This document shows positions 1-64,000 of a DNA stretch of 64,000 bases, piece after piece. The position numbers and the translations under genes are program-made. The DNA lies in contig NZ_BIFH01000013.1 of assembly GCF_003967355.1 (NCBI RefSeq), forward strand, positions 678,651-742,650, given 5' to 3'. Below the pieces are notes generated by a model. It was not told the DNA's origin. It ran no database searches and was given only the letters and a program-made list of their open reading frames with translations. This DNA comes from Embleya hyalina. Its GTDB lineage: Bacteria; Actinomycetota; Actinomycetes; Streptomycetales; Streptomycetaceae. The first letter of the stretch is position 1; each line of letters starts with the position of its first letter.

Positions 1-281
1 GCCATCACCAGCAAGGCGACGGTCAGCGTTTTGCGGGGCCCGAATCGATCGACGAGTACGCCGGCCGGCAACTGCAGCGCGGCCGCCGCGACGAGTTGTT
101 GCACGGTGAACATCGACAGTTCCGCCGGACCGATCCGGAACCGGCGCCCGGCCAGTCCCGAGGCGACGCCGAGGCTGGTGCGGTGGAAGATCGCCACGAG
201 GTACACCGACGAACCCAGTGCCCACATCAGCAGGCCGCGGCGGAGGGTGCGGTCGTGCGGTGATCGGGGCCCGTTCGCCAT
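1..281 (-). CDS. MFS transporter, N-terminal fragment
   Basis: The reading frame starts with ATG at 281 and runs off the left edge, giving about 93 residues of an integral membrane transporter. Visible are a first membrane segment (LLMWALGSSVYLVAIF), a second amphipathic-hydrophobic stretch and, just after it, the loop 2-3 signature DRFGPRKT that marks the major facilitator superfamily. The stretch FHRTSLGVA is common in actinomycete MFS permeases of the sugar-phosphate/nitrate-like branch, but the substrate cannot be told from this fragment. It is transcribed away from the carrier-thioesterase gene. Confidence 0.75.
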   Translation of the reverse strand, partial: MANGPRSPHDRTLRRGLLMWALGSSVYLVAIFHRTSLGVASGLAGRRFRIGPAELSMFTVQQLVAAAALQLPAGVLVDRFGPRKTLTVALLVM

Positions 282-728
282 GGATGTTCCCTGCCACCGG
301 GGGTTTCCCCTGCATGGCGGCTTGACGATGGTGTCCCCTTGCCGGTGATGGATGGAGGGCGGCGATGCGGCTCGGCATGCCTAACCCGAGGGTCGGTGTG
401 GCGTCGGTAAGGAATCGATCGATCGATCCGGGCGCCGGGCGCCGCTCACGTCGCGCCGATCCGCTTCGACACATCTGACGAGCATTCACTACTCCGGTAA
501 CTACGCAGAGTACACGTGTAGTTCGGTTTGCGTCAGTACTCTTGCAGGCTTCCATGCCCCCGGCGTCGAGGGACAGGCGTTTTCCGGCCGCAAAATCTCG
601 AGCCCGATCGGCGGGATCGGGGGTGGTCGGCCCTTGACGCACGACACGACACCTTGCAGTCTGTTGCGCGAAAATTGCCGCGAGGAACCGGTGCCACGTG
701 ACGGACGACGCCAACCGGAGAGCGTGTC
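282..728. other. Gene-free divergent region
   Basis: This 447-base stretch lies between the MFS gene and the carrier-thioesterase gene. It holds a GATC-rich run (414-428) and presumably the two divergent promoters, but no convincing gene, hairpin or operator was found. A GGAG at 717-720 serves as ribosome binding site for the gene starting at 729. Confidence 0.4.
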
Positions 729-1859
729 ATGTTTCGCCACACGGACTTCCATGAACTGCAAGTGGGATCGATGTGGAGAGAGATCCTGGGAACCGAGGAT
801 TTCCACCTCCACGACGACTTCTTCGAGGTCGGTGGTGACGAGACCGCCACCACTGCGCTGCTTTCGGCGATCCGGCGCGTATTCGCGTTGGATCCGTCGG
901 TCGAACAACTCACCGCCGCACCGACGATCGCCCGGCAGGCGGCCCGGATCCGAGCCGCCGTGAGATCACGCGGCCCCGGGCCCACCGCATACCGGATGTA
1001 CGGGCGAGTGCAGGGCGAACATCCGCTCGTCTGCACGAGCACCAGAGACGGCGACGTGATCTCGTTCCAACAGATTCGGGACGTGGACGTCGGCCGCCCG
1101 GTCGTGGGACTGAGGTCGGCGGGAATCGACCTGGAGGACGTGCCGCTCACCACGATCGAGGACATGGCCCGACGCCACATCGCGGACCTGGACCTGATCG
1201 GCGTGCCCGAACCGTTCGCTCTCTGCGGCTTCTCACACGGAGCCCTGGTCGCGTTCGAGATGGCCGGACAACTGGAGCGCGCCGGAAGGAGCGTCGCGTA
1301 CGTCGGTCTGTTCGAGCCGTTCCCCGCCGACGGCACGGAACAGGTCGCAGACATACCGGAGTTGATGAACGAGCGCCTGGAGGAGCTGTGCGCGATGTAC
1401 GAAGTCGAATACGTGCCCGACCGGCTCGACGACTGCCTTGAGAGGCTCAAGGAATCAACGGGCGTACCGGCCGGAGTTTCCCCCGAGCTCTTCAGGCGAA
1501 GGCTGGAGGTCTTCGCGCTCAACGTCAAGGCGTTGAGCCACTACCGCGTGGAGGCACGTCTGACGAGCCGCACGTTTCTCTACACGAGTCGAAACAGCGA
1601 AGGCCTCGACGACGTGACCCGGTTGGACGAGGCGGTATCGACCAGGAATCCGTACGAGGCGTTCTGGGCCCGTCATCTTCCGCCGCAGACGGTCATCCGC
1701 AGACAGGCGTGCGAACATCGCCTCCTCTTCGGCACCCCGACGACCAGGACCTTCCTCGGAGAAGACGTCGCGTGGGCGCTCGACGACCACGAAGACCGTC
1801 ACCGCCGAGCAGCGCGAGGAAGCCCTTCCGGACCGTCCGGACCGTTTGCAACCATATAG
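729..1859 (+). CDS. Stand-alone carrier-like domain fused to thioesterase (NRPS/PKS type)
   Basis: A 376-residue protein with two parts. Residues about 1-75 match a peptidyl-carrier domain (WREILG...FFEVGGD), but the residue after GGD, normally the phosphopantetheine serine, is Glu38. Residues about 105-350 form an alpha/beta-hydrolase thioesterase with the nucleophile elbow GFSHG (Ser169) followed by VAFEMA, as in NRPS releasing domains. The usual acid position (L-x-D-S/T) reads LFEP, and a late His lies in CEHRL. No synthetase genes are next to it. ATG at 729 has a GGAG eight bases upstream. It may be a remnant of a biosynthetic cluster or an editing/release factor that uses its carrier fold non-catalytically. 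Confidence 0.7.
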   Translation: MFRHTDFHELQVGSMWREILGTEDFHLHDDFFEVGGDETATTALLSAIRRVFALDPSVEQLTAAPTIARQAARIRAAVRSRGPGPTAYRMYGRVQGEHPLVCTSTRDGDVISFQQIRDVDVGRPVVGLRSAGIDLEDVPLTTIEDMARRHIADLDLIGVPEPFALCGFSHGALVAFEMAGQLERAGRSVAYVGLFEPFPADGTEQVADIPELMNERLEELCAMYEVEYVPDRLDDCLERLKESTGVPAGVSPELFRRRLEVFALNVKALSHYRVEARLTSRTFLYTSRNSEGLDDVTRLDEAVSTRNPYEAFWARHLPPQTVIRRQACEHRLLFGTPTTRTFLGEDVAWALDDHEDRHRRAARGSPSGPSGPFATI

Positions 1860-1953
1860 GAAACGGTTCGGAGCGACGGGCTTCCTGTCCTGATCCCGTT
1901 CGCCGCGGGCTTGGTTCGGGTGCCGACCGGATGCCCGTCGGATCCTTGTGACC

Positions 1954-2003
1954 GGCGCGTCCCGGGCCCTCACCGCGACGGCGCCGAGGGACCGGGACGC
2001 GCC
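1954..2003. terminator. Bidirectional terminator hairpin
   Basis: Arms 1954-1970 and 1987-2003 pair at 16 of 17 positions around a 16-base loop. The hairpin lies between the convergent ends of the thioesterase gene and the enoyl-CoA hydratase gene. There is no U-tract, which is usual for high-GC actinomycetes. Confidence 0.7.
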
Positions 2004-2005
2004 CG

Positions 2006-2794
2006 TCAACGTCCGGTGAACCGCGGTTGCCTCTTGTCCAGGAACGCGTCCACCGCTTCCCGGTGGTCCGCGGACTTGCCGGCCCGGAGTTGGAGGGCGC
2101 TCTCCTTGCCCAGCGCCCTCGCGATCGGCAGCGTGGCCGAGCACACCAGCGCCTCCTTGATCGCGGCGAACGCCACGGTCGGCCCCGCCGCCAGGCGTCG
2201 TGCGAGCTCACTCGCCGCCGTCGCGACATCCTCGGCCGGCACCACCCGGTTGGCGATTCCCAGCTCCAACGCGCGCGCCGCCGAGATCGTTTCGGACAGC
2301 ATCAACAACTCGGTCGCCCGAGCGTGCCCCACCAGCCTCGGCAGGGTCCACGACGCTCCCGAGTCGGCGCCGAGCCCGATGCCCGCGAATGCCAGGTTCA
2401 CCGTCGCGGTCTCGGCGAGGACCCGGAAGTCGCAGGCGAACGCGAGCGCCGCGCCGGCGCCCGCCGCCACACCGTTGACGGCCGCGATCACCGGCTTCCG
2501 CATGGTCGTCAAGGCCATGATCAGCGGGTTGTAGTGCTCGGCCACGGTGCCGAGGGCCGCCTGCGGGCTGCGGGCCAGCTGTTCGCGGTGTTGCCGGAGG
2601 TCCTGGCCCACACAAAAGGCACGTCCGGCGCCGGTGAGCACCACCGCCCGCACGTCCGCATCGCCGGCGGCCCGGGTCAGGGCCTGGCGCAGTGCCACCT
2701 TCGTCGCGTGGTCCAAGGCGTTCAGGGCGGCTGGTCGAGCGATGGTCACCGTGGCTATGGCGTCGACGCACTCGTATCGGACGAACTCGGTCAT
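2006..2794 (-). CDS. Enoyl-CoA hydratase/isomerase family protein (PaaG-like)
   Basis: A 262-residue crotonase-fold enzyme acting on acyl-CoA thioesters in the cytoplasm. The oxyanion-hole segments are present (FCVGQDL near residue 60; AVNGVAAGAGAALAFACD near 105), followed by GIGLGADSGASWTLPRLVG. That last segment resembles the ring-1,2-epoxyphenylacetyl-CoA isomerase branch (PaaG) more than classical hydratases with a Glu pair. ATG at 2794 is preferred over an upstream start because AGGAG lies seven bases before it. It stands alone between the terminator and the GntR gene, so its acyl-CoA substrate is not known. It may simply serve aromatic or fatty acid breakdown. Confidence 0.8.
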   Translation of the reverse strand: MTEFVRYECVDAIATVTIARPAALNALDHATKVALRQALTRAAGDADVRAVVLTGAGRAFCVGQDLRQHREQLARSPQAALGTVAEHYNPLIMALTTMRKPVIAAVNGVAAGAGAALAFACDFRVLAETATVNLAFAGIGLGADSGASWTLPRLVGHARATELLMLSETISAARALELGIANRVVPAEDVATAASELARRLAAGPTVAFAAIKEALVCSATLPIARALGKESALQLRAGKSADHREAVDAFLDKRQPRFTGR

Positions 2795-2879
2795 GGCCGT
2801 ACTCCTGGGTCGCGATGGCGCTTGGCGAGCCAACTCGGTCGGGTCGAAAAAGGGCGCGGCGCCGCCGCGCGGTGGACGC

Positions 2880-3662
2880 TCAGGTCGCCTGGATCCGCAG
2901 CCCGCCCTCCTCCTGGGCGTCGTCGCGCAACCGGGTGCGGATGGTCATGCGGGTCCGGTCCGCGCGGAACAGGTCGTGGGACAACTCGAAGACGCGACCC
3001 TGGTGATCCGCCGCCACCCGGACGACGGAGATCAGTGGCGCGCCGGGTTCGACCTCCAGCAACCGGGCCTCGTCCGCGGTGGCGGCGACGACCTCGATTT
3101 CCTCGGTGACCTCGGCGGGGGTGGTGCCGTAGTGCTCGGCGATGAGCTCGTACACGGACCCACCGAGGGGGCATTCCAGGAGGCCGGGGAAGTGTTCGGC
3201 GACGAGTTGCGCGTGCTCGAGGCTGATCGGCCGGCCATCGGCGAGTCGAAGCCGCACCAGGTCGAACACGAGGTCGCCGGACGACAGGCGGAGCCGACGG
3301 GCGGTGTCCTTGTCCGCGGCGCGCAGCGCGGTGGACAGCACGTTGGTGCCGGCTTCGAACCCCTGCCGGCGCAGGTAGGCCGGCACGCCGACGGCCGCGG
3401 AAAGGTCGCGCTCGGCCTTGCCGTGGCTGACGAACGTGCCGCCGCCGCGTCCGGGTACCCGGCGCACGACGCCGCTTTGCTGAAGGGCGTCGAGTGCCTG
3501 CCGCAGGGTGGATCGGCTGACGTCGTACTGCTGGGCGAGGTCGCGTTCGCCACCGAGCTTGTCTCCGGGCCGGAGCAGGCCGCTGCGGATCTGCTCGAGG
3601 ATGCGGCGGCGGACGTCCTCGGCGGTGCCGGACGTCGTGGCTGGGGCTTCGTCATGTTCCAT
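2880..3662 (-). CDS. GntR/HutC-type transcriptional regulator of the microcompartment locus
   Basis: A 260-residue repressor. Residues about 15-80 form the winged helix (VRRRILEQIRSGLLRPGDKL...VSRSTLRQALDALQQSGVV). Residues about 95-250 form a UTRA effector domain, which binds small ligands in the HutC subfamily. ATG at 3662 was chosen; a GTG two codons upstream (3668) is also possible and neither has a strong ribosome site. It follows the permease gene on the same strand, and a TGGT-N4-ACCA palindrome sits just upstream. Regulation of the permease and of the divergent BMC operon by an amine or its derivative is the likely role; this is inferred from position. Confidence 0.85.
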   Translation of the reverse strand: MEHDEAPATTSGTAEDVRRRILEQIRSGLLRPGDKLGGERDLAQQYDVSRSTLRQALDALQQSGVVRRVPGRGGGTFVSHGKAERDLSAAVGVPAYLRRQGFEAGTNVLSTALRAADKDTARRLRLSSGDLVFDLVRLRLADGRPISLEHAQLVAEHFPGLLECPLGGSVYELIAEHYGTTPAEVTEEIEVVAATADEARLLEVEPGAPLISVVRVAADHQGRVFELSHDLFRADRTRMTIRTRLRDDAQEEGGLRIQAT

Positions 3663-3672
3663 GGACACAAGT

Positions 3673-3686
3673 ATGGTTTACACCAT
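3673..3686. promoter_or_regulatory. Candidate GntR operator
   Basis: A perfect palindrome ATGGT-TTAC-ACCAT lies between the permease stop and the GntR start. TGGT-N-ACCA is typical of GntR-family sites, so autoregulation is likely. Confidence 0.45.
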
Positions 3687-3754
3687 TTCTGGATTCGGTT
3701 GCCTCCGGTACCCCTGACGGCCGTACGGTCGTCGGCGGAACCGGAGGCGGAGCG

Positions 3755-5302
3755 TCAGGCCGCTCGTTCCGTGGATTCCTCGAGCACCACGCGGCCGATC
3801 AGCGCGAACCGATGGGGCGCCCGGACCTTCGTGTACAGCGCGAGGACGACACCGAACACGGCGACGCCGAGCACCAGGTAGGGGATCATCCGAAAGATCG
3901 TGGTCTGCGACGCGGCGCCGCCCGCCGTGTCGAGGTTCTGGAAGAGCAGGATCACCACGTAGACCATCGCTAGGCCGCCCACCAACGGCGCCGCGAACGT
4001 GCGCAGCGGGTGGGCGGTTTCGGGGTGCTTGCGCCGTACGTGGAAGTAGCCGATGACGGCCGCGGAACTGAGGATCTGGACGATGAGGATGGCCATCGTG
4101 CCCAGGACGGACAGGACGACGAACAGGTCGAGGTAGGGGTCCTTGCCGGCCAGCGCGAAGCCCAGGACCAACGCCGTGGCGATCCCGCACTGGACGTTGC
4201 TGGCGACGTGGGGCGAGCCGTGTTTCGGGTGTGTGGCGCCGAGGGTGCGTCGGGTGCCGGGTACGACGTCTTCTCGGCCGATGGCGTAGAGGTATCTGGA
4301 CGCACAGTTGTGGAACGCCATGCCGCAGGCGAACGAGCCGGTGACGAGCAGGATTTGGAAGAGGGTGACGGCCCAGCCGCCGAGCAGGACGCGGGTCGGT
4401 CCGAAGAGCAGTTCGGCGGGGGAGTCGCCGCCGGCCACGCGCACCGATCGGTCGAGTCCGTTGGCGGCCACGACCATCCAGGAGACGAAGACGTAGAAGA
4501 CGCCGACGCCGACGACCACCAGCATGGTGGCGATGGGGACGATGCGCTTGGGGTCACGGGACTCCTCGCCGTACATCGCGGTCGATTCGAAGCCGACCCA
4601 CGACCAGAAGGCCATGAACAGGCCGAGGCCGACGCTTGCGCCGGCGACTCCAGAAGCGGCGTCGAAGGCGTTCAGGGGGTTGACCACCTGCGGCACGAAG
4701 CCGTCCGGGCCGCCTCCGTCCACGAGTATCGCCACGGCGAGCGCGGTGAGGATGAGCACCTCGGAGACCAGGGCGAGGCCGAGGACCTTGCTGGTCAGGT
4801 TGATGTCGAAGTGCGACAGTACGGCGTTGAGCGCGAGCATGAGCAACGCGTAGCAGAGCCAGGGCAGGGAAACGCCGAACAGGTCCGCCATGGTCAGCTT
4901 CGCGAAGTAGGCGAACAGGCCGGTCAGCGACGCCTCGAAGACGATGTAGGCGACCGTGGCGAGCAGTCCGGCGCACATGCCCGCCACCTGGCCCAGCCCG
5001 TGTGAGACGAAGCCGTAGAACGCGCCCGCCGCGGTGATGTGTCGTGCCATGGCCATGTAGCCCACGGCGAAGACGGTGAGCACGATGGTGGCCACGAGGT
5101 AGCCGGCGGGAGCGCCGGTGCCGTTGCCGAAACCCACGGCCACCGGCACGTTGCCGACCATCGCGCTGATGGGTGCCGCGGTGGCCACGGCCATGAACAC
5201 CACGGCCACGAGACCGACCGCGTTGGGCCGCAGCCGCTGCACGTGCTCTCGCGGATCGGGCTCGGGCGGGTGGGGCGTCGTTCTCGAACCAATATCGGTC
5301 AT
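3755..5302 (-). CDS. APC-superfamily amino acid/amine permease
   Basis: A 514-residue inner-membrane permease with about 12 hydrophobic segments. It has the APC N-terminal pattern (LVAVVFMAVATAAPISAMVGNVPVAVGFGN near residues 30-60, described here by its first and last residues) and the conserved FWSWVGFES region near residue 230 followed by EESRDPKRIVP. ATG at 5302 was chosen because AAAGG precedes it and the upstream extension is hydrophilic and unconserved-looking. It is divergent from the phospho-lyase/shell operon and is followed by the GntR gene. In RMM-type loci an APC permease imports the amine substrate, here probably aminoacetone or 1-amino-2-propanol; that assignment rests on context. 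Confidence 0.85.
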   Translation of the reverse strand: MTDIGSRTTPHPPEPDPREHVQRLRPNAVGLVAVVFMAVATAAPISAMVGNVPVAVGFGNGTGAPAGYLVATIVLTVFAVGYMAMARHITAAGAFYGFVSHGLGQVAGMCAGLLATVAYIVFEASLTGLFAYFAKLTMADLFGVSLPWLCYALLMLALNAVLSHFDINLTSKVLGLALVSEVLILTALAVAILVDGGGPDGFVPQVVNPLNAFDAASGVAGASVGLGLFMAFWSWVGFESTAMYGEESRDPKRIVPIATMLVVVGVGVFYVFVSWMVVAANGLDRSVRVAGGDSPAELLFGPTRVLLGGWAVTLFQILLVTGSFACGMAFHNCASRYLYAIGREDVVPGTRRTLGATHPKHGSPHVASNVQCGIATALVLGFALAGKDPYLDLFVVLSVLGTMAILIVQILSSAAVIGYFHVRRKHPETAHPLRTFAAPLVGGLAMVYVVILLFQNLDTAGGAASQTTIFRMIPYLVLGVAVFGVVLALYTKVRAPHRFALIGRVVLEESTERAA

Positions 5303-5470
5303 GGCATCGACCTTTCGGAGGCTACGGTCGGCATCGTGGTCGTCTACGACAGAGATTTCCTGGCAAATATGGCTTTTGCGGAGATTCATCGGCGGGATAC
5401 CGGCGATGCTGCCACCGCTGGACGAGGCCAGGCAAGACCTTCACGGCATACGGTTGAGTTGTAGGGAGCG

Positions 5471-5512
5471 TTGACAACCGAAAAGCTAATCGGTACACAT
5501 ACGGTATGAACC
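5471..5512 (+). promoter_or_regulatory. Promoter and candidate operator of the BMC operon
   Basis: A -35-like TTGACA lies at 5471-5476, with a weak -10 (TACACA, 5494-5499) 17 bases on. Overlapping it at 5492-5512 is an imperfect palindrome of the form GGTnCAnA-N5-TnTGnACC, placed where a repressor would block the promoter. The GntR protein encoded at 2880-3662 is the obvious candidate. Confidence 0.45.
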
Positions 5513-5558
5513 AAAACAACGGCCCGGACGTGGTCCGCCTGTCGAGGAAGGAGTGATG

Positions 5559-6845
5559 ATGCGCGACTACGGCTTCGTCTCCTACGCATCCAGAGACGAC
5601 TTCTTCGACCGCTCCCGTGCCGCGTGGAACCCCGGCAAGACGCAGTTCTGGCTGGACCAGGGCGTCGATCTCGTCATCGACCGCCGGGAGGGGTATCACC
5701 TCTGGGACGTCGACGGCCGAAAACTGATCGACGTGCACCTCAACGGCGGCACCTACAGCCTCGGCCACCGGCACCCCGAACTGGTCGCGGCCATGAACGA
5801 GGCGATGACCCACTACGACGTGGGCAACCACCACTTCCCGTCCATCGCCCGCACCGCTCTGGCGGAACGCCTGCTCGCCACCTGCGACGGCACCATGGGC
5901 AAGGTCGTCTTCGCCGCCGGCGGCGGCGAGGCGATCGACATCGCGCTCAAGACCGCCCGGCACGCCACCCAGCGCCGCAAGATCGTGTCCATCCGGAACG
6001 CGTTCCACGGCCACACCGGACTCGCCGTCAACGCCGGCAACCCGCGGTTCTCACGGTTGTTCCTGGTCGACGAGCCGTCCCAGTTCCCCCAGGTCGACTT
6101 CAACGACCTGGCCGCGATGGAGTCGGCGCTGCGCGGCGGCGACGTCGCCGCGGTGCTCCTGGAGACGGTGCCGGCGACCTACGGCTTCGTGATGCCCGAA
6201 CCCGGATACCTCGCCGGGGTCAAGGACCTGTGCGAACGGTACGGGACCGTGTACATCGCCGACGAGGTGCAGACCGGCCTCATGCGCACGGGCGAGATGT
6301 GGGGCATCTACAAGGCCGGAGTCTCGCCGGACATCCTGGTCACGAGCAAGGGCACCGCGGGAGGGCTCTACCCCCTGGGCGCGGTCATCGTCGCCGACAA
6401 GGTCGCGGGCTGGCTGGACGAGGACGGCTTCGGCCACATCTCGACCTTCGGCGGGGCCGAACTCGGCTGCATCGTCGCCATGAAGGTCCTGGAGATCACC
6501 GGGCGCCCCCAGACCAGGGCGACCGTCGCCTCGATCGCGGCCCGCCTCGAACGCGGTCTGGCCGACATCCGGTCCGACCATCCGGACTTTTTCGTCGGCA
6601 TCCGACAGAACGGCCTGGTGATCGGCCTGGAATTCGACCACCCCACAGGCGCCCAACTCGTCATGCGGGCGCTGTACGAGAACGGCGTCTGGGCCATCTT
6701 CTCCACACTCGACACCCGTGTCCTCCAGTTCAAGCCGGGATTGCTGATGTCTCCCGAACTCGTCGACGACCTGCTCGAACGCCTCCACCGGGCGGTCGGC
6801 CAGGCCCGCGCCGCCGCACGAGCGACGTCCGGGCGGGCCGCGTGA
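5559..6845 (+). CDS. Class-III aminotransferase-fold PLP enzyme, probable aminopropanol-phosphate phospho-lyase
   Basis: A 428-residue PLP enzyme. The cofactor lysine is Lys264 in VTSKGTAGG; DEVQTGLMRTG near residue 225 is the class-III motif binding the PLP ring nitrogen. In RMM microcompartment loci this family is the phospho-lyase that eliminates phosphate and ammonia from 1-amino-2-propanol phosphate to give propanal, related to ethanolamine-phosphate phospho-lyase. Three starts compete (GTG 5553, ATG 5556, ATG 5559). ATG 5559 has the best spacing from GGAG at 5550-5553. The stop overlaps the next start by four bases (GTGA), so translation is coupled to the aldehyde dehydrogenase. A true transaminase role cannot be excluded from sequence. 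Confidence 0.85.
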   Translation: MRDYGFVSYASRDDFFDRSRAAWNPGKTQFWLDQGVDLVIDRREGYHLWDVDGRKLIDVHLNGGTYSLGHRHPELVAAMNEAMTHYDVGNHHFPSIARTALAERLLATCDGTMGKVVFAAGGGEAIDIALKTARHATQRRKIVSIRNAFHGHTGLAVNAGNPRFSRLFLVDEPSQFPQVDFNDLAAMESALRGGDVAAVLLETVPATYGFVMPEPGYLAGVKDLCERYGTVYIADEVQTGLMRTGEMWGIYKAGVSPDILVTSKGTAGGLYPLGAVIVADKVAGWLDEDGFGHISTFGGAELGCIVAMKVLEITGRPQTRATVASIAARLERGLADIRSDHPDFFVGIRQNGLVIGLEFDHPTGAQLVMRALYENGVWAIFSTLDTRVLQFKPGLLMSPELVDDLLERLHRAVGQARAAARATSGRAA

Positions 6846-8425
6846 GCGCCCGGCGGGCCCAGGTCCGCACGACCGATTGGGGCCCCGATCCGGCGGCACA
6901 CGCGCGAACCCTGCTGGAACGCGCCCGTTGGGCGGCCGACGAATTCGCGTCGTTCGACCGTGCCCGGGTCGACCGCATCGTGCGAGCCGCCGCGCAAGCC
7001 GGGCACGACAACGCCGCCCGCTACGCGGAATGGGCGGTGCGGGAAACCGGGTTGGGCGTGGTCGCGGACAAGACCACCAAGAACGAGGCGTGCTCGCTGG
7101 GTCTCCTGGCCCGCTACGGAGACGAGGACTACGTCGGCGCCCGCTACGACGCGGACGCCAAGATCCTGGAAATCCCCCGTCCCGCGGGCGTCGTCGTCGC
7201 CCTGACACCGTCGACCAACCCGGTCTCGACCGTCTACTTCAAGGTCATGCTCGCCCTGATGACACGCAACGCCATCGTCATCAGCCCGCACCCCGCGGCC
7301 AAGGCCGCCAGCGCGGACGCCGCCCGCACGCTCAACGCGGCGGCCGTGGCGGCCGGAGCGCCCGCCGACGTCGTCCAGGTGGTCGACGAGCCGACCATTC
7401 CCCTGGTGGACGCCCTCATCACCGACCCCGGCTGCAGCGTCGTGCTGGCGACCGGGGGAACCCCCATGGTGCGCGCCGCCTACGGCTCCGGGAACCCCGC
7501 CCTCGGCGTCGGACCGGGCAATGTGCCCGTGCTCGTCGACGCCACGGCCGACCTCGTCGCCGCCGCCGAACGCATCGTGGCCAGCAAGGCGTTCGACAAC
7601 TCCGTCCTGTGCACCAACGAATCGGTGCTGCTGGCCGAAGAGTCCATAGCCCCGGACCTGTTGCGCGCTCTCGACGACGCCGGCGCACACGTGTGCGACC
7701 CCGTCGAGCGCGACCGCCTGCGGGACTGGCTCTACCCCGAGGGCCGGCTCCGCACCGCCGCCATCGGCCGGGACGCGGCCTGGATCGCCGAGCAGGCCGG
7801 ATTCCGCGTTCGGCCGGGCAAGCGGGTACTCGTCGCGCCGTTCGAGCGCCCCTTCGAGGAACCGCTCACCCAGGAGAAGCTCTGCCCCGTGCTGGGATTC
7901 CACACGGTGGCCGACGCGGCCGGCGGCATCCGACTGGCCCGGCTGCTGCTGCGCGGGGGCGGGCGCGGGCACTCCGCCGCCATCCACAGCCGCGACCGCG
8001 CCACCGTCATGGCCTTCGGAGCGGCTGTCGAAGTCATGCGCGTCAGCGTCAACGTCGGTGCCAGTCTGGGAAGTTCGGGCTTCGAGACCAATCTCGCGGC
8101 GACGATGACCATCGGCACCGGGTTCACGGGGCGCAGCTCGCTCGGCGAGAACCTGGAACCCCGCCACCTCGTGCAGTACACGCGTGTGGCGTACAACCGC
8201 GATGCCGGCGTCGCGTTCGACGACTTCGCGGGCATGCAGCCGTGGACCGTCCGGCCCACGCCGCCCGCGGCCCGCCCGGCGGCCCACGACACGGCCCGGC
8301 CGGACGGCGTGTCCCACACCGCGGACGGTCGGGCGGCGGGTCGAGAACTCGACCTGCTGCGCGAGGAGATCCGCCGGCTCGTCCGCGCCGAACTGCACAG
8401 CGTGCTGGGAGCCCACCATGGCTGA
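6842..8425 (+). CDS. Microcompartment aldehyde dehydrogenase with C-terminal encapsulation-type helix
   Basis: A 527-residue enzyme of the CoA-acylating aldehyde dehydrogenase type found in BMCs (EutE/PduP relatives). The catalytic cysteine is Cys257 in FDNSVLCTNE. It should oxidise propanal to propionyl-CoA inside the shell. After the catalytic domain (about residue 465) comes a Pro/Ala-rich linker and then a terminal amphipathic helix (residues 501-524, starting RELDLLREEIRRLV). This linker-helix tail is the layout of encapsulation peptides that target cargo to shell proteins. The GTG start overlaps the upstream stop by four bases and its stop overlaps the next shell gene by eight. No phosphotransacylase is in the window. 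Confidence 0.88.
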   Translation: MSARRAQVRTTDWGPDPAAHARTLLERARWAADEFASFDRARVDRIVRAAAQAGHDNAARYAEWAVRETGLGVVADKTTKNEACSLGLLARYGDEDYVGARYDADAKILEIPRPAGVVVALTPSTNPVSTVYFKVMLALMTRNAIVISPHPAAKAASADAARTLNAAAVAAGAPADVVQVVDEPTIPLVDALITDPGCSVVLATGGTPMVRAAYGSGNPALGVGPGNVPVLVDATADLVAAAERIVASKAFDNSVLCTNESVLLAEESIAPDLLRALDDAGAHVCDPVERDRLRDWLYPEGRLRTAAIGRDAAWIAEQAGFRVRPGKRVLVAPFERPFEEPLTQEKLCPVLGFHTVADAAGGIRLARLLLRGGGRGHSAAIHSRDRATVMAFGAAVEVMRVSVNVGASLGSSGFETNLAATMTIGTGFTGRSSLGENLEPRHLVQYTRVAYNRDAGVAFDDFAGMQPWTVRPTPPAARPAAHDTARPDGVSHTADGRAAGRELDLLREEIRRLVRAELHSVLGAHHG

Positions 8426-9023
8426 ACTGCGCTCGTTCATCTTCATCGATCAACTCCAGCCGCAGACCATGTGCTACCTCGGCACATTCGTGCGAGGCAG
8501 CCTGCCCCGCACCAACATGTCGGCGCAGATCATCGAGGTCGCGCCGGGTCTGGACATCGAGCCGCTCACCGACGTGGCGCTGAAATACGCCGATGTCCAG
8601 GCCGGCATCCTGGTCGTCGAGCGGCAGTTCGGCTACCTCGAAATCCACTCCCGGTCCACCGACGCCGTGCGCTCGGCCGCCGACGCCATCCTGGACGCAC
8701 TGGGCGCGGATCCCGCCGCGGTGCCCACCCCGACCATCCTGGCCGACAAGACGATCACGAGCGTCGATCCGAGGCACGCGTTCCTGATCAACCGGAACAA
8801 GTCCGGCTCGATGGTCCTGCCGGGCGAGTCGTTGTTCACCCTCGAGGTCACCCCGGCGTCCTACGCGATCCTCGCCACGAACCAGGCGGAGAAGGCCGCC
8901 GACATCAAGGTCGTCGACTACCGCATGATGGGCGCCACCGGGCGCGTCTACCTCAGCGGTTCCGAATCCGACGTCCGCATGGCCGCGGAGGCCGCGCGCG
9001 AAGCCGTGCGAGTTCGGCCATGA
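8418..9023 (+). CDS. BMC-T shell protein (tandem BMC domains), first copy
   Basis: A 201-residue trimer-forming shell protein with two BMC folds, about residues 1-95 and 96-200, so that a trimer mimics a hexamer tile. Landmarks are AQIIEVAPGLDIE and VVERQFGYLEIHS in the first half and INRNKSGSMVLPGESLFTLE plus ATGRVYLSGS in the second. It resembles the second BMC-T gene at 10124 through most of its length but lacks that protein's N-terminal extension. BMC-T tiles often carry larger, gated pores for cofactors or bulky metabolites. The start overlaps the dehydrogenase stop by eight bases. ATG at 8418 follows GGGAG. Confidence 0.88.
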   Translation: MAELRSFIFIDQLQPQTMCYLGTFVRGSLPRTNMSAQIIEVAPGLDIEPLTDVALKYADVQAGILVVERQFGYLEIHSRSTDAVRSAADAILDALGADPAAVPTPTILADKTITSVDPRHAFLINRNKSGSMVLPGESLFTLEVTPASYAILATNQAEKAADIKVVDYRMMGATGRVYLSGSESDVRMAAEAAREAVRVRP

Positions 9024-9550
9024 ACGGCACGCCGTCGGCCGTCGGCTCGTCGACCGTCGGGACCTCGTGGGACCAACTGCGCGGCCTCGTCGCCGAGGCG
9101 GTCCGCGAAGCGGTCGCCGAATTGACCTCCGCCACGGCGGATCGCGGGAGTTCACCGCCTTCCGCGGCCGTCGCGCCGACCGCCGTCGCGCCGACCGTCG
9201 CCGAGCCGGACACCCGCCCCGTGGTGCTCCGGGACGACGCGGACCTCGCGCGTTTCGTACGACTGCTGCTCGATCTCACCGCGACACCCGAGGGGCGGGC
9301 GGCCCTCGACGACCGCAGGATCCGATTCCGGCTCGACCACGATCTCCCCGCCCACACCGGCGGTGCCGAGCGGCCCGCACCGGCACAGGGCGTGCATCGC
9401 ATCGAGCGTGGCGCCGTCGGCGAGGCAGCGGTCACCGCGGCCGCCGCCGCCGGACACCACATCGTCGCCGGCCCCCGCGCCGTCATCACCCCTCTGGGGC
9501 GGGACACGGCCCGCCGACTCGGCATCCGCATCGACCGGGAGGAGGCCTGA
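9020..9550 (+). CDS. RMM-locus protein with encapsulation-like N-terminal helix, function unknown
   Basis: A 176-residue protein in the middle of the shell genes. Residues 17-36 form an amphipathic helix (WDQLRGLVAEAVREAVAEL) followed by a Ser/Pro/Ala/Val-rich linker (about 42-68), the mirror image of a C-terminal encapsulation peptide. The rest (about 70-176) is a small alpha/beta-looking domain ending in VITPLGRDTARRLGIRI. A similar ITP-x-ARE/D-x-A-x-x-LG stretch occurs in EutQ and other microcompartment proteins, so this may be a shared short module; that comparison is from memory. No catalytic motif was recognised. It overlaps the BMC-T stop by four bases (ATGA) and the BMC-P start by one. 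A core scaffold or adaptor joining cargo to shell is the best guess. Confidence 0.7.
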   Translation: MNGTPSAVGSSTVGTSWDQLRGLVAEAVREAVAELTSATADRGSSPPSAAVAPTAVAPTVAEPDTRPVVLRDDADLARFVRLLLDLTATPEGRAALDDRRIRFRLDHDLPAHTGGAERPAPAQGVHRIERGAVGEAAVTAAAAAGHHIVAGPRAVITPLGRDTARRLGIRIDREEA

Positions 9551-9810
9551 TGCGCATCGGCACCGTCACCGGATCCGTCTGGTCGACCCGACGCGTCACC
9601 GGCGTCCCGTCGGGCGCGTTCTTGACCGTGGCATTCGAGGCGTCACCGGAGGTGATCATCGCGTTCGACGTCCTGGGAACCGGCGTCGGCGAACGTGTAC
9701 TCGTGGCCCAGGGCATGAGCGCCGCCCGCCGGTTCCCCGACAACGCCCCGATCGACGCCTTGATCATCGGCTCCGTCGACGAGACCTCCACCACCCACCG
9801 CAACTCCTGA
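9550..9810 (+). CDS. BMC-P vertex protein (EutN/CcmL family)
   Basis: An 86-residue pentamer-forming protein that caps the vertices of the shell. It is one small beta-barrel domain of the usual EutN/CcmL length, starting MRIGTVTGSVWSTR and ending with the family's AQGMSAARRF...PIDALIIGSVD core. The start codon shares one base with the preceding stop (TGATG). As the only vertex protein in the locus it would be needed in few copies, which fits its weak-looking ribosome site. The assignment is strong from length and pattern. Confidence 0.9.
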   Translation: MRIGTVTGSVWSTRRVTGVPSGAFLTVAFEASPEVIIAFDVLGTGVGERVLVAQGMSAARRFPDNAPIDALIIGSVDETSTTHRNS

Positions 9811-9830
9811 ACACGAAAGTTGGGACCCTC

Positions 9831-10118
9831 ATGTCCGACGCCATCGGAATGATCGAAACCCGCGGCTACGTCGCGGCGTTCGCCGCCGCCGACGCCATGG
9901 TCAAGGCCGCGAACGTGACCATCATCAGTCGCGAGGAGGTCGGCGACGGCCTGGTCGCGGTCGTCATCAACGGCGACGTCGGAGCGGTCAAGGCCGCCGC
10001 CGACGCCGGCGCGGACACCGCCGCCCAGGTCGGCGAACTCGTCTCCGTCCACGTCATCCCCCGCCCCCACCCCGAAGTGAACCGGCACTTCAACGGCGGC
10101 GGAAACACCACGGGCTGA
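9831..10118 (+). CDS. BMC-H hexameric shell protein
   Basis: A 95-residue protein with one canonical BMC domain (Pfam BMC), the main facet tile of the shell. Landmarks are IGMIETRGYVAAFAAADAMVKAANV at the start (quoted only in part as a marker), VINGDVGAVKAAADAGA in the middle and the C-terminal VHVIPRPHPEV typical of PduA/EutM/CcmK-like hexamers. It follows the vertex gene by 20 bases and precedes the second BMC-T gene by five. Pore residues lie in the loop before the GDV segment; their selectivity cannot be judged here. Confidence 0.93.
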   Translation: MSDAIGMIETRGYVAAFAAADAMVKAANVTIISREEVGDGLVAVVINGDVGAVKAAADAGADTAAQVGELVSVHVIPRPHPEVNRHFNGGGNTTG

Positions 10119-10123
10119 GCGCC

Positions 10124-10882
10124 ATGACCACGACCTCCGACGAGCCGACGGGGGGCGCCGCACGGCGGCGCCCCCGCGCCGCCGCACAAGACCGCACCCC
10201 CGCACCGGACCGCGCCGCCGCGCCCGCCGCCCCGCCGCAGCCCGCCGCGCCGGCGACCGAACTCCGGGTATACCTGACCCTGCGCAGCCTGCAGCGACAG
10301 TTCGCCGCATACTTGGGAACCCCCACGCGAGCCCGCGGCTATCCACCCCTGGAAGGCGACCACGCCCTGATCATCGAAGTGGCCCCCGGACTGGCCATCG
10401 AGCGGGTCATCGACCTGGCGCTCAAGGCCGTACCCGCCGCGGAACCCGGGCTGCTCTTCGTGGAACGCCAGTTCGGCATCCTCGAACTCCACACCGGGAA
10501 GACCGATGATCTGGAGCGCGCCGGCGCCGCCATCCAGGCGGGGATCCGCCGCAGCCCGGCCGACCAGCTCAAGCCCCGCCTGCTGTACACCGACGTGATC
10601 GAGGACGTCACCGACCAGCACGCGGTCATCCTGAACCGCACCCGCCAGGCATCCATGATCCTGCCGGGCCAGACGCTGCTGGTGATGGAGATGACCCCCG
10701 CGCTGTACGCGGCCCTCGCCGCGAACGAGGCGGAACGCGCGGCGCCGAAGAACACCCTGGTCGACGTGCAGATGATCGGCGCCGCCGGCCGCGTCTACAT
10801 CAGCGGCACCCTGGAAGACGTCACCACCGCACGCCACGCGATCGACGCGGCGCTGGCGGCCGTCGAGGGACGTGACCACTGA
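10124..10882 (+). CDS. BMC-T shell protein, second copy, with disordered N-terminal extension
   Basis: A 252-residue tandem-domain shell protein. Residues 1-45 are a Pro/Ala/Arg/Thr-rich, low-complexity tail with no fold. Residues about 46-250 align along their length with the first BMC-T (LIIEVAPGLAIE, FVERQFGILELHT, ILPGQTLLVMEMT, AAGRVYISGT). Duplicated BMC-T genes are characteristic of RMM loci. The extension is not part of the fold and would project from the shell face, so it may bind cargo, other shells or the cytoplasm. It starts five bases after the BMC-H stop, with no separate promoter seen. Confidence 0.88.
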   Translation: MTTTSDEPTGGAARRRPRAAAQDRTPAPDRAAAPAAPPQPAAPATELRVYLTLRSLQRQFAAYLGTPTRARGYPPLEGDHALIIEVAPGLAIERVIDLALKAVPAAEPGLLFVERQFGILELHTGKTDDLERAGAAIQAGIRRSPADQLKPRLLYTDVIEDVTDQHAVILNRTRQASMILPGQTLLVMEMTPALYAALAANEAERAAPKNTLVDVQMIGAAGRVYISGTLEDVTTARHAIDAALAAVEGRDH

Positions 10883-10962
10883 ACCGACGGGTCCGGTCCG
10901 GCCGGCTGCACCGACCCCCGACTCCATCGACCCTCCGGCTGCCCGCGCCCCCAGGAGAAGGC

Positions 10963-12024
10963 ATGTCCCCCGAAAGACCCGAGCCCGACCGCGACGACAC
11001 ACCCGGTGCCGTCGCCGATGAACCGTACGACTCGCTGGCACGCCGCATCCTGCCCGCGTACGGCATCGGCCGCGACACCCCGCTCGAACTGCTGAACCTC
11101 TCGGAGAACGCGACCTATCGTGTCCACGCCGAGGCGGGCACGGCCCCGCGCATCCTGCGGGTCCACCGCCCCGACTACCACACGGCCGCCGAGATCCGGT
11201 CCGAACTGGCCTGGGTCGCGGCGCTTCGCGAGGACACCGAGATCGCCACCCCGGAGCCGATTCCCACTTCGGACGGCCGCCTCGTCGTCGGCGTCGATCC
11301 GCTCACCGCGGGCGGGCAGCGGCGTCATGCCGTCCTCTTCCACCTGATCCCCGGTGACGCTCCGGACGAGAACGTGCCCGCTCCGCAGTTCGAACGACTG
11401 GGCGAGATCACCGCGCGCCTGCACCGGCACGCCGAAACGTGGACGCCTCCCGCCGGGTTCACGCGGATGCGGTGGGACCTCGCCGCGATGCTCGGCCCGC
11501 ACGCGCACTGGGGACGGTGGCAGGACGGGCCCGGCACGACCGGCGAGGTGCGCCGGGTACTCGCGGACACGGAAGCGATCATCCGACAGCGGTTGTCGCG
11601 ATACGGAACCCGCCCGAGTCGATTCGGGTTGATCCACGCCGACCTCAGGTTGGCCAACCTTCTCGTGCACGGCGACCGGACCGCCGTGATCGATTTCGAC
11701 GACTGCGGTTCGGGCTGGTTCCTCTACGATCTGGCCGCCGCCCTCACCTTCCTCGAGGAGACCCCGCAGGTCCCCGATCTCATCGACGGTTGGCTCACCG
11801 GCTACCGCCGGGTCCGCGCACTCACCACCGAAGACGAGAACGAGATCCAAACCTTCATCATGCTCAGACGCCTGATGGTGGTCGCCTGGCTGGGCTCGCA
11901 CCCCGATACCGACCTCGCGCGGGCCAAGGGCGCGGGGTTCACAGAGGTGAGCGCCGAACTGGCGGACGAATACCTCGGCAAGCAGAACCGATGGTGGCGT
12001 GGCCGGTCGGCCAACAGCCATTGA
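10963..12024 (+). CDS. APH-family small-molecule kinase, probable aminopropanol kinase
   Basis: A 353-residue kinase of the aminoglycoside/choline phosphotransferase fold. The N-lobe has NLSENATYRVHAE (nucleotide-binding loop). The catalytic loop is HADLRLAN (His225, Asp227, Asn232) and the metal-binding segment DFDD (Asp244). In RMM loci this enzyme phosphorylates 1-amino-2-propanol with ATP, giving the substrate for the phospho-lyase encoded at 5559. The C-terminal extension is Trp- and Arg-rich. ATG at 10963 has AGGAG nine to ten bases upstream. An 80-base gap separates it from the shell genes. Aminoglycoside resistance is unlikely in this context. Confidence 0.82.
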   Translation: MSPERPEPDRDDTPGAVADEPYDSLARRILPAYGIGRDTPLELLNLSENATYRVHAEAGTAPRILRVHRPDYHTAAEIRSELAWVAALREDTEIATPEPIPTSDGRLVVGVDPLTAGGQRRHAVLFHLIPGDAPDENVPAPQFERLGEITARLHRHAETWTPPAGFTRMRWDLAAMLGPHAHWGRWQDGPGTTGEVRRVLADTEAIIRQRLSRYGTRPSRFGLIHADLRLANLLVHGDRTAVIDFDDCGSGWFLYDLAAALTFLEETPQVPDLIDGWLTGYRRVRALTTEDENEIQTFIMLRRLMVVAWLGSHPDTDLARAKGAGFTEVSAELADEYLGKQNRWWRGRSANSH

Positions 12025-12072
12025 CCCGACCCACATCCGACCGACCCCACCCGAAACAGCACTGGAGCATTC

Positions 12073-12861
12073 ATGACACCCCCATCCATGGACGGCCGCC
12101 GCGTCGTCGTCACCGGCGGCTCGAAGGGCATCGGCAAGGGAATCGCCGCCGTCTTCGCCCGCTCCGGAGCCCACGTGGTCATCACCGGCCGCAACGCCGC
12201 CGACGTCCACGCGACCGCGGCGGAACTCTCCGCCACGGGCGGGAAGGTCACCGGCATCGCGGCGGACGTCGGCGACCCGACGGCGATCACGCGTCTCGCC
12301 GACGAGGCGGTCGAGGTGCTGGGCGGCGTCGACGTCGTCTGCTGCAACGCGGGCATCTTCCCCAGCACTCCGCTGAGCGAGCTCACCGCAGAGCGCATCG
12401 ACGAGGTCTTCAACGTCAACCTGCGCGGCACCATGCTCACCGTGACGGCCTTCCTGCCCGCTCTGCGGCGCAGTGCGCACGCTCGCGTCGTGGTCACCGC
12501 GTCCATCACCGGCCCCGTCACCGGCTACCCCGGCTGGAGCCACTACGCGGCCAGCAAGGCCGGACAAATGGGCTTCGTGCGGGCCGCGGCCCTGGAACTG
12601 GCCCCCCACGGCATCACGATCAACGCCCTGTTGCCCGGCAACGTGCTCACCGAGGGCGTGGTGGACCTCGGCGCCGAGTACGTCCGCGGCATGGCCCGGT
12701 CCATTCCGATGGGCAGGCTCGCGACGAGCGAGGAGATCGGCCACGCGGCGCTGTTCCTCGCCTCCGAACACGCCGGGTTCATCACCGGCCAGGGTCTGAT
12801 CGTCGACGGCGGCCAGGTACTGGCCGAGTCACTGGACGCGATCACCTCCCCCGGCGCCTGA
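12073..12861 (+). CDS. SDR oxidoreductase, probable 1-amino-2-propanol/aminoacetone dehydrogenase
   Basis: A 262-residue short-chain dehydrogenase. The Rossmann motif is TGGSKGIG near residue 15, NAG follows near 98, and the catalytic Ser144, Tyr158 and Lys162 (YAASK) are all present. The C-terminus ITGQGLIVDGGQ is the classical SDR end. In the RMM pathway this enzyme interconverts aminoacetone and 1-amino-2-propanol with NAD(H). It is the last gene of the operon and is followed by a strong hairpin. No encapsulation-like tail is visible, so it may act outside the shell or as a piggy-backed cargo. Confidence 0.82.
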   Translation: MTPPSMDGRRVVVTGGSKGIGKGIAAVFARSGAHVVITGRNAADVHATAAELSATGGKVTGIAADVGDPTAITRLADEAVEVLGGVDVVCCNAGIFPSTPLSELTAERIDEVFNVNLRGTMLTVTAFLPALRRSAHARVVVTASITGPVTGYPGWSHYAASKAGQMGFVRAAALELAPHGITINALLPGNVLTEGVVDLGAEYVRGMARSIPMGRLATSEEIGHAALFLASEHAGFITGQGLIVDGGQVLAESLDAITSPGA

Positions 12862-12869
12862 CGCCTCCA

Positions 12870-12918
12870 CCTCGGCGGCGGGGTCGACCTGCCCGTCCGG
12901 GCCGGCCCCGCCGCGAGG
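12870..12918. terminator. Hairpin ending the BMC operon
   Basis: Arms 12870-12883 and 12906-12918 pair almost fully (CCTC-GCGGCGGGG against CCCCGCCGC-GAGG, with one unpaired G). It lies between the convergent SDR and alpha/beta-hydrolase genes and can serve both. Confidence 0.7.
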
Positions 12919-12961
12919 ATCCGTCGTTCGACCGCCGGCCCCACCTCCGGCGACCCGCTTC

Positions 12962-13828
12962 CTACCCCGGCACCCGACCGAGGAAGTCGCGCACGTGGCC
13001 CGCGACGACGTCCAGGTGGCTCTCCAGCAGGAAGTGGCCGCCGTCGATCAGGTGCACTTCCGCGTCCTCCGCGTCGCGGGCGAAGGCCCGCGCGCCCGCC
13101 GGGCCGAAGATCTCGTCGTTGCGGCCCCACACGGCGAGCACCGGAACCTCGCCGGCCCGCAGGAGTTCGTGCAGCGGCGGGTAGAGCGGGCGGTTGTTTC
13201 GGTAGTCGCGGAACAGCGCCAGCTGGATCTCGTCGTTGCCCTCGCGGGAGACGAGGGCGAAGTCGTGCTCCCAGGTGTCCGGGCTGACCAGGCTCGGGTC
13301 GGGCACGCCGTGCACGTACTGCCAACGGATGGCCTCGACGCTCAGCGCGGCGCGGACGGCGGGCTCGGTGTCGGGGCCGGGGTTCGCCCCGTAGGCCCAG
13401 ACGTCGGTCCAGAACGACTCGACGAAACCGTCCTCGTAGCCGTTGCCGTTCTGGGTGACGACGGCGGAGATCCGTTCGGGGTGTGCGAGCGCGAGGCGCC
13501 ACCCGATGGGGGCGCCGTAGTCCTGGACGTAGAGGGCGTAGCGCTCCAGGCCCAGCCGGTCGAGCAGCCCCGAGGTGATTTCGGCGAGGGCGTCGAACGT
13601 GTAGGTGAAGTCCTCCACACGGGGCGCGTCGGAGAGCCCGAAGCCGAGGTGGTCCGGCGCGATGACGTGGTAGTCGTCGGCCAGCAGCGGGATGAGTCCG
13701 CGGAACATGAACGAGCTGGTCGGGTAGCCGTGCAGCAGGACGATCGCGGGGGCGTCGGCGGGGCCGGCCTCGCGGTAGAAGATCTCGTGGCCGTCGACGG
13801 TGGCCGTCCGGTGGTGCACCGAGTGCAT
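12962..13828 (-). CDS. Alpha/beta hydrolase with Asp nucleophile (epoxide hydrolase/dehalogenase-like)
   Basis: A 288-residue cytoplasmic hydrolase. It has the oxyanion motif LLHGYPTSS near residue 33, and the nucleophile elbow reads VQDYGAPIG. The nucleophile is therefore Asp, as in epoxide hydrolases and haloalkane dehalogenases, rather than Ser. The acid is in VWGRNDEIFG and the histidine in DGGHFLLESH. ATG at 13828 has AGAGG six bases upstream, so the longer frame is not used. It is divergent from a CGNR zinc-finger regulator with paired CTAACC/GGTTAG elements between them, which suggests control by that protein. The substrate is unknown. Confidence 0.8.
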   Translation of the reverse strand: MHSVHHRTATVDGHEIFYREAGPADAPAIVLLHGYPTSSFMFRGLIPLLADDYHVIAPDHLGFGLSDAPRVEDFTYTFDALAEITSGLLDRLGLERYALYVQDYGAPIGWRLALAHPERISAVVTQNGNGYEDGFVESFWTDVWAYGANPGPDTEPAVRAALSVEAIRWQYVHGVPDPSLVSPDTWEHDFALVSREGNDEIQLALFRDYRNNRPLYPPLHELLRAGEVPVLAVWGRNDEIFGPAGARAFARDAEDAEVHLIDGGHFLLESHLDVVAGHVRDFLGRVPG

Positions 13829-13830
13829 GT

Positions 13831-13917
13831 CTAACCTCTTTGAAAGCTTGATCTGGTTAGTTCTTCTCCATGCGAACATGGGATGAGCTAACCTGTCAAA
13901 CGATCCGATCCGGTTAG
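13831..13917. promoter_or_regulatory. Duplicated CTAACC-N18-GGTTAG elements
   Basis: Two inverted-repeat units of identical geometry lie at 13831-13860 and 13888-13917. Each is CTAACC, an 18-base spacer and GGTTAG, and they share GATCyGGTTAG at the right end and CTAACCTnT at the left. They fill the 104-base region between the divergent hydrolase and CGNR genes, one near each start. They are probably operators of the CGNR protein. Confidence 0.6.
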
Positions 13918-13932
13918 AGAGAGTGGCACCCG

Positions 13933-14412
13933 ATGGACACGCTGCTGGACCTGCTCAACAGCAGGCCGCTGGTCGACGGCGAGGAACAGGACGCGCTCGG
14001 CGACCCGGCCGAAGGCGGACGCTGGGCGCGGGAGCGCGGCGGCGACGGCAGCCTCGCGGAACTGGCGCTGCTGCGCGAGGCGCGGGACGTCCTGCAGGAC
14101 GTGGTGCGCGGCAAACGCCCGCCCACCGCACTGAGTCCGCTGCTCGAAGGGGTGCGGCGGATCCCGGAGCTCACTTCGGACGGCCTCCGGTGGGCGCTCG
14201 AGACTCCGCCGCACGCCCGGCCGGCCGTCGAGGCGGTGCTCGCCTGGGCCGCCACCGAGAAACAACTGCCCGGCCGGCTACGCCCCTGCGCCAACGACGA
14301 ATGCCGGTTGTTCCTGCTCGACCGCAGCCGCGCCAACCGCGCCCGCTGGTGCTCCATGGCCGTCTGCGGCAATCGGGAAAAGGCACGCCGCCACTACGAA
14401 CGCACCCGCTGA
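13933..14412 (+). CDS. CGNR zinc-finger transcriptional regulator
   Basis: A 159-residue protein of the ABATE/CGNR family. Residues about 1-110 form the N-terminal stress/ligand-type domain (MDTLLDLLNSRPLVDGEEQD). The C-terminus holds the four-cysteine zinc finger CANDECRLFLLDRS...RWCSMAVCGNREKARRHYER that binds DNA (split here around an Arg/Asn-rich link). Such proteins usually sit next to the enzyme they control, here the divergent alpha/beta hydrolase. Both genes are flanked by the repeated CTAACC/GGTTAG elements. It overlaps no neighbour and ends 17 bases from a convergent TetR gene. Confidence 0.88.
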   Translation: MDTLLDLLNSRPLVDGEEQDALGDPAEGGRWARERGGDGSLAELALLREARDVLQDVVRGKRPPTALSPLLEGVRRIPELTSDGLRWALETPPHARPAVEAVLAWAATEKQLPGRLRPCANDECRLFLLDRSRANRARWCSMAVCGNREKARRHYERTR

Positions 14413-14429
14413 CGCGGTCGACCGAGCGG

Positions 14430-15158
14430 TCATCCCGACAGTCGTCGCAGCCATTCCGTCAGGAGTTGTCGTTCGGCGTCGCTGAGCACGCTCTGGGCGG
14501 GCAGTGCCGCGCGCAGGGCGCGGGCGGCGCCGGCCGGCCCCGGTTCCCGCACGGCCGGTTCCCGGGTGGTGACGGTGGTGATCATCGCTTCGCGCAACGC
14601 GACGAGGAGCGCGGGGTCGCGCTCGGACTCGGGTACGGACAGCCAGGTCAGGACGGCGCCGCCGGCGGTGGCGTGGACGATCTGGGCCGCGAGGCCCTCG
14701 TCCACGCGCAACAGGCCCGCGGCGGCGATGCGGCGGATGCGGCCCTTGAGGTGTTCGAAGCCGATCCGGAAGACGGCGGTGGAGCGGGTGGGTTCGCCGT
14801 ACATCAGGGTGTACAGCGCGGGATTGGCCAGTCCGAACCCGACCACCACGTCCCAGCCGTCGCACAGTTCCCCGACCGGATCCTCCGGGGCGGGATCGAT
14901 CCGCCGCTTGGCGGCCAGGAACCGGGTGAACCCGTACTCGGCCACCGCGTCCAGCAGCCCTTCCTTGTCGCCGAACAGGCGGTACAGGGCGGGGGGTTGC
15001 AGCCCGGCGGCGTCGGCGACCGCCCGGGTGGTGACCGCATCGCGGCCGCCGCGCTCCAGCAGGTCGATCGCGGCGTCGACGACTCGGCGGCGCGTCTGCT
15101 CGCGCGCGTCGCCGCCGGGCTCCTCGGCAGGCCGCGTACGGGTCGGTTCGACAGGCAT
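14430..15158 (-). CDS. TetR-family regulator
   Basis: A 242-residue regulator. The HTH occupies about residues 20-65 (VVDAAIDLLERGGRDAVTTRAVADAAG...ALYRLFGDKEGLLDAV, given as landmarks). A helical ligand domain follows. ATG at 15158 gives a normal TetR length; no clear ribosome site is seen. It is divergent from the frameshifted amidohydrolase gene. Several palindromes (CACCGAT-N18-ATCGGTG and a perfect 9-base inverted repeat) lie between the two, so it probably represses that gene and itself. Confidence 0.87.
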   Translation of the reverse strand: MPVEPTRTRPAEEPGGDAREQTRRRVVDAAIDLLERGGRDAVTTRAVADAAGLQPPALYRLFGDKEGLLDAVAEYGFTRFLAAKRRIDPAPEDPVGELCDGWDVVVGFGLANPALYTLMYGEPTRSTAVFRIGFEHLKGRIRRIAAAGLLRVDEGLAAQIVHATAGGAVLTWLSVPESERDPALLVALREAMITTVTTREPAVREPGPAGAARALRAALPAQSVLSDAERQLLTEWLRRLSG

Positions 15159-15205
15159 GAAGCAACGATAACGCTGTTGGGATCTCGGCGTTAATATCAT
15201 CGATA

Positions 15206-15237
15206 CACCGATCACGTTAGCGTCGATATTATCGGTG
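15206..15237. promoter_or_regulatory. Inverted repeat between TetR and amidohydrolase genes
   Basis: CACCGAT (15206-15212) and ATCGGTG (15231-15237) form a perfect 7-base inverted repeat with an 18-base spacer. Inside it is the odd palindrome CGATATTATCG (15224-15234). These are likely TetR binding sites. Confidence 0.4.
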
Positions 15238-15245
15238 GTAGCTTG

Positions 15246-15271
15246 GATGATGTTCCATTGGAAACATCATC
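15246..15271. promoter_or_regulatory. Perfect 9-base inverted repeat before the amidohydrolase
   Basis: GATGATGTT (15246-15254) and AACATCATC (15263-15271) flank an 8-base centre and abut the ribosome site GGAGGAG (15272-15278). The position suits an operator or a structured 5' leader. Confidence 0.5.
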
Positions 15272-15285
15272 GGAGGAGAGCCGTC

Positions 15286-16322
15286 ATGTCCGACCGTCTG
15301 CGGATCATCGGAGTGGAAGAGACCGTCGTCGTACCGGCCGTCCACGAGGCGTACCTGCGGGCCGGATCGCCGCGGATCTTCTCGCGCGGCTTCGGGGACA
15401 GCCCCGTCGCGAAGAACCTGCGCGAGGTCGGCGAGCGGCGACTGGCGCACATGGACGACCAGGGCATCGACGTCGCGGTGCTGTCCCGTCGTCGCCGGGC
15501 GTGCAGGACCTGCCGGAAGCCGACGCCGTCGCGGTGGCCCGCGACGCCAACGACCAGCTCGCCGCGATCGTCGCCGCCCGGCCCGACCGCTTCCAGGCGT
15601 TCGCCGCGATACCCACCCAGTCCCCGGCCGCGGCCGCGGCCGAGCTGGAGCGCGCCGTGTGCGAACTGGGTTTTCCCGGAGCCATGCTGTACGGCCGCAC
15701 CGGGGACAAGCCGGCCGACCACCCGGACAACGACGAGCTGTACGCGACCGCCGAGCGACTGGCCGTGCCGTTGCACTTCCACCCGCAGACGCCGGTCGCG
15801 TCCGTCGTCGACGCCTACTACTCCGACCTCCCGGAACCCATGGGTCCCGTGCTGGCCGGAGCCGGACTCGGCTGGTACTACGACCTCGGCGTCCAGTACC
15901 TGCGCATGATCTTCTCGGGTGTCTTCGACCGGTTCCCCGACCTGCAGGTGATCGCCGGACACTGGGGCGAGGTCGTCCTGTTCTACCTCGACCACACCGG
16001 CTTCTTCGCCGAGGCGGGCGGTCTGCGGCAGCCCCTCGCCGACTACTTCACGCGGAACTTCTGGGTCGCGGGCAGCGGCACCAACAGCCCCCGCTACCTG
16101 CGCTGGACCGCCGAGGTGATGGGCACCGACCGGATGTTGTACTCCACCGACTACCCCTTCACCTACGGCTTCCGCCCCGCCGGCTTCCCCTACGTCGACA
16201 CCAGCGACGGTCGAGCCCGCTCCTTCCTGGAGAACTCGCCCTTCACCGACGAGCAGAAGGCCGACATCGGCCACCGCAACTGGGAACGCCTCACCGCTCG
16301 CGCCCGGCGCCCGTCGGCCTGA
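15286..16322 (+). pseudogene. Amidohydrolase_2 family metal hydrolase/decarboxylase, frameshifted
   Basis: A gene of about 345 codons split by a one-base loss. The N-terminal part (MSDRLRIIGVEETVVVPAV...VAVLS) is in one frame up to about 15486. The rest (SPGVQDL...VIAGHWGEV...LYSTDYPF) continues in the next frame to 16322. Inserting one base near 15487 restores the sequence VLS-x-SSPGV expected for the family. The protein resembles metal-dependent amidohydrolases/decarboxylases of the gamma-resorcylate decarboxylase group, with Glu-Glu in place of the HxH pair at the start and His in AGHWGE plus Asp in STDYP. ATG at 15286 has GGAGGAG seven bases upstream. It is either a recent pseudogene or a sequencing error, since both halves are otherwise well kept. 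Confidence 0.75.
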
Positions 16323-16344
16323 ACCGCCGGCCGGGTGATCTCGT

Positions 16345-16893
16345 TCAGTTCTGTTCCAGGACGAAGACGGCGATGGTTCCCGGTTCCAGCGCCTGGAAGA
16401 CGTGCGGAATGTCGCCGCGATAGCTCACGTAATCCCCGACGTCGAGCTCGACGGCCTGGTCGAGAGGTCCCGCCGAGGCGCGTCCGGCGGTGATGACGAC
16501 GTGCTCGACGGTTCCGGGCAGGTGGGGGGCGGACCGTCGGGCCCTGCCGGGCTCGGCGTGGATCCGGTAGATGTCGCACTGCGCGTCCGGCGCGCAGGAG
16601 GCGAGCAGTGTGGCCGTGTAGTGCGATTCCTCCGCCTGGGTGGGGCTTCCCTCGTCGGCTCGCAGGATGCGGATGGCGGGCCGCGGCGGGGTGACGAGCC
16701 GACTGAACGGGACACCGAGCGCCACGCTGAGCGCCCATACGGTCTCCACTCCCGGATTGCCGGTACCGGCCTCCAGTTGCGACACGGTGGCCTTGCTCAG
16801 GCCCGCGAGGCGGGCGAGCTCGCTCAGCGACAGCCCTCTGCGCTGTCGCTCGCTGCGAACCGCGGCCGAAATGGCCGCGACGGGTGATGCCAT
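16345..16893 (-). CDS. XRE-cupin transcriptional regulator
   Basis: A 182-residue regulator. Residues about 7-62 form the lambda-repressor-type HTH (LSLSELARLAGLSKATVSQLEAG). Residues about 70-180 form a cupin sensor domain (TVEHVVITAGRA...DVGDYVSYRGDIPHVFQAL). ATG at 16893 has GGAG eight bases upstream. It is divergent from the ThDP-enzyme gene and probably senses that pathway's substrate. The 10-base palindrome CGAACGTTCG at 16979-16988 lies in the shared intergenic region and could be its operator. Confidence 0.87.
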   Translation of the reverse strand: MASPVAAISAAVRSERQRRGLSLSELARLAGLSKATVSQLEAGTGNPGVETVWALSVALGVPFSRLVTPPRPAIRILRADEGSPTQAEESHYTATLLASCAPDAQCDIYRIHAEPGRARRSAPHLPGTVEHVVITAGRASAGPLDQAVELDVGDYVSYRGDIPHVFQALEPGTIAVFVLEQN

Positions 16894-16978
16894 GAGGACG
16901 ACTCCAGGGATGGGTAGGGGAACGTGCGGGTCCGGCGCCGGCGTGGCCCGGCGCCGTGACACCTGTCGTTTGCTGTGG

Positions 16979-16988
16979 CGAACGTTCG
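16979..16988. promoter_or_regulatory. Palindrome CGAACGTTCG in divergent region
   Basis: A perfect 10-base palindrome between the XRE-cupin and ThDP-enzyme genes, followed by an A-run and ATGTACAGTGATCATG. It is a candidate XRE operator near the enzyme promoter. Confidence 0.35.
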
Positions 16989-17076
16989 GACGGAAAAATG
17001 TACAGTGATCATGTGTGTTCGGCACGGCCGGCCGGCGTTCGGCACACACGATCGATGGACGCGGAAAGGAGCAACG

Positions 17077-18696
17077 ATGCAAACGATGCCAGGGACGACC
17101 GGGGCGCACGCGTTGGTGCGCACGTTGGTGGACAGCGACGTACGGGTCTGCTTCGCCAACCCCGGTACATCCGAGATGCACTTCGTGGCCGCACTCGACA
17201 CGCTCCCGCAGATGCGGGGGGTGTTGTGCCTGTTCGAGGGGGTCGCCACCGGCGCGGCCGACGGATACGGACGCATGACCGGGCATCCGGCCGCGACGCT
17301 CCTGCACCTCGGACCGGGGCTGGCCAACGGACTGGCGAATCTGCACAACGCCCGACGTGCGAACACCCCGGTCGTGAACGTCGTGGGCGATCACGCCCTC
17401 GGCCACAAGGCGCTGGATTCCCTGCTGGAATCGAACATCGACGCGCTCGCCGGCACGGTCTCCGGCTGGGTACGGCGTTCCGCGTCCATCGAGGACCTCG
17501 GTACGGACGCGGCGGAGGCGGTCGCGGCGACGCTGACCTCGGGCGCCGCGGGGGAGGGCGGGCGGGACCCGTCCCGTAACGGTACGTCCGGGTCCGTCTC
17601 GACCCTCATCGTCCCGGCGGACCTGTCCTGGTCGACGGGTGGCCGGTCGGCGCGACCGGTGAAGATACCCGCGCCCGCCGCGCCGTCCGAACAGCACGTG
17701 CGGTCCATAGCGAAGCTGCTGCGCTCGGGTGAATCGTGCGTGCTCCTCCTGGACGGCCCGGCGTTGAGCGAGCAGGGACTGCGCGCGGCGAGCCGGATCG
17801 AGCGCGCCACGGGCGCACGACTGCTCGCACGGAACTGGGCCGCCCGGCAACGCCGAGGCGCCGGGGTGCCACACGTCGAGCCGCTGGCGTACCGAGGCGA
17901 ACAGATCACCGCCCAACTCCGCGACGCACATCACCTCATCCTCTGCGGCGCCCGTACGCCGGTGACCTCGTTCGCCTATCCGGACCGCAGCAGCCTGCCG
18001 ACGCCCCCCGACACCCGGGTGCACGTCCTCGCCGAGGACGAAGGCGCCGACACCGTACTCGCCCTGGACATGCTGGCCGACCATGTCGCGCCGCACACCG
18101 AGCCGCTCCTGGCCCCGTCGGCCCCGCCGCCCCTGCCGCGCGGCGCGTTGACCGTCGACAACTGGGCGGCGGTCATCGGCGCCCTGCTGCCCGAGGAGGC
18201 CATCGTCTGCGACGAGTCCATCACGGCGGGCATGGCCACCCTGCACGCGGCCACCGCCGGTTCGCCGCCCCACGACGTGCTCGGGTTGACCGGTCTGTCG
18301 ATCGGCCAGGGACTGCCGTCGGCCACCGGCGCCGCGATCGCCTGCCCCGACCGTCCCGTGATCTGCCTCCAGGCCGACGGCAGCGCCATGTACACCCTGT
18401 CCGCGCTGTGGAGCCACGCCCGCGAACACCTCGACATCACGACCGTGATCCTCAACAACAGCTCCTACGCGATCCTGCGCGCGGAACTGGAGCGCGTCGG
18501 TGCCACCGCCGAGGCCTCCGCCCAACTCTTCGACCTGTCCCGTCCGGACCTGGACTTCGTCTCCCTCGCGCACGGCATGGGCGTGCCCGCCGAGCGGGCC
18601 GGGACGGCCGAGGACCTGGCCCGGCAGTTCCGGCGGGCGCTGTCCGAACCCGGCCCGCACCTGATCGAGGCCGTGCTGCTGCCGCACGGCGGCTGA
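17077..18696 (+). CDS. Thiamine-diphosphate enzyme (acetolactate synthase/benzoylformate decarboxylase-like)
   Basis: A 539-residue ThDP-dependent enzyme. The N-terminal Pyr domain has FANPGTSEMHF and the cofactor-activating Glu54 in LFEGVATGAADGYGR. The C-terminal PP domain has the Mg/ThDP-binding motif ADGSAMYT...LNNSSYAIL. Family members decarboxylate 2-oxo acids and some carboligate the product. The set NPGTSE...FEG is common in actinomycete proteins annotated as acetolactate synthase large subunit, but no small subunit is present, so valine/isoleucine synthesis is unlikely. ATG at 17077 has AAAGGAG five bases upstream. Control by the divergent XRE-cupin protein is inferred. Confidence 0.82.
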   Translation: MQTMPGTTGAHALVRTLVDSDVRVCFANPGTSEMHFVAALDTLPQMRGVLCLFEGVATGAADGYGRMTGHPAATLLHLGPGLANGLANLHNARRANTPVVNVVGDHALGHKALDSLLESNIDALAGTVSGWVRRSASIEDLGTDAAEAVAATLTSGAAGEGGRDPSRNGTSGSVSTLIVPADLSWSTGGRSARPVKIPAPAAPSEQHVRSIAKLLRSGESCVLLLDGPALSEQGLRAASRIERATGARLLARNWAARQRRGAGVPHVEPLAYRGEQITAQLRDAHHLILCGARTPVTSFAYPDRSSLPTPPDTRVHVLAEDEGADTVLALDMLADHVAPHTEPLLAPSAPPPLPRGALTVDNWAAVIGALLPEEAIVCDESITAGMATLHAATAGSPPHDVLGLTGLSIGQGLPSATGAAIACPDRPVICLQADGSAMYTLSALWSHAREHLDITTVILNNSSYAILRAELERVGATAEASAQLFDLSRPDLDFVSLAHGMGVPAERAGTAEDLARQFRRALSEPGPHLIEAVLLPHGG

Positions 18697-18795
18697 GCCC
18701 ACAGGTCGTCGCGGCTCCGACGCCCGGTCCCCGGGAGGTCGCCTCCGCCGAAGGGTTCGGGCCGTGTCGATCGCTCCGCTGCCGGACTTACTAAG

Positions 18796-18835
18796 CGGAA
18801 CCTCGTTCCGTATTGTCGAACGGGACGGGGTTCCG
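18796..18835. repeat. Nested palindromes CGGAAC-N3-GTTCCG
   Basis: Left arm 18796-18810 is itself a perfect palindrome (CGGAAC-CTC-GTTCCG). The right arm 18821-18835 is its imperfect partner (13 of 15 bases complementary). The 10-base centre is A/T-richer. It may be a TetR-type double operator or a hairpin ending the ThDP gene about 100 bases upstream. The rest of 18697-18985 holds nothing recognised. Confidence 0.45.
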
Positions 18836-18985
18836 TTTGCTCACGATGCCAGAGCAAGGGCCCGGCTCCCGGTACGGACCTGGCCGCACACGAAAAGAAC
18901 GACATCCCACCCGCCCTGCTCGACCCGGCACTTCGCTGCCGCTGACGGGTCCGTTCGGACGTGTGTCCCGACGATTCGACGTGGG

Positions 18986-19366
18986 TCAGACGATCTCGCC
19001 CGCACAGGATCCGTGGGGATCGCAGGCGTAGCAGCTGTACCGCATGCATCCGGTGCACACGCCGATGTTCTCCAAGCGGTATGTGTCGTCGCAGGTATGG
19101 CACACGGCGCGCTCGCGCAGCATGGTTTCCCAGCCGTGGTCGCCGCCCAGGAAGTCGTAGGAGACGGCCACGAACTCCCCCCACATCGGGTCGTGTTCGG
19201 CCCAGTGCCGGAGATACCAGGAGTAGACGACGAAGAACGCCTTGCCGGTCACCAGGTGGTCTCGACCCCGACCGTCTCGGATCCACGCCTCGACGAGTTG
19301 CCCGACGCGCTCCCCGAGGGGCAGTCCACCGCCGAGAACGACATCGTTGTTGTTCGTCATCGTCAT
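18986..19366 (-). CDS. Hypothetical protein with C-terminal zinc-ribbon-like cysteine cluster
   Basis: A protein of about 126 residues, not recognised as a named family. The N-terminal two thirds are acidic and rich in Trp/Tyr/Phe (VVYSWYLRHWAEHDPMWGEF). The last 40 residues carry seven cysteines spaced CHTCDD...GVCTGCMRYSCYACDPHGSCAGE, consistent with a small two-zinc ribbon (marker residues only). No secretion signal is visible, so it is probably cytoplasmic. The start is uncertain: ATG 19366 was chosen, with ATG 19360 and 19396 possible and none with a good ribosome site. The neighbours give no hint of function. Confidence 0.6.
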   Translation of the reverse strand: MTMTNNNDVVLGGGLPLGERVGQLVEAWIRDGRGRDHLVTGKAFFVVYSWYLRHWAEHDPMWGEFVAVSYDFLGGDHGWETMLRERAVCHTCDDTYRLENIGVCTGCMRYSCYACDPHGSCAGEIV

Positions 19367-19626
19367 CGCCACAGTATCCGGGCGAACGCACCCCATGAAC
19401 AGCCACCGAGCCACGCCACATCTCCCGAACACCCCGGCATTCCGTGGACGTCCCAGCCTTCCCGTTCGGCACCAGGTCAGGAGGTGGGAGGCATCCCACG
19501 GCCGACGTGGGACGCACGCGGCCTTCACGGAGTCGTCACCTCCGAGCGAGAGTCGAACCGGCGATCACACCCGTGGTCGCCGGGGGGACACGCCACCCGA
19601 GACGGCGTGAGAGGTGGGATCACACC

Positions 19627-20091
19627 ATGAGGCTCCGTAAGAAGACGACCGGTACCGCGGCGGCGATGGTGATGGCGGTCGGTGCCGTGGCCTTCGCGTC
19701 CGGTCCCGCAAGCGCGGGCGGCTGCGGCCCTGTCGGGCCCTGCGGGCGAGTGGACAACAACACCGCGAGCGACACGATGAGTTACACGCTCAAGCTGGAC
19801 ACCGGCGGTGACCATCGCTGCAACGTATGGAACTTCCCCGGGGGACAGCGGACCGTGAGCTGTCAACAACAGGGCCTGAATCCCGGAAAGGGTGTCGGAG
19901 GCCGACTTCACGACGGAAAAGACGTCGATGCCTTTACCTTTCCCAACACCGGCTATCACGTGACGTTCAACGGGGGCATCACGCAGAGCTATCACGAGCG
20001 GGGCATGTGGACCAAAATCAGCAACACGGCCACTGCCGTGTGCAAGGACGTGAGCTCGTTCCAGACGCCGTACTGCGAGGTCATGGGGTAG
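19627..20091 (+). CDS. Secreted cysteine-containing hypothetical protein
   Basis: A 154-residue protein with a clear Sec signal peptide: RLRKK, a hydrophobic core (AAAMVMAVGAVAFASG) and cleavage after about residue 30 (ASA-GG). The mature part is about 124 residues with six cysteines and many Gly, Asn and Thr residues, suggesting a small disulfide-bonded extracellular beta domain. GAGAGGTGGG upstream is a good ribosome site. The family was not recognised; small secreted streptomycete proteins of this look are often of unknown role. It is convergent with the HTH-glycosidase-like gene. Confidence 0.72.
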   Translation: MRLRKKTTGTAAAMVMAVGAVAFASGPASAGGCGPVGPCGRVDNNTASDTMSYTLKLDTGGDHRCNVWNFPGGQRTVSCQQQGLNPGKGVGGRLHDGKDVDAFTFPNTGYHVTFNGGITQSYHERGMWTKISNTATAVCKDVSSFQTPYCEVMG

Positions 20092-20137
20092 TTCGGCGCG
20101 GCGCCGCAGGCGGGCCGACGCGCGATGCCGATCATCG

Positions 20138-21931
20138 TCACCGCGTTCCCGACACGTCGTGAGTTCGACGGTCGGTCTCGCCGCCCGATCGGGACTCGAC
20201 GAGGATCGGCCGTCCGGAGACCCGCTGGGTGTCGTGGGCGTCGACGTCCCGGGCGGTGCCGTCGAGGAACAGGATCCGGTTCTCGCGGCGCCCGATCGGG
20301 ATGTCGGCGGTGCCCTCGTGCGTCCACACGATGCGGGCTCGGCGCGACGCGCCGAGCTCGTCGGGGACGAGGAACTCGCACTGCCACACGTTCTCGGGAA
20401 GGCCGACCCCCCGGCCGTGGCCGCACGCGTCGACCCTGGCGTGGGCGAGCCACTGTTGGAGGCGGGCGGTGAACAGTCCGGCTTTGGTGGGCGGTTGTCC
20501 CTCGGCCTGCAGGACCATGGGGATCTTGCCGTTGCCCCACGCGTAGAAGTACATGCGTCGCAGGTCGCGGTTGCGGGCGTACAGCCCGGTCAGGTAGAAG
20601 CGCACCGCGTGGTCGGCGGCGGTGTCCTCGTCGAGAGGATCGTCGAGCGGCAGTGTCTGCGTGGTGCCGGTGTTCCACAGGGGCAGGTGGTAGCCGGCCC
20701 GCTGGAAGGTCCGGTCGACGCCGCGGACGGCCTCGAGCATGGTCTCGGGCGGGTCGGTGACCCGCCGCTGGTAGAGCTTGACACCCGCCGCGTCGCAGTA
20801 CTGGTAGCCGCCCGCCGCGGCGAACCGCAGCAGGAAGTCGTGCGACTCGGTCTTCCACAACTCGGTCACCGACGGACACACCAGCGTCGCGCCGGGGTCC
20901 TCGGCGCGGATGACGGCGCTCGCCCGGCGGGTCATCTCCACCAACGACTCGACACTGCCGTTGTAGTGGTGGGGGTGGTTGGCGGCCACCCACAGCTCGT
21001 AGGCGTCGATCCGATCACCGGCGTGCCGAACGAGGGAGCGCACGAAGTCGTCCCAGTCCGCCGGGTCGTCGGGCGCTGCGGCACGCGAGCCGTCGGGGTA
21101 CGGCGCCTTGCGGGCGTCGGGTGCGGCCCAGGCCGGTGTACCGCCGAAGACGAAGAGCGTGTCGAGACCCTGCCGGTCCGCCCCGTCGAGCAGCCGGTCG
21201 AGGGCCGACCAGTCGAATTCGCCGCGCCGGGGCTCCAGTTGCGCCCAGCGGGTCTCACTGTCCCACAGCCGTAAAGCACCGACCCGGAACGACGGCATCG
21301 CGCCCGAGGAGCTGTTCATGGTGACGCCGAACAACTCGGGGCCGACCGCTTCGGGGGTCCGGGTCCAGCCGACCGCGTCGATCGGCTTGACGGCGGTCGG
21401 ATGGCCGGGCCCACTCGAAGCGGTGTCGGAGGCCGTCGCGAGGACGATCAGAACCAGGCCGAGGACCGCGAGCCGGCGGGCCAACGGGCGGCGGCGTCGA
21501 AGGCGTCCGGTGGGGACGGTCCCCCGGGGCACTCCCGGCGCGGCCGCGGACTCGGCGTCCCGCGCCGGCATCGATGTCGCGGCACCGACCGGCACTTCAC
21601 GCGGCGACTCCGCCGGCGACGACGGCTGCGTGCCGGCGCCGTCGTCGTCGTTCGGGCCGGTCTCGTCCTTCGGGTCCGGGCCGGTCGCGATACTCCAGTC
21701 GCGCAGCAACGCCGCCACGTCGTCCGCCGTCGCCCCGCACTCCTTGGCGAGCCGGACGACCACGTCGTAGTCCGGTGGCACCGCCCGCCCGCTGCAGTAC
21801 CGGTGCAGCGACGAACTGCCGGCGAAGACCCGCCGCCCCAACTCCTGGTAGCTCAGTCCGCTGCGCCGCTTCAACGCGGCCAACCGGTCCGCCAACGCGC
21901 GGCCCGCCTCTGCCCTGTCCAGGCGTCCCAC
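20138..21931 (-). CDS. Membrane-anchored HTH protein with degenerate glycoside-hydrolase-like extracellular domain
   Basis: A 597-residue chimera. Residues about 12-75 form an XRE-type HTH (LADRLAALKRRSGLSYQELGRRVFAGSS, landmarks only). Residues about 85-145 are a Pro/Asp/Glu-rich linker. Residues 144-149 are a basic cluster and about 150-168 a single membrane helix. The remaining 430 residues are a TIM-barrel domain like GH39/GH-A enzymes (LEPRRGEFDWSALDRLLDGA). The expected acid/base segment WNEPN reads LWVAAN (313-318) and the nucleophile segment TE-x-G reads WNTGTTQ (419-425), so both catalytic Glu seem lost. HTH inside and barrel outside implies a membrane-bound carbohydrate sensor. It has a GTG start. 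Confidence 0.78.
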   Translation of the reverse strand: MGRLDRAEAGRALADRLAALKRRSGLSYQELGRRVFAGSSSLHRYCSGRAVPPDYDVVVRLAKECGATADDVAALLRDWSIATGPDPKDETGPNDDDGAGTQPSSPAESPREVPVGAATSMPARDAESAAAPGVPRGTVPTGRLRRRRPLARRLAVLGLVLIVLATASDTASSGPGHPTAVKPIDAVGWTRTPEAVGPELFGVTMNSSSGAMPSFRVGALRLWDSETRWAQLEPRRGEFDWSALDRLLDGADRQGLDTLFVFGGTPAWAAPDARKAPYPDGSRAAAPDDPADWDDFVRSLVRHAGDRIDAYELWVAANHPHHYNGSVESLVEMTRRASAVIRAEDPGATLVCPSVTELWKTESHDFLLRFAAAGGYQYCDAAGVKLYQRRVTDPPETMLEAVRGVDRTFQRAGYHLPLWNTGTTQTLPLDDPLDEDTAADHAVRFYLTGLYARNRDLRRMYFYAWGNGKIPMVLQAEGQPPTKAGLFTARLQQWLAHARVDACGHGRGVGLPENVWQCEFLVPDELGASRRARIVWTHEGTADIPIGRRENRILFLDGTARDVDAHDTQRVSGRPILVESRSGGETDRRTHDVSGTR

Positions 21932-22027
21932 CCCCGTGGTTTGCTCCGACTCGCGGGCAAGTATGGCAAAAAGCAGGCGACACGCCCCCGGCTTCGCCGC
22001 CGACCTCGTCCGCCGACGGCTCCCGGG

Positions 22028-22576
22028 TCAGTCCCGGCCGGTCTCCGCGACGTGGATCGTGAACGGTTGCCTGTTGTTGTCCGGGTTCCGGTCGTCTTCA
22101 CTGCGGACCGCGACGTAGCCGCCGGTCAGGTCGCCGATGGGGACGCTGTCGGCGATCCGTACCGGGACGACCGCCGTGGCGGATCGGAACCGCGGCAGGC
22201 CGGCGGGGAAGACGCAGCGCACTCGGTGGCCGTTCTGGAACTCGGTGCAGTCCTCCGGGAAGAACGGCCCCTCCGGCGTCACGCCCTCCGGCAGGGTGAT
22301 CACCACGGTGAACGGTGAGGCCGTCCGGTCCGGTCCGGTGTTGCCGATCAAGGCGTGCACCGTGGTGGTGCTGCCCGGCGCGACGGAGGACGGGTCGATC
22401 CGGATCACCTCCAGGTCGGAATTCGACGGGCGGACCGCGGCCGCGACCTGTGCGGGGGCCGGCTTCGTCACCGGAGAGGTGATGGCACAGGCCGACCCGG
22501 CGGCCAGTACCACCAGCGCGGAGCCCACCGTCAGCGATCGCCCGACGAACCCTCGAATCGACCCGTTGCGCGTCAT
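22028..22576 (-). CDS. Exported protein with DUF11/CARDB-like beta-sandwich
   Basis: A 182-residue protein. The N-terminus has Arg residues and a hydrophobic core (SLTVGSALVVLAAGSAC), indicating export; the Cys after GSA could be a weak lipobox or just the end of a signal peptide. The mature part has the pattern of a single Ig-like repeat domain (GSTTTVHALIGNTGPDRTASPFTVVITLP, marker only) found in cell-surface proteins. Cys pair DCTEF and RCVF may form a disulfide. It lies upstream of, and codirectional with, the HTH-glycosidase-like gene, 96 bases away, and might be its surface partner; that is a guess. Confidence 0.68.
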   Translation of the reverse strand: MTRNGSIRGFVGRSLTVGSALVVLAAGSACAITSPVTKPAPAQVAAAVRPSNSDLEVIRIDPSSVAPGSTTTVHALIGNTGPDRTASPFTVVITLPEGVTPEGPFFPEDCTEFQNGHRVRCVFPAGLPRFRSATAVVPVRIADSVPIGDLTGGYVAVRSEDDRNPDNNRQPFTIHVAETGRD

Positions 22577-22662
22577 CTCCGCTCACCCTGCTCTCTGTGT
22601 CCGTACGCCCGCACCGTCGAGGGCCGTCCGGGCCGAGCGTGACCGATCCGCCCGCCGGCGTC

Positions 22663-22688
22663 CGAGCGACCCGCCCTCGGGTCGCTCG
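22663..22688. other. Perfect 11-base hairpin in a divergent intergenic region
   Basis: CGAGCGACCCG (22663-22673) and CGGGTCGCTCG (22678-22688) pair fully around a 4-base loop. It looks like a terminator but lies between two gene starts rather than ends, so it may be a leader attenuator or an unannotated transcript end. Confidence 0.5.
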
Positions 22689-22855
22689 AACGGGCGAAGG
22701 CGGGCACCGCGATCCCGGGGCGTCGCGGCCCGCCGGCGTCGGTGTTTCCGGTGGCGAGCCGATCGGGTTCGAACCGAGCGCGAACGCCGTGGGGTTCCTG
22801 GAGGAGCAGGTCCGAATCCGGGAGTCGGGGGTGCCCGTGGTGCATGATTATCCGC

Positions 22856-23329
22856 ATGGAAACGCCTGAGCTCACGCTCTCTCGCGCCCCTGCCGCGTAC
22901 GCCTGCATGATCGTTCGCAAACCCGCCGAGGAGGTGTTCCGAGCCTTCGCCGACCCGGCTGTGACCTCCCGGTTCTGGTACAGCAGGAGCAGCGGGCCGA
23001 TGGTCGCGGGAGCCGAGTTGCACTGGGAGTGGGAGACGTACGGTGCCTCGGCCGATGTTCGGGTCAAGGAGGTTCGAGAGGCCCGACTGATCCGGTTCGA
23101 ATGGGGCAACTACGGGCAGCCGACCACCGTCGAGTTGCGGTTCACCGCGCGCGCCGAAGGAGCCACGTTCGTCGAGGTCACCGAGACCGGTTTCGAGGGC
23201 TCGGGGGATGACGCCGTGCGCTGGGTGAACGACACCGTCGGCGGATTCGCCACGGCCCTGTGCGCCATGAAGGCCCTGCTGGAATTCGACATCGAACTCG
23301 GCGCCGTCTCCGACCACCATCCCGCCTGA
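22856..23329 (+). CDS. SRPBCC/AHSA1-domain protein
   Basis: A 157-residue protein of the START/SRPBCC fold (AHSA1-like), a cytoplasmic ligand-binding cavity. Typical landmarks are VRKPAEEVFRAFADPAVTSRFWY near the start, HWEWETYG mid-protein, and VEVTETGFEG followed by GGFATALCAMKALLEFDI at the end. Members bind hydrophobic ligands or act as co-chaperone-like or cyclase-like proteins; the role here is not known. ATG 22856 was chosen; ATG 22844 in the same frame is also possible. No operon partner is evident. Confidence 0.78.
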   Translation: METPELTLSRAPAAYACMIVRKPAEEVFRAFADPAVTSRFWYSRSSGPMVAGAELHWEWETYGASADVRVKEVREARLIRFEWGNYGQPTTVELRFTARAEGATFVEVTETGFEGSGDDAVRWVNDTVGGFATALCAMKALLEFDIELGAVSDHHPA

Positions 23330-23600
23330 CCGACCCGGCTCCCCCCGATCAACGGCCGAACCCCCGCCCGTCGCACGGCACATCGCCGAAGGCGACCCCA
23401 CCACACGTCGCGGATGCCGGAGACACCGGCCGGACGAACATGGCGGAAACCGTACGCTTCCTCGGAGCATGACCGCCGACAAAGCAGCCTCCCCGGAGCG
23501 GACGCCGGCCCCGACTCCGTGGCTCCGGCAAGGCCCCTCCAGCCACCGCCACTTCCACACGGGACCTTTGGTGGGACTTCCACCTCCGGGTGGTCGCGGG
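23330..23600. other. Gene-free convergent stretch
   Basis: These 271 bases lie between the convergent SRPBCC and lipoprotein genes. Several short CCACC/GGTGG inverted segments occur, but no convincing gene or strong hairpin was found. Confidence 0.35.
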
Positions 23601-24320
23601 TCAGCCGCCCTGGCCGGCGCTGCCGATCGGGCCGACCTTGATCGGGGCGCCGGCGCTCTTGACGGGGAGCCTGGCGGTGCCGGGCCAGTTCAGGGTCACG
23701 GACTTCGTCTCGTCCGGCGGGGTCACCACCAGACCGGTGATGCGGAGCCCGGAGGCCTCGCCCATCGTTTCCTTCGGGTAGTTGATGCCGAAGGACACCG
23801 ACTTGCCGCTCTTGAGAACGAACGAGACGGGCTCCTGGCCGGTGCGCTGCGCGGAGATATTGCCCGCGTCGGTCTTCAGGTCGACGCCCGCGTAGCCGGA
23901 CATCGAGCAGTCCGGGCCGTTGTTCTTGAACGTGACCGCGACGGTGCCGTCGGAGTCGCCGTCGATGGTGCCGTCGATCGCGGTGGCCTTCAGCTCGTCC
24001 GTCCGGCACTTGGCGGTCTTGCCGTTTCCGCCGCCGCCCGAGGTGGTTCCGGTGCCGGCGCTCGTGCCCTGACCGCCGCCACCGCTCTGCCCGCCGGAGG
24101 CACTGCCTCCGCCCTGGGTTCCGCTGCTCTGGGTTCCGCCGGTGCCCTGACTGGCGCTCGGGTTCGCCGGGTTGGGCGCGGCGGGTGCCCCGCCTCCCGG
24201 AGCGTTGGACGAAGTGCCCTTCGCGGCGCCGGAGTCCGAGTCCTGGCAGGCGGTCATCAGCAGGGCGCCGGCGACGAGGGTCGCGGAGGCGAGGATGGTC
24301 CGGCGGCGGTTGGCGGACAT
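23601..24320 (-). CDS. DUF4232-type lipoprotein
   Basis: A 239-residue exported lipoprotein. The signal peptide MSANRRRTILASATLVAGALLMTAC ends in a lipobox (LMTAC, marker only), so Cys near residue 25 is lipidated. Residues about 30-105 are a low-complexity Gly/Ser/Thr/Pro/Gln linker suited to crossing the cell wall. The C-terminal about 130 residues (CRTDELKATA...VTFKNNGPDCSMSGYAGVDL) match the DUF4232 beta domain common on streptomycete surfaces, with paired Cys. ATG 24320 has AAGGGG six bases upstream. The function is not established. Confidence 0.85.
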   Translation of the reverse strand: MSANRRRTILASATLVAGALLMTACQDSDSGAAKGTSSNAPGGGAPAAPNPANPSASQGTGGTQSSGTQGGGSASGGQSGGGGQGTSAGTGTTSGGGGNGKTAKCRTDELKATAIDGTIDGDSDGTVAVTFKNNGPDCSMSGYAGVDLKTDAGNISAQRTGQEPVSFVLKSGKSVSFGINYPKETMGEASGLRITGLVVTPPDETKSVTLNWPGTARLPVKSAGAPIKVGPIGSAGQGG

Positions 24321-24443
24321 GAAAGACCCCTTGGTATCGCGTAGTCGAAGCCTCGATGACGCCGGGCTTCCCGGTAGTTGCGTGATCACCATGCCGGGGC
24401 GGCGACCCCCCTGGGAACCGACGTCGGCGTTCCACGACAGCGC

Positions 24444-24461
24444 TGTCACCAACCGGTGACA
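24444..24461. promoter_or_regulatory. Palindrome TGTCACC-N4-GGTGACA
   Basis: A perfect 7-base inverted repeat about 125 bases upstream of the DUF4232 lipoprotein start. It is a possible operator in the region shared with the TetR gene end. Confidence 0.3.
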
Positions 24462-24551
24462 TGGTCACAGAACGCAACAAGAGCAAGGCGGCGCGCCGTC
24501 ACCGCGAACGTCGGCGCCAACGATCCCGCCGGGGGCCTCGGTCGTTGCGGG

Positions 24552-25220
24552 TCACGCGGAGGGGTGGCGCGGCCGTGTCCGCGCTCCCGACAGGGCGATC
24601 TCCAGGAGCCCACGGACGGCCTCCCGCAGATCGTTTCGGCTCTCCGGCGTCCCGGGCGTCGGGACGGTGCCGGGTGCGGCCGTCAGCCGATCGAAGATCA
24701 GCCCGTCCACGCAGGCCAGATGCCGACGGGCCCGCTCCTCGGCCCGGGCCCGGGGTATGCCGGCGGCCGTCAGCAGCGCGCACATCTGCGCCCTGGCCGC
24801 GTCCCCGTGCCGAAGGATCTCCCGCAACTCCGTTTCGTGGACGGTCTCCAGGATGCAGTGGTAGCGCGCGAGCGTACGCACGCGTCCGGGACCGAGCATG
24901 TGGTCGACGAAGGCCGCGGTGGCGTCCGCGAGTCGGTCCAGGTGCGCGGGGCCGAGCAGTTCGGCCGGCGACGGGGCGAGCAGCGGTCCGTCGCCGGCCA
25001 GCGCGACCTGCCGCAGGTCCTCGGCGTCCAACTCGACAAGGCGCCGGACCGCTTTGGTGATCAGCGCCTTCCGGGTCCGGAAGTAGGCCGAGGTGGTGCC
25101 GAGGGGCAGTTCGGCCCGGGCATCCACGCCGCGATGGGTGAGCGCCCGCATGCCGCCGGAGGCCAGCAGTTCGATCGCCGCGTCCGCGAGAACCGTCCGA
25201 CGATCGTGTTCCGCGTGCAC
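24552..25220 (-). CDS. TetR-family regulator
   Basis: A 222-residue regulator with an N-terminal HTH (LADAAIELLASGGMRALTHRGVDARAEL...TSAYFRTRKALI, landmarks only). The recognition segment has GTTSAYFRTR, typical of TetR proteins that guard small oxidoreductase or efflux genes. The start is GTG at 25220 with GGAGGGGG five bases upstream. It is divergent from a FAD monooxygenase gene, and two TTCTAC-N4-GTAG repeats lie between them. Confidence 0.87.
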   Translation of the reverse strand: MHAEHDRRTVLADAAIELLASGGMRALTHRGVDARAELPLGTTSAYFRTRKALITKAVRRLVELDAEDLRQVALAGDGPLLAPSPAELLGPAHLDRLADATAAFVDHMLGPGRVRTLARYHCILETVHETELREILRHGDAARAQMCALLTAAGIPRARAEERARRHLACVDGLIFDRLTAAPGTVPTPGTPESRNDLREAVRGLLEIALSGARTRPRHPSA

Positions 25221-25249
25221 GCGTGCCCCCTCCGATACCCCGTGTCGTT

Positions 25250-25288
25250 TTCTACATCCGTAGTATACGGTCTTCTACAGAAGTAGAA
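25250..25288. promoter_or_regulatory. Tandem TetR operator repeats TTCTAC-N4-GTAG
   Basis: Units at 25250-25265 and 25273-25288 are offset by 23 bases; the second is a perfect palindrome TTCTAC-AGAA-GTAGAA. A third palindrome, CCGTA-GTA-TACGG (25258-25270), bridges them. They span the divergent promoter region of the TetR and monooxygenase genes. Confidence 0.6.
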
Positions 25289-25305
25289 ACGAGGGGGCGT
25301 GAACC

Positions 25306-26541
25306 ATGCCGGAAAAGAACGCGACGAACACACACGCGAACAACCGGGCGGGCAGCCGATCGGCGGTGGTCGTCGGGGGTGGCATCGGCGGCCTGGCCGC
25401 CGCCGTCGGGCTGCGTCGGATCGGTTGGCGGGTGACCGTCCTCGAACGCAAGGCGGTCGGCGGCGAGGTCGGGGCGGGGATCGCGCTGATGAGCAACGCG
25501 ATGCGCGCGCTGGAGAGCCTGGGCCTGGGTCCCGCGGTCAAGGCCGGCGGCCGACCGCAACTGTCCACCGGCGTGCGCGACGGCGGCGGCCGGTGGTTGT
25601 CCCGGGTCGACGGCACGGCACTGGAGGCCAGGCTCGGCACCGGGATCTACTCGCTGCACCGGGCCGAACTCCACGACATCCTGCGGCGAGCCCTCCCCGT
25701 GGACGGCGTCGTCGTCCACGGGGCCGAGGTCACCGACATCACGCAGGACCCGAAACAGGCTCTCGTCCACTACACCGGACCGGGCGGCACGGCGACCATC
25801 GGGACGGATCTGGCCGTCGTCGCCGACGGCGTCAACAGCCGCGTCCGCGCCCGCCTTTGGCCGGACGCCCCGGCCCCCGTCCACAGCGGCTCGACCGTCT
25901 GGCGCGGCGTGACGACCGAGGCGTTCCTGCCCACCCCCGACATCGCGCAGACCCTGCACGCCGGCGCCGAGATCGGCGTCATGCCCATTCGTGACGGCCG
26001 GGTGTGCTGGCACGTGGTCACCAGGGCGACGGCCGGAGTGCGCCACGACGACGAGTGGGCCGAGGCGCGGCGCCGCGTCGACGGCCTGCACGACCCGATT
26101 CCCGCCCTGCTGAAGGCCACCGCCCCGGAGGCCGTCCTGCACCACGACATCCACATCCTGGGCGCCCCTTTGGATACGTACGTGGCGGGCCGCGTCGCCC
26201 TGCTCGGCGACGCCGCCCACGCGATGCCCCCACATCTGGGCCAGGGCGCGTGCATGGCCATCGAAGACGCCGTCGTCCTGGCCGCGTGCCTGCACACGCA
26301 CGAGAATCAGGCCACCGCCCTGGCCGCATACGACGACACCCGCCGCCCCAGAGTCGCCGCCGTCACCAAGGCATCGCACCGAATGGGCCGCATCCAAAAG
26401 GCGGAAGGCCGCCTGGCGGTGGCCGTGCGCAACGCCGCGATGCGCCTGACCCCACCGGCGGTGGCCATGAAGGCGATCCTCGAATTCGCCGACTGGACAC
26501 CCCCGAGGCTCCCGCTGCCCGACACCGGGCCGACGGCGTAG
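25306..26541 (+). CDS. FAD-dependent monooxygenase
   Basis: A 411-residue class-A flavin hydroxylase. The FAD-binding GGGIGG (about residues 24-29), the mid-protein VVADGVNSRVR and the ribityl-binding GDAAHAMPPHLGQG motif (near residue 305) are all present. These enzymes hydroxylate aromatic or polyketide-like substrates with NAD(P)H and oxygen. The substrate cannot be read from the sequence. ATG 25306 lies about 20 bases after the operator repeats, with GAGGGGG upstream. Its control by the divergent TetR protein is likely. It may be for self-protection or xenobiotic inactivation. Confidence 0.85.
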   Translation: MPEKNATNTHANNRAGSRSAVVVGGGIGGLAAAVGLRRIGWRVTVLERKAVGGEVGAGIALMSNAMRALESLGLGPAVKAGGRPQLSTGVRDGGGRWLSRVDGTALEARLGTGIYSLHRAELHDILRRALPVDGVVVHGAEVTDITQDPKQALVHYTGPGGTATIGTDLAVVADGVNSRVRARLWPDAPAPVHSGSTVWRGVTTEAFLPTPDIAQTLHAGAEIGVMPIRDGRVCWHVVTRATAGVRHDDEWAEARRRVDGLHDPIPALLKATAPEAVLHHDIHILGAPLDTYVAGRVALLGDAAHAMPPHLGQGACMAIEDAVVLAACLHTHENQATALAAYDDTRRPRVAAVTKASHRMGRIQKAEGRLAVAVRNAAMRLTPPAVAMKAILEFADWTPPRLPLPDTGPTA

Positions 26542-26580
26542 GCCGCGCGCCCACCCGTCCGCGGTTCGTGGTCCGTGTGT

Positions 26581-27201
26581 CTAGTTCCGATCCCTGCTTC
26601 TGAGGCCGTCGAGCAGTACATCCGCCAGGCGTTCCGGCAGGTCGGGTTCGAGGGGGCGGTGGCCGAGGAGGGCGCGGGTCTGGAGCGGGGCGCACAGCAG
26701 TTCCAGAGCGAGACCGGTGTCGGTGTCCGGGGGGAGTTCGCCGCGCTCGACGCCCCGGCGGACGATGGCGCCGGCCTGATCGAGGCGGGACTGCCAGAAC
26801 GTGCGCCAGGACTCGGCGAGCACCGGGTCGTCGGAGCCGAGTGTGGCCGCCCGGGCGACGGCGCCGCCGAGCGGGGTCGCCATGTACTCGGCCAGCGCAC
26901 GGGCGAAGGCGGCCAGGTCGGTGCGCACTTCGCCGGTGTCGGGGACGGGGATGCCCGCGTCGCTGCCCGTCAGCATGGCGTCCAGCAGCAACTTTTCCCG
27001 GCTGCCCCAACGCCGGTACACCGTGCTCTCGTTGACGCCGGCGCGGACCGCGACGTCGGCGACGCCGAACCCGGCGATGCCGCCCTCGGCGAGCGCGTCC
27101 ATGGCCGCGGCCAGCACGGCCGCGCGCACCCGCGCGGCCCGCCCACCCGGACGCCGGCGAATCGGATCCGGCGCTTCCTCTGCTCCCTCGGTCCCGGTCA
27201 T
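26581..27201 (-). CDS. TetR-family regulator
   Basis: A 206-residue regulator: HTH at about residues 25-70 (FGVADVAVRAGVNESTVYRRWGSREKLL), then a TetR_C-type helical domain (ERLADVLLDGL at the end). ATG 27201 is the natural start. Its gene faces an alpha/beta-hydrolase gene across a perfect 24-base operator-like palindrome, so it very likely controls that hydrolase and itself. It converges with the FAD monooxygenase gene, whose stop lies 39 bases away. Confidence 0.88.
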   Translation of the reverse strand: MTGTEGAEEAPDPIRRRPGGRAARVRAAVLAAAMDALAEGGIAGFGVADVAVRAGVNESTVYRRWGSREKLLLDAMLTGSDAGIPVPDTGEVRTDLAAFARALAEYMATPLGGAVARAATLGSDDPVLAESWRTFWQSRLDQAGAIVRRGVERGELPPDTDTGLALELLCAPLQTRALLGHRPLEPDLPERLADVLLDGLRSRDRN

Positions 27202-27225
27202 GTGTCGATCACCTCGGCCGTCATC

Positions 27226-27249
27226 TTAACGCAAGTGCCCTTGCGTTAA
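27226..27249. promoter_or_regulatory. Perfect TetR operator palindrome
   Basis: TTAACGCAAG (27226-27235) and CTTGCGTTAA (27240-27249) are exact inverted copies around TGCC. The site is 25 bases upstream of the TetR start and 67 bases upstream of the divergent hydrolase. It is the cleanest operator in the window. Confidence 0.75.
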
Positions 27250-27315
27250 ATCCCGCCCAGGCGCATAGTCGCTAATGCAAGGCAACACGCTTTAAGTACG
27301 ACAGGAGGCATCGCC

Positions 27316-28368
27316 ATGCCCTTCACCTGGCCGCTGGACCCGCAGGACCTGTTCGTCGAGCGCTACCCGCAGATGACCCTCGGCCTCCCCGCCGACGAGG
27401 TCGACGCGGTGCGCGCCGCCGTCACCGAGATGTGGCCCGACCGCCCCGGCGGCTGGGTGTACGAGTGGTCCGCCCTGGCGGCCCGGCACGCCGCCGCCGG
27501 GCGCCACCGCTCCGCCGCGCAGGCGTACGGCTGGGCCAAGTTCCCCTCGCTCGCCGACGAATCCAAGCGCACCGCGCTCGCCCGCCAGGTCGAGCAGTAC
27601 GTGCTCGCCTCGCCGGACTTCCCCGTCGAATTCGAGCGCCGCACGCTCACCGTCGCCCACCGCGGCGGCGAGACCACCCTCCCGATCCACCTGATGGCCG
27701 CGCCCGACCTGCCCGCCGACGCCCCGGTGGTCCTGGCCGGCGGCGGCGTGGACTCCTGGAAGACCGACCTGCACGGCATGTGGGAGCAACTCGCGCTCAC
27801 CCTCCCGGCACGGCTGCTGCTGTTCGACCTCGCCGGCACCGGCGAGAGCGCCCACCTGCCGATGACCCCGGACGGCGGTGCCGAGGTGATCGACGGCCTG
27901 ATCGCCTTCGCCCGCACCATCGGCAACGGCCGCGTCGGCCACTTCGGCATCTCGATGGGCGGCCACTACTCCGCCCGCACCGGACTGACCGGCGCCGTCG
28001 ACGCCTCGGTCGTACTCGGCGGCCCGGTGCGGCATTCGTTCGCCCGGGGCCGCGGCTTCGCCTTCGGCATGGACGGCATCGTCGGCAACGCCCTGGGCTT
28101 CGACGCGATGCCGACCACGGCCGAGCGCGATCGAGCCCTCGCGGCCTTCGACCTGCGCCCGCTCCTCGACCGCGACACGAACGGCCCGATGCTGGTGATC
28201 AACGGCGCCGACGACGTACACGTCCCACAGTCCGACACCCTGATCTTCCAGGGCCGCCGCGACACCCGAGTCCACCTCGTCCCGGACACCGGCCACTGCG
28301 CCATCTCCCGCTTCGACGAGGCGATGGCACTGATCACCCCCTGGCTCGAAGCCACCCTGGCCACCTGA
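27316..28368 (+). CDS. FrsA-like alpha/beta hydrolase
   Basis: A 350-residue serine hydrolase. The N-terminal 130 residues are a helical cap (WPDRPGGWVYEWSALAARH). The catalytic domain has the nucleophile elbow FGISMGGHYSA, the acid in INGADDVHVP and the histidine in DTGHCAISRF. The overall length and the early LAGGGVDSWK oxyanion segment resemble FrsA/DUF1100 esterases. The substrate is unknown. It is regulated most likely by the divergent TetR gene. It converges with the inositol operon, with a weak hairpin (CGACCT/AGGTCG) in the short gap. Confidence 0.78.
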   Translation: MPFTWPLDPQDLFVERYPQMTLGLPADEVDAVRAAVTEMWPDRPGGWVYEWSALAARHAAAGRHRSAAQAYGWAKFPSLADESKRTALARQVEQYVLASPDFPVEFERRTLTVAHRGGETTLPIHLMAAPDLPADAPVVLAGGGVDSWKTDLHGMWEQLALTLPARLLLFDLAGTGESAHLPMTPDGGAEVIDGLIAFARTIGNGRVGHFGISMGGHYSARTGLTGAVDASVVLGGPVRHSFARGRGFAFGMDGIVGNALGFDAMPTTAERDRALAAFDLRPLLDRDTNGPMLVINGADDVHVPQSDTLIFQGRRDTRVHLVPDTGHCAISRFDEAMALITPWLEATLAT

Positions 28369-28409
28369 CCCCCCGACCACGACCTGCGGCCCCGAGGTCG
28401 CGCGAACCG

Positions 28410-30308
28410 TCAGGGGACGGCCGGGCGCAGCAGCGGGCGCTGGGCCGTCTTCTCCCGTTCGTAGTCGCGGCGGGCCTCGCCGGTCGTGGGGGTCGTGGCC
28501 ACCTCGGCCACGGGCACGTCCCACCACGCCCGCGAGGACGGGGCGCCGATCAGGGGATCGGTGTCGACGTGTACGACCGTGGTGCGCGCGGACGCGCGGG
28601 CGGCGGCCAGCGCGGTGCGGAATTCGGCGAGCCCGTTCGCCCGGAGTACGTCCGCGCCCAGGCTGGCCGCGTTCGCCGCCAGGTCGATCGGCAGCACACC
28701 GCCGTCGAAGGTGCCGGATTCCCGGTCCCGGAACCGGTACTGCGTGCCGAAGCGTTCGGCGCCCACCGCCTCGGACAGCGCCCCGATCGAGGCGTAGCCG
28801 TGGTTTTGTACGAGCACGACGACGAGTTTGACGTCCTCGGCGACGGCCGTGACGATTTCCTGCGCCATCATCAGGTAGGAGCCGTCCCCGACCAGGACGA
28901 ACACCTCGCGCTCGGGTGCGGCCATCTTCACGCCCAGGCCGCCGGCGATCTCGTAGCCCATGCAGGAGAACCCGTACTCGACGTGGTAGCCCAGCGGATC
29001 GGCCGGGCGCCACAGTTTGTGCAGGTCGCCGGGGATGGAGCCGGCCGCGGAGACCACCACGTCGTGCGGCGCCATCGCCTCGCGGACCGCGCCGATGATC
29101 TCGCTCTGGGCGGGCAGCGGGGTGTGGGCGCGGGCGAACGCGGCGTCGACCTCCGCGTCCCAGCGACGCACCGCCTCGGCCGCGCGGGTGCGGTGTTCGG
29201 CCGGGGCGCTCCAGCCGGTCAGCGCCGCCGTCAACGCCTCCAGGCCCGCCCGCGCGTCCGCGACCAGCGCCACGCCGGCGTGCTTGGCCGCGTCGAACGC
29301 CGCGATGTTGAGGTTGACGAAGCGCACGTCGGGGTCGGCGAACAGGGTCCGCGACGCGGTGGTGAAGTCCTGCCACCGGGTGCCGATGCCGAGCACCACG
29401 TCGGCGTCGTGGGCCAGCGCGTTCGCCGCGACGGAGCCCGTGTGGCCGATCCCGCCGACGGCGGCCGGGTGTTCGTGCGGCAGCGCGGCCTTGCCCGCCT
29501 GGGTGACCGCGACCGGGATGCCGGTGGCCGCGGCGAAGGCGGCCAGCGCGGCGGTCGCGTCGGCGTGCACCACACCGCCGCCGGCCACGATCAGCGGCCG
29601 GCGCGCGCTCCGCAGCACCGCGACCGCGGCGGCCAGCGAGTCGGGGTCGGGCACCGGCCGGCGGACGTGCCACACCCGCTTGGCGAACAACTCCTCGGGG
29701 AAGTCCCACGCCTCGGCCTGGACGTCCTGCGGCAGCGCGAGGGTGACCGCCCCCGTCTCGGCCTGGTCGGTGAGCACCCGCATGGCCTGAACCGCCGCGT
29801 GCGCGAGTTGCTCCGGGCGCTGGACGCGGTCGAAGAAGCGGGACACCGGCCGGAAGGCGTCGTTGACGCTGATGTCGGCGGCGTACGGCAGTTCCAGTTC
29901 CTGCAGGACCGGCGAGGCCACGCGGGTGGCGAACGTGTCGCCCGGCAACAGCAGCACCGGCAGCCGATTGATCGTGGCCAGCGCGGCGCCGGTGATCATG
30001 TTGGTCGCCCCGGGGCCCACCGACGTCGTGCAGGCCAGCGTCGACAGCCTGCGCCGGGTGCGGGCGTAGGCCACCGCCGCGTGCACCATCGCCTGCTCGT
30101 TGCGGGCCTGATGGTAGGTCAGGTCGCCGGGCCGCTCCAGCAGCGCCTGTCCGATCCCGGCCACGTTGCCGTGCCCGAAGATCCCGAAGCAGCCCTCGAT
30201 CAGCCGGTGTTCGACGCCGTCGCGTTCGCTGTACTGGCGGGAGAGGAAGCGCACCAGCGCCTGTCCCGTGGTCATCCGCACGGTGTTCGTCGTGCGTACG
30301 GTGCTCAT
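28410..30308 (-). CDS. iolD: 3D-(3,5/4)-trihydroxycyclohexane-1,2-dione acylhydrolase
   Basis: A 632-residue ThDP enzyme that opens the inositol-derived diketone ring to 5-deoxy-glucuronate. It has the Pyr-domain glutamate in YHQARNEQAM, a central domain, and the PP-domain motif GDGSYLMMAQE...VQNHGYASIG. The length is normal for IolD, and GCFGIFGHGNVAGIG at the start is characteristic of IolD. ATG 30308 overlaps the iolB stop by four bases (ATGA). It is the last gene of a ten-gene operon. Confidence 0.93.
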   Translation of the reverse strand: MSTVRTTNTVRMTTGQALVRFLSRQYSERDGVEHRLIEGCFGIFGHGNVAGIGQALLERPGDLTYHQARNEQAMVHAAVAYARTRRRLSTLACTTSVGPGATNMITGAALATINRLPVLLLPGDTFATRVASPVLQELELPYAADISVNDAFRPVSRFFDRVQRPEQLAHAAVQAMRVLTDQAETGAVTLALPQDVQAEAWDFPEELFAKRVWHVRRPVPDPDSLAAAVAVLRSARRPLIVAGGGVVHADATAALAAFAAATGIPVAVTQAGKAALPHEHPAAVGGIGHTGSVAANALAHDADVVLGIGTRWQDFTTASRTLFADPDVRFVNLNIAAFDAAKHAGVALVADARAGLEALTAALTGWSAPAEHRTRAAEAVRRWDAEVDAAFARAHTPLPAQSEIIGAVREAMAPHDVVVSAAGSIPGDLHKLWRPADPLGYHVEYGFSCMGYEIAGGLGVKMAAPEREVFVLVGDGSYLMMAQEIVTAVAEDVKLVVVLVQNHGYASIGALSEAVGAERFGTQYRFRDRESGTFDGGVLPIDLAANAASLGADVLRANGLAEFRTALAAARASARTTVVHVDTDPLIGAPSSRAWWDVPVAEVATTPTTGEARRDYEREKTAQRPLLRPAVP

Positions 30309-31177
30309 CGTGGTCCCTCCGCATCGCACATCGGCACCCGCGGGTCGCGTTCCACGCTCTCCCAGGACTGCCGGACCCAGTGGTGTTCGGGGTCGTCGCA
30401 ACAGGCCATCGTGCGCTGTGGATGCGGGCCCGCGAGCACGTTCAGGTAGTACATCGGGTATCCCGGCGGCGCCATCGACGGGCCGTGGTAGCCGCGCGGC
30501 ACCAGGACCACGTCGCCCTGGCGCACCTCGGCGAGCACGTCCACCTCGTGCCCGTCGTAGACCCGCTGGTAGCCGAAGGGGCGCCCGGGGCCGCCGGAGG
30601 AGCCGAGTTCGAAGTAGTAGATCTCCTCCAACACCGCCTCCCCGGGGCGGGCCTCGTCGTGCTTGTGCGGCGGGTACGAGGACCAGTTGCCGCCCGGCGT
30701 GAGCACCTCCACCGCGACCAGGCGGTCGCAGCCGAAGCCGTCCGGCGCGGCGAAGTTGTTGACCTGCCGCGAGGCGGCGCCCGCGCCGCGTACCTCCACC
30801 GCGACGTCGCCGGCCAGCACGTACGCCGGGGCCAGGCGCCGCTCGCAGCGAGCCGCCGGGAGCGCGAAGCGGCCGCCGCGCTCGGAGGTCACGCTCACGC
30901 GCGCGTCGCGCGGGGCGTAGACGAAGTCGCTCACCCGCGCGAACACGTGTTCACGGCCCGCGAGTTCGTAGGTCTCCTCGTCGACGGTGACCGTGCACGA
31001 CCCGGCCAGGGGCAGCACGATCGTCTCCGCGTCGCCCGTCTCGAACCGGCGGGTCTCGCCCGGCGCCAGCTCCAGCACGCGCAGCGAACTGTAGGCCCAG
31101 CCCGCCGACTCGGGGGTGATCGCCACGCGGAAGCCGCCCTCGGCGGTGCTCCCGTCGGGCAGGTGCAGGGCGCTCAC
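30305..31177 (-). CDS. iolB: 5-deoxy-glucuronate isomerase
   Basis: A 290-residue double-cupin isomerase converting 5-deoxy-D-glucuronate to 2-deoxy-5-keto-D-gluconate. Landmarks are the metal-site motif SSYPPHKHDE with EEIYYFEL, then VPRGYHGPSMAPPGYPMYYLNVLAG near the C-terminus. The GTG start at 31177 overlaps the upstream aldolase stop (GTGA). Its own stop overlaps iolD, so the three genes are translationally coupled. Confidence 0.93.
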   Translation of the reverse strand: MSALHLPDGSTAEGGFRVAITPESAGWAYSSLRVLELAPGETRRFETGDAETIVLPLAGSCTVTVDEETYELAGREHVFARVSDFVYAPRDARVSVTSERGGRFALPAARCERRLAPAYVLAGDVAVEVRGAGAASRQVNNFAAPDGFGCDRLVAVEVLTPGGNWSSYPPHKHDEARPGEAVLEEIYYFELGSSGGPGRPFGYQRVYDGHEVDVLAEVRQGDVVLVPRGYHGPSMAPPGYPMYYLNVLAGPHPQRTMACCDDPEHHWVRQSWESVERDPRVPMCDAEGPR

Positions 31178-32064
31178 CGCGTGGCCCCACGCACCAGGGA
31201 CACGGCGGTGTCGACCGCGCCGGCCACGTCGCCGTCGTGCGGGAAGAGCATGGTGCGTCCGATGATCAGGCCGCGCACGTGCGGGATCTCCAGCGCGCGC
31301 TGCCAGGAGGCGTACATCGCGTCGACGTCGCCGCCGCCCTCGCCGCCCAGGAGCAGCGTGGGCATGGTGGTCGAGGCCATCATGCGTTCCATCTCGTCGA
31401 CGACGGGCACCTTGAGCCACGTGTACGCCGAGGTGCGCCCCAGTGCGGCGGAGATGTTGTTGACCTTCATCTGCGCGTCGGGGGTGAGGATGTTGCGGAC
31501 CTTGCCGTTCTCCCGGATCGACAGGAACGGCTCTATCAGCGCCAGGAGTTCGCGTTCGGCCAGCTCGTTGACCGCGTTCGCGGTGCCGATCAGCGTCTCG
31601 GCGGTGCCGGCGTCGGCCGGGTCCACGCGCAGCAGGATCTTGCCGCCGTCCAGGCCGCCCTCGGCGATGCCGCGCGCGTCGTAGGAGCCGAACCGGTCGT
31701 CGAGTTCGAAGCTCGCGCCGGGGATGCCGCCGCGGTTCATCGAGCCCAGGACCAGCTTGCCGTCCAGCGCGCCGAGCAGGATCAGGTCCTCGACGATGTC
31801 CGGGGTGCCCAGGAAGCCGTCCACCCCGGGGCGGGCCAGCGCCTCGACGCAGCGCGCGAGCAGTTCGTGCCGGTCGCCCATCGCGGTGGGGTCGCCGCCG
31901 GCGGCGATCGCGCCGCGCGCGGCGTGGTCGGCGGCGAGGATGAACAGCGGACGGGCGAAGCCGGCGCGCTCGAACCGGGGTCGGGCCAGCGCGGCGCGGC
32001 GAATGGCGCCGGGGTCGGTCAGGCGGGTGGCGACGACCGAGGCGATGTCGGGGGCGATGCTCAC
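31174..32064 (-). CDS. DeoC/LacD-like (beta/alpha)8 aldolase of the inositol operon
   Basis: A 296-residue TIM-barrel protein. It shows FILAADHAARGAI near residue 45, GKILLRVDP with a potential Schiff-base lysine near residue 150, and GGEGGGDVDAMYASW near residue 250. This family is regularly found between iolC and iolB in actinobacterial inositol clusters and is thought to cleave the phosphorylated keto-sugar (the IolJ step), but that assignment is contextual. GTG 32064 overlaps the iolC stop by four bases. Confidence 0.8.
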   Translation of the reverse strand: MSIAPDIASVVATRLTDPGAIRRAALARPRFERAGFARPLFILAADHAARGAIAAGGDPTAMGDRHELLARCVEALARPGVDGFLGTPDIVEDLILLGALDGKLVLGSMNRGGIPGASFELDDRFGSYDARGIAEGGLDGGKILLRVDPADAGTAETLIGTANAVNELAERELLALIEPFLSIRENGKVRNILTPDAQMKVNNISAALGRTSAYTWLKVPVVDEMERMMASTTMPTLLLGGEGGGDVDAMYASWQRALEIPHVRGLIIGRTMLFPHDGDVAGAVDTAVSLVRGATR

Positions 32065-33080
32065 AGCTGTCCTTCGGTAGGGGTGGAAACGGGGGTGGCG
32101 CTCGGGGTGGAGCCGACGGCGGACCCGGAGGCGGCGCCGGCGGAGCGCGCGATCAACTCGTCGATCTCGGCGAGGGTGGGCATCGCGTCGGCGCACGCGT
32201 GTCGGCCGGCCACCAGGGCGCCGGCGGCGTTGGCGATCTCCAGCGTGCGGCGCAGCGGCAGTCCGCCGGCCAGGCCCGCCGCGAGCGCGCCGCCGAACGC
32301 GTCGCCGGCGCCGAGGCCGTTGACCACGTCGACGGGGATGGGCGCCAGCCGGATCTCCTCCGTGGCGGTGCGCGCCAACACGCCGGCCGGCCCCTGCTTG
32401 ACCACGGCCAGTCGCACGCCGCGCGCGAGCAGGCGGTCGGCGGCCTCGTCGGGGTCGCGGGTGCCGACGGCGACCTCGACCTCGTCGCGGTTGCCCACGG
32501 CCACGGTGGCGTGGGCCAGGGCCCGGGCGTACCAGGCGGGCGCCTCGCTCGGGTCGGCCCAGAACATCGGCCGCCAGTCCAGGTCGAGCACGGTGTCGCC
32601 GCCCTCGACCCGGTCGGCGACGGCGCGCAGGGTGGTGGTGCGCGAGGGTTCGGCGGACAGTCCGCTGCCGGTGATCCACACGATGCGCGCGGTGCGCAGC
32701 GCCTCGGTGTCCAGGTCCTCGACGGTCAGCGCGAGGTCGGGGGCGTTCGGCCGGTAGAAGTAGAGCGGGAAGTCGTCCGGCGGGAAGATCTCGCACAGCA
32801 CGACGGGCGTCTGCCGGCCGGAGACGGTGACCACGTGGCGGTCGGCGACACCGAAGCCGCGCAGCGCGCGCCGCACGAAGTCGCCCAGCGGGTCCTGGCC
32901 CACGCCGGTGACCACGCTCGTGCGCAGCCCGTGCCGGGCGCCCGCGACGGCGACGTTGGTCGCGCTGCCGCCGAGGTATTTGGCGAAGGTGCGCACGTCG
33001 GCCAGGCCGACGCCGATCTGTTCGGGGTACAGGTCCACGCTCACCCGGCCGAGGGTGATCAGGTCCCGGGCGTCGCTCAT
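32061..33080 (-). CDS. iolC: 5-dehydro-2-deoxygluconokinase
   Basis: A 339-residue PfkB/ribokinase-family kinase phosphorylating 2-deoxy-5-keto-gluconate. It has the N-terminal GG motif region KYLGGSATNVAVAGARHG and the C-terminal anion-hole motif GAGDAFGGALAAGLAGG carrying the catalytic Asp. LGRVSVDLYPEQIG at the start is typical of IolC. ATG 33080 overlaps the preceding stop (ATGA). A low-complexity tail of Ala/Ser/Thr ends the protein. Confidence 0.9.
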   Translation of the reverse strand: MSDARDLITLGRVSVDLYPEQIGVGLADVRTFAKYLGGSATNVAVAGARHGLRTSVVTGVGQDPLGDFVRRALRGFGVADRHVVTVSGRQTPVVLCEIFPPDDFPLYFYRPNAPDLALTVEDLDTEALRTARIVWITGSGLSAEPSRTTTLRAVADRVEGGDTVLDLDWRPMFWADPSEAPAWYARALAHATVAVGNRDEVEVAVGTRDPDEAADRLLARGVRLAVVKQGPAGVLARTATEEIRLAPIPVDVVNGLGAGDAFGGALAAGLAGGLPLRRTLEIANAAGALVAGRHACADAMPTLAEIDELIARSAGAASGSAVGSTPSATPVSTPTEGQL

Positions 33081-33904
33081 CGGGCGTCCGCCGCGACGCG
33101 GTTCGTGTCCGGGGACGGCGCCGCGGCGCGGTCCACGTACAGGGACGGGCGTTCGCAGGTGACGACCAGGGTGGCCGGCCACGCGGGGTCGTAGTCCCCG
33201 GCCGCGCCCAGGCGGCGGACCGCCTCGCGCTTGTGCTCGCCGTGTACGACCATGACCGCGCGTCGCGAGCGGGAGACGATCGTGTGCACGCCGACGGTGA
33301 CGCCGTGCCGGGGGACCTCGTCGAGCGAGGCGTAGTCGGGGAAGGTGCCGAGGTTGTCGCGCCGGGTGCTGTCGGGCAGTTCGACGACGCGGCTGCGGCT
33401 GTCGCGGGGCGCGCCGGGCGGGTTGAAGGCGATGTGTCCGTCGGTGGCGCCGGAGGCCAGGATGAACAGGTCGATGCCGCCCGCGTCGGCGAGGCGGGTG
33501 TCGTAGGCCTCGGGGTCGGCGGGGTCGGGGAACCAGACGGCGTCGGCGGGGATGCCGCGCCCGGGGCCGGCGGCCGCGTTCAGCGGGGCGACGATCTCCT
33601 CGGCGGCGAAGCGGTGGCAGCTGTTGTGCGCGGTGTGGTCGATGTCGGTGTAGCCGTCGGGGCCGGCCACCACGTATTCGTCCATCATCGCGATCACCAC
33701 GTGCCGCAGGTCCAGGCCGCGGGCGGCGACCTGTTCGGCCAGCGCGTCGTAGACCGGCTTGGGGCTGCGGCCGCCCGGGCAGCCCAGCACGTAGCGCACG
33801 CCGGCCGCGGCGGCGGCGACGATGCCGTCGGCGATCTCGCGGGCGAGCGCGTCGCCGAGGTCCGCGGGCGCGTCGAAGACCCGGAGGGGAAGGGGGGCTG
33901 GCAT
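33077..33904 (-). CDS. NagB-like glucosamine-6-phosphate deaminase/6-phosphogluconolactonase family protein
   Basis: A 275-residue sugar-phosphate isomerase-fold protein. It has GCPGGRSPKPVYDAL near residue 40, AMMDEYVV near 72 (the NagB catalytic Asp position) and ATDGHIAFNPPG near 145. In NagB the segment is DGHIAFNEP; here the Glu that partners the catalytic His is Pro, so activity may differ. SRSR and NLGTFPDYASLDEVPRHGVTVG follow the deaminase pattern rather than that of lactonases. It sits inside the iol operon between the ABC permeases and iolC, which is unusual and points to an amino-sugar-like substrate. AGGAG lies eight bases before ATG 33904. Confidence 0.75.
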   Translation of the reverse strand: MPAPLPLRVFDAPADLGDALAREIADGIVAAAAAGVRYVLGCPGGRSPKPVYDALAEQVAARGLDLRHVVIAMMDEYVVAGPDGYTDIDHTAHNSCHRFAAEEIVAPLNAAAGPGRGIPADAVWFPDPADPEAYDTRLADAGGIDLFILASGATDGHIAFNPPGAPRDSRSRVVELPDSTRRDNLGTFPDYASLDEVPRHGVTVGVHTIVSRSRRAVMVVHGEHKREAVRRLGAAGDYDPAWPATLVVTCERPSLYVDRAAAPSPDTNRVAADAR

Positions 33905-33909
33905 GGGTG

Positions 33910-34743
33910 TCACTCCTTGACGGCGCCCGCGAGCATTCCGCTGATCATGCGGCGCTGGAGGGCGATGTAGCTGATGAGCACGGGAAGGGCGACCAGGACG
34001 GCCGCGGCGGCGGTCACGCCCGGATCGCTGTTGCGGCGGTTGCCGGCGAAGAACGACAGGGCGAGCGGTGCGGTCTGCACCGAGCGGTTGTCGGGGACCA
34101 GGACCAGGGCGAGCAGGAACTCGTTCCAGGCGAAGAGGAAGAGCAGGGTGGCCAGGGTGCCGATCGCGGGCGTCGCCATCGGCAGCAGCACCGAGCGCAG
34201 GGTGCGCAGGCGGGACGCGCCGTCGACCGCGGCGGCCTCGCGCAGCGCGGGCGGGGTGGAGACGAAGAAGGTCCGCATCCAGAACACCGCGAAGGGCAGC
34301 GACAGTCCGATCTGCGGCAGGATCAACGCCCAGTAGGTGTTGACCAGTCCCCAGTCCTTGAGCTGGTAGTAGAGCGGGATGACGGTCGCCTCGTACGGCA
34401 TCACGAGCCCGATCAGCAGCAGCCCGAGCATCGGGCCCTTGAGCGGGAACGGGAAGAACGCGAGGGCGTAGCTCGCCAGTACCGCGAGCACGATCGTGCC
34501 GATCACCACGGCGGCGGCGACGATCAGGCTGGAGGTGAGCGCGTCCGAGAACAGACCGCGCCGCCACGCCTCGGTGAAGTTGTCGAAGCTGATCGAGGTG
34601 GGGATGGAGAATCCGCTGGTGCGCGTGCCGGGTTCGCCGAACGCGAGCAGCAGGACGGACAGGAACGGGTAGAGCGCGACGAGGGCGGCGACCGCGAGGA
34701 TCGCGTGGCCGATGACGGTCTGTCGGCGACTGTTGCTCGGCAT
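33910..34743 (-). CDS. ABC sugar transporter permease (MalG-type)
   Basis: A 277-residue inner-membrane permease with about six helices. The cytoplasmic EAA-type loop (REAAAVDGASRLRTLRSVLLPMATPAIGT, marker only) contacts the ATPase. LLLIGLVMPYEATVIPLYYQL is typical of carbohydrate-uptake family 1. It starts four bases from its partner permease and is followed six bases later by the NagB-like gene. No ATP-binding subunit is in the operon, so a shared MsiK-type ATPase elsewhere is likely, as usual in streptomycetes. Confidence 0.9.
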   Translation of the reverse strand: MPSNSRRQTVIGHAILAVAALVALYPFLSVLLLAFGEPGTRTSGFSIPTSISFDNFTEAWRRGLFSDALTSSLIVAAAVVIGTIVLAVLASYALAFFPFPLKGPMLGLLLIGLVMPYEATVIPLYYQLKDWGLVNTYWALILPQIGLSLPFAVFWMRTFFVSTPPALREAAAVDGASRLRTLRSVLLPMATPAIGTLATLLFLFAWNEFLLALVLVPDNRSVQTAPLALSFFAGNRRNSDPGVTAAAAVLVALPVLISYIALQRRMISGMLAGAVKE

Positions 34744-34746
34744 CGG

Positions 34747-35634
34747 TCAGCCCTCCTTGCCGCGCACGAGGCGCATGATCACGCCGGTGACGACGAGCAC
34801 CACGGCGGTCAGGCAGACGCTGATCGCGGCGGCACTGCCCACCTCGTGGGTGAGGAACGCGCCCTGGTAGACGAACACGCTGGGCACGGTGGTGGAGGTG
34901 CCCGGGCCGCCCGCGGTGGTGTTCCACACGAGGTCGAAGTTGCGCAGCGCGTAGGTGATGGTGAGGACCAGTGCGATGGCGATCTCGCCGCGCAGGGCGG
35001 GCAGGGTGACGGTGAAGAACTCCCGAATGGGGCCGCAACCGTCGAGCCGGGCCGATTCGTACAGTTCGGTGGGGATCTTCTGCACGCCGGCGAGGAAGAG
35101 CACCATGCACAGGCCGTACATCACCCAGGTGCCGACGATGCCGACCGCGGGCAGTGCGGTGTCGTAGTCGCCGAGCCAGGCCCGCGCGAGCGAGCCCAGG
35201 CCCACCGCGCGCAGCCCGGCGTTCAGCGGGCCGTCGATGTCGTAGATCCACCGCCACGACACCGCGACCACCACGGTCGCCAGGATCTGCGGCAGGAACA
35301 GCACGGCGCGGAAGAAGCTCAGTCCGCGCACCCTGATCCGCGACATCAGCGCGGCCAGGAACAGCCCGAGCGCGACGGGGAAGACCGCGTAGAAGACGAC
35401 GAAGACCAGCGAGTGCGCGATCGCGGAGGGGATCCGGCCGTCGTCCAGGAGCGCGGAGTAGTTGTCCGCGCCGACCCAGCGGCCCTCGGTGATGCCGTCC
35501 CAGGTGAACAGCGACACCCAGGCCGTCTGGCCCAGCGGACGCAGCACGAACAGCGTGTAGAACACGGCGGCCGGCAGCAGGTAGAAGAACGCGGGCCAGT
35601 ACTGTCTCGCGCTCCACGCGCGCAGGCCGCTCAC
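34747..35634 (-). CDS. ABC sugar transporter permease (MalF-type)
   Basis: A 295-residue permease, partner of the downstream MalG-type protein. About six membrane helices are visible, with the first at residues 12-32. The EAA loop reads YESARLDGCGPIREFFTVTLPALRGEI (landmark). The GTG start at 35634 overlaps the binding-protein stop by four bases, so synthesis of the uptake system is coupled. Confidence 0.9.
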   Translation of the reverse strand: MSGLRAWSARQYWPAFFYLLPAAVFYTLFVLRPLGQTAWVSLFTWDGITEGRWVGADNYSALLDDGRIPSAIAHSLVFVVFYAVFPVALGLFLAALMSRIRVRGLSFFRAVLFLPQILATVVVAVSWRWIYDIDGPLNAGLRAVGLGSLARAWLGDYDTALPAVGIVGTWVMYGLCMVLFLAGVQKIPTELYESARLDGCGPIREFFTVTLPALRGEIAIALVLTITYALRNFDLVWNTTAGGPGTSTTVPSVFVYQGAFLTHEVGSAAAISVCLTAVVLVVTGVIMRLVRGKEG

Positions 35635-37016
35635 GACGCGGCCTTCCGGTCCGCCCGCTGTTTGGCCGCGAACGCTTCCCGGTCGTCCTGGAGCGCCTTG
35701 GCGAAACCGCTCGGCGAGGTGTGCTTGGCCAGCAGGTCCTGGGTCTTGGCGCCGATGGTGTCGTACATCGTGGTCGAGGCCCAGTCGAGGTAGAAGTTCT
35801 GGCCGTCGTCGACCAGGAGCTTCAGACCGATCGTGTTGACCTGCTCGACCACGGGGCTGCCGGCCTTGACCTTGCCCGCGCCGGTGACCGGGGTGCGGCC
35901 GACGTCGGCGATGGTCTGCGCGAACTCGTCGCTCATCAGCAGGTCCAGGAACGCCACCGCGGCGGGCAGCTTCTTGGTCTTGGCGCCGATGTGCCAGCCC
36001 AGGCCCAGCGAGCCCACGGTCGCGCGGGTGCCGTCGGCGCGGGCGGGCAGGGTGAAGCCGACCTTGCCGTTCATGTTCTCCTGGAGCGAGGGCGCGTTCC
36101 AGGAGCCGGCGACGAGGAACGCGCCCTCGCCGGCGCCGAACTTGGCGACCGCGTCGTCGGAGCTGATGCCGTTGTATCCGGGGCCGAAGTAGCCCTGTGC
36201 CGCCCAGTCCTGCACGGTCCGGGCGGCGTCCACGGTGCCGGGGTCGGCCACCGTGGTGCCGGGTACGCCGCTGATCCACGAACGCACGTCGCGGCTGGGC
36301 ACGTTCTGGCCCTGGACCAGGCCGATGACCTGGCTCGCCGGATACTTCTCGGCGTTGCCGAGCATGATCGGCTGTTCGCCCGCGGCCTTGACGCGGTCGA
36401 GCGCGGCGGTGAACTCGGCGTAGGTCTGCGGCGGCGCGATGCCCAGCTTGGCGAGCTTGTCGGTGTTGTAGAACACGCCGACGTACTCGGTGGCGGGACT
36501 GATGCCGTACAGGCTGCCGGAGCCGAAGATCGAGCCGTCGGGCGACCAGCGGTACTGCTTGAGCGCGCCCTCGGTGAAGGTGTTCTCCCACCCGTAGGTG
36601 CGCATCACGTCGTCGAGCGGGCGGATCAGTCCGGCCTTCACCAGCGGGCCGTCGGTGCCGTAGCCCTGGTTGCCCTGGGCGAGGTCGGGCGCGTCGGAGC
36701 CGGACATCGAGTTGACGACGGTCTTCATCAGGTCGTCGAAGCCCTTGGTGGCGACCTCGACCTTGACGTTGGGGTACTTCTTCTCGTACAGCGGCACGAG
36801 GGCCTTGAGCGTGTTCTCCTCGCCGGCGTCGGCGAGCACGCGCAGCTTGGTGTCGCCCATGGCCTTGACGTCCTCGGCGGTGACCCGTTGGGTCACGGGA
36901 CCGCCGGCGAGGTCGGAGGCGACGGTGGTGCCGCCCGCGCCGGGGACGCCGCACGCGGTGGCGAGGATCCCGGTCAGGGCGATCCCCGCGACCGCGGTCC
37001 AGCGCAGAGATTTCAT
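35631..37016 (-). CDS. Extracellular solute-binding lipoprotein of sugar ABC transporter
   Basis: A 461-residue binding protein. The signal peptide ends in a lipobox (ILATAC), so it is anchored outside the membrane. The two-lobed SBP_bac_1-like body has KLRVLADAGEENTLKALVPLYEKKYPNVKV near residue 60 (landmark), GVFYNTDKLAKLGI and AFLVAGSWNAPSL. The operon suggests a cyclitol or cyclitol-glycoside ligand; specificity cannot be read. ATG 37016 has GGGAG five bases upstream. Confidence 0.88.
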   Translation of the reverse strand: MKSLRWTAVAGIALTGILATACGVPGAGGTTVASDLAGGPVTQRVTAEDVKAMGDTKLRVLADAGEENTLKALVPLYEKKYPNVKVEVATKGFDDLMKTVVNSMSGSDAPDLAQGNQGYGTDGPLVKAGLIRPLDDVMRTYGWENTFTEGALKQYRWSPDGSIFGSGSLYGISPATEYVGVFYNTDKLAKLGIAPPQTYAEFTAALDRVKAAGEQPIMLGNAEKYPASQVIGLVQGQNVPSRDVRSWISGVPGTTVADPGTVDAARTVQDWAAQGYFGPGYNGISSDDAVAKFGAGEGAFLVAGSWNAPSLQENMNGKVGFTLPARADGTRATVGSLGLGWHIGAKTKKLPAAVAFLDLLMSDEFAQTIADVGRTPVTGAGKVKAGSPVVEQVNTIGLKLLVDDGQNFYLDWASTTMYDTIGAKTQDLLAKHTSPSGFAKALQDDREAFAAKQRADRKAAS

Positions 37017-37102
37017 GGTTGCTCCCGGATCCGACCACCGTGGGTGGTCAAGGGGGACCGAGGGGCGGCCTGGCGGGGCGCCCCTCGGGATCGGGGTCGG
37101 GG

Positions 37103-38047
37103 TCAGACGAGTTCGGCGACCTTGGCCGCGAGCCACGCGCGGTTGGCGGCCTGTTCGGCGGCCACGGTCGGGTAGAGCTCGGCGGGGGTGGGCGCGCGGT
37201 CCTGCTCGATCAGCAGCCACTCGCGGTAGCCGCCGCGCAGGAGGGCGACCAGGAATCGGTCGATGTCGACGTCGCCGCGGCCGAAGGGCACGCACACGTT
37301 CGCCCACCACGTGTCGAAGTCGGTGCGGCGTTCGGCCTTGGCCAGGGCCAGCACGCTCGTGTCGACGTCTTTGAGGTGGACGTGGTTGATCCGCTCCCGC
37401 CAGCGGTCCAGGCACTCGACCGGGTCGCCGCCCGCGAGTTGGATGTGGGCGATGTCCAGCGTCAGGCCCACCTCGGTGAGGTCGAGCAGCCGGTCCACCT
37501 CCCAGGGCGATTCGACGAAGGTGCTGATGTGCGGGTGGAAGGAGGTGCGCAGCCCGTACGAGCGGGCCAGCGCGACGGCCTGTGCGGACAACTCCGCCAG
37601 TCGCCGCCACCCGGCGTCGTCGAGCGCGAGCGAGCGGTCCTCCCAGGCGCGGGCCGGGTTGTGCAGCAGGGCCTCGCTGCCCTCGTCGGCCAGGATCGCC
37701 AGCGGCGTCTCGCCGGTGGCCTCGGCGCACGCGGCCAACTCGCGGCAGGTCTGTTCCATCCGGGCCAGGTCGTGGGCCACCACGTCGTCGCCGAGCGCGT
37801 AGTGCACGGGGATGTAGGCCCCGACGGCGGCCAGGCCGTGCCGGGTGAACAGGGCGGCGGTCTCGGCCGGGGTGCCGAAGAATCCGGGCGGGCCCAACTC
37901 GCTGCCCGCGTACCCGGCTTCGGCCATCGAGGCGAGCAGGGCCTCGGGCGAGGTGCCGGCGCCGCCGGCGGCCTCGCCGTAGACGCCGTAGCTGACGGGG
38001 GCGTTGCCGATCCGCAGGGCGGGGCCGGTGGGTCGGATCGTGGTCAT
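37103..38047 (-). CDS. IolE/IolH-like sugar-phosphate isomerase/epimerase-fold protein
   Basis: A 314-residue TIM-barrel (AP_endonuc_2) protein. It begins LRIGNAPVSYGVYGE, close to the IGNAPxSWG motif of inosose dehydratase (IolE). Metal-binding residues are visible in SFHPHISTFVE, TLDIAHIQLAGG, INHVHLKDVD and WLLIEQD. It may dehydrate scyllo-inosose to the trihydroxycyclohexanedione used by IolD, or epimerise the inosose. ATG 38047 overlaps the upstream dehydrogenase stop (ATGA). Confidence 0.82.
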   Translation of the reverse strand: MTTIRPTGPALRIGNAPVSYGVYGEAAGGAGTSPEALLASMAEAGYAGSELGPPGFFGTPAETAALFTRHGLAAVGAYIPVHYALGDDVVAHDLARMEQTCRELAACAEATGETPLAILADEGSEALLHNPARAWEDRSLALDDAGWRRLAELSAQAVALARSYGLRTSFHPHISTFVESPWEVDRLLDLTEVGLTLDIAHIQLAGGDPVECLDRWRERINHVHLKDVDTSVLALAKAERRTDFDTWWANVCVPFGRGDVDIDRFLVALLRGGYREWLLIEQDRAPTPAELYPTVAAEQAANRAWLAAKVAELV

Positions 38048-39210
38048 CGGGCGTCACCTTCCAGGAGGGCGGCCTCGCCGCCGACGCGCACGTCGGCGCG
38101 GCGGGCGATCGCCGCGATCAGCGCCTGGAGGCAGCGCACGTCCTCGGCGGCTCCGCTCGCGGTCGAGCGCACCGGCGCGCCGTGCGTGATCGACGCGGCG
38201 AACTCCGCCAGTTGTACGACGAATCCGGTGTCGTAGCCGGAGCGCACGAGCGAGTCGCGGCTGGCCCCGTCGTGGGCGCGCTCGACCCGCAACGTGCTGC
38301 GCACGTCCACGAGGTAGGGCGCGGCCATGTCCAGGCGCAGTCGGCCGTCGCGGGCGAGCACGGCGACCTCCTCGCCGTATTCGGGGTGATCGGGCAGCCA
38401 GTTCCAGTTGAGCACCAGGCGCGCGGCCCCGTCGACACCCAGCGGCGCGGACGCCAGCAGGCACGGCGGTTCGCCCTCGACGGGCCACGGCCACAGGTCG
38501 GCCGTGTCGAAGGAGGTCGGCAGGGTGAAGCCGAGCGCGCGCAGCAGCGAGAGTTCGTGGATCACCGAGCCGTTGAGCACCTCGCGGTAGTAGCGGCCGA
38601 GTTCGGCCGGGACCTCGCCGAGGGCGTCGAGCGTGCGATCGGCCTCGTAGCGGATCGCCTCGGCGATCACCGTGCCGTCCGCGTCGTCGACCGGCGGCGG
38701 CATCCGCAGGTGCGCGACCTGGGGCTCGTCGGCCGGGTGCAGCACGGTCACGCGCACGGTGCGCGGGGTGTCGAGGGTGTCCAGTTCGGCCGCGGCGAGC
38801 GCGGTGATCGGGTCGTACATCTTCATGTAGCCGACCTGGAGCACCAGGCCGCGCTCGGCGGCCAGCGCGCCGAGCTCGTCGGCCTCGGCGACGGTCAGGC
38901 ACAGCGGCTTCTCGGCGAGCACGTGCTTGTCGGCGAGCAGGGCGGCCTTGGCGTCGCGGGCGTGGGTGCCGGGGGTGGCCAGCAGTACGGCGTCCACGTC
39001 GGGATCGGCCAGGACCCGGGCGTAGTCGGTTTCGGCCCGCACGCCGGTGCCCTCTCGCGCGGCGACGGACGCCGCGCGGGAGGGCGACAGGTCGCACACG
39101 ATCGCGGTGGTGACGACGTCGCCGAGGCGCCGGATCGCGGGCAGGTGCACCGACTGGGTGATCGTCCCGGCACCGACGACGGCGAGACGGACGGGTTCGC
39201 TTACCGGCAT
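38044..39210 (-). CDS. Gfo/Idh/MocA-family dehydrogenase (IolG-like role)
   Basis: A 388-residue NAD(P)-dependent oxidoreductase. It has the Rossmann motif VVGAGTITQSVHLPAI near residue 10 and the family motif LAEKPLCLTVAEAD near residue 95; GYMKMYDP follows. It is the first gene of the operon and the only candidate for the inositol/inosose dehydrogenase step, but it is longer than, and differs from, classical IolG, so oxidation of a derivative is possible. ATG 39210 has AAGGAA six bases upstream. Confidence 0.8.
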   Translation of the reverse strand: MPVSEPVRLAVVGAGTITQSVHLPAIRRLGDVVTTAIVCDLSPSRAASVAAREGTGVRAETDYARVLADPDVDAVLLATPGTHARDAKAALLADKHVLAEKPLCLTVAEADELGALAAERGLVLQVGYMKMYDPITALAAAELDTLDTPRTVRVTVLHPADEPQVAHLRMPPPVDDADGTVIAEAIRYEADRTLDALGEVPAELGRYYREVLNGSVIHELSLLRALGFTLPTSFDTADLWPWPVEGEPPCLLASAPLGVDGAARLVLNWNWLPDHPEYGEEVAVLARDGRLRLDMAAPYLVDVRSTLRVERAHDGASRDSLVRSGYDTGFVVQLAEFAASITHGAPVRSTASGAAEDVRCLQALIAAIARRADVRVGGEAALLEGDAR

Positions 39211-39247
39211 TGAGGGTTCCTTGCGCGTCGTGGTTGGGGCGGAAGCC

Positions 39248-39401
39248 GTCCACAGTGGACAGAACATCCATATCGGATGGGTCGTCCGTAACGGACAGGA
39301 GGGTGTCATCGGAATGACGGGTTCCGCTTGTCGCTTCTTCCCGGATCATGACCTACGGCAGACCAGTTAGTCCAGAGATTGGACCAGATTCGCATCTGGT
39401 C
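39248..39401. promoter_or_regulatory. Operator array upstream of the inositol-type operon
   Basis: Two like-patterned perfect 13-base palindromes, GTCCAC-A-GTGGAC (39248-39260) and GTCCGT-A-ACGGAC (39284-39296), flank a third, CATCC-N5-GGATG (39265-39279). A separate GACCAGAT-TCGC-ATCTGGTC palindrome lies at 39382-39401 beside the GntR promoter. Together they cover the divergent control region. Confidence 0.6.
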
Positions 39402-39420
39402 TGGCGATTGGTTCTTCTGG

Positions 39421-39437
39421 TATGTTCTCGCGCTGTG
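39421..39437 (+). promoter_or_regulatory. Probable leaderless promoter of the GntR gene
   Basis: A -10-like TATGTT (39421-39426) ends eight bases before the GTG start at 39435, so transcription would begin at or next to the start codon. No ribosome binding site is present, which fits a leaderless mRNA. Confidence 0.4.
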
Positions 39438-40178
39438 ACAGTCAGCGACGATCTCCCCGCCGCCGCGGGACCCGCCGTGCAACTCGCCTACCGGGCACTG
39501 GCCCAGGCGTTGGACCGACGCGAGTTCCCCGCGGGCAGCCGCCTGCCCGGCGAGCGCGCGCTCGCCCAACGGTTGGGAGTCAGCCGCAGCAGCCTGCGCC
39601 TGGCCCTGGCCGGTCTGGAGCGCGACGGCCGGGTGCACGCCTCCGCCCAACGCGGGTGGTACGTCTCCACCGACATGGTCAGCGAGCCGCCGAGCCTGCT
39701 GCGGAGCTTCACCGACATCGCGCGGGACCGCGGCCTCACCGCCACCGCCCGGCTGCTGACCCGGCGGGTGCGGCCGGCGAGCTACGAGGAGGCGGTCCGA
39801 CTGCGTGTCGCGCCCGCCTCCGAGGTGGTGGAGATCACCCGGGTGCGCGGGCTGGACAGCGTCCCCGTGTGCCTGGACACCACCGTGCTCGTCCGCGACC
39901 GGGCGCGGGCGCTGGAGACGGCGGAGCTGGAGAACCGTTCGCTGTTCGCGCTCCTGGAGGAGACGGGCGTACACATCCTGCGCAGCCAGTACACCGCGCA
40001 CGCGGACGCCGCCGACGCGGTCACCGCCGAGCTGCTGCGGGTGCCCGTGGGCTCGCCGGTGCTGATCGGCGAGGAGGTCACCTTCGATCGCAGCGAGGCG
40101 CCGGTGCTGCTGGGGCGGGCGGTGTATCGCGGGGACGCGTATCGCTTCGAGGCCACACTGCATCGGGGGACCGAGTAG
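39435..40178 (+). CDS. GntR/HutC-type regulator of the inositol-type operon
   Basis: A 247-residue repressor. The winged helix lies at about residues 15-80 (YRALAQALDRREFPAGSRLPGERALAQRLGVSRSSLR, landmarks only). The UTRA effector domain follows from about 95 to 245. The GTG start at 39435 gives a normal N-terminus; the longer frame would read through operator DNA. It is divergent from the ten-gene operon and cotranscribed with a ROK kinase. A sugar- or cyclitol-phosphate effector is likely. Confidence 0.88.
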   Translation: MTVSDDLPAAAGPAVQLAYRALAQALDRREFPAGSRLPGERALAQRLGVSRSSLRLALAGLERDGRVHASAQRGWYVSTDMVSEPPSLLRSFTDIARDRGLTATARLLTRRVRPASYEEAVRLRVAPASEVVEITRVRGLDSVPVCLDTTVLVRDRARALETAELENRSLFALLEETGVHILRSQYTAHADAADAVTAELLRVPVGSPVLIGEEVTFDRSEAPVLLGRAVYRGDAYRFEATLHRGTE

Positions 40179-40256
40179 GGGCGGCCGGCGGGCCCGCGGG
40201 CACCCCGAGTGCCCGCGCCGCGTACGACCGATGAGCAAGCCATCGTTGGAGAACCC

Positions 40257-41126
40257 TTGAACACCTTCGTGACCGCGGCCCTGGACGTGGGCGGCACCAA
40301 GATCGCCGCCGCGCTCGTCACCGCCGACGGAACCGTCCTGCACCGCGACGAACGCCCCACCGTCACCGCCGGGCGGCTGCGCGACCCCGGGCTCGCCGGC
40401 ACCCGGGCGGCGGCGGTCGAGCTTTTCGCGGCGGCACGACGCCTGGGGCTGACGGTGAGCGGGCTGGGCGCCGGTTTCCCCGAATACGTGGACGCCGCCG
40501 GGCTGCTGACCAGCCGTGAGGTGTTGGCGTGGGACAAGCAGCCGCTCGACGTGCTGTCCGCGCTCGCGCTCGACGTCCCGTGCGCGGTGGGCTCGGACGT
40601 GCGCTGCGGCGCGCTCGGCGAGGCCCGGCACGGCGCCGGTCGTGGGCTGGAGGGCTTCTTCTACGTCTCGCTCGGCACCGGTCTGTCCTCGACGTTCGTG
40701 CTCGACGGCAGGCCCGTGACCGGCGCGCGCGGCGAGGCGATCGCGCTCGGCGAGTTCGAGGTACCGGCGTCGGTGGACCCGAACTGGTCGGGCAACCTGG
40801 AGAGTTACGCCTCCGGGCGCGGGATCGGCGAACGCTTCGGCGTGGCCGGGACCCGCGAGGTGCTCGCCGCGGGCGGGCCCCGGGCGGCGGCCGTGCTGGA
40901 CTCCGCCGGCCGCGCGTTGGGCACGGTCCTGGCCGCCGTGGTGCGACTGCTCGATCCGGCCGCGATCGTGGTGGGCGGCGGGCTGGGCAGCGCCGCCGGG
41001 CCGGTGCGCGCGGCGATGGAGCGCGCCTACGCCGAACACACGGCCGCGCGCTCCGCGGCACCGCCGCTGCGTACGGCCGCGCTCGGCGCGGACGCCGGAC
41101 TCGTGGGTGCCGCCGCGCTGGTGTGA
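40257..41126 (+). CDS. ROK-family sugar kinase
   Basis: A 289-residue kinase of the ROK fold. The phosphate-binding motif ALDVGGTKIAAAL lies near residue 10, and the second ATP motif reads VSLGTGLSSTFVLDG near residue 140. The cysteine-rich zinc motif CxCGxxGCxE found in glucokinase-type ROK proteins is absent. The TTG start at 40257 is chosen because GGAG lies five bases upstream. Placed after the GntR gene and facing the iol operon with a NagB-like gene, it probably phosphorylates the imported amino-sugar or cyclitol moiety; this is inferred. Confidence 0.82.
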   Translation: MNTFVTAALDVGGTKIAAALVTADGTVLHRDERPTVTAGRLRDPGLAGTRAAAVELFAAARRLGLTVSGLGAGFPEYVDAAGLLTSREVLAWDKQPLDVLSALALDVPCAVGSDVRCGALGEARHGAGRGLEGFFYVSLGTGLSSTFVLDGRPVTGARGEAIALGEFEVPASVDPNWSGNLESYASGRGIGERFGVAGTREVLAAGGPRAAAVLDSAGRALGTVLAAVVRLLDPAAIVVGGGLGSAAGPVRAAMERAYAEHTAARSAAPPLRTAALGADAGLVGAAALV

Positions 41127-41224
41127 ACACGGGCGGGCGAGGCGCCGGGCGCGGCCGGCCGTACTCGCCACCCGCGCCGCCGCGCTGCTCGCGGTGGGCC
41201 CACCCCCGCCCGCGCCCCGTCACC

Positions 41225-41263
41225 CGCCCCGGCCCGCGGTGAGGGGCCGCGGGGCCGGGGCGG
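41225..41263. terminator. Bidirectional terminator hairpin
   Basis: The arms 41225-41239 and 41247-41263 pair with a single bulged base around a short loop. The hairpin lies between the convergent ROK-kinase and NmrA-like genes. Confidence 0.6.
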
Positions 41264-41285
41264 GGAGGCAGGCGCCCGGGCGGGG

Positions 41286-42062
41286 TCAGGTGGTCCGCTT
41301 GGTGGTGAGGTATTCCTCCCAGGTCCCGACGCCCACCGCGTGCTCCCGCGTGACCAGGCCCCCGGCGCGGAACCCGGCGCCCGTCCTGCCCGGGATGCGC
41401 ACGGGCAGGACCCTGCGCCGCCTGCCCGTCGCCTCCAGCCAGGAGCGTGCCAGGTCCGCCGCCTCGTAGACGCGCGGCCCGCCCATGTCCGGGACCCGCC
41501 CGGCCGGCGTACCCTGCGCCAACTCCACCAGGCGGTCGGCCACTTCACCCTGATCCACGGGTTGGCACTCGGTCTTCGACGGGACCAGGACGACGGGTGC
41601 CTTGGCCAGCACGCCGAACGCCTTGTTCAGCAACTCGGGGAACTGCGTCGCGCGCAGGTTCGTCCACGGGACGCCCGACTCGGCCAGCAACCGCTCACCC
41701 TCGACCTTGATCCGGTAGTAGGAGTACGGGATCCGGTCGACGCCGACGATCGAGATGTTCACGATGTGCCCGACCCCGGCCCGCCGCGCCGCGTCCAGCA
41801 GGTGCCGCCAACCGGGGATGTCGTGCTTCGGCCGCCGCGTGTCCGACGCGCAGTGGATGATCGTGGCGACACCGTCGAGTGCCGCGTCGAGACCCGTACC
41901 CGTTCGCAGGTCCGCGGTCACCCAGGTCACCCCCGGATCGTCGGGCAGCGCCGTCCGGCGGGTCATCGCCCGCACGGGCACGCCGGCACGCCGTATCCGG
42001 TCCAGCACCTCACGCCCCAGCACACCGGTCGCACCCGTCACCAGGATCACGTTCTCGCTCAT
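41286..42062 (-). CDS. NmrA/atypical-SDR NAD(P)-binding protein
   Basis: A 258-residue protein with the Rossmann motif VTGATGVLGREV at residue 9 and IVNISIVGVDRIPYSYYRIKVEGERLL mid-protein (landmark), where the YxxxK-like pair is shifted as in atypical SDRs. These bind NAD(P)H and may reduce quinones or act as sensors. It lies 67 bases downstream of the ECF41-type sigma gene on the same strand. ECF41 sigma factors commonly control such an adjacent oxidoreductase. GAGGAGGA gives a strong ribosome site before ATG 42062. Confidence 0.8.
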   Translation of the reverse strand: MSENVILVTGATGVLGREVLDRIRRAGVPVRAMTRRTALPDDPGVTWVTADLRTGTGLDAALDGVATIIHCASDTRRPKHDIPGWRHLLDAARRAGVGHIVNISIVGVDRIPYSYYRIKVEGERLLAESGVPWTNLRATQFPELLNKAFGVLAKAPVVLVPSKTECQPVDQGEVADRLVELAQGTPAGRVPDMGGPRVYEAADLARSWLEATGRRRRVLPVRIPGRTGAGFRAGGLVTREHAVGVGTWEEYLTTKRTT

Positions 42063-42129
42063 CGGTCCTCCTCGCCACGGGGACGCCGCACCTCCGCGAC
42101 GCCGCCCTCGTCAGCAAGGAACCGGACGG

Positions 42130-43041
42130 CTACGCGTTACGTGACAACTCTCGGCACTGTTCTTCGAGAAATTTCAGCTTCTCCGGATTCCGGACCATCC
42201 GCACGCCCGCGATGCCCTCCGCGCCGACCTCCACCACCGCGGCCGTCGTGAGCGCTCCGCCCTCCCAGCCCAACAGCGCCGCGTCGCCGTTGACCTCGGC
42301 GAAGCCGAACTCCATACCGGAGGAGAAGCGGGCCACCAGACCCATGAGGAACCGGGCCACCTTGTCCCGACCGAAGACCGGGCGCGTGGACGCGGTGACC
42401 TTGCCGCCCCCGTCGGACCACGCCACGACATCGCCCGCGAGCAGCGCCTCCAGTTCGTCGAGCGCCCCCTCGGCCGCCGCCGCGAGGAAGCGCGCCAACA
42501 GGTCGGACCGCACCGCCGCGGGGGCCTCGAAACGCGGCCGCCCGGACGCCAGACGCAGCCTGGCCCGCCGATGGGTCTGCCGGGAATTGGCCTCCGACCA
42601 GTCCAGCACGTCGGCGATCTCCCGATGGCTGTATCCGAACGCGTCCCGCAGCACCACGACCGCCCGCTCCGGCGGCGACAACCGCTCCAGCATCACGAGC
42701 ATCGCCATCGACACCGCGTCCCGCTGTTCGGCGGTCTCCAACGGCCCGAGCACCCCGGTGTCCGTCCGCACCGGCTCGGGCAACCACGGCCCGACATACT
42801 CCTCGCGCCGGACCCGCGCGGACGTCAGCCGGTTGAGGCACAGATTCGTCAGCACCTTGGCCAACCACGCCCCCGGCGCGTCGATGTGTTCCCGCTCGGC
42901 CGCGTGCCAGCGCAGATACGCGTCCTGCACCGCGTCCTCGGCCTCGGCCGCCGACCCCAACATCCGATACGCGATCCCGAACAGCCGCCCCCGCTGCGCC
43001 TCGAACTCCGCGGTCGGATCGGGAAGCGGGTCGACGGTCAC
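42130..43041 (-). CDS. ECF41-type RNA polymerase sigma factor (SigJ-like)
   Basis: A 303-residue sigma factor. Region 2 lies at about residues 10-80 (GIAYRMLGSAAEAEDAVQDAYLRWH), region 4 at about 105-165 (LSPPERAVVVLRDAFGYSHREIADVL). A SnoaL/NTF2-like extension follows from about 175 to the end. The extension carries DGGGK (WSDGGGKV) and NPEKL near the C-terminus, matching the conserved DGGGK and NPDKL motifs of ECF41, in which this domain regulates the sigma factor in place of an anti-sigma protein. GTG 43041 was chosen over GTG 43050. The adjacent NmrA-like gene is the probable target. Confidence 0.9.
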   Translation of the reverse strand: MTVDPLPDPTAEFEAQRGRLFGIAYRMLGSAAEAEDAVQDAYLRWHAAEREHIDAPGAWLAKVLTNLCLNRLTSARVRREEYVGPWLPEPVRTDTGVLGPLETAEQRDAVSMAMLVMLERLSPPERAVVVLRDAFGYSHREIADVLDWSEANSRQTHRRARLRLASGRPRFEAPAAVRSDLLARFLAAAAEGALDELEALLAGDVVAWSDGGGKVTASTRPVFGRDKVARFLMGLVARFSSGMEFGFAEVNGDAALLGWEGGALTTAAVVEVGAEGIAGVRMVRNPEKLKFLEEQCRELSRNA

Positions 43042-43272
43042 GAAACCCACCGTACAAGCCCCCCACCCTCACACCACCACCACCTCGAACGGAGCGACAC
43101 CGCGCCCGCCCCGGTTTCGGGCCGCTGCGGGCTTGGGCGGTGGTCGGAGCGTGGGGGAGGGGGTGTCGGTGGGGGGTTCTAGGGTCGATGGTGATACTCG
43201 GCCTCCCGTATGGGGGGTCGGGGGTGTGTGGCGTGATGGTTCGTGCCGGATCGGGGCAGGGGAAGGGCCGGG

Positions 43273-44292
43273 GTGGACGAGGCGGGGGATGCGGGCGGGG
43301 GTTCGGGTGGGATTTCGTCCGGGCTCTCGACGGAGGGCTCGCGCGAGTTCGTGGAGGACATCGTCGTCGTTCACGAGGGCGGCGGCATGGTGCACTTCCT
43401 GTTGATCACGTACGCCCCCGGTGACTCGGGCAACGCGGCGGGGTACGTTTTCCGGCGTCCCGTCGGCAGCGACGAGCCGGCCGAGAACATCCTCGCGACC
43501 AACGACACGCTCCGCGAACTGTGGTGCTCGCCGCAGGGGCACGTGTGGGCGACGAGCAGTACCGGTCTGGTCTGGACGAGCGCGCCTGTTCCGTGGACGG
43601 ACGCCATGCCGCCGGACCTGGAGTTCGACACGCCCGAAGGCGGCGTGACCTGGCGCCACACCGCGCTGCCCACCCAGGCACACAACCGGGGTCGGCCGAA
43701 CCCCGCGGCCGTGTGGGGGACTTCGGACGACGACGTACACATCGCCACCTTCGGCGGCGTGCTCTACCACTGGAACGGCCTCGACTGGTCGCAGTTCCAC
43801 CCGGGGATCGGCGCCCCGATCGGCGCCGTGCGCGGCCGCGCGGCGAACGACGTCTATGCCGTCGGCCACAGCGGAACCCTGCTGCACTTCGACGGCACCG
43901 CGTGGACACGGATCGCCGATCCGGACGGCCCCGACGCGGCCGACCTGCTGACGGGCATCGCCTTCGACACCGACGGCGACGTCTACGTCACCGGCAGGTC
44001 GGGCGGGGGCCGCATCCTCCGCGGGTCCGCGCGGCGCGGTTTCTCGGTGGCCGAACGCGACCGAGTCGCCGCCCTCGGCGTGGCGTTCGTCGCGGGAAGG
44101 TTGTTCTGTGCCGCGGGGAAGGGCGGCGTCGTGGAACCGACCACCCAGGGCCCGAAGACGCTTCGTGACGACATCGCCGCCTGGTCGATCGCCGAGGGCG
44201 AGGGCCGCGTCTACGTGACGGAGACACCGGGAGAGGCCGCGTACTCCGAACTCGACCTCGCCACCGGGCGATGGCATCGCCGGTACTACTGA
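43273..44292 (+). CDS. Hypothetical beta-propeller-like protein
   Basis: A 339-residue protein of unknown family. It has repeated blades with Trp/Asp/Val pattern, for example WGTSDDDVHIATFGGVLYHWNG and RGRAANDVYAVGHSGTLLHFDG (quoted as markers), consistent with five or six propeller blades. No signal peptide is seen, so it should be cytoplasmic unless exported otherwise. GTG 43273 is preferred because GGAAGGG lies five bases upstream; GTG 43243 is the alternative. No neighbour hints at a role. Similar propeller proteins in streptomycetes often accompany polymorphic-toxin or signalling loci, but nothing of that kind is adjacent. Confidence 0.65.
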   Translation: MDEAGDAGGGSGGISSGLSTEGSREFVEDIVVVHEGGGMVHFLLITYAPGDSGNAAGYVFRRPVGSDEPAENILATNDTLRELWCSPQGHVWATSSTGLVWTSAPVPWTDAMPPDLEFDTPEGGVTWRHTALPTQAHNRGRPNPAAVWGTSDDDVHIATFGGVLYHWNGLDWSQFHPGIGAPIGAVRGRAANDVYAVGHSGTLLHFDGTAWTRIADPDGPDAADLLTGIAFDTDGDVYVTGRSGGGRILRGSARRGFSVAERDRVAALGVAFVAGRLFCAAGKGGVVEPTTQGPKTLRDDIAAWSIAEGEGRVYVTETPGEAAYSELDLATGRWHRRYY

Positions 44293-44344
44293 GCGGCCTC
44301 TCGGGGTCGGTGTACTTCGGTGGGGAGGACGGCGGACGCGTGGT

Positions 44345-44379
44345 CGCGAGCCCGGGGCGGCTCGAACGTGAGGCTCGCG
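44345..44379. terminator. Hairpin between convergent genes
   Basis: CGCGAGCC (44345-44352) pairs perfectly with GGCTCGCG (44372-44379), with further GGCGGAC/GTCCGCC pairing outside a bulge. It lies between the propeller gene and the 3-hydroxybenzoate hydroxylase gene ends. Confidence 0.45.
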
Positions 44380-44404
44380 GTCCGCCCGCGTCGAGCCGCC
44401 GCGG

Positions 44405-45703
44405 CTACGGGGCGGCGTCCGCGAAGGAGTCGAGCGGGATCGGTACGAACATCGGGGCCTCCCGGTCCGGTTCCAGCGCCGTCGGGCCGTACAGCCAGTC
44501 GACGAACGTGTAGTCGTAGGTGTCGCGTTCGCGCAGGATGCGGTTGCGCTGTGCCCGGGCCAGGCCGTCGAGGTGCCAGAGTTCGCCCCAGGCGCGGGCG
44601 GTGCGCTGCACACGGCGGCAGTGCTCGGGGCGGACCGCCTGGTAGCCGGCGAGGGCGGCGGCCCAGTCCACGGTTCCGTCGGCCGCGCGGTTTCGGGCCG
44701 CGTGCCGGGCCAGCACCCAGCCGTCCTCGAGCGCCATGATCGCGCCCTGCGCCAGGTATTGCAGCGGTGGATGGGCCGCATCGCCGAGCAGGGCGACCCG
44801 GTCGAACACCCATGTGTCCACCGGTTCGCGGTCGAACATGCGCCACCACCGGTCCCGCCACATCAGCGGGATGCCCGCCCGGACCTGCTCGGCGGTGTCC
44901 GCGAACGCCTCGTCGAGTTCGTCGGGCGTGCCCCAATCATCCTCGCCGGCGAGGGCCTTCGGCGACTGGAACACGGCGACCTGGTTGAACATCTCGCCAC
45001 CGCGCAGGGCGTACTGCACGAAGTGGCAGCGCGGGCCCACGTATACGACGACGGCGTTCTCGTGCACCCGCTGATCGCGGACGTCGTCGATGGGGACCGC
45101 GCCGCGGTAGGCCACGTAGGACGAGCCGACCGGAGCGTCGCCGACGAACCGGTCGCGGGCGACCGAGTGGAGGCCGTCCGCCGCGATCACCACGTCGGCA
45201 TCCTCGATGCGGCCGTCCGCCAGGACGACCGAGGGCCGCGGGCCCCGGGTGCGGTATTCGACGACCCGGCTGTCGGTGGCCAGGTCGACGCCGGCGCGCC
45301 GGCACGCGTCGAGCAGCAGGGCGTGCAGGTCGCTGCGGTGGATCACGATGTACGGGAAGCCGTAACGTCGTTCCAGGTCCCGCAGGTCGAGGCGGGTGAG
45401 TTCGGTGGCGTCGACGGCGTCGAACATCACCATGGTTTCCGGTACCACGCCCCGTCGCTTGGCCTCGTCCAGCAGGCCGTACTCGTGCAGGACGCGGGTG
45501 CCGTTGGGGGCGAGTTGCAGCCCCGCGCCCACTTCGCCGAACTCCGGTGCCGCCTCCAGCACGCGGACCCGCAGGCCCTCGCCGGCCAGGGCGAACGCGG
45601 CACCGAGGCCGCCGATTCCGCCGCCGACGACGAGGACGTCCGCCGTGTCGGGGTGGGTGGGGCGGGTTGTCCCCGGGACCCGAGGGGTCGTGTCATCGGT
45701 CAT
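44405..45703 (-). CDS. 3-hydroxybenzoate 6-hydroxylase-like FAD monooxygenase
   Basis: A 432-residue flavin monooxygenase. It has the FAD motif VVGGGIGGLGAAFAL near residue 25, IAADGLHSVARDRF near residue 175 and the ribityl motif LLGDAAHPPLQYLAQGA near residue 310. The PPLQYLAQGA wording is typical of 3-hydroxybenzoate 6-hydroxylases and salicylate-type hydroxylases. It would convert 3-hydroxybenzoate to gentisate using NADH and oxygen. It is last in the gentisate operon, 11 bases after the isomerase gene. ATG 45703 has AGGA eight bases upstream; ATG 45724 is also possible. The assignment combines sequence and operon context. Confidence 0.87.
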   Translation of the reverse strand: MTDDTTPRVPGTTRPTHPDTADVLVVGGGIGGLGAAFALAGEGLRVRVLEAAPEFGEVGAGLQLAPNGTRVLHEYGLLDEAKRRGVVPETMVMFDAVDATELTRLDLRDLERRYGFPYIVIHRSDLHALLLDACRRAGVDLATDSRVVEYRTRGPRPSVVLADGRIEDADVVIAADGLHSVARDRFVGDAPVGSSYVAYRGAVPIDDVRDQRVHENAVVVYVGPRCHFVQYALRGGEMFNQVAVFQSPKALAGEDDWGTPDELDEAFADTAEQVRAGIPLMWRDRWWRMFDREPVDTWVFDRVALLGDAAHPPLQYLAQGAIMALEDGWVLARHAARNRAADGTVDWAAALAGYQAVRPEHCRRVQRTARAWGELWHLDGLARAQRNRILRERDTYDYTFVDWLYGPTALEPDREAPMFVPIPLDSFADAAP

Positions 45704-45714
45704 TGCGGGTGTCC

Positions 45715-46461
45715 TCACAGCCATGCGGGAAGTTCGGGTGCCGGTGCGCCGGACGCGGTGGGCAAGGTCGCCACGCGACCGGTCAGGTAGGCGGTGATGT
45801 CGGCCAACGGCGCACGGATCGCGGCCGGTTCGCCGGGTCCGGCCAGTCGCCACGTACGGGCGGCGTCGAGGTCGGTGGCCGTCAGCGCCACGGCCGGGGT
45901 GGTCCGGGCGTCGTGCCGGTCGACGGCTTCGGCGGCCAATCGCTCCAGAAAGTCCGCGGGGAAGGCGGCGAATCCGACCCCGGCCGCCAAGTCGACGGCG
46001 TGTACGCACACTTCGCGCGCCCGCAGCCAGGGGATCTCCCCGGCGGGCAGGACGCGGCCCTGGGCGGTGACCACGTCGTGCGCCCACTGCCGCGCGGTGA
46101 GCGCGTCGAGGCCGGCCGCCAGGGTGGCGGCGGAGCGGGTCGCCCAGGCCGTCAACTCGGCGCCGGTCATCGTCGCGCCGCGTTCGATGCCGGCCCGGCG
46201 CTCGTCCGCGGACGCGTACATCGGGGTCGGCTCGCCGGTGGCGGCCCACCGCACCAGGTTGCCCAGGGCGTCCGCGTTGGCCGCGACATGCGCGACCAGG
46301 TGCCGACGCGTCCAGCCGGGCAGGGCGGTTCGGGCGTCGAACGCGGCCTCGTCGAAGGCCGCGCAGGTGTCGAGGAACCGGGCGGTGCCGATCCTCGTCC
46401 AGTGCAGCGCCGCGTGCGCCGCGTGCGCCGCGTGCGCCGGATCGCCGGGCGCGCCGCTCAC
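45715..46461 (-). CDS. Mycothiol-dependent maleylpyruvate isomerase
   Basis: A 248-residue protein of the MDMPI/DinB-like family. It has ALPGWTRRHLVAHVAANADALGNLV near residue 40 (landmark), containing the metal-site His, and a second His in REVCVHAVDLAAG near residue 150. It isomerises maleylpyruvate to fumarylpyruvate with mycothiol, the actinobacterial thiol. A 9-base repeat encodes Ala-His-Ala near the N-terminus. GTG 46461 overlaps the hydrolase stop by four bases. Confidence 0.87.
   Translation of the reverse strand: MSGAPGDPAHAAHAAHAALHWTRIGTARFLDTCAAFDEAAFDARTALPGWTRRHLVAHVAANADALGNLVRWAATGEPTPMYASADERRAGIERGATMTGAELTAWATRSAATLAAGLDALTARQWAHDVVTAQGRVLPAGEIPWLRAREVCVHAVDLAAGVGFAAFPADFLERLAAEAVDRHDARTTPAVALTATDLDAARTWRLAGPGEPAAIRAPLADITAYLTGRVATLPTASGAPAPELPAWL
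46407..46439. repeat. 9-base tandem repeat in the isomerase N-terminus
   Basis: The unit GCGCCGCGT occurs three and two-thirds times in a row, in frame, near codons 8-18 of the maleylpyruvate isomerase gene, encoding AHAAHAAHA. Slippage would change the N-terminal length without a frameshift. Confidence 0.7.
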
Positions 46462-47294
46462 CGGGCGTCCGCGACGACGCGGTTGACCAGCCGGCCGATG
46501 CCGTCGATCTCGGCGACCACGGTCGCGCCCGGGTTCAGGTATCGGTGCGGGGTGCGGGCGTGCCCGACGCCGCCGGGCGTGCCGGTGGCGATCACGTCGC
46601 CGGGGGCGAGGCGGATCACCGTGGAGACGTATTGGACCAGCGCGACCGGGTCGAACAGGAGGTCGCCGGTGGTGTCGGACTGCATCACCTCGCCGTCGAC
46701 GTCGAGCCGTACATCGAGCACCGGGCGCACACCGCCGGGCAGTTCGTCCGGGGTGACCAGGTAGGGGCCGATCGGCGTGGAGGCGTCCCACATCTTGCCC
46801 TGGAGCCACTCGCGGGTGCGGAACTGCCAGTCGCGGCAGGTGATGTCGTTGAGCACGGTGAACCCGGCGATGGCGGCCTCGGCCTCGGCGGCGGTCGCCC
46901 GGCGCACCGGCCGGCCGATGACGAGGGCGAGTTCGACCTCCCAGTCCAGTTCGGCGGTCTCGGCCGGGTGCGGGATGTCGTCGGTCGGTCCGGTCAGGCA
47001 GTCCGCGAATTTCGCGAACAGCGTGGGGTGACTGGGCAGTTCGCGGCCCATCTCCTGGATGTGGTTTCTGTAGTTGAGGCCGACGCAGACCACCTTGGAC
47101 GGCCGCGGTACGACCGGGGCGAAGTCGGCGCCGGCCACGGGAAAGCGGTCGCCGGCGGCGCACGCGGCCCGCTCGCGCCAGTTCGGGTCGGCGAGCAGCG
47201 CGCCGACGTCGGCGGCGCCGAGGTCGAGCAATTCCGCTCCGGCGAGCAGGACGGCACGGGTGCCGGCGGGGGTGCGCAGGGTGGCGAGCTTCAT
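46458..47294 (-). CDS. Fumarylpyruvate hydrolase (FAH family)
   Basis: A 278-residue fumarylacetoacetase-fold hydrolase. It has VVCVGLNYRNHIQEMG near residue 70 (catalytic His), the metal-binding DWEVELALVIGRPVR near residue 115 and TGTPGGVGHARTP near residue 240. It would split fumarylpyruvate to fumarate and pyruvate, completing the gentisate route. ATG 47294 overlaps the dioxygenase stop (ATGA). Confidence 0.88.
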   Translation of the reverse strand: MKLATLRTPAGTRAVLLAGAELLDLGAADVGALLADPNWRERAACAAGDRFPVAGADFAPVVPRPSKVVCVGLNYRNHIQEMGRELPSHPTLFAKFADCLTGPTDDIPHPAETAELDWEVELALVIGRPVRRATAAEAEAAIAGFTVLNDITCRDWQFRTREWLQGKMWDASTPIGPYLVTPDELPGGVRPVLDVRLDVDGEVMQSDTTGDLLFDPVALVQYVSTVIRLAPGDVIATGTPGGVGHARTPHRYLNPGATVVAEIDGIGRLVNRVVADAR

Positions 47295-48445
47295 CGGGGG
47301 TCCTCGTCGGTGGTGGAGCGGTGGAGTCGCAGGGCTTCGAGGATCGGCGCGTCGCCGAACCGGAACAGGTCGAGGGCGCCGCTGTCGGAGTCGGTGGCAC
47401 CGGCCTCGGAGCGGGCCGAGAACGGCGTCCAGGACGGCACCGTGAACAGGTCGCCGCGGGAGACGGACCAGGTCCGATCCCCGACGGTGACCGTCCCCGA
47501 GCCGTCGAAGACCTGGTAGACGGAGGACCCGGTCTCCCGCGACGGTGCCGTCTGGGCGCCGCGCACGATGCGGTGGAACTCGGCGCGGATCGTCGGCAGC
47601 ACATCGCCGCCGCCGGCCGGATCGACGTAGCGCACGGCGGCGTGGCCGGGCTCCACGGTGCCGCCGTGACCCTCCTTCTCCAGCGCCAGCTGGTCGTCGA
47701 GCGCACGGTCGGTGACCGCCCACTTGTAGGACAACAGCGGCGAGCCCGGGGCGGCGCCGGCGGGTGCGGACAGCGGACGCAGCCCGGCGTGGCCCCAGAG
47801 CCGTTCGGAGCGGGAGCGTTCGGGTTTGGTGCGCTCGGCGGGGTCGAGTCGGTCGCGGCCGACCTCGAAGAACTGGCTTTCGACGCCGTATTGGAACGGG
47901 ATGTCGAGGCCGTCGATCCAGGCCATCGGAGCCGCGGTGGCGTTGTGGTGGGCGTGCCGGTTCCAGCCGGCCTGGGGCAGGAAGTCGCCGCGGTTCATCG
48001 GCACGGGATCGCCGCCGACGACCGTCCAGACGCCGGAGCCCTCGACGACGAAGCGGAAGGCGTGCTGGGTGTGGCGGTGTTCGGGGGCGTCCTCGCCCGG
48101 CATGAGGTATTGGATGGCCGCCCACAGCGTGGGTGTCGCGAAGGGCCGGCCGGCCAGCCCGGGGTTGGCGAGGGCGATGGCCCGTCGCTCGCCGCCGCGG
48201 CCGACCGGTACGAGTTCGCCCGCACGCTCGGCGAGCCGGAGCAGGTTGTGCCACCTCCACAGGTGCGGCACGGCGCGCGAGCGCGGGTGGATCGGCATCA
48301 GGTCGCCGATCTCGGTCCACAGGGGGACGAGCAGTTCGCGGTCGAACCCCCGATACAGGGCCTCCAGGTCCGGAGTGACCTCCGGTCGGTTCGCTGCGGC
48401 GACGGCGCGCGGTTCGGCGTACGGCTCGTCAGGGCTGGTGGTCAT
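47291..48445 (-). CDS. Gentisate 1,2-dioxygenase
   Basis: A 384-residue bicupin iron dioxygenase opening the gentisate ring to maleylpyruvate. The first cupin has the iron-binding set PEHRHTQHAFRFVVEG and RGDFLPQAGWNRHAHHN; a second cupin with VYQVFDGSGTVTVG lies near residue 315. The length matches the family. It is the first gene of a four-gene coupled operon (dioxygenase, hydrolase, isomerase, hydroxylase) divergent from an IclR regulator. ATG 48445 is the natural start; the upstream frame covers the operator. Confidence 0.92.
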   Translation of the reverse strand: MTTSPDEPYAEPRAVAAANRPEVTPDLEALYRGFDRELLVPLWTEIGDLMPIHPRSRAVPHLWRWHNLLRLAERAGELVPVGRGGERRAIALANPGLAGRPFATPTLWAAIQYLMPGEDAPEHRHTQHAFRFVVEGSGVWTVVGGDPVPMNRGDFLPQAGWNRHAHHNATAAPMAWIDGLDIPFQYGVESQFFEVGRDRLDPAERTKPERSRSERLWGHAGLRPLSAPAGAAPGSPLLSYKWAVTDRALDDQLALEKEGHGGTVEPGHAAVRYVDPAGGGDVLPTIRAEFHRIVRGAQTAPSRETGSSVYQVFDGSGTVTVGDRTWSVSRGDLFTVPSWTPFSARSEAGATDSDSGALDLFRFGDAPILEALRLHRSTTDEDPR

Positions 48446-48473
48446 GCGTATACGGTGGCGGCACAGCGCCGTA

Positions 48474-48491
48474 CAGAAAACAAGATTCTGT
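48474..48491. promoter_or_regulatory. Candidate IclR operator, gentisate operon
   Basis: ACAGAA (48474-48479) and TTCTGT (48486-48491) form a perfect inverted repeat with a 6-base spacer, 28 bases upstream of the IclR start and 28 bases upstream of the dioxygenase start. Confidence 0.5.
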
Positions 48492-48518
48492 CGTGCAGAA
48501 CGTCTTCCCGGAGACAGC

Positions 48519-49292
48519 GTGGACAAGCCGCTCAAGACCCCGCCGCCGTACGCCCTCTCCGGCGTGGACAACGCCCTCAGGGCCGCCACGATGCTCCAGC
48601 TCGAGGGCCCGATGACGGTCAGCGAGGTGGCCCGGCGCCTCGGTGTGGCCATGTCCACCGCACACCGCCTGCTCGCGATGCTCGTCTACCGCGATTTCGC
48701 CGTCCAGGGACCCGACCGTGCCTACCGGGTGGGTCCGGTGCTGGAGCTGGCCACACATTCGCAGTCCGCCGTCTCCCGGCTTCGCACCGCGGCCCTGCCG
48801 CATCTGCGCCGGCTCGTCGACCTGGTGGGCGAGTCGGCCAACCTGATCGTACGCACCGGCGAGACCGTGCGGTTCATCGCCAGTGTCGAGTGCGCACAGG
48901 CGCTGCGGGTGGGCTCGCGCGAGGGCATGGTCTTCCCGGCGCACCGGACCACCGTCGGCCTGCTGCTGCTCGCCGAGTTGGACGACGCGGAGCTGGCGGC
49001 GCTGTACGCGGTCGAGCGCTGGGGGAACCGGGCCTTCGACCGGCCCGACCCGGTCGAGCTGCGCGCCGAACTCTCACGCGTCGCCCGCAACGGTTTCGCG
49101 GTCAACCGGGGCCACTCCGAGCGCGGCCTGGTCGCGGTCGGGGTGCCGGTGCGCGGCCCGGACGCCGCGGCGGTCGGCGGCCTGTCCGTCTCGATGCCGA
49201 GCGTGCGCTACGACCGGGCGCACCTGACCCGATGGGTCGCCACGCTCCGCTCCGCGGCGACCGCACTGGAGCGCGACCTCGCGACCGGCTGA
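48519..49292 (+). CDS. IclR-family regulator of the gentisate operon
   Basis: A 257-residue regulator. The winged helix is at about residues 15-70 (ATMLQLEGPMTVSEVARRLGVAMSTAHRLLAMLVYRDF, landmarks). The IclR effector domain follows (ESANLIVRTGETVRFIASVE). GTG 48519 has GGAG five bases upstream. It is divergent from gentisate dioxygenase and probably responds to gentisate or 3-hydroxybenzoate. It ends 23 bases from a convergent TetR gene. Confidence 0.88.
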   Translation: MDKPLKTPPPYALSGVDNALRAATMLQLEGPMTVSEVARRLGVAMSTAHRLLAMLVYRDFAVQGPDRAYRVGPVLELATHSQSAVSRLRTAALPHLRRLVDLVGESANLIVRTGETVRFIASVECAQALRVGSREGMVFPAHRTTVGLLLLAELDDAELAALYAVERWGNRAFDRPDPVELRAELSRVARNGFAVNRGHSERGLVAVGVPVRGPDAAAVGGLSVSMPSVRYDRAHLTRWVATLRSAATALERDLATG

Positions 49293-49315
49293 GCCCCGGG
49301 CCCCGGACGGCCGGC

Positions 49316-49963
49316 TCAGCCGCGCACCCGCAGCTCGCCCGCCCGCGCCTCGCCGAGCGCCGCCAGGGCCTCGGCCAGCAGCCGCATCTGCTCGAACAGG
49401 TCCGGCCCGGACCCGGCCTGCATCGCGACGAAGGCCCCGTCGAAGCCCGCGATCGCGAAGTGGTCGAGCCGATCGGCGACGGCCCGGGCGATCTCGGCGC
49501 CCTCGCCCGCGAACGCGGCGGAGATCATCCCGTGCATGTACGCGCGCCCGTCACGGCGCACCTGCCCGATCAGCGCGCCGACCTCCGCCTCGGCCGCCTC
49601 CGAACTCATCACCAGCAGCAGATGCAACCGCAGGAAGTCCGGTCGGGACACGAACATCTCGCCCGTGCGCCGGAGGAACCAGTCCAGCCGCTCCCGCGGC
49701 GTCCCGGGCGGCGGCCCGCCGGCGTGCGCCGCGCGCATGGCCGCGAAGAAGTCGTACGCGCCGCGCGCCATGACCGCCGACAGCAGGCCGCCCTTGGACC
49801 GGAAGTGGTGGTAGACCGCGCTCTTGGGCAGACCGGTCTCCCGGCTCAGCGTGGACAGCGAGGTGGCGGCGTATCCGCGCTCGGCCATCATCCGCGTCGC
49901 GGCGTCCAGGATCTCCTCGCGGGAACGCCGCCCGCGCCGGTTGCTGCGTTTCGGGTCGGCCAT
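49316..49963 (-). CDS. TetR-family regulator of the meta-cleavage operon
   Basis: A 215-residue regulator, HTH at about residues 15-62 (EILDAATRMMAERGYAATSLSTLSRETGLPKSAVYHHFRSKGGLL, landmarks). The YHHFRSKGGL recognition segment is a textbook TetR HTH. ATG 49963 was chosen; ATG 49975 is possible. It is divergent from the hydroxylase gene at 50121 across a strong palindrome, so it likely controls the three-gene hydroxylase-dioxygenase-hydrolase unit. Confidence 0.88.
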   Translation of the reverse strand: MADPKRSNRRGRRSREEILDAATRMMAERGYAATSLSTLSRETGLPKSAVYHHFRSKGGLLSAVMARGAYDFFAAMRAAHAGGPPPGTPRERLDWFLRRTGEMFVSRPDFLRLHLLLVMSSEAAEAEVGALIGQVRRDGRAYMHGMISAAFAGEGAEIARAVADRLDHFAIAGFDGAFVAMQAGSGPDLFEQMRLLAEALAALGEARAGELRVRG

Positions 49964-50076
49964 GCGCCGAAGCATAGGTGCCGGGCGATCACCCGGAGTG
50001 CGGTCGGTGTTCTGCACAGCGGAATCGTCTGGACGGGTCCGGCGTCGCGTGTGACGGTCGACATACAAGAATAGAC

Positions 50077-50100
50077 CAGTCGGTCCAATAGTACCGACTG
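50077..50100. promoter_or_regulatory. Candidate TetR operator, meta-cleavage operon
   Basis: CAGTCGGT (50077-50084) and ACCGACTG (50093-50100) are exact inverted copies with an 8-base centre, 20 bases upstream of the hydroxylase ATG. An overlapping GACC-AGTC-GGTC palindrome adds a second half-site. Confidence 0.6.
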
Positions 50101-50120
50101 TCCATCGGTCCGGAGCCCCC

Positions 50121-51665
50121 ATGACCCACCACCACGACGCGGACGTCGCCCTCATCGGGTACGGCCCCACCGGCGTGATCGCCGCGCTCACGCTGCTGCG
50201 GCAGGGAGTGTCGGTCGTCGCCCTCGAGCGCGACCGCGACATCCACGCGCGCGCCCGCGCGGTCACCGTCAACGACTGGACGATGCGGATCTTCCAGGAC
50301 CTCGGCATCGACGAGCGGATCGCCGCGGTGATCGAGCCGCAGCGGGCACTGCGCTGGACCACCTACGACGGCACCGAGATCATGCGCGTCGAGCATCCGC
50401 CGTCCACGCTCGGCGTGCGGCCGCGCTTCTACAACATCTATCAACCCACCATGGAGGCCGAACTCCGCGCGTGCGCCGAGGAGTACGGCGACCTGCTCGA
50501 CACCCGGTTCGGCGTGCGGGCGACCGACGTGGAGCAGGACGAGGACGGCGTCACGGTCACCGCCGCGGATCCCGCGACCGGGCGGACGCACACCGTGCGC
50601 GCCCGCTACGCCATCGGCGCCGACGGCGGCGGCAGCTTCACCCGCACACGGATCGGCGCCACGCTCCTCGGCGACACCGTCGACGTGCAATGGATCGTCA
50701 TCGACTGCCGGGTCAAGCGCTGGTGGCCCGACCGCGACCTGCTCACCTTCTGGTCCGACCGCGAGCGACCGGTCGTCGACATCGCGTTGTCGGCCGGCAA
50801 CCACCGCTGGGAGATCCCGCTCAAACCGGGCGAGACCGAGGCCGACTTCGCCGACGAGAGCGCCGTGTGGCCGCTGCTCGCGGCCCTCGGGGTGACCACC
50901 GACGACGTATCGATCCACCAGTGGGCCTTCTACCGCCACCACACCCGAATGGCCGACACCTGGCGGGCGGGCCGGGTCTTCCTGGCCGGCGACGCCGCGC
51001 ACCTGATGCCGCCGTGGGCCGGCGCCGGCATGCAGACCGGGATGCGCGACGCCCACAACCTGGGATGGAAGCTCGGCCGGGTCCTGCGCGGCGAACTGCC
51101 GGAGGAATGGCTCGACACCTACGAGAGCGAACGGCGACCCGACGCCGCCTTCCACACCGACCTGGCCGTACGCCTCGGCCGGGTGATCAAGCAGGAGGCC
51201 ACGCCCGACGAGATCGAGGCGATGAACCGGGTCCCCGAGGGCCTGGTCACCCCGTTCGAGCCGCCGCTCATCGCACCCCCGGTGCTCACCGCGGGCAAGC
51301 TGCGCGGGCCCGTCGGCGACGCGTCGATCGTGGGACGCATGGTGCCGCAGCCGATCGTCGGCGACACCATCGGCCGGATGGCCCGCCTCGACGACCTGCT
51401 CGGCAGCGGCTTCGTCCTGCTGGGCGACGGCGTCGACCCCGCGAGCCTGCTGACCGCCGAGGAAAAGGCCGCGTGGGACGCCCTGGGCGCCCGCTACCTG
51501 ACCGTTCGCCCGCAGGACGCCTACACCGAAGGCCCCGACGAGCTGGTGGACCTCGAACGGGTGCTGCTGCCCTGGCTGCGCCGCTACGGCGCCGGGGCCG
51601 TCGCGATCCGCCCCGACCGCTTCGTGGCCGCCGCCGACGTCTCCGGCCTCGCGGCCCCCGCGTGA
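50121..51665 (+). CDS. MhpA-like FAD-dependent aromatic hydroxylase
   Basis: A 514-residue flavin hydroxylase. It has the FAD motif IGYGPTGVIAALTLL near residue 12, AIGADGGGSFTRTRIG near residue 170 and FLAGDAAHLMPPWAGAGMQTGMRDAHNLGWKL near residue 290 (landmark), the wording of 3-(3-hydroxyphenyl)propionate hydroxylases. It would add an ortho hydroxyl to make a catechol for the following extradiol dioxygenase. The exact substrate (hydroxyphenylpropionate or a relative) is inferred. Confidence 0.87.
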   Translation: MTHHHDADVALIGYGPTGVIAALTLLRQGVSVVALERDRDIHARARAVTVNDWTMRIFQDLGIDERIAAVIEPQRALRWTTYDGTEIMRVEHPPSTLGVRPRFYNIYQPTMEAELRACAEEYGDLLDTRFGVRATDVEQDEDGVTVTAADPATGRTHTVRARYAIGADGGGSFTRTRIGATLLGDTVDVQWIVIDCRVKRWWPDRDLLTFWSDRERPVVDIALSAGNHRWEIPLKPGETEADFADESAVWPLLAALGVTTDDVSIHQWAFYRHHTRMADTWRAGRVFLAGDAAHLMPPWAGAGMQTGMRDAHNLGWKLGRVLRGELPEEWLDTYESERRPDAAFHTDLAVRLGRVIKQEATPDEIEAMNRVPEGLVTPFEPPLIAPPVLTAGKLRGPVGDASIVGRMVPQPIVGDTIGRMARLDDLLGSGFVLLGDGVDPASLLTAEEKAAWDALGARYLTVRPQDAYTEGPDELVDLERVLLPWLRRYGAGAVAIRPDRFVAAADVSGLAAPA

Positions 51666-51718
51666 GCACCCACGGAGCGCGACCGCCCCGTCCACGGCAC
51701 GCAACCCAAGGAGAACCC

Positions 51719-52654
51719 ATGCCCGGAGTCAAGGAACTCGCCTACGTCGTCTACGAGGCGAGCGACCTCGCCGACTGGGAACACTTCGCCGTCGACCTGC
51801 TGGGGATGCAGCTCGCCGGGAAGGACGACGACCTGCTGCGCCTGCGCACCGACGCCAAGGTGCACCGCTGGCTGGTCCGGCGCGGACCCGCCGACGACCT
51901 GGTGGCGAGCGGATACGCGGTCGAGGACGAGGCCGCCCTCGACGCGCTCGCGGACCGACTGGCCGCGGCCGGCGTCCCTGTCGCCGACGGCGGGGCATCG
52001 CTCGCCGCCACCCGCGGGGTGGACCGGATCCTGGTCACCACCGACCCGATCGGCAACCGGGTGGAGCTGGTGAGCGGACTCGCCGACGCCGACACCGCCT
52101 TCCACTCCGACCGCCTGCTCGGCGGTTTCGTCACCGGCGAGGGCGGCGCGGGCCACCAGGTGCTGATCGCCAAGGGCGTGCCCCGGGAGGACTATCTCGC
52201 CTTCTATCAGGGCCTGTTGGGCTTCCGGATCTCCGACACCATCGTCGAGGAGGTCGCGCCGGGCGTGGTCGCGGATCTGATCTTCCTGCACTGCAACCCG
52301 CGCCACCACAGCGTCGCCTTCGGCGACATGCCGCATCCCGCGAGCACCCACCACTTCATGCTCGAAGTCGCCGACATCCGCGACGTCGGCACGGCCCACG
52401 ACCGCTGCCTGGAAGCCGGGCAGCCGTTCGAGATGACGCTGGGGATGCACCCCAACGACCACATGTTCAGCTTCTACGTCCGCACACCCTCCGGGTTCAG
52501 CGTCGAGTACGGCTGGGGCGGCCTGCTCATCGACGACGCGACCTGGCGGGTGCGGACCCTCGACCGGCTGAACAACTGGGGACACCTGCCGCCCGAGGTG
52601 GTCGCGGACCGACTCGCCCGCGCCGCCGGAACCGACCACGGAGACCACCGATGA
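51719..52654 (+). CDS. Extradiol catechol dioxygenase (type I, glyoxalase fold)
   Basis: A 311-residue iron dioxygenase of the vicinal-oxygen-chelate superfamily. The metal ligands are visible as His in GAGHQVLIAKG, His in STHHFMLEVAD and Glu in FSVEYGWGG. Two glyoxalase-type domains are present: about 1-135 and 140-290. It cleaves the catechol ring beside the hydroxyls. It replaces the LigB-type MhpB of E. coli, as in Rhodococcus-type pathways. AAGGAG lies five bases before ATG 51719. Confidence 0.88.
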   Translation: MPGVKELAYVVYEASDLADWEHFAVDLLGMQLAGKDDDLLRLRTDAKVHRWLVRRGPADDLVASGYAVEDEAALDALADRLAAAGVPVADGGASLAATRGVDRILVTTDPIGNRVELVSGLADADTAFHSDRLLGGFVTGEGGAGHQVLIAKGVPREDYLAFYQGLLGFRISDTIVEEVAPGVVADLIFLHCNPRHHSVAFGDMPHPASTHHFMLEVADIRDVGTAHDRCLEAGQPFEMTLGMHPNDHMFSFYVRTPSGFSVEYGWGGLLIDDATWRVRTLDRLNNWGHLPPEVVADRLARAAGTDHGDHR

Positions 52655-53496
52655 CACCCACCCGCACATCGACCGCGCGCCGGGTCCGCACCAAGGACTG
52701 GAAGCTCCACTACCACGAGGCCGGCGCCGGCCGGCCGATGATCCTGCTGCACGGCAGCGGCCCCGGGGCCACCGGCTGGAGCAACTTCGCCGGGAACATC
52801 GCGGCGCTGGCCGAACACTTCCACGTGTACGCCGTCGACATGCCCGGCTGGGGCGAATCCGACCCGGCCGGCGTCGACCGGCTCGACCACGTCGAGGCCG
52901 CGATCCAGTTCCTGGACGCCCTGGGCATCGAGAAGGCCGCCTTCGTCGGCAACTCGATGGGCGGCCAGACCTCGCTGCGACTCGCCACCGAGCACCCCGA
53001 CCGGATCACCCACCTCGTCACGATGGGCGCCCCCGTCGGTCCCGTGCGGACCCTCTTCGGCGCGGGTGACGGGCCGTCCGAGGGCCTGAAGGTGCTCATC
53101 GCGGCCTACCGCGATCCGAGCCCGGAGAACATGCGGCGACTCGTCGAGATCATGTGCTTCGACAAGGAGCGATTCGCCACCCCCGAACTGTGCCGGATGA
53201 GATCGGAAGCGGCGCTGGCCCGGCCCGAGCATCTGCGCAACTACGTGGACGGTCTCCCGCAGGGCGCCCCACTGCCCAAGTGGGTGGATCCGCGGCTGCT
53301 CCCGGCGATCACCACGCCGACCCTGATCATCCACGGCCGCGACGACCGGGTGGTGTCCTACGAGGTGTCGCTGCACCTGCTCGCCAACGTCCCCGACAGT
53401 CGCCTGGTGCTGCTCAACCGGTGCGGACACTGGGCGATGATCGAGCACGCCGACGAATTCAACCGACTGGTCACGGACTTCGTCCGAAACACCTGA
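52651..53496 (+). CDS. Meta-cleavage C-C bond hydrolase (MhpC/HsaD-like)
   Basis: A 281-residue alpha/beta hydrolase. It has the oxyanion motif LHGSGPGATGWSNF near residue 35, the nucleophile Ser102 in GNSMGG, the acid in HGRDDRVV and the histidine in CGHWAMIEH. SGPGATGWSNF is characteristic of hydrolases that split meta-cleavage products into 2-hydroxypenta-2,4-dienoate and an acid. ATG 52651 overlaps the dioxygenase stop (ATGA). Confidence 0.9.
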   Translation: MTPTRTSTARRVRTKDWKLHYHEAGAGRPMILLHGSGPGATGWSNFAGNIAALAEHFHVYAVDMPGWGESDPAGVDRLDHVEAAIQFLDALGIEKAAFVGNSMGGQTSLRLATEHPDRITHLVTMGAPVGPVRTLFGAGDGPSEGLKVLIAAYRDPSPENMRRLVEIMCFDKERFATPELCRMRSEAALARPEHLRNYVDGLPQGAPLPKWVDPRLLPAITTPTLIIHGRDDRVVSYEVSLHLLANVPDSRLVLLNRCGHWAMIEHADEFNRLVTDFVRNT

Positions 53497-53523
53497 GCAC
53501 GCGCCGTCCCCGAGCGCGCCCCA

Positions 53524-53574
53524 CCGGGCCCGGGGCGACCCGTCCGCACGCCGGACGGGTCGCCCCGGGCCCGG
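53524..53574. terminator. Perfect 23-base-pair hairpin, bidirectional terminator
   Basis: Arms 53524-53546 and 53552-53574 are exactly complementary around a 5-base loop. It lies between the convergent hydrolase and IclR genes and is the strongest hairpin in the window. Confidence 0.8.
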
Positions 53575-53601
53575 CCGCGTCCCCGACGCCGCACCACGGG
53601 G

Positions 53602-54363
53602 TCAGGTCAGCGCGTCCCGTCGGGCGAGTACGCCGCCCAGGGCGGTCGCCGCGGCGCGCAGCGCGGCCACGTGTGCCTCGGGGCGGAAGCGGGGGCTGGG
53701 CCCGGCCACGCTGATCGCCGCGATCGGCTCGTCGTCCGGGCCCAGGACGGGCGCGGCCACGCACACCAGGCCGAGCGCCGACTCCTCGTACTCGAACGCG
53801 ACACCGTTCTCCAGGACCGCGTCCAGCCGGCGGCGCAGCAACCCGGGCGCGACCACCGTGTGCGGGGTGCGCCGCTCCAGCACACCGGAGAGCACGGTGC
53901 GTCGCAGTTCCTCGTCGCCGTGCGCGAGCAGCGTCTTGCCGATCGCGGTGCAGTGCATCGGCATCCGCCCGCCGACCCGGGAGGGGCTGCGCGCCTGCCG
54001 ATGCCCGCCGATCTTGGCGACGTAGACCACGTCCGTACCCTCGCGCACGCCCAGGTGCACGATCTCGTGGGTGCGTTCGTACAGGTCCTGAAGGAAGGGC
54101 ATGGCCAGTTCGAGCAGTCCGCGCTCGACCGATGCCCGCATGCCCAGCTCGAACAGGGTGCCGCTGAGCCGGTAACCCCCCGGCAGCCGGTCCAACAGCC
54201 GCAGCGCCACCAGCTCCCCGGTGAGCCGGTGCACGGTGGCCTTGTGCAGGCCCGTGCGGCGCACCAGCTCGGCGAGCGCGACGGTGCGGTCGTCGACGGT
54301 GAACGCCTCCAGGATGGCGGTCGCCTTGCTCAGGACACTGTTGCGGTCGGGGGAGTCGGGCAC
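53602..54363 (-). CDS. IclR-family regulator of the lower meta-cleavage operon
   Basis: A 253-residue regulator. The winged helix is at about residues 10-65 ([30 protein letters not shown], landmarks). The effector domain carries [12 protein letters not shown], the IclR signature near residue 140. The GTG start at 54363 is set close to a near-perfect palindrome. It is divergent from the hydratase gene and convergent with the hydrolase gene, splitting the pathway into two transcription units. Confidence 0.88.
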
Positions 54364-54369
54364 CCCACC

Positions 54370-54392
54370 AGCGTATCGCTGAGCGAGACGCT
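54370..54392. promoter_or_regulatory. Candidate IclR operator, lower meta operon
   Basis: AGCGTATCGCT (54370-54380) and AGCGAGACGCT (54382-54392) are inverted copies matching at 10 of 11 positions around one base. The site lies just upstream of the IclR start and 41 bases upstream of the hydratase ATG. Confidence 0.6.
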
Positions 54393-54432
54393 TTGGTTGT
54401 GGGTGATCGTCGAGGGTCGCGACGATGCCGAC

Positions 54433-55257
54433 ATGACCAGTACTCCCCTCCACGGCGAGGACGCGGTGCGCGCCGCGGCCGAACGGCTGCTCGAGGCCGC
54501 GGCCGACGGCATCGCCTGCGCCCCGGTCCGCGACCTGATCGGTCCGGGCGACCTGTCCGCGGCGTATGCCGTCCAGCGCCGCGTCGTCGACGACCGGCTG
54601 GCCCGCGGCGCCCGGGTGGTCGGCCGCAAGATCGGCCTCACCTCCACCGCCGTCCAGCGCCAACTGGGCGTCGACCGGCCCGATTTCGGTGTGCTCTTCG
54701 ACGACATGGGCTACGCCGCCGGCGATGTGATCCCCTACCGCGCGGTGCTGCAACCCCGGGTCGAGGCGGAGGTGGCGTTCGTGCTCGGCGCCGATCTGGC
54801 CGACGGGCCGCTCGACCTCGCCCAGGTGCGCGGCGCCATCGACCACGCGGTCGCGGCCCTGGAGATCTGCGGCAGCCGGGTGCGCGACTGGGACATCCGC
54901 TTCGCCGACACCGTGGCCGACAACGCCTCGTCGGGCGCGTACGTCCTGGGCACCGTGCGCAGGAGCCTCGACGAAGTCGTGCCGCGCGAGGTGCGAATGA
55001 CCATGACGGCCGGGGGAGAGGTGGTCTCCACCGGCACCGGCGCCGCCTGCCTGGGCGACCCGATCGAGGCGGTCGCCTGGCTGGCCCGGCAGGCCCGCGA
55101 CCTCGGCGATCCGCTGCGCGCCGGGCAACTCGTGCTCTCCGGAGCGCTGGGGCCGATGCACTCCGTGGCGCCCGGGGACAGCGTCCGCGCCGACATCACC
55201 GGGCTCGGCACGGTCGCGATCGACTTCGGCCCGGACTTCGACGAGGAGGGTTCATGA
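54433..55257 (+). CDS. mhpD: 2-hydroxypenta-2,4-dienoate (2-oxopent-4-enoate) hydratase
   Basis: A 274-residue member of the FAH-like hydratase/decarboxylase family. It has [29 protein letters not shown] near residue 75 (landmark), then [12 protein letters not shown] with metal-binding Glu residues and [13 protein letters not shown]. It adds water to the dienoate to give 4-hydroxy-2-oxovalerate. It heads the lower operon and its stop overlaps the next start (ATGA). Confidence 0.92.
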
Positions 55258-56255
55258 CCAGGACCAAGGTCGCCGTCATCGGATCGGGCAACATCGGCAC
55301 CGATCTGATGATCAAGGTGCTGCGCACCGCCGAGCACCTGGAGATGGGTGCGATGGTCGGCATCGACGCCGACTCCGACGGCCTGGCCCGCGCCCGCAGG
55401 CTCGGCGTCCCGACCACCCACGACGGGGTCGAGGGGCTGATCGCGATGCCGGGATTCGACGAGATCGGGATCGTCTTCGACGCCACCTCGGCCAAGGCGC
55501 ACGCCCACAACGCGGCCCGGCTGCGACCGTACGGCAAGCGGCTGATCGACCTCACGCCCGCGGCGCTGGGGCCGTACGTCATCCCCGCGGTCAACCTCGA
55601 ACAGCACCTCGACGCCGACGACGTCAACATGGTCACCTGCGGCGGACAGGCCACCATTCCGGTGGTCGCCGCGATCGGCGCGGTGGCCCCGGTCGAGTAC
55701 GCCGAGATCGTGGCGTCCATCGCCTCGAAGTCCGCCGGACCGGGCACCCGCGCCAACATCGACGAGTTCACCGAGACCACCTCGGCCGCGATCGTCGAGG
55801 TCGGCGGCGCCCGGCGGGGCAAGGCGATCATCGTGCTCAACCCCGCCGAGCCGCCGCTGATCATGCGCGACACGGTCCTGGCGCTGGTGCGCGCGCCCGG
55901 CCCCGACGCGGAGGAGGAGATCCGGGAGGCGGTGGCCGCGATGGTCGCCGCCGTCGCCGAGTACGTGCCCGGCTACCGACTCAAGCAGGAGGTCCAGGTG
56001 AGCCCCGTCCCCGCCGATCTGCCGCTGGAGACCCTGCTCGCCCCCGGCACGGACCGGCCCACCCACCAGGTCTCGGTGTTCCTGGAGGTCGAGGGCGCCG
56101 CCCACTACCTGCCCGCCTACGCCGGAAACCTCGACATCATGACCTCGGCCGCGCTCCGCGTCGGCGAACGGATGGCGGCCCGCGACGCGGCCCGCGGCCC
56201 GGACACCGACGGCGACCGCGGCACCACCCGCCGGCACGTGGAGGCCGCCTCGTGA
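55254..56255 (+). CDS. mhpF: Acetaldehyde dehydrogenase (acylating)
   Basis: A 333-residue enzyme converting acetaldehyde, CoA and NAD to acetyl-CoA. It has the Rossmann motif [16 protein letters not shown] near residue 8, the catalytic Cys129 in [11 protein letters not shown], and [14 protein letters not shown] near residue 180. In this family it forms a channeling complex with the aldolase encoded next, and the overlapping stop/start (GTGA) fits coupled synthesis. Confidence 0.94.
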
Positions 56256-57256
56256 GCACCCCGATCCTCGTCCAGGACGTCACCTTGCGGGACGGCATGC
56301 ACGCCGTGCGGCACCGGATCACCCCCGCGGACGTCGCGCGCATCGTCGCCGCCCTCGACCGGGCCGGCGTGGACGCCATCGAAGTGGCGCACGGCGACGG
56401 CCTCGCGGGCGGCTCGCTCAACTACGGCCCCGGTTCGCACAGCGACTGGGCCTGGATCGAGGCCGCCGCCTCGGTCCTGGAGCGCGCCCGACTGACCACC
56501 CTGCTGCTGCCCGGCGTCGGCACCATCCACGACCTGCGACGCGCCCACGACCTGGGGGTCCGCTCGGTCCGCGTCGCCACGCACTGCACCGAGGCCGACA
56601 TCTCCGCGCAGCACATCGCCGCGGCGCGCGAACTCGGCATGGACGTCTCCGGATTCCTGATGCTCTCGCACATGGCCCCGCCGGAGGCACTCGCCGAACA
56701 GGCCCGGCTGATGGAGTCGTACGGCGCGCACTGCGTCTACGTCACCGACTCCGGCGGCCGGCTCACCATGAACGACGTCGCCGCCCGGGTGCGCGCGTAC
56801 CGGGACGTGCTGCGGCCGGAGACCGAGATCGGGATCCACGCCCACGAGAACCTTTCGCTCTCGGTGGCCAATTCGGTGGTCGCGGTGGAGAACGGCTGCT
56901 TCCGCGTGGACGCCTCGCTGGCCGGGCACGGCGCGGGCGCCGGGAACTGTCCGCTGGAGGCGTTCATCGCGGTCGCGGACCTGTCCGGCTTCGCCCACGG
57001 CTGTGACCTGTTCGCCCTCCAGGACGCCGCCGACGACCTGGTCCGTCCGCTCCAGGACCGCCCGGTCCGGGTCGATCGGGAAACCCTCACCCTGGGCTAC
57101 GCGGGCGTCTACTCGTCCTTCCTGCGCCATGCCGAGGCCGCCTCCGCGCGCTACGGCGTGGACGTGCGCGACCTCCTCATGGAGTGCGGCCGCCGGGGCC
57201 TGGTGGGCGGCCAGGAGGACATGATCGTCGACATCGCCCTGACCCTGTCCGCCTGA
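56252..57256 (+). CDS. mhpE: 4-hydroxy-2-oxovalerate aldolase
   Basis: A 334-residue DmpG/MhpE-type class II aldolase splitting 4-hydroxy-2-oxovalerate to pyruvate and acetaldehyde. It has [15 protein letters not shown] near residue 8 (metal-binding Asp, catalytic His), [16 protein letters not shown] near residue 190 and a C-terminal communication domain. The GTG start overlaps the dehydrogenase stop. The product acetaldehyde would pass by tunnel to MhpF. Confidence 0.94.
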
Positions 57257-57409
57257 CGGCTCGCACGGTCCCGGGAGCCCGAAACCGCGGATGCGCACAG
57301 ATGTTCGCACGGGCGCGCGCCGACGAACGGGTGTCGCCGGCGCGCATGCCCGCGTGTGTTGTGCGGGTACCGGCCGAGCGGGGTCTTCCGGAAATCGTGA
57401 GGTGACACC

Positions 57410-58039
57410 GTGACCACCGTGCGGGACTACAAGGAACTGTGTGGCGGGATCGCCGCGCATCACCGCGAGCGGCTGGACGCGGTGTTCGCGGGCGAGGCCG
57501 AGCCGGGCGCGCCGACCGCACCCGACTGGGCGAAACCGTTGGACCACGTGCCCCCGGACGAGCTGCCCTCGAACCTCGGACCCGCGACCGACGCGTACGG
57601 GCGGTGCGGGATGCGCGCCCTGGAGGGCCGCCGGGAGGACGTCGCGCGGATCCTGCGGGAGTTCCGGGAACGGAGGATCACCCAGGAGTGCGCGGAGGAG
57701 TGGAACAGGGAGTCCGCGACGGTCCGGAGGCGGGAACAGCAGCAGGGGGACGACGAGTATTTCGAAGAGATCGTCCGGGCGATCGACGCGGCCGGTGACG
57801 ACGAGGACGTCATCGCCAGGATCGTCGAGATCTGCGACGCGGCGTTCGACGCGCTCGTCGGGGCGTGGGCGGTCGTCGGCGAGTGTCTGCGCGATTGGTT
57901 GACGACACCCGTCGAACGGATCGACGCCTGCTTCGAACGTGCGATCGGAATCGAACCCGAGGCGCGAGCGCCGGGGCCGGACACCGACCGTCCGCCCCTC
58001 CCGGTCGGCCATCCGGCCGGCCGGGAGGCCCCACCGTGA
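57410..58039 (+). CDS. Hypothetical acidic helical protein
   Basis: A 209-residue protein not recognised. It is rich in Glu, Arg and Asp, mostly helical in look (EDVARILREFRERRITQECAEEWNRE), with a Pro-rich tail and no signal peptide or membrane segment. Cysteines are scattered and form no metal motif. GTG 57410 lies near GAGGTGA. It follows the aldolase gene by 153 bases on the same strand, but nothing ties it to that pathway. The intergenic 57257-57409 has a loose GC-rich hairpin. Confidence 0.55.
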   Translation: MTTVRDYKELCGGIAAHHRERLDAVFAGEAEPGAPTAPDWAKPLDHVPPDELPSNLGPATDAYGRCGMRALEGRREDVARILREFRERRITQECAEEWNRESATVRRREQQQGDDEYFEEIVRAIDAAGDDEDVIARIVEICDAAFDALVGAWAVVGECLRDWLTTPVERIDACFERAIGIEPEARAPGPDTDRPPLPVGHPAGREAPP

Positions 58040-58097
58040 GCGGCACCTCCGGAGAGAGCGCCCATCGGGATGTCCGCCGGGTGATGGGGGGAGGGCG

Positions 58098-58943
58098 TCA
58101 CGTCGGCATCCCGGCCTCGGCGCCGTCGCGCAGGGCCGCCACCGCCGCCTCCGGGGTGTCGGTGAAGAACCGGATCGTGCGGGCTTCGCCCCGGCGGCCG
58201 AGCGGGCGGGTGTACGTGACCGGCTCGGTGAGTTCCACGACGACGTTGGTCTGCGAGGCCATGCAGACGCCGAGTCGGTCGTCGGCCACGGCGATGGACG
58301 ACGGTTCGTTGAAGCAGCGGGTGAGGCGGACCGACGCGACGGTGTGCCTGGGGACGCGCAGGTCGAAGAACGCGCCCGAACGCAGCCGGAGTTCGTGCGC
58401 GGTGACCACGTGTGGGCGGGTCACCCAGCAGGCGGCCACGGCGACGGCGGCGAGAATCGAGTAGCCGTCCACGACCAGAAGGGTTCGCCGCAGGACCGGC
58501 GGCGCGCCGATGCCGCGCAGGACGACTTCGGTGGCGACGGCGTCCACGGTCAGGATGAAGATCCAAAGGAACATCACCGGCATCGGCTCGCGGGCATAGG
58601 GCACCGTCACCGCGTCGGGCGGTATGCCGTGCCTGCGGCGCAGACACAGCAGCCACAGACTCTGCATGCCCTTCACGTCGAACGAGATCACGCGGCGTGC
58701 CGGTGCCGGGACGATCTCGCGGACGGTGTGCCGGGCCGCGGTGCGACGGTCGGCCCTCGCCCACCGGGCCGCGGCGTAGACCCGCCCGGACGCGGTCAGC
58801 GTCAGCAGGAGTGCGGCGGTCGCGGCGGCGCCGGACACGACGAGGACGGAGTCGGGCAGGGGGACGCCGGAGAGGAGGACGAGGGTCAGGAGGAGTTCGG
58901 CGGGAATCGCGACGTACATCGTCCAGCGGGCGAGGCGCAGCAT
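58098..58943 (-). CDS. Membrane protein of unknown function
   Basis: A 281-residue protein with about four hydrophobic segments: two near the N-terminus (MYVAIPAELLLTLVLLSGV and VLVVSGAAATAALLLTL) and two mid-protein (MFLWIFILTVDAVATEVVL and ILAAVAVAACWVT). The C-terminal about 90 residues are soluble and PH-like in pattern (LRSGAFFDLRVPRHTVASVRL). The start overlaps the MerR stop by one base (TGATG), so the two are coupled and the membrane protein is probably MerR-controlled. Confidence 0.7.
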   Translation of the reverse strand: MLRLARWTMYVAIPAELLLTLVLLSGVPLPDSVLVVSGAAATAALLLTLTASGRVYAAARWARADRRTAARHTVREIVPAPARRVISFDVKGMQSLWLLCLRRRHGIPPDAVTVPYAREPMPVMFLWIFILTVDAVATEVVLRGIGAPPVLRRTLLVVDGYSILAAVAVAACWVTRPHVVTAHELRLRSGAFFDLRVPRHTVASVRLTRCFNEPSSIAVADDRLGVCMASQTNVVVELTEPVTYTRPLGRRGEARTIRFFTDTPEAAVAALRDGAEAGMPT

Positions 58944-59740
58944 CACGGCTCCCTGTTCGTCAGGGCCACCAGGCGGCGGAACACCTCCGTCTGGGCGGCG
59001 GACAGTTCGGTGGCGATCGCGCCGAGCCATTCGGCGTCCCGTGGGGTCGGGGTCCGGGCCGGGTCGGTGGCGGACGCGCGGTCCGGCGCGGCGGCCCGCG
59101 CCGCCCGCATGGCATCGGTCAGCCCGTCCGGAAGGAAGTCCGCGAAGTCCCGAGCCAGGCGCTCGACTCGGGGATCGTCCGGATCGGCATCGGCCAGCGC
59201 GTCGAGCCGGGCGGTCAGGGCCGCGCCGCGGGCGACCATGGCGGGCTCGGCCAGCGGCCGGAGCAGGTCGGCGAACGCCTCGCGTTGCTCCGGGGTGGCC
59301 GTGGTGTCGATCAGCGCCAGGAACTCGCGGTCGAGTCGGGCGAAATCCGATGCGTGCACGGGGAATTCGCGCAGTACGGCGGCCAGGGCCGGGGACACCG
59401 TCGAGTCGGGGTCCAGGTCCGGGTCCGCCAGCAGCACGGCGAGCCGGGCACGGCGTTCGGCGATGGCTTCCTGCTGCCGCGCCAGATCCGCGTCCAGTTC
59501 GGCGAGAACGTCACGCAGCTCGCGTTCGCGGTCCCGGTCGAGGACGGCGCGGACTTCGTCCAGCGGGAGTCCGAGGTCGGCCAGGCGCCGCGCCCGCGCA
59601 AGCATCAGCGCGTCACGCAGTCGGTACTCCCGGTACCCGTTGGGCAGCCGCGGGGGCTCCGGGACGATGCCCAGATTGTGGTAATGCCGCACGGTCCGAG
59701 TCGACACCCCGGCCAGCGCGGCGATTTCGCCGATTCGCAT
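58943..59740 (-). CDS. MerR-family regulator
   Basis: A 265-residue regulator. The MerR HTH occupies residues 1-70 (MRIGEIAALAGVSTRTVRHYHNLGIVPEP and NGYREYRLRD, landmarks). A coiled-coil follows and then a long C-terminal helical domain of about 150 residues with no cysteine metal site, so a small-molecule or protein signal is likelier than a metal. An operator-like palindrome lies 15 bases upstream, as in self-regulated MerR promoters. Confidence 0.87.
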   Translation of the reverse strand: MRIGEIAALAGVSTRTVRHYHNLGIVPEPPRLPNGYREYRLRDALMLARARRLADLGLPLDEVRAVLDRDRERELRDVLAELDADLARQQEAIAERRARLAVLLADPDLDPDSTVSPALAAVLREFPVHASDFARLDREFLALIDTTATPEQREAFADLLRPLAEPAMVARGAALTARLDALADADPDDPRVERLARDFADFLPDGLTDAMRAARAAAPDRASATDPARTPTPRDAEWLGAIATELSAAQTEVFRRLVALTNREP

Positions 59741-59754
59741 GACTCCATGGAAAA

Positions 59755-59773
59755 CCGTGACGTTACGTCAAGG
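59755..59773. promoter_or_regulatory. MerR-type operator palindrome
   Basis: CCGTGACGT-T-ACGTCAAGG matches its inverse at 8 of 9 positions. On the coding strand it contains TTGACGT as a possible -35, as MerR sites lie between promoter elements. Confidence 0.5.
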
Positions 59774-59944
59774 TCAAGGACGCGCCTCGCCCACCGATCG
59801 GTATTCCCCCGTACGGACCCGGCCTCCCGCCCGACCGCCCGGAGTGGGTGCCCCGAGGGGCGCCCACTCCGCCGTGCGTGTCGGTGGATCTCGGCGGGCG
59901 CGGAGCGGATCCGGCTCCCGCCGAACACGCCTCGGCGCCGCGGG

Positions 59945-60271
59945 TCACGGCAGGGAGGCTCCCTCGTACGCGCACAACACCGCGCGTACCGACCGCTTCG
60001 CGGCGCATCCGCCGCGGTGGCCGCGCAGCAGGTTCCACGCGAAGCAGACCACCATCGCGGCCACGACGACGCCCAGCACCGCGGCGGCCGTCATCGGACC
60101 GTAGGTGAAGGAGGTGATCACACATGCGCCGGCGATCATCACGAGACCCCACACGGTGGCCCGCAACACCGCCCACCACCCGACGCTTCCGGGTTGCCGG
60201 ACCCGCTGCCCGGCGAAGACGTGTCGCCCGGTGGCGCACAGTGTGTTGTCGACCCCGTCGATCCGTGTCAT
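59945..60271 (-). CDS. Small two-helix membrane protein
   Basis: A 108-residue protein with two adjacent membrane segments (VLRATVWGLVMIAGACVITSF and AAAVLGVVVAAMVVCFAWNLL, the second after a short loop) and a basic, Cys-containing tail. The family was not recognised. GAGGGGG lies seven bases before ATG 60271. It stands alone between a MerR gene and a hypothetical gene, with no clear partner. Confidence 0.62.
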   Translation of the reverse strand: MTRIDGVDNTLCATGRHVFAGQRVRQPGSVGWWAVLRATVWGLVMIAGACVITSFTYGPMTAAAVLGVVVAAMVVCFAWNLLRGHRGGCAAKRSVRAVLCAYEGASLP

Positions 60272-60353
60272 GGCCGCGCCCCCTCGCGAGTGCCCACTGA
60301 TACGACCGAGTATCGCCGTGCCCTCCCGCGCGGAACGCACCGTCACAATCCTG

Positions 60354-61175
60354 TTACGCATCGTCACAAGGTTGTGACCGACGCGGCCGCCACGTGTCCT
60401 GCGCCGCGGCCCAGGTCCGCAACCGCGCGACGGCCTCCTCCCGCGAGAGCGGGCCGCGTTCGAGATGCAGATCCTGCAGATGGCGCGTGGCCGCGCCGAT
60501 CGGTGGGCCCGGAGGCAGGCCGAGCAGCGCCATGATCGTCCTGCCGTCCAGAGCCACCGGAACGTCCGGGAGCCTCCTGGACTTCTCGAACTCCGCGGCG
60601 GCCCGCGCCGTTCTCTCCCGCTCCGCCGCCCACTCCCGATGCCACTCGTCGTAGTTCGCCGCCCCTCGCGCGGCCCGGCCGGCCGACCGCCAGCCGTCGA
60701 TGTCCTGTTCCCGACCCAGCCCCACCGCCAGGAACAGATCGTCGTGGTCCGCTTCCTCGAAGCCGCTCGGAACGACATCGAGGAGGGCGAGCGCGGCATT
60801 GATCGGCCAGTCCGCCCGCGGACCGGTGAAGTCCCGGGTATGCGCCGGACCCCACACCCTCGCGCCGTTCCGCCACACCGCGGCGGTCTGGGATCCGTCT
60901 CCTCCGTGGAAGCTCGCCTCCACATAGGCGATCGGCCCACCTCGCGACCAATGGCCCACGACCCGCTCGAAGGCCGCGGACAAGGCCGTGAAGGGTCGAC
61001 CGGGCCCGGCGCCGTCCCGACCGGCAGGCCCGGCCGGCTCCCGGAGGAGCCCTTCGGTGACGGGCACCAGCCCCATGCGCTGTCGGAGCGGAGCGACAAC
61101 CGCTTCCCGGATCCCGGCGGTTCGGTCCCTGAGCAGGTCGAAATCCCCGACGGCGGCGCTGAGCTCGTACGGCAT
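60354..61175 (-). CDS. Hypothetical cytoplasmic protein
   Basis: A 273-residue protein of unknown role. The N-terminal part reads MPYELSAAVGDFDLLRDRT, the middle is rich in Gly/Arg/Trp, and the end (GRTIMALLGLPPGPPIGAATRHL followed by LSREEAVARLRTWA) recalls the C-terminal motif of CCA-adding-type nucleotidyltransferases, without their catalytic domain. That likeness is from memory and may be coincidental. ATG 61175 was chosen; a start at 61250 would overlap the divergent methyltransferase gene. Confidence 0.6.
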   Translation of the reverse strand: MPYELSAAVGDFDLLRDRTAGIREAVVAPLRQRMGLVPVTEGLLREPAGPAGRDGAGPGRPFTALSAAFERVVGHWSRGGPIAYVEASFHGGDGSQTAAVWRNGARVWGPAHTRDFTGPRADWPINAALALLDVVPSGFEEADHDDLFLAVGLGREQDIDGWRSAGRAARGAANYDEWHREWAAERERTARAAAEFEKSRRLPDVPVALDGRTIMALLGLPPGPPIGAATRHLQDLHLERGPLSREEAVARLRTWAAAQDTWRPRRSQPCDDA

Positions 61176-61248
61176 TCCCGCAGGGTAGTCGGAGGCGGGC
61201 GCACTCGTGTCGTCGACTGTCGCCCGAGGACCGGGCAGGATGCCGGAC

Positions 61249-61989
61249 ATGACGAGAGCCGAGGACCGGGAAGAATTCCGTCGGGCGCGGTCGTTCGGGG
61301 CCGCGGCGGACGCCTACGAGCGTGGCCGCCCGCCCTACCCGCCGGAGGCGGTGGCCTGGCTGGTGCCCCGGGACGCGCGAACCGTGGTCGACGTCGGTGC
61401 GGGCACGGGCAAGCTGACCCGGGCACTGCGGGCCGCGGGCCGGGAGGTCGTCGCGGTGGAGCCCTCGGCGGGGATGCGCGAGCAGTTCTCGCGCGTGCTT
61501 CCCGACGTGCGGGTCGTGGACGGGACCGGGGAGTCGATCCCGCTTCCGGATTCGAGCGTGGACGTCCTGGTCTGTGCGCAAGCCTGGCACTGGGTGAACC
61601 CGGAGCTGGCCGTCCCGGAAGCCGCCCGGGTGCTGCGCCCGGGCGGGCGGCTGGGCCTGGTGTGGAACTTCCGTGACGTGTCGGTGCCTTGGGTGGCGGA
61701 ACTCGACCGCATCCTGCGCGACTGCGCCGCGGCACCGACGCGTGCCCGGCAAGTGGAGGACGTGGGCGCGCCGTTCGGGCCCGTCGAGCGGCGGGACCTC
61801 CGCTGGAGCCATCCGCTGTCGACCGGGGAGATCGTGGACATGGTCGCCTCCCGCAGCTATGTGATCACGCTGGAGCCCGCGGCGCGGGAGGAGTTGATGT
61901 CACGGGTCCGCGCCCTGCTCGACGCGGAGCGCCCGACGGAGGTGCCCTATGTGACCGAGTGCCATCGAGCCGTGCTTGGCTCACCGTGA
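61249..61989 (+). CDS. SAM-dependent class I methyltransferase
   Basis: A 246-residue methyltransferase. The SAM-binding glycine motif VVDVGAGTGKLTRAL is near residue 47, the acidic ribose-binding position in VAVEPSAGM follows, and the post-motifs PLPDSSVDVLVCAQAWHWV and LRPGGRLGLVWN are present. AQAWHWV is common in Methyltransf_11 proteins of unknown substrate. AGGA lies eight bases before ATG 61249. Confidence 0.83.
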   Translation: MTRAEDREEFRRARSFGAAADAYERGRPPYPPEAVAWLVPRDARTVVDVGAGTGKLTRALRAAGREVVAVEPSAGMREQFSRVLPDVRVVDGTGESIPLPDSSVDVLVCAQAWHWVNPELAVPEAARVLRPGGRLGLVWNFRDVSVPWVAELDRILRDCAAAPTRARQVEDVGAPFGPVERRDLRWSHPLSTGEIVDMVASRSYVITLEPAAREELMSRVRALLDAERPTEVPYVTECHRAVLGSP

Positions 61990-62227
61990 CCCGCAAGTCC
62001 CCGACACATACCTCGCCGGCCCACTCCCGCACGTTGGCCAAGCTCCACGAAGCCGCCGCTCGGTCGCCGAGAACACCAGGGCGAAGCGCCGGTCGGAGCG
62101 GATGTCTCGGCTGTCGACCCGGCCGTGTGGGCCATCCGGTCGCGGGCGGCGTCGGTGTCGGCGTGCCGCCGACCTCCGCCGCCCGTGACCGGTCCGGCCG
62201 GCCCCGTGCCGGCCGGGGCGAGGTCGG
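61990..62227. other. Gene-free convergent stretch
   Basis: These 238 bases lie between the methyltransferase gene and the tiny secreted-protein gene. Nothing beyond a GGCCGG-rich inverted stretch near 62194-62217, possibly a terminator, was seen. Confidence 0.3.
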
Positions 62228-62419
62228 CTAGCCGGCGAAGCCGAAGGCGGCGTCGCCGTCGCCGACGAAGAAGAAGTCGCCGTGGTGGCCGCCCTCGCCG
62301 AACGCGACGACGGTCTCGGATACCTCGCCGCCGAACGCGTCGGCCTGTGCGGTCCCGGCACCGGCGATCGCGGTGATCCCGGTCAGGACGACGGCCGCGA
62401 CAAGGGTACGAATACGCAT
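62228..62419 (-). CDS. Small secreted protein, 63 residues
   Basis: A 63-residue precursor with a signal peptide (MRIRTLVAAVVLTGITAIAGAGTAQA) cleaved after AQA near residue 26, leaving about 37 residues rich in Gly, Phe, His and acidic residues (HHGDFFFVGDGDAAFGF). No Cys is present, so it is not a rodlin/chaplin of the usual kind. AGGAG lies five bases before ATG 62419. The role is unknown. Confidence 0.65.
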   Translation of the reverse strand: MRIRTLVAAVVLTGITAIAGAGTAQADAFGGEVSETVVAFGEGGHHGDFFFVGDGDAAFGFAG

Positions 62420-63045
62420 GATCTCTCCTATGGTTCGTGTTCGGATCTCAAGGACGATCACACCCGCCAACACCTGCCGAACCCCCGCATTGACCCGAAC
62501 GGGGGCCGTGTCGCCGTCGATCCCGGTGAACCCACACCGACACCTCGACCGTCGCGCACACGGGCACCGGACCGCTCCCGGTGGTCACCCGCACGCCCGG
62601 CGGCCCGACGTCCTCCGGCCCGCCGAACGCGGTCACGATCGGGCACGCGGCACCTCGAGGCGTCCGAGCCGGGTCCGGAGCGCCGCCGCTGCGCCGAGCG
62701 CGATCGTCCAACGCCCGTTCCCCCGCGTGCGCTTCGGTCGACGGTGGTGCCGAACTCGGCTTCGGCTCGGCGGAATTCGCGTTCGGCGGCCACGACGTCC
62801 CCGGCGTGGCCGCGACTCCCGGAGCGGTTGGCGCGTTCCGTCCGCCGGGCGGCGCATCGTGTCCCAGGATGCCCGCCCCGCGCGGAACTACGTTCGTTCC
62901 GCAGCCGGGGAACGCCAGCCCGATCCCCGTCGACGTCCTGTCCGGGCGGCGCATGCGGAACACACCGGCACGCCCGGAGGCATCGCGCAACGTCCTTGCT
63001 GCGCAACGCCTTTCGCGCCAACGCGTCGTCCTCTGGAGATCCGCC
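62420..63045. other. Gene-free region before the metallo-hydrolase gene
   Basis: This 626-base stretch has open frames but none with convincing composition or a start site. It probably holds divergent promoters; no operator or RNA gene was recognised. Confidence 0.35.
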
Positions 63046-63894
63046 ATGTCCCGTGACCCCCACGGTCCGACCATCCACACGCACACGGCCTCGGAGGCCG
63101 GCCTGCTCGTCAACTCCTACCTGGTGGAGACCGACGAAGGCGTCGTGGTCGTCGACACCAACCTCCTCAACTCCGAGATCGCCGCACTCGTCGCCAAGGT
63201 CGACGCACTCGGCAAGCCGCTCCTCGGCGTTTTCGTCACCCACGCACACCCCGACCACTTCAACGGGGTCCACGCCCTCGTCGAGGGTCGCGACGTCCCC
63301 GTCTACGCCACCGAAGCCGTCGACCGCGTCATCCGCGACATCTCCGACGCCAAACGTGCCCAATGGGGACCCGTCTACGGCGACGAATGGCCCGCCGTCA
63401 CGGCCTTCCCCACCGTGCGGTTGAAGGACGGCGACCCCGTCACCCTCGACGGTGTCCGCTACACCGCCCGCGACCTCGGCCCCGCCGAAAGTCACGCGGA
63501 CAGCGTCTTCCTCGCCCGTGCCGACACCGCCGAGCAGGATGTGGCGTTCATCGGCGACCTGGCCTTCCACGGCACCCATTCCTACACCGCCGACGGTCAC
63601 GGAGCCCGGTGGCTGGAGGTCCTGGACACCCTCGCCACCGAACTCGTCGACGCCGCCGTACTCCTGCCCGGCCACGGCGCACCGACCGGCGTCGAAGTCC
63701 TCGCCGCACAGCGCGACTACCTGCTGTGCCACCGCGCCGAGGTCGCCCGCCTGGCCGACGGGAAGCCGTTCCTCACCGACGAGGCCAAGGAAGAGCTCAC
63801 CCGGGTCATGGAGAAGTACGCGCCGGACGCCCCGTTGTCCTGGATGATCGCCCTGGGTGCCGACGCCGTCGCGGCCGAACTCGCCGCGTCCTGA
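63046..63894 (+). CDS. Metallo-beta-lactamase-fold hydrolase
   Basis: A 282-residue metal hydrolase. The zinc motif THAHPDHF gives His66, His68, Asp70 and His71; further ligands are His in GPAESHADS, Asp in FIGDLAFHG and His in LPGHGAPT. GNxLL-like NSYLVETDEGVVVVDTNL opens the fold. The family includes glyoxalase II-like and lactonase-like enzymes; the SH-x-D-S pattern resembles those annotated as MBL-fold hydrolases of unknown substrate. GGAG lies eight bases upstream of ATG 63046. Confidence 0.82.
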   Translation: MSRDPHGPTIHTHTASEAGLLVNSYLVETDEGVVVVDTNLLNSEIAALVAKVDALGKPLLGVFVTHAHPDHFNGVHALVEGRDVPVYATEAVDRVIRDISDAKRAQWGPVYGDEWPAVTAFPTVRLKDGDPVTLDGVRYTARDLGPAESHADSVFLARADTAEQDVAFIGDLAFHGTHSYTADGHGARWLEVLDTLATELVDAAVLLPGHGAPTGVEVLAAQRDYLLCHRAEVARLADGKPFLTDEAKEELTRVMEKYAPDAPLSWMIALGADAVAAELAAS

Positions 63895-64000
63895 CGGGCG
63901 GCCGTCCCCCGCGACCGCACCACCCGCCCGCCGCGAACGCCCGCCGTACCGGTCCCCGGAACGGCGGCCCCGGCGCGGCCTCGGGACGCCGCGTGCCACG

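Follow-up and report, generated by a model that had tools for sequence, protein, structure and literature searches.

How the shell of a microcompartment locates its enzyme core and keeps hold of it is a central question of the field. The described proteins closest to the one analysed here are PduM and EutQ. In the available text of two reports (PMC12108088, PMC9132943), PduM is a low-abundance structural protein that joins core and shell: a signal at its N-terminus targets it to the core, and when PduM is lost, core and shell come partly apart and the compartments are oversized or elongated. When residues 1-37 of PduB are missing, PduM is found with the cargo and not with the shell (PMC9132943, available text); the PduB-PduM link is disputed in the accessible part of PMC12108088 (2025), where PduM is said to have no known homologues outside Pdu compartments.

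For Salmonella EutQ, the accessible part of PMC12487888 describes residues 1-99 as linking shell and cargo: EutQ lacking residues 9-41 remains with the cargo but is no longer associated with the shell, cargo peptides are bound at micromolar affinity by residues 62-99, and the partners shown for the arm were EutL and EutM rather than EutN. The EutQ sequence logo presented there is limited to sequences more than 80% similar, and the carboxysome linkers CcmN and CsoS2 are named as comparable to EutQ (PMC12487888, same part). In an earlier pull-down, EutM binding needed the EutQ N-terminus, which was placed on the putative cytosolic face of EutM (PMC4827028, in the text available).

The job of a shell-core linker is thus already known, and what is new here is a candidate linker in a compartment type without a named one. 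In the literature searched, no linker named for RMM compartments was found, nor any paper that connects PduM and EutQ with an RMM protein. The module described below was unreported across PduM, EutQ, TIGR02536, PduL fusions and RMM proteins in the literature searched, including the available part of Sutter et al. 2021 (PMC8217296).

The RMM locus and its overlapping genes

The DNA analysed was a 64,000-nucleotide stretch of Embleya hyalina (the window), in which the genes of interest are arranged as follows: permease (reverse strand), aminotransferase, AldDH, BMC-Tdp, linker-type gene, BMC-P, BMC-H, second BMC-Tdp, kinase and SDR (Table 1). The complete RMM gene set is present (permease, aminotransferase, AldDH, BMC-T, BMC-P, BMC-H, phosphotransferase and SDR), as described in the available text of Axen et al. 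2014 (PMC4207490). Judged by this gene content, the window locus is an RMM-type aminopropanol microcompartment locus. The two BMC-Tdp proteins are 45% identical to each other. A GntR-type regulator is an expected neighbour of an RMM locus, and frame 2880-3668 (-) looks like one by eye. Elsewhere in the genome, a third, weak BMC-domain match was seen (C68:5573-5704, E 8.6e-4, below the family cut-off).

The open reading frame of 176 residues that the first-pass annotation had placed at 9020-9550 is present, and it is embedded between two shell genes with the codon overlaps that had been reported. Because of these overlaps (ATGA and TGATG), the BMC-Tdp, linker-type and BMC-P genes are probably translationally coupled. 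The protein had no Pfam match, even with the threshold at E 1, nor a meaningful match among the NCBIfam families.

Table 1. Features of the RMM locus and of the 176-aa protein (positions in the window; residues are those of the 176-aa protein)
Feature	Position	Strand	Basis or remark
Amino-acid permease of RMM locus	3755..5389	-	PF13520
Class-III aminotransferase of RMM pathway	5553..6845	+	PF00202
Acylating-type aldehyde dehydrogenase (AldDH)	6842..8425	+	PF00171, CoA-acylating ALDH models; GTG start 6842
AldDH encapsulation-peptide-like tail, last ~25 residues	8348-8422	+	Putative partner of the linker-protein helix
BMC-Tdp shell protein 1 (CcmP-like)	8418..9023	+	PF00936; best NCBIfam beta_CO2some_P, below its cut-off
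176-aa RMM linker-type protein gene	9020..9550	+	ATG 9020, TGA 9550, 176 codons; translation, homologues
ATGA overlap, linker-type gene start / BMC-Tdp stop	9020..9023	+	Sequence
N-terminal helix, encapsulation-peptide-like	residues 17-40, 9068..9139	+	Low-confidence AF2; conserved LRxLVREVLRD in 22 homologues
Pro/Ala/Ser-rich linker	residues 41-65, 9140..9214	+	Sequence; pLDDT <50; length differs among homologues
Middle region, two short predicted helices then RxRFRL	residues 66-106, 9215..9337	+	Conserved in family
C-terminal module, proposed shell-docking unit	residues 124-174, 9389..9541	+	AF2 module model; profile comparisons
TGATG overlap, linker-type gene stop / BMC-P start	9548..9552	+	Sequence
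BMC-P pentamer (EutN/CcmL)	9550..9810	+	PF03319 E 3e-18
BMC-H hexamer	9831..10118	+	PF00936 E 6.5e-27
BMC-Tdp shell protein 2	10124..10882	+	Best NCBIfam beta_CO2some_P E 2.7e-58, below its cut-off
APH-type kinase of RMM pathway	10963..12024	+	PF01636
Short-chain dehydrogenase (SDR) of RMM pathway	12073..12861	+	PF13561, PF00106

Distribution of the protein

Of 394 genomes sampled from the class, 33 were matched by a five-row profile of the RMM protein. With the upstream BMC-T protein as query, 31 genomes were matched in a same-size class draw, and all 31 were among the 33 profile-positive genomes (Fisher p 5e-44; the two draws were taken as identical, and the genome handles listed for them agree). 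The matches in the two extra genomes (G332 and G363) were weak and were taken as false, no shell gene being present on the fetched stretches (L077, L078). A further short match (L009 in G008, E 4e-4), in a 595-aa frame on 3.2 kb without a shell gene, was likewise taken as false.

RMM-type loci were found in 28 of the 31 BMC-T-positive genomes. On every one of these 28 fetched fragments, BMC-P was present next to the linker-type gene, which lay directly before it; BMC-H was carried by 27 fragments, a BMC-T more than 60% identical by 25 and AldDH by 22. The fragments without that BMC-T (L016, L034, L036) stop near the linker-type gene. The remaining three genomes (G091, G260, G133) have other compartment types, and the C-terminal module only. 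Because homologues occupy the same place in all 28 RMM loci sampled in the class, 9020-9550 is, on this comparative evidence, a real gene and no chance ORF; the presence of homologues in other RMM loci, on which the first-pass annotation had made its interpretation depend, was found in every such locus of the sample.

The closest named relative found was Embleya scabrispora, with conserved gene order; between the gene and its Embleya homologue, 126 codons are identical, 22 changes are silent and 22 change the residue. In a phylum-wide sample of 396 genomes there were nine matches, all in BMC loci, one of them (G774) a full RMM locus outside the class. No homologue was found in viral contigs, nor in plasmids searched with one RMM homologue (L007).

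Architecture of the RMM protein

The 22 homologues share one layout: N-terminal helix, variable Pro/Ala linker, middle region, second linker and C-terminal module; the middle region is missing from one homologue (L038). The full-length AF2 model, for which two sequences only were used as input, had a mean pLDDT of 53, with helices at residues 17-40 (mostly <50), 73-87 and 90-97, a module mostly at 71-82 and about half of the 176-aa chain predicted to be disordered. The module alone was modelled at pLDDT 93.4 (pTM 0.75) as a beta-alpha-beta-alpha-beta unit (own numbering: strands 3-12, 25-35 and 50-52; helices 14-23 and 37-46). In the fold search, Foldseek returned nothing at E <=0.001, either with the full two-sequence model or with the module alone. 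A PDB sequence search with the module profile gave three matches (E 0.019-1.9), none meaningful.

Eight positions are invariant in the family (R21, F103, L105, G131, E135, T157, L159, R165); they include no set of His, Cys or Lys and are unlike a catalytic set.

The encapsulation-like helix of the first-pass annotation fared better in the family than in the window protein. The hydrophobic moment of the latter does not stand out (p 0.14 for residues 17-36, 0.21 for 18-35) and the helix is modelled at low pLDDT, but its position and pattern are conserved across the 22 homologues, nine of which reach p <0.05 (median 0.06), and the family alignment therefore argues more strongly for the helix than the window sequence alone.

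A C-terminal encapsulation-like helix was seen on AldDH in the window and in nine other RMM-type loci inspected. When the family helix profile was run against non-self ORFs, the aminotransferase tail of G177 came first and an AldDH tail third, with non-significant scores. The G177 locus (L069) is a variant RMM-type locus in which the aminotransferase differs (28% identical) and ends with nearly the same encapsulation-like tail as AldDH; no kinase match was seen near its shell genes.

Relation of the module to EutQ, PduM and TIGR02536 proteins

The stretch that had been likened to EutQ, VITPLGRDTARRLGIRI, lies within the C-terminal module, and the likeness is upheld. A module profile built from RMM proteins only (A3, 22 rows) aligned with residues 4-46 of E. 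coli EutQ at an hhalign E of 2.7e-5, so that the RMM module appears to be a sequence relative of the shell-associating N-terminal stretch of EutQ (H1/H2); the corresponding E for E. coli EutT was 0.004. Over 1153 E. coli stop-to-stop ORFs, A3 ranked EutQ first (32.0) and EutT second (21.4); the best unrelated ORF scored 20.3, so EutT is only just over background.

Rows of the A5 and A7 profiles were found via the RMM profile, and the pooled-profile E of 1.6e-17 is inflated for this reason. The less biased tests are those of proteins chosen by name or place: 19 such proteins were scored with the RMM-only profile against 622 background ORFs. Nine outscored the whole background, at the expected positions: a small protein of a Rhodococcus plasmid (42.9), EutQ (32.0), an Enterococcus cupin protein (27.5), four of the five PduM (Klebsiella, two Salmonella and E. 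coli, 21.9-27.1), C. difficile TIGR02536 (21.4) and E. coli EutT (21.4). Citrobacter PduM, C. difficile EutT, two Cetobacterium proteins and E. coli IF2 did not exceed all 622, and Citrobacter PduL, C. difficile EutD, an Enterococcus protein and two cupin-only proteins were at noise level.

In profile-profile comparison, the RMM family aligned with PduM residues 123-162 of 163 (E 1.3e-4), the two C-termini matching end to end. The pooled modules (A7), which include rows found via the RMM profile, matched PduM at 9.8e-6 and TIGR02536-type proteins at 2.1e-6. Searched against 18,950 NCBIfam models, 18 of the 22 members touched TIGR02536 (best E 3.8e-4), three touched PduM and one EutQ. The window protein itself had no match to the PduM models (TIGR04493, NF011957, PF15953), and the 22 members stayed below the PduM cut-offs (best 19.0 bits against 179 and 14.8 against 50) and below that of TIGR02536 (best 20.1 against 152.6, over the last 40-46 profile positions only). 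No relation to PduM was found for the middle region (hhalign E 0.17-0.34), and outside the module nothing in the RMM protein matched PduM or TIGR02536. The RMM protein was not filed as PduM, because the module alone matches and the cut-offs are not reached. A search of the window protein with Pfam showed no EutQ cupin domain (PF06249). By these profile comparisons, the RMM protein, EutQ, PduM and TIGR02536 proteins appear to have the module in common.

The proteins can accordingly be compared part by part. PduM (159-163 aa for the proteins used here) resembles the RMM protein in its N-terminal helix, which in the latter is predicted at low confidence, in a module at its last residues and in a gene placed directly before BMC-P; it differs in a middle region unrelated by profile and belongs to PDU-type loci, not RMM loci. 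The EutQ arm (1-99) likewise has the module, a flexible linker and a helical part, but in EutQ the module comes first and a cupin domain is present, whereas in the RMM protein the module comes last and there is no cupin domain. The TIGR02536 protein has an N-terminal helix (by eye), a C-terminal module and, in C. difficile, a gene before BMC-P; it is longer (241 aa) and its middle region is unrelated. CcmN and CsoS2 bridge cargo and shell, as is proposed for the RMM protein.

Other carriers of the module

In a phylum search with the pooled profile A7, 30 matches were obtained at E <=1e-5 (eight of them A7 rows), and 28 of the 30 were in BMC loci. The other two were an IF2 (L128) and a match on a contig of 6.6 kb that has no shell gene (L127); at L127:5196-5330(-), the module-like stretch opens the frame, and the continuation resembles, by eye, a 2-oxoacid dehydrogenase E1 subunit.

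In actinobacterial EUT loci (L059, L060, L062, L064, L065), a small stand-alone module protein adjoins BMC-Tdp and has the EutQ-like order module, linker, helix; in L060, L064 and L065, EutQ has a module of its own. The module also occurs at the C-terminus of PduL in BMC loci of the incomplete-core type (L063:9790-10785(-), L066, L112-L115, L117-L124, L126 and L142), most of these PduL, and all the complete ones, also starting with an encapsulation-type helix; the PTAC domain was confirmed for the L063 protein. At the N-terminus of a lactate/malate dehydrogenase, it was found in two further BMC loci (L061:7385-8680(+), L067:6997-8178(+)), and in the Rhodococcus plasmid locus (L134:17167-18506(+)) the module gene and the dehydrogenase are separate, neighbouring genes. 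C. difficile has a cupin-only protein of EutQ type and the module on TIGR02536 instead (L137:14848-15570, 17513-17977); in E. coli K-12 the module is on EutQ (L041:21303-22004), and the eut locus has no annotated TIGR02536. A stand-alone module protein with a cysteine-containing tail was also seen at L116:8809-8931(-); its BMC locus includes PduL, EutS-like and several BMC-H genes.

The order pduL-pduM-BMC-P was found in all five plasmid PDU-type loci, and the C. difficile EUT locus reads eutD-TIGR02536-BMC-P, so that the position just before BMC-P is common to the RMM gene, pduM and the TIGR02536 gene.

Taken together, a single mobile module of ~45 residues (ITPxAR / LTPLAR type, beta-alpha-beta-alpha-beta) may be the common shell-docking unit of catabolic microcompartments, an idea to which we give slightly less than an even chance. 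Its stand-alone carriers would be the RMM protein, PduM, TIGR02536 proteins and the small proteins of actinobacterial EUT loci (at the protein end), and its enzyme-fused carriers EutQ, EutT, PduL and lactate/malate dehydrogenase.

A proposed shell-core linker and its alternatives

We think it rather likely that the RMM protein has no enzymatic role and links shell and core in the RMM (aminopropanol) microcompartment, as a functional counterpart of PduM and the EutQ N-terminal arm. The N-terminal helix would join the enzyme core via encapsulation peptides, such as that at the AldDH C-terminus; the Pro/Ala linkers would provide reach, and the C-terminal module would dock on the shell, most likely on or beside the tiles whose genes are coupled (BMC-Tdp, BMC-H, BMC-P). 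Loss of the gene would be expected to separate core from shell. Binding of the helix to the core and of the module to the shell is proposed by analogy, because the RMM protein unites two kinds of part that EutQ and PduM also have, and because of the AldDH tails. Several results speak against this reading: PduM went with the cargo and not with the shell when PduB 1-37 was missing, the window helix is not significantly amphipathic, the family helix profile reached encapsulation peptides at non-significant scores only, the likeness to PduM and TIGR02536 is confined to the module and far below the curated cut-offs, and Citrobacter PduM, C. difficile EutT and the Cetobacterium proteins did not exceed the background.

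A scaffold confined to the core, with both ends inside it and the module serving as a cargo-cargo contact that condenses the enzymes and makes no shell contact, is considered unlikely. The finding that PduM is with the cargo and not with the shell when PduB 1-37 is missing would suit such a scaffold, and means that a PduM module may not be enough by itself to hold the shell; on PduL and lactate/malate dehydrogenases, too, a role in core assembly is as natural as shell docking. Against it, the module-equivalent residues of EutQ are those found dispensable for cargo and needed for the shell, and the EutQ NMR shifts seen with a cargo peptide fall outside them (PMC12487888, accessible part). Moreover, module-bearing PduL, in the complete cases, already has an encapsulation-type helix, so its module should serve another purpose. 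The core scaffold of the first-pass annotation comes close to the favoured linker, and ranks below it in the form that stays within the core.

Specific docking of the module to the BMC-P pentamer, with the protein setting shell closure or size, is judged improbable. The placement of the gene directly before BMC-P in 28 of 28 RMM loci, five of five plasmid PDU-type loci and one C. difficile EUT locus points that way, as do the scarcity of PduM and the oversized or elongated compartments that follow its loss (PMC12108088, PMC9132943, available text), but gene order does not imply contact, the EutQ arm was shown to work with EutL and EutM and not with EutN (PMC12487888, accessible part), and the stand-alone copies in actinobacterial EUT loci come after BMC-Tdp.

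Contact with RNA or the ribosome, the module retaining an IF2 domain-III-like role such as the coupling of translation and assembly, has very little likelihood. When the module model was compared by VIA-align with the best Foldseek chains, almost every top row was IF2, aIF5B or eIF5B (best Z 7.3, rmsd 1.3, 54 aligned; a Z below 8 can mean merely a common arrangement). PF11987 (IF-2) was touched by six of the 22 members (best E 0.011), and the pooled profile A7 matched IF2 genes, Pfam-confirmed (PF11987) in four loci (L128 and, from among the matches weaker than 1e-5, L129-L131). E. coli IF2, however, gave E 0.07 with the RMM-only profile, below three background ORFs, and the relatives of the protein work through protein-protein contact. 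The module may descend from an IF2 domain-III-like fold; because of the non-significant score of E. coli IF2, this descent was retained as no more than a lead. IF-2, PDU_like and E3_binding surfaced together in Pfam at E ~0.01.

The earlier idea of an unrecognised pathway enzyme, perhaps for a missing acyl transfer, was abandoned as hardly credible: the acylating-type AldDH and the absence of PduL-type PTAC (PF06130) from the protein and from the genome (control genomes gave matches) leave a CoA-recycling gap, and elsewhere PduL carries the module as a fusion, but the protein has no enzyme family match in Pfam or NCBIfam, no conserved catalytic set and a chain predicted to be half disordered, and its folded part is a module that PduM also has.

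Implications

Through the shared module, the RMM protein is connected with PduM, the EutQ linker arm and TIGR02536 proteins, and a candidate shell-docking unit of ~45 residues can be named. A common docking module, if true, would end the orphan status of PduM and would allow a single construct to test shell-core tethering in different compartment types; compartment engineering, too, could make use of a docking tag that is short and portable.
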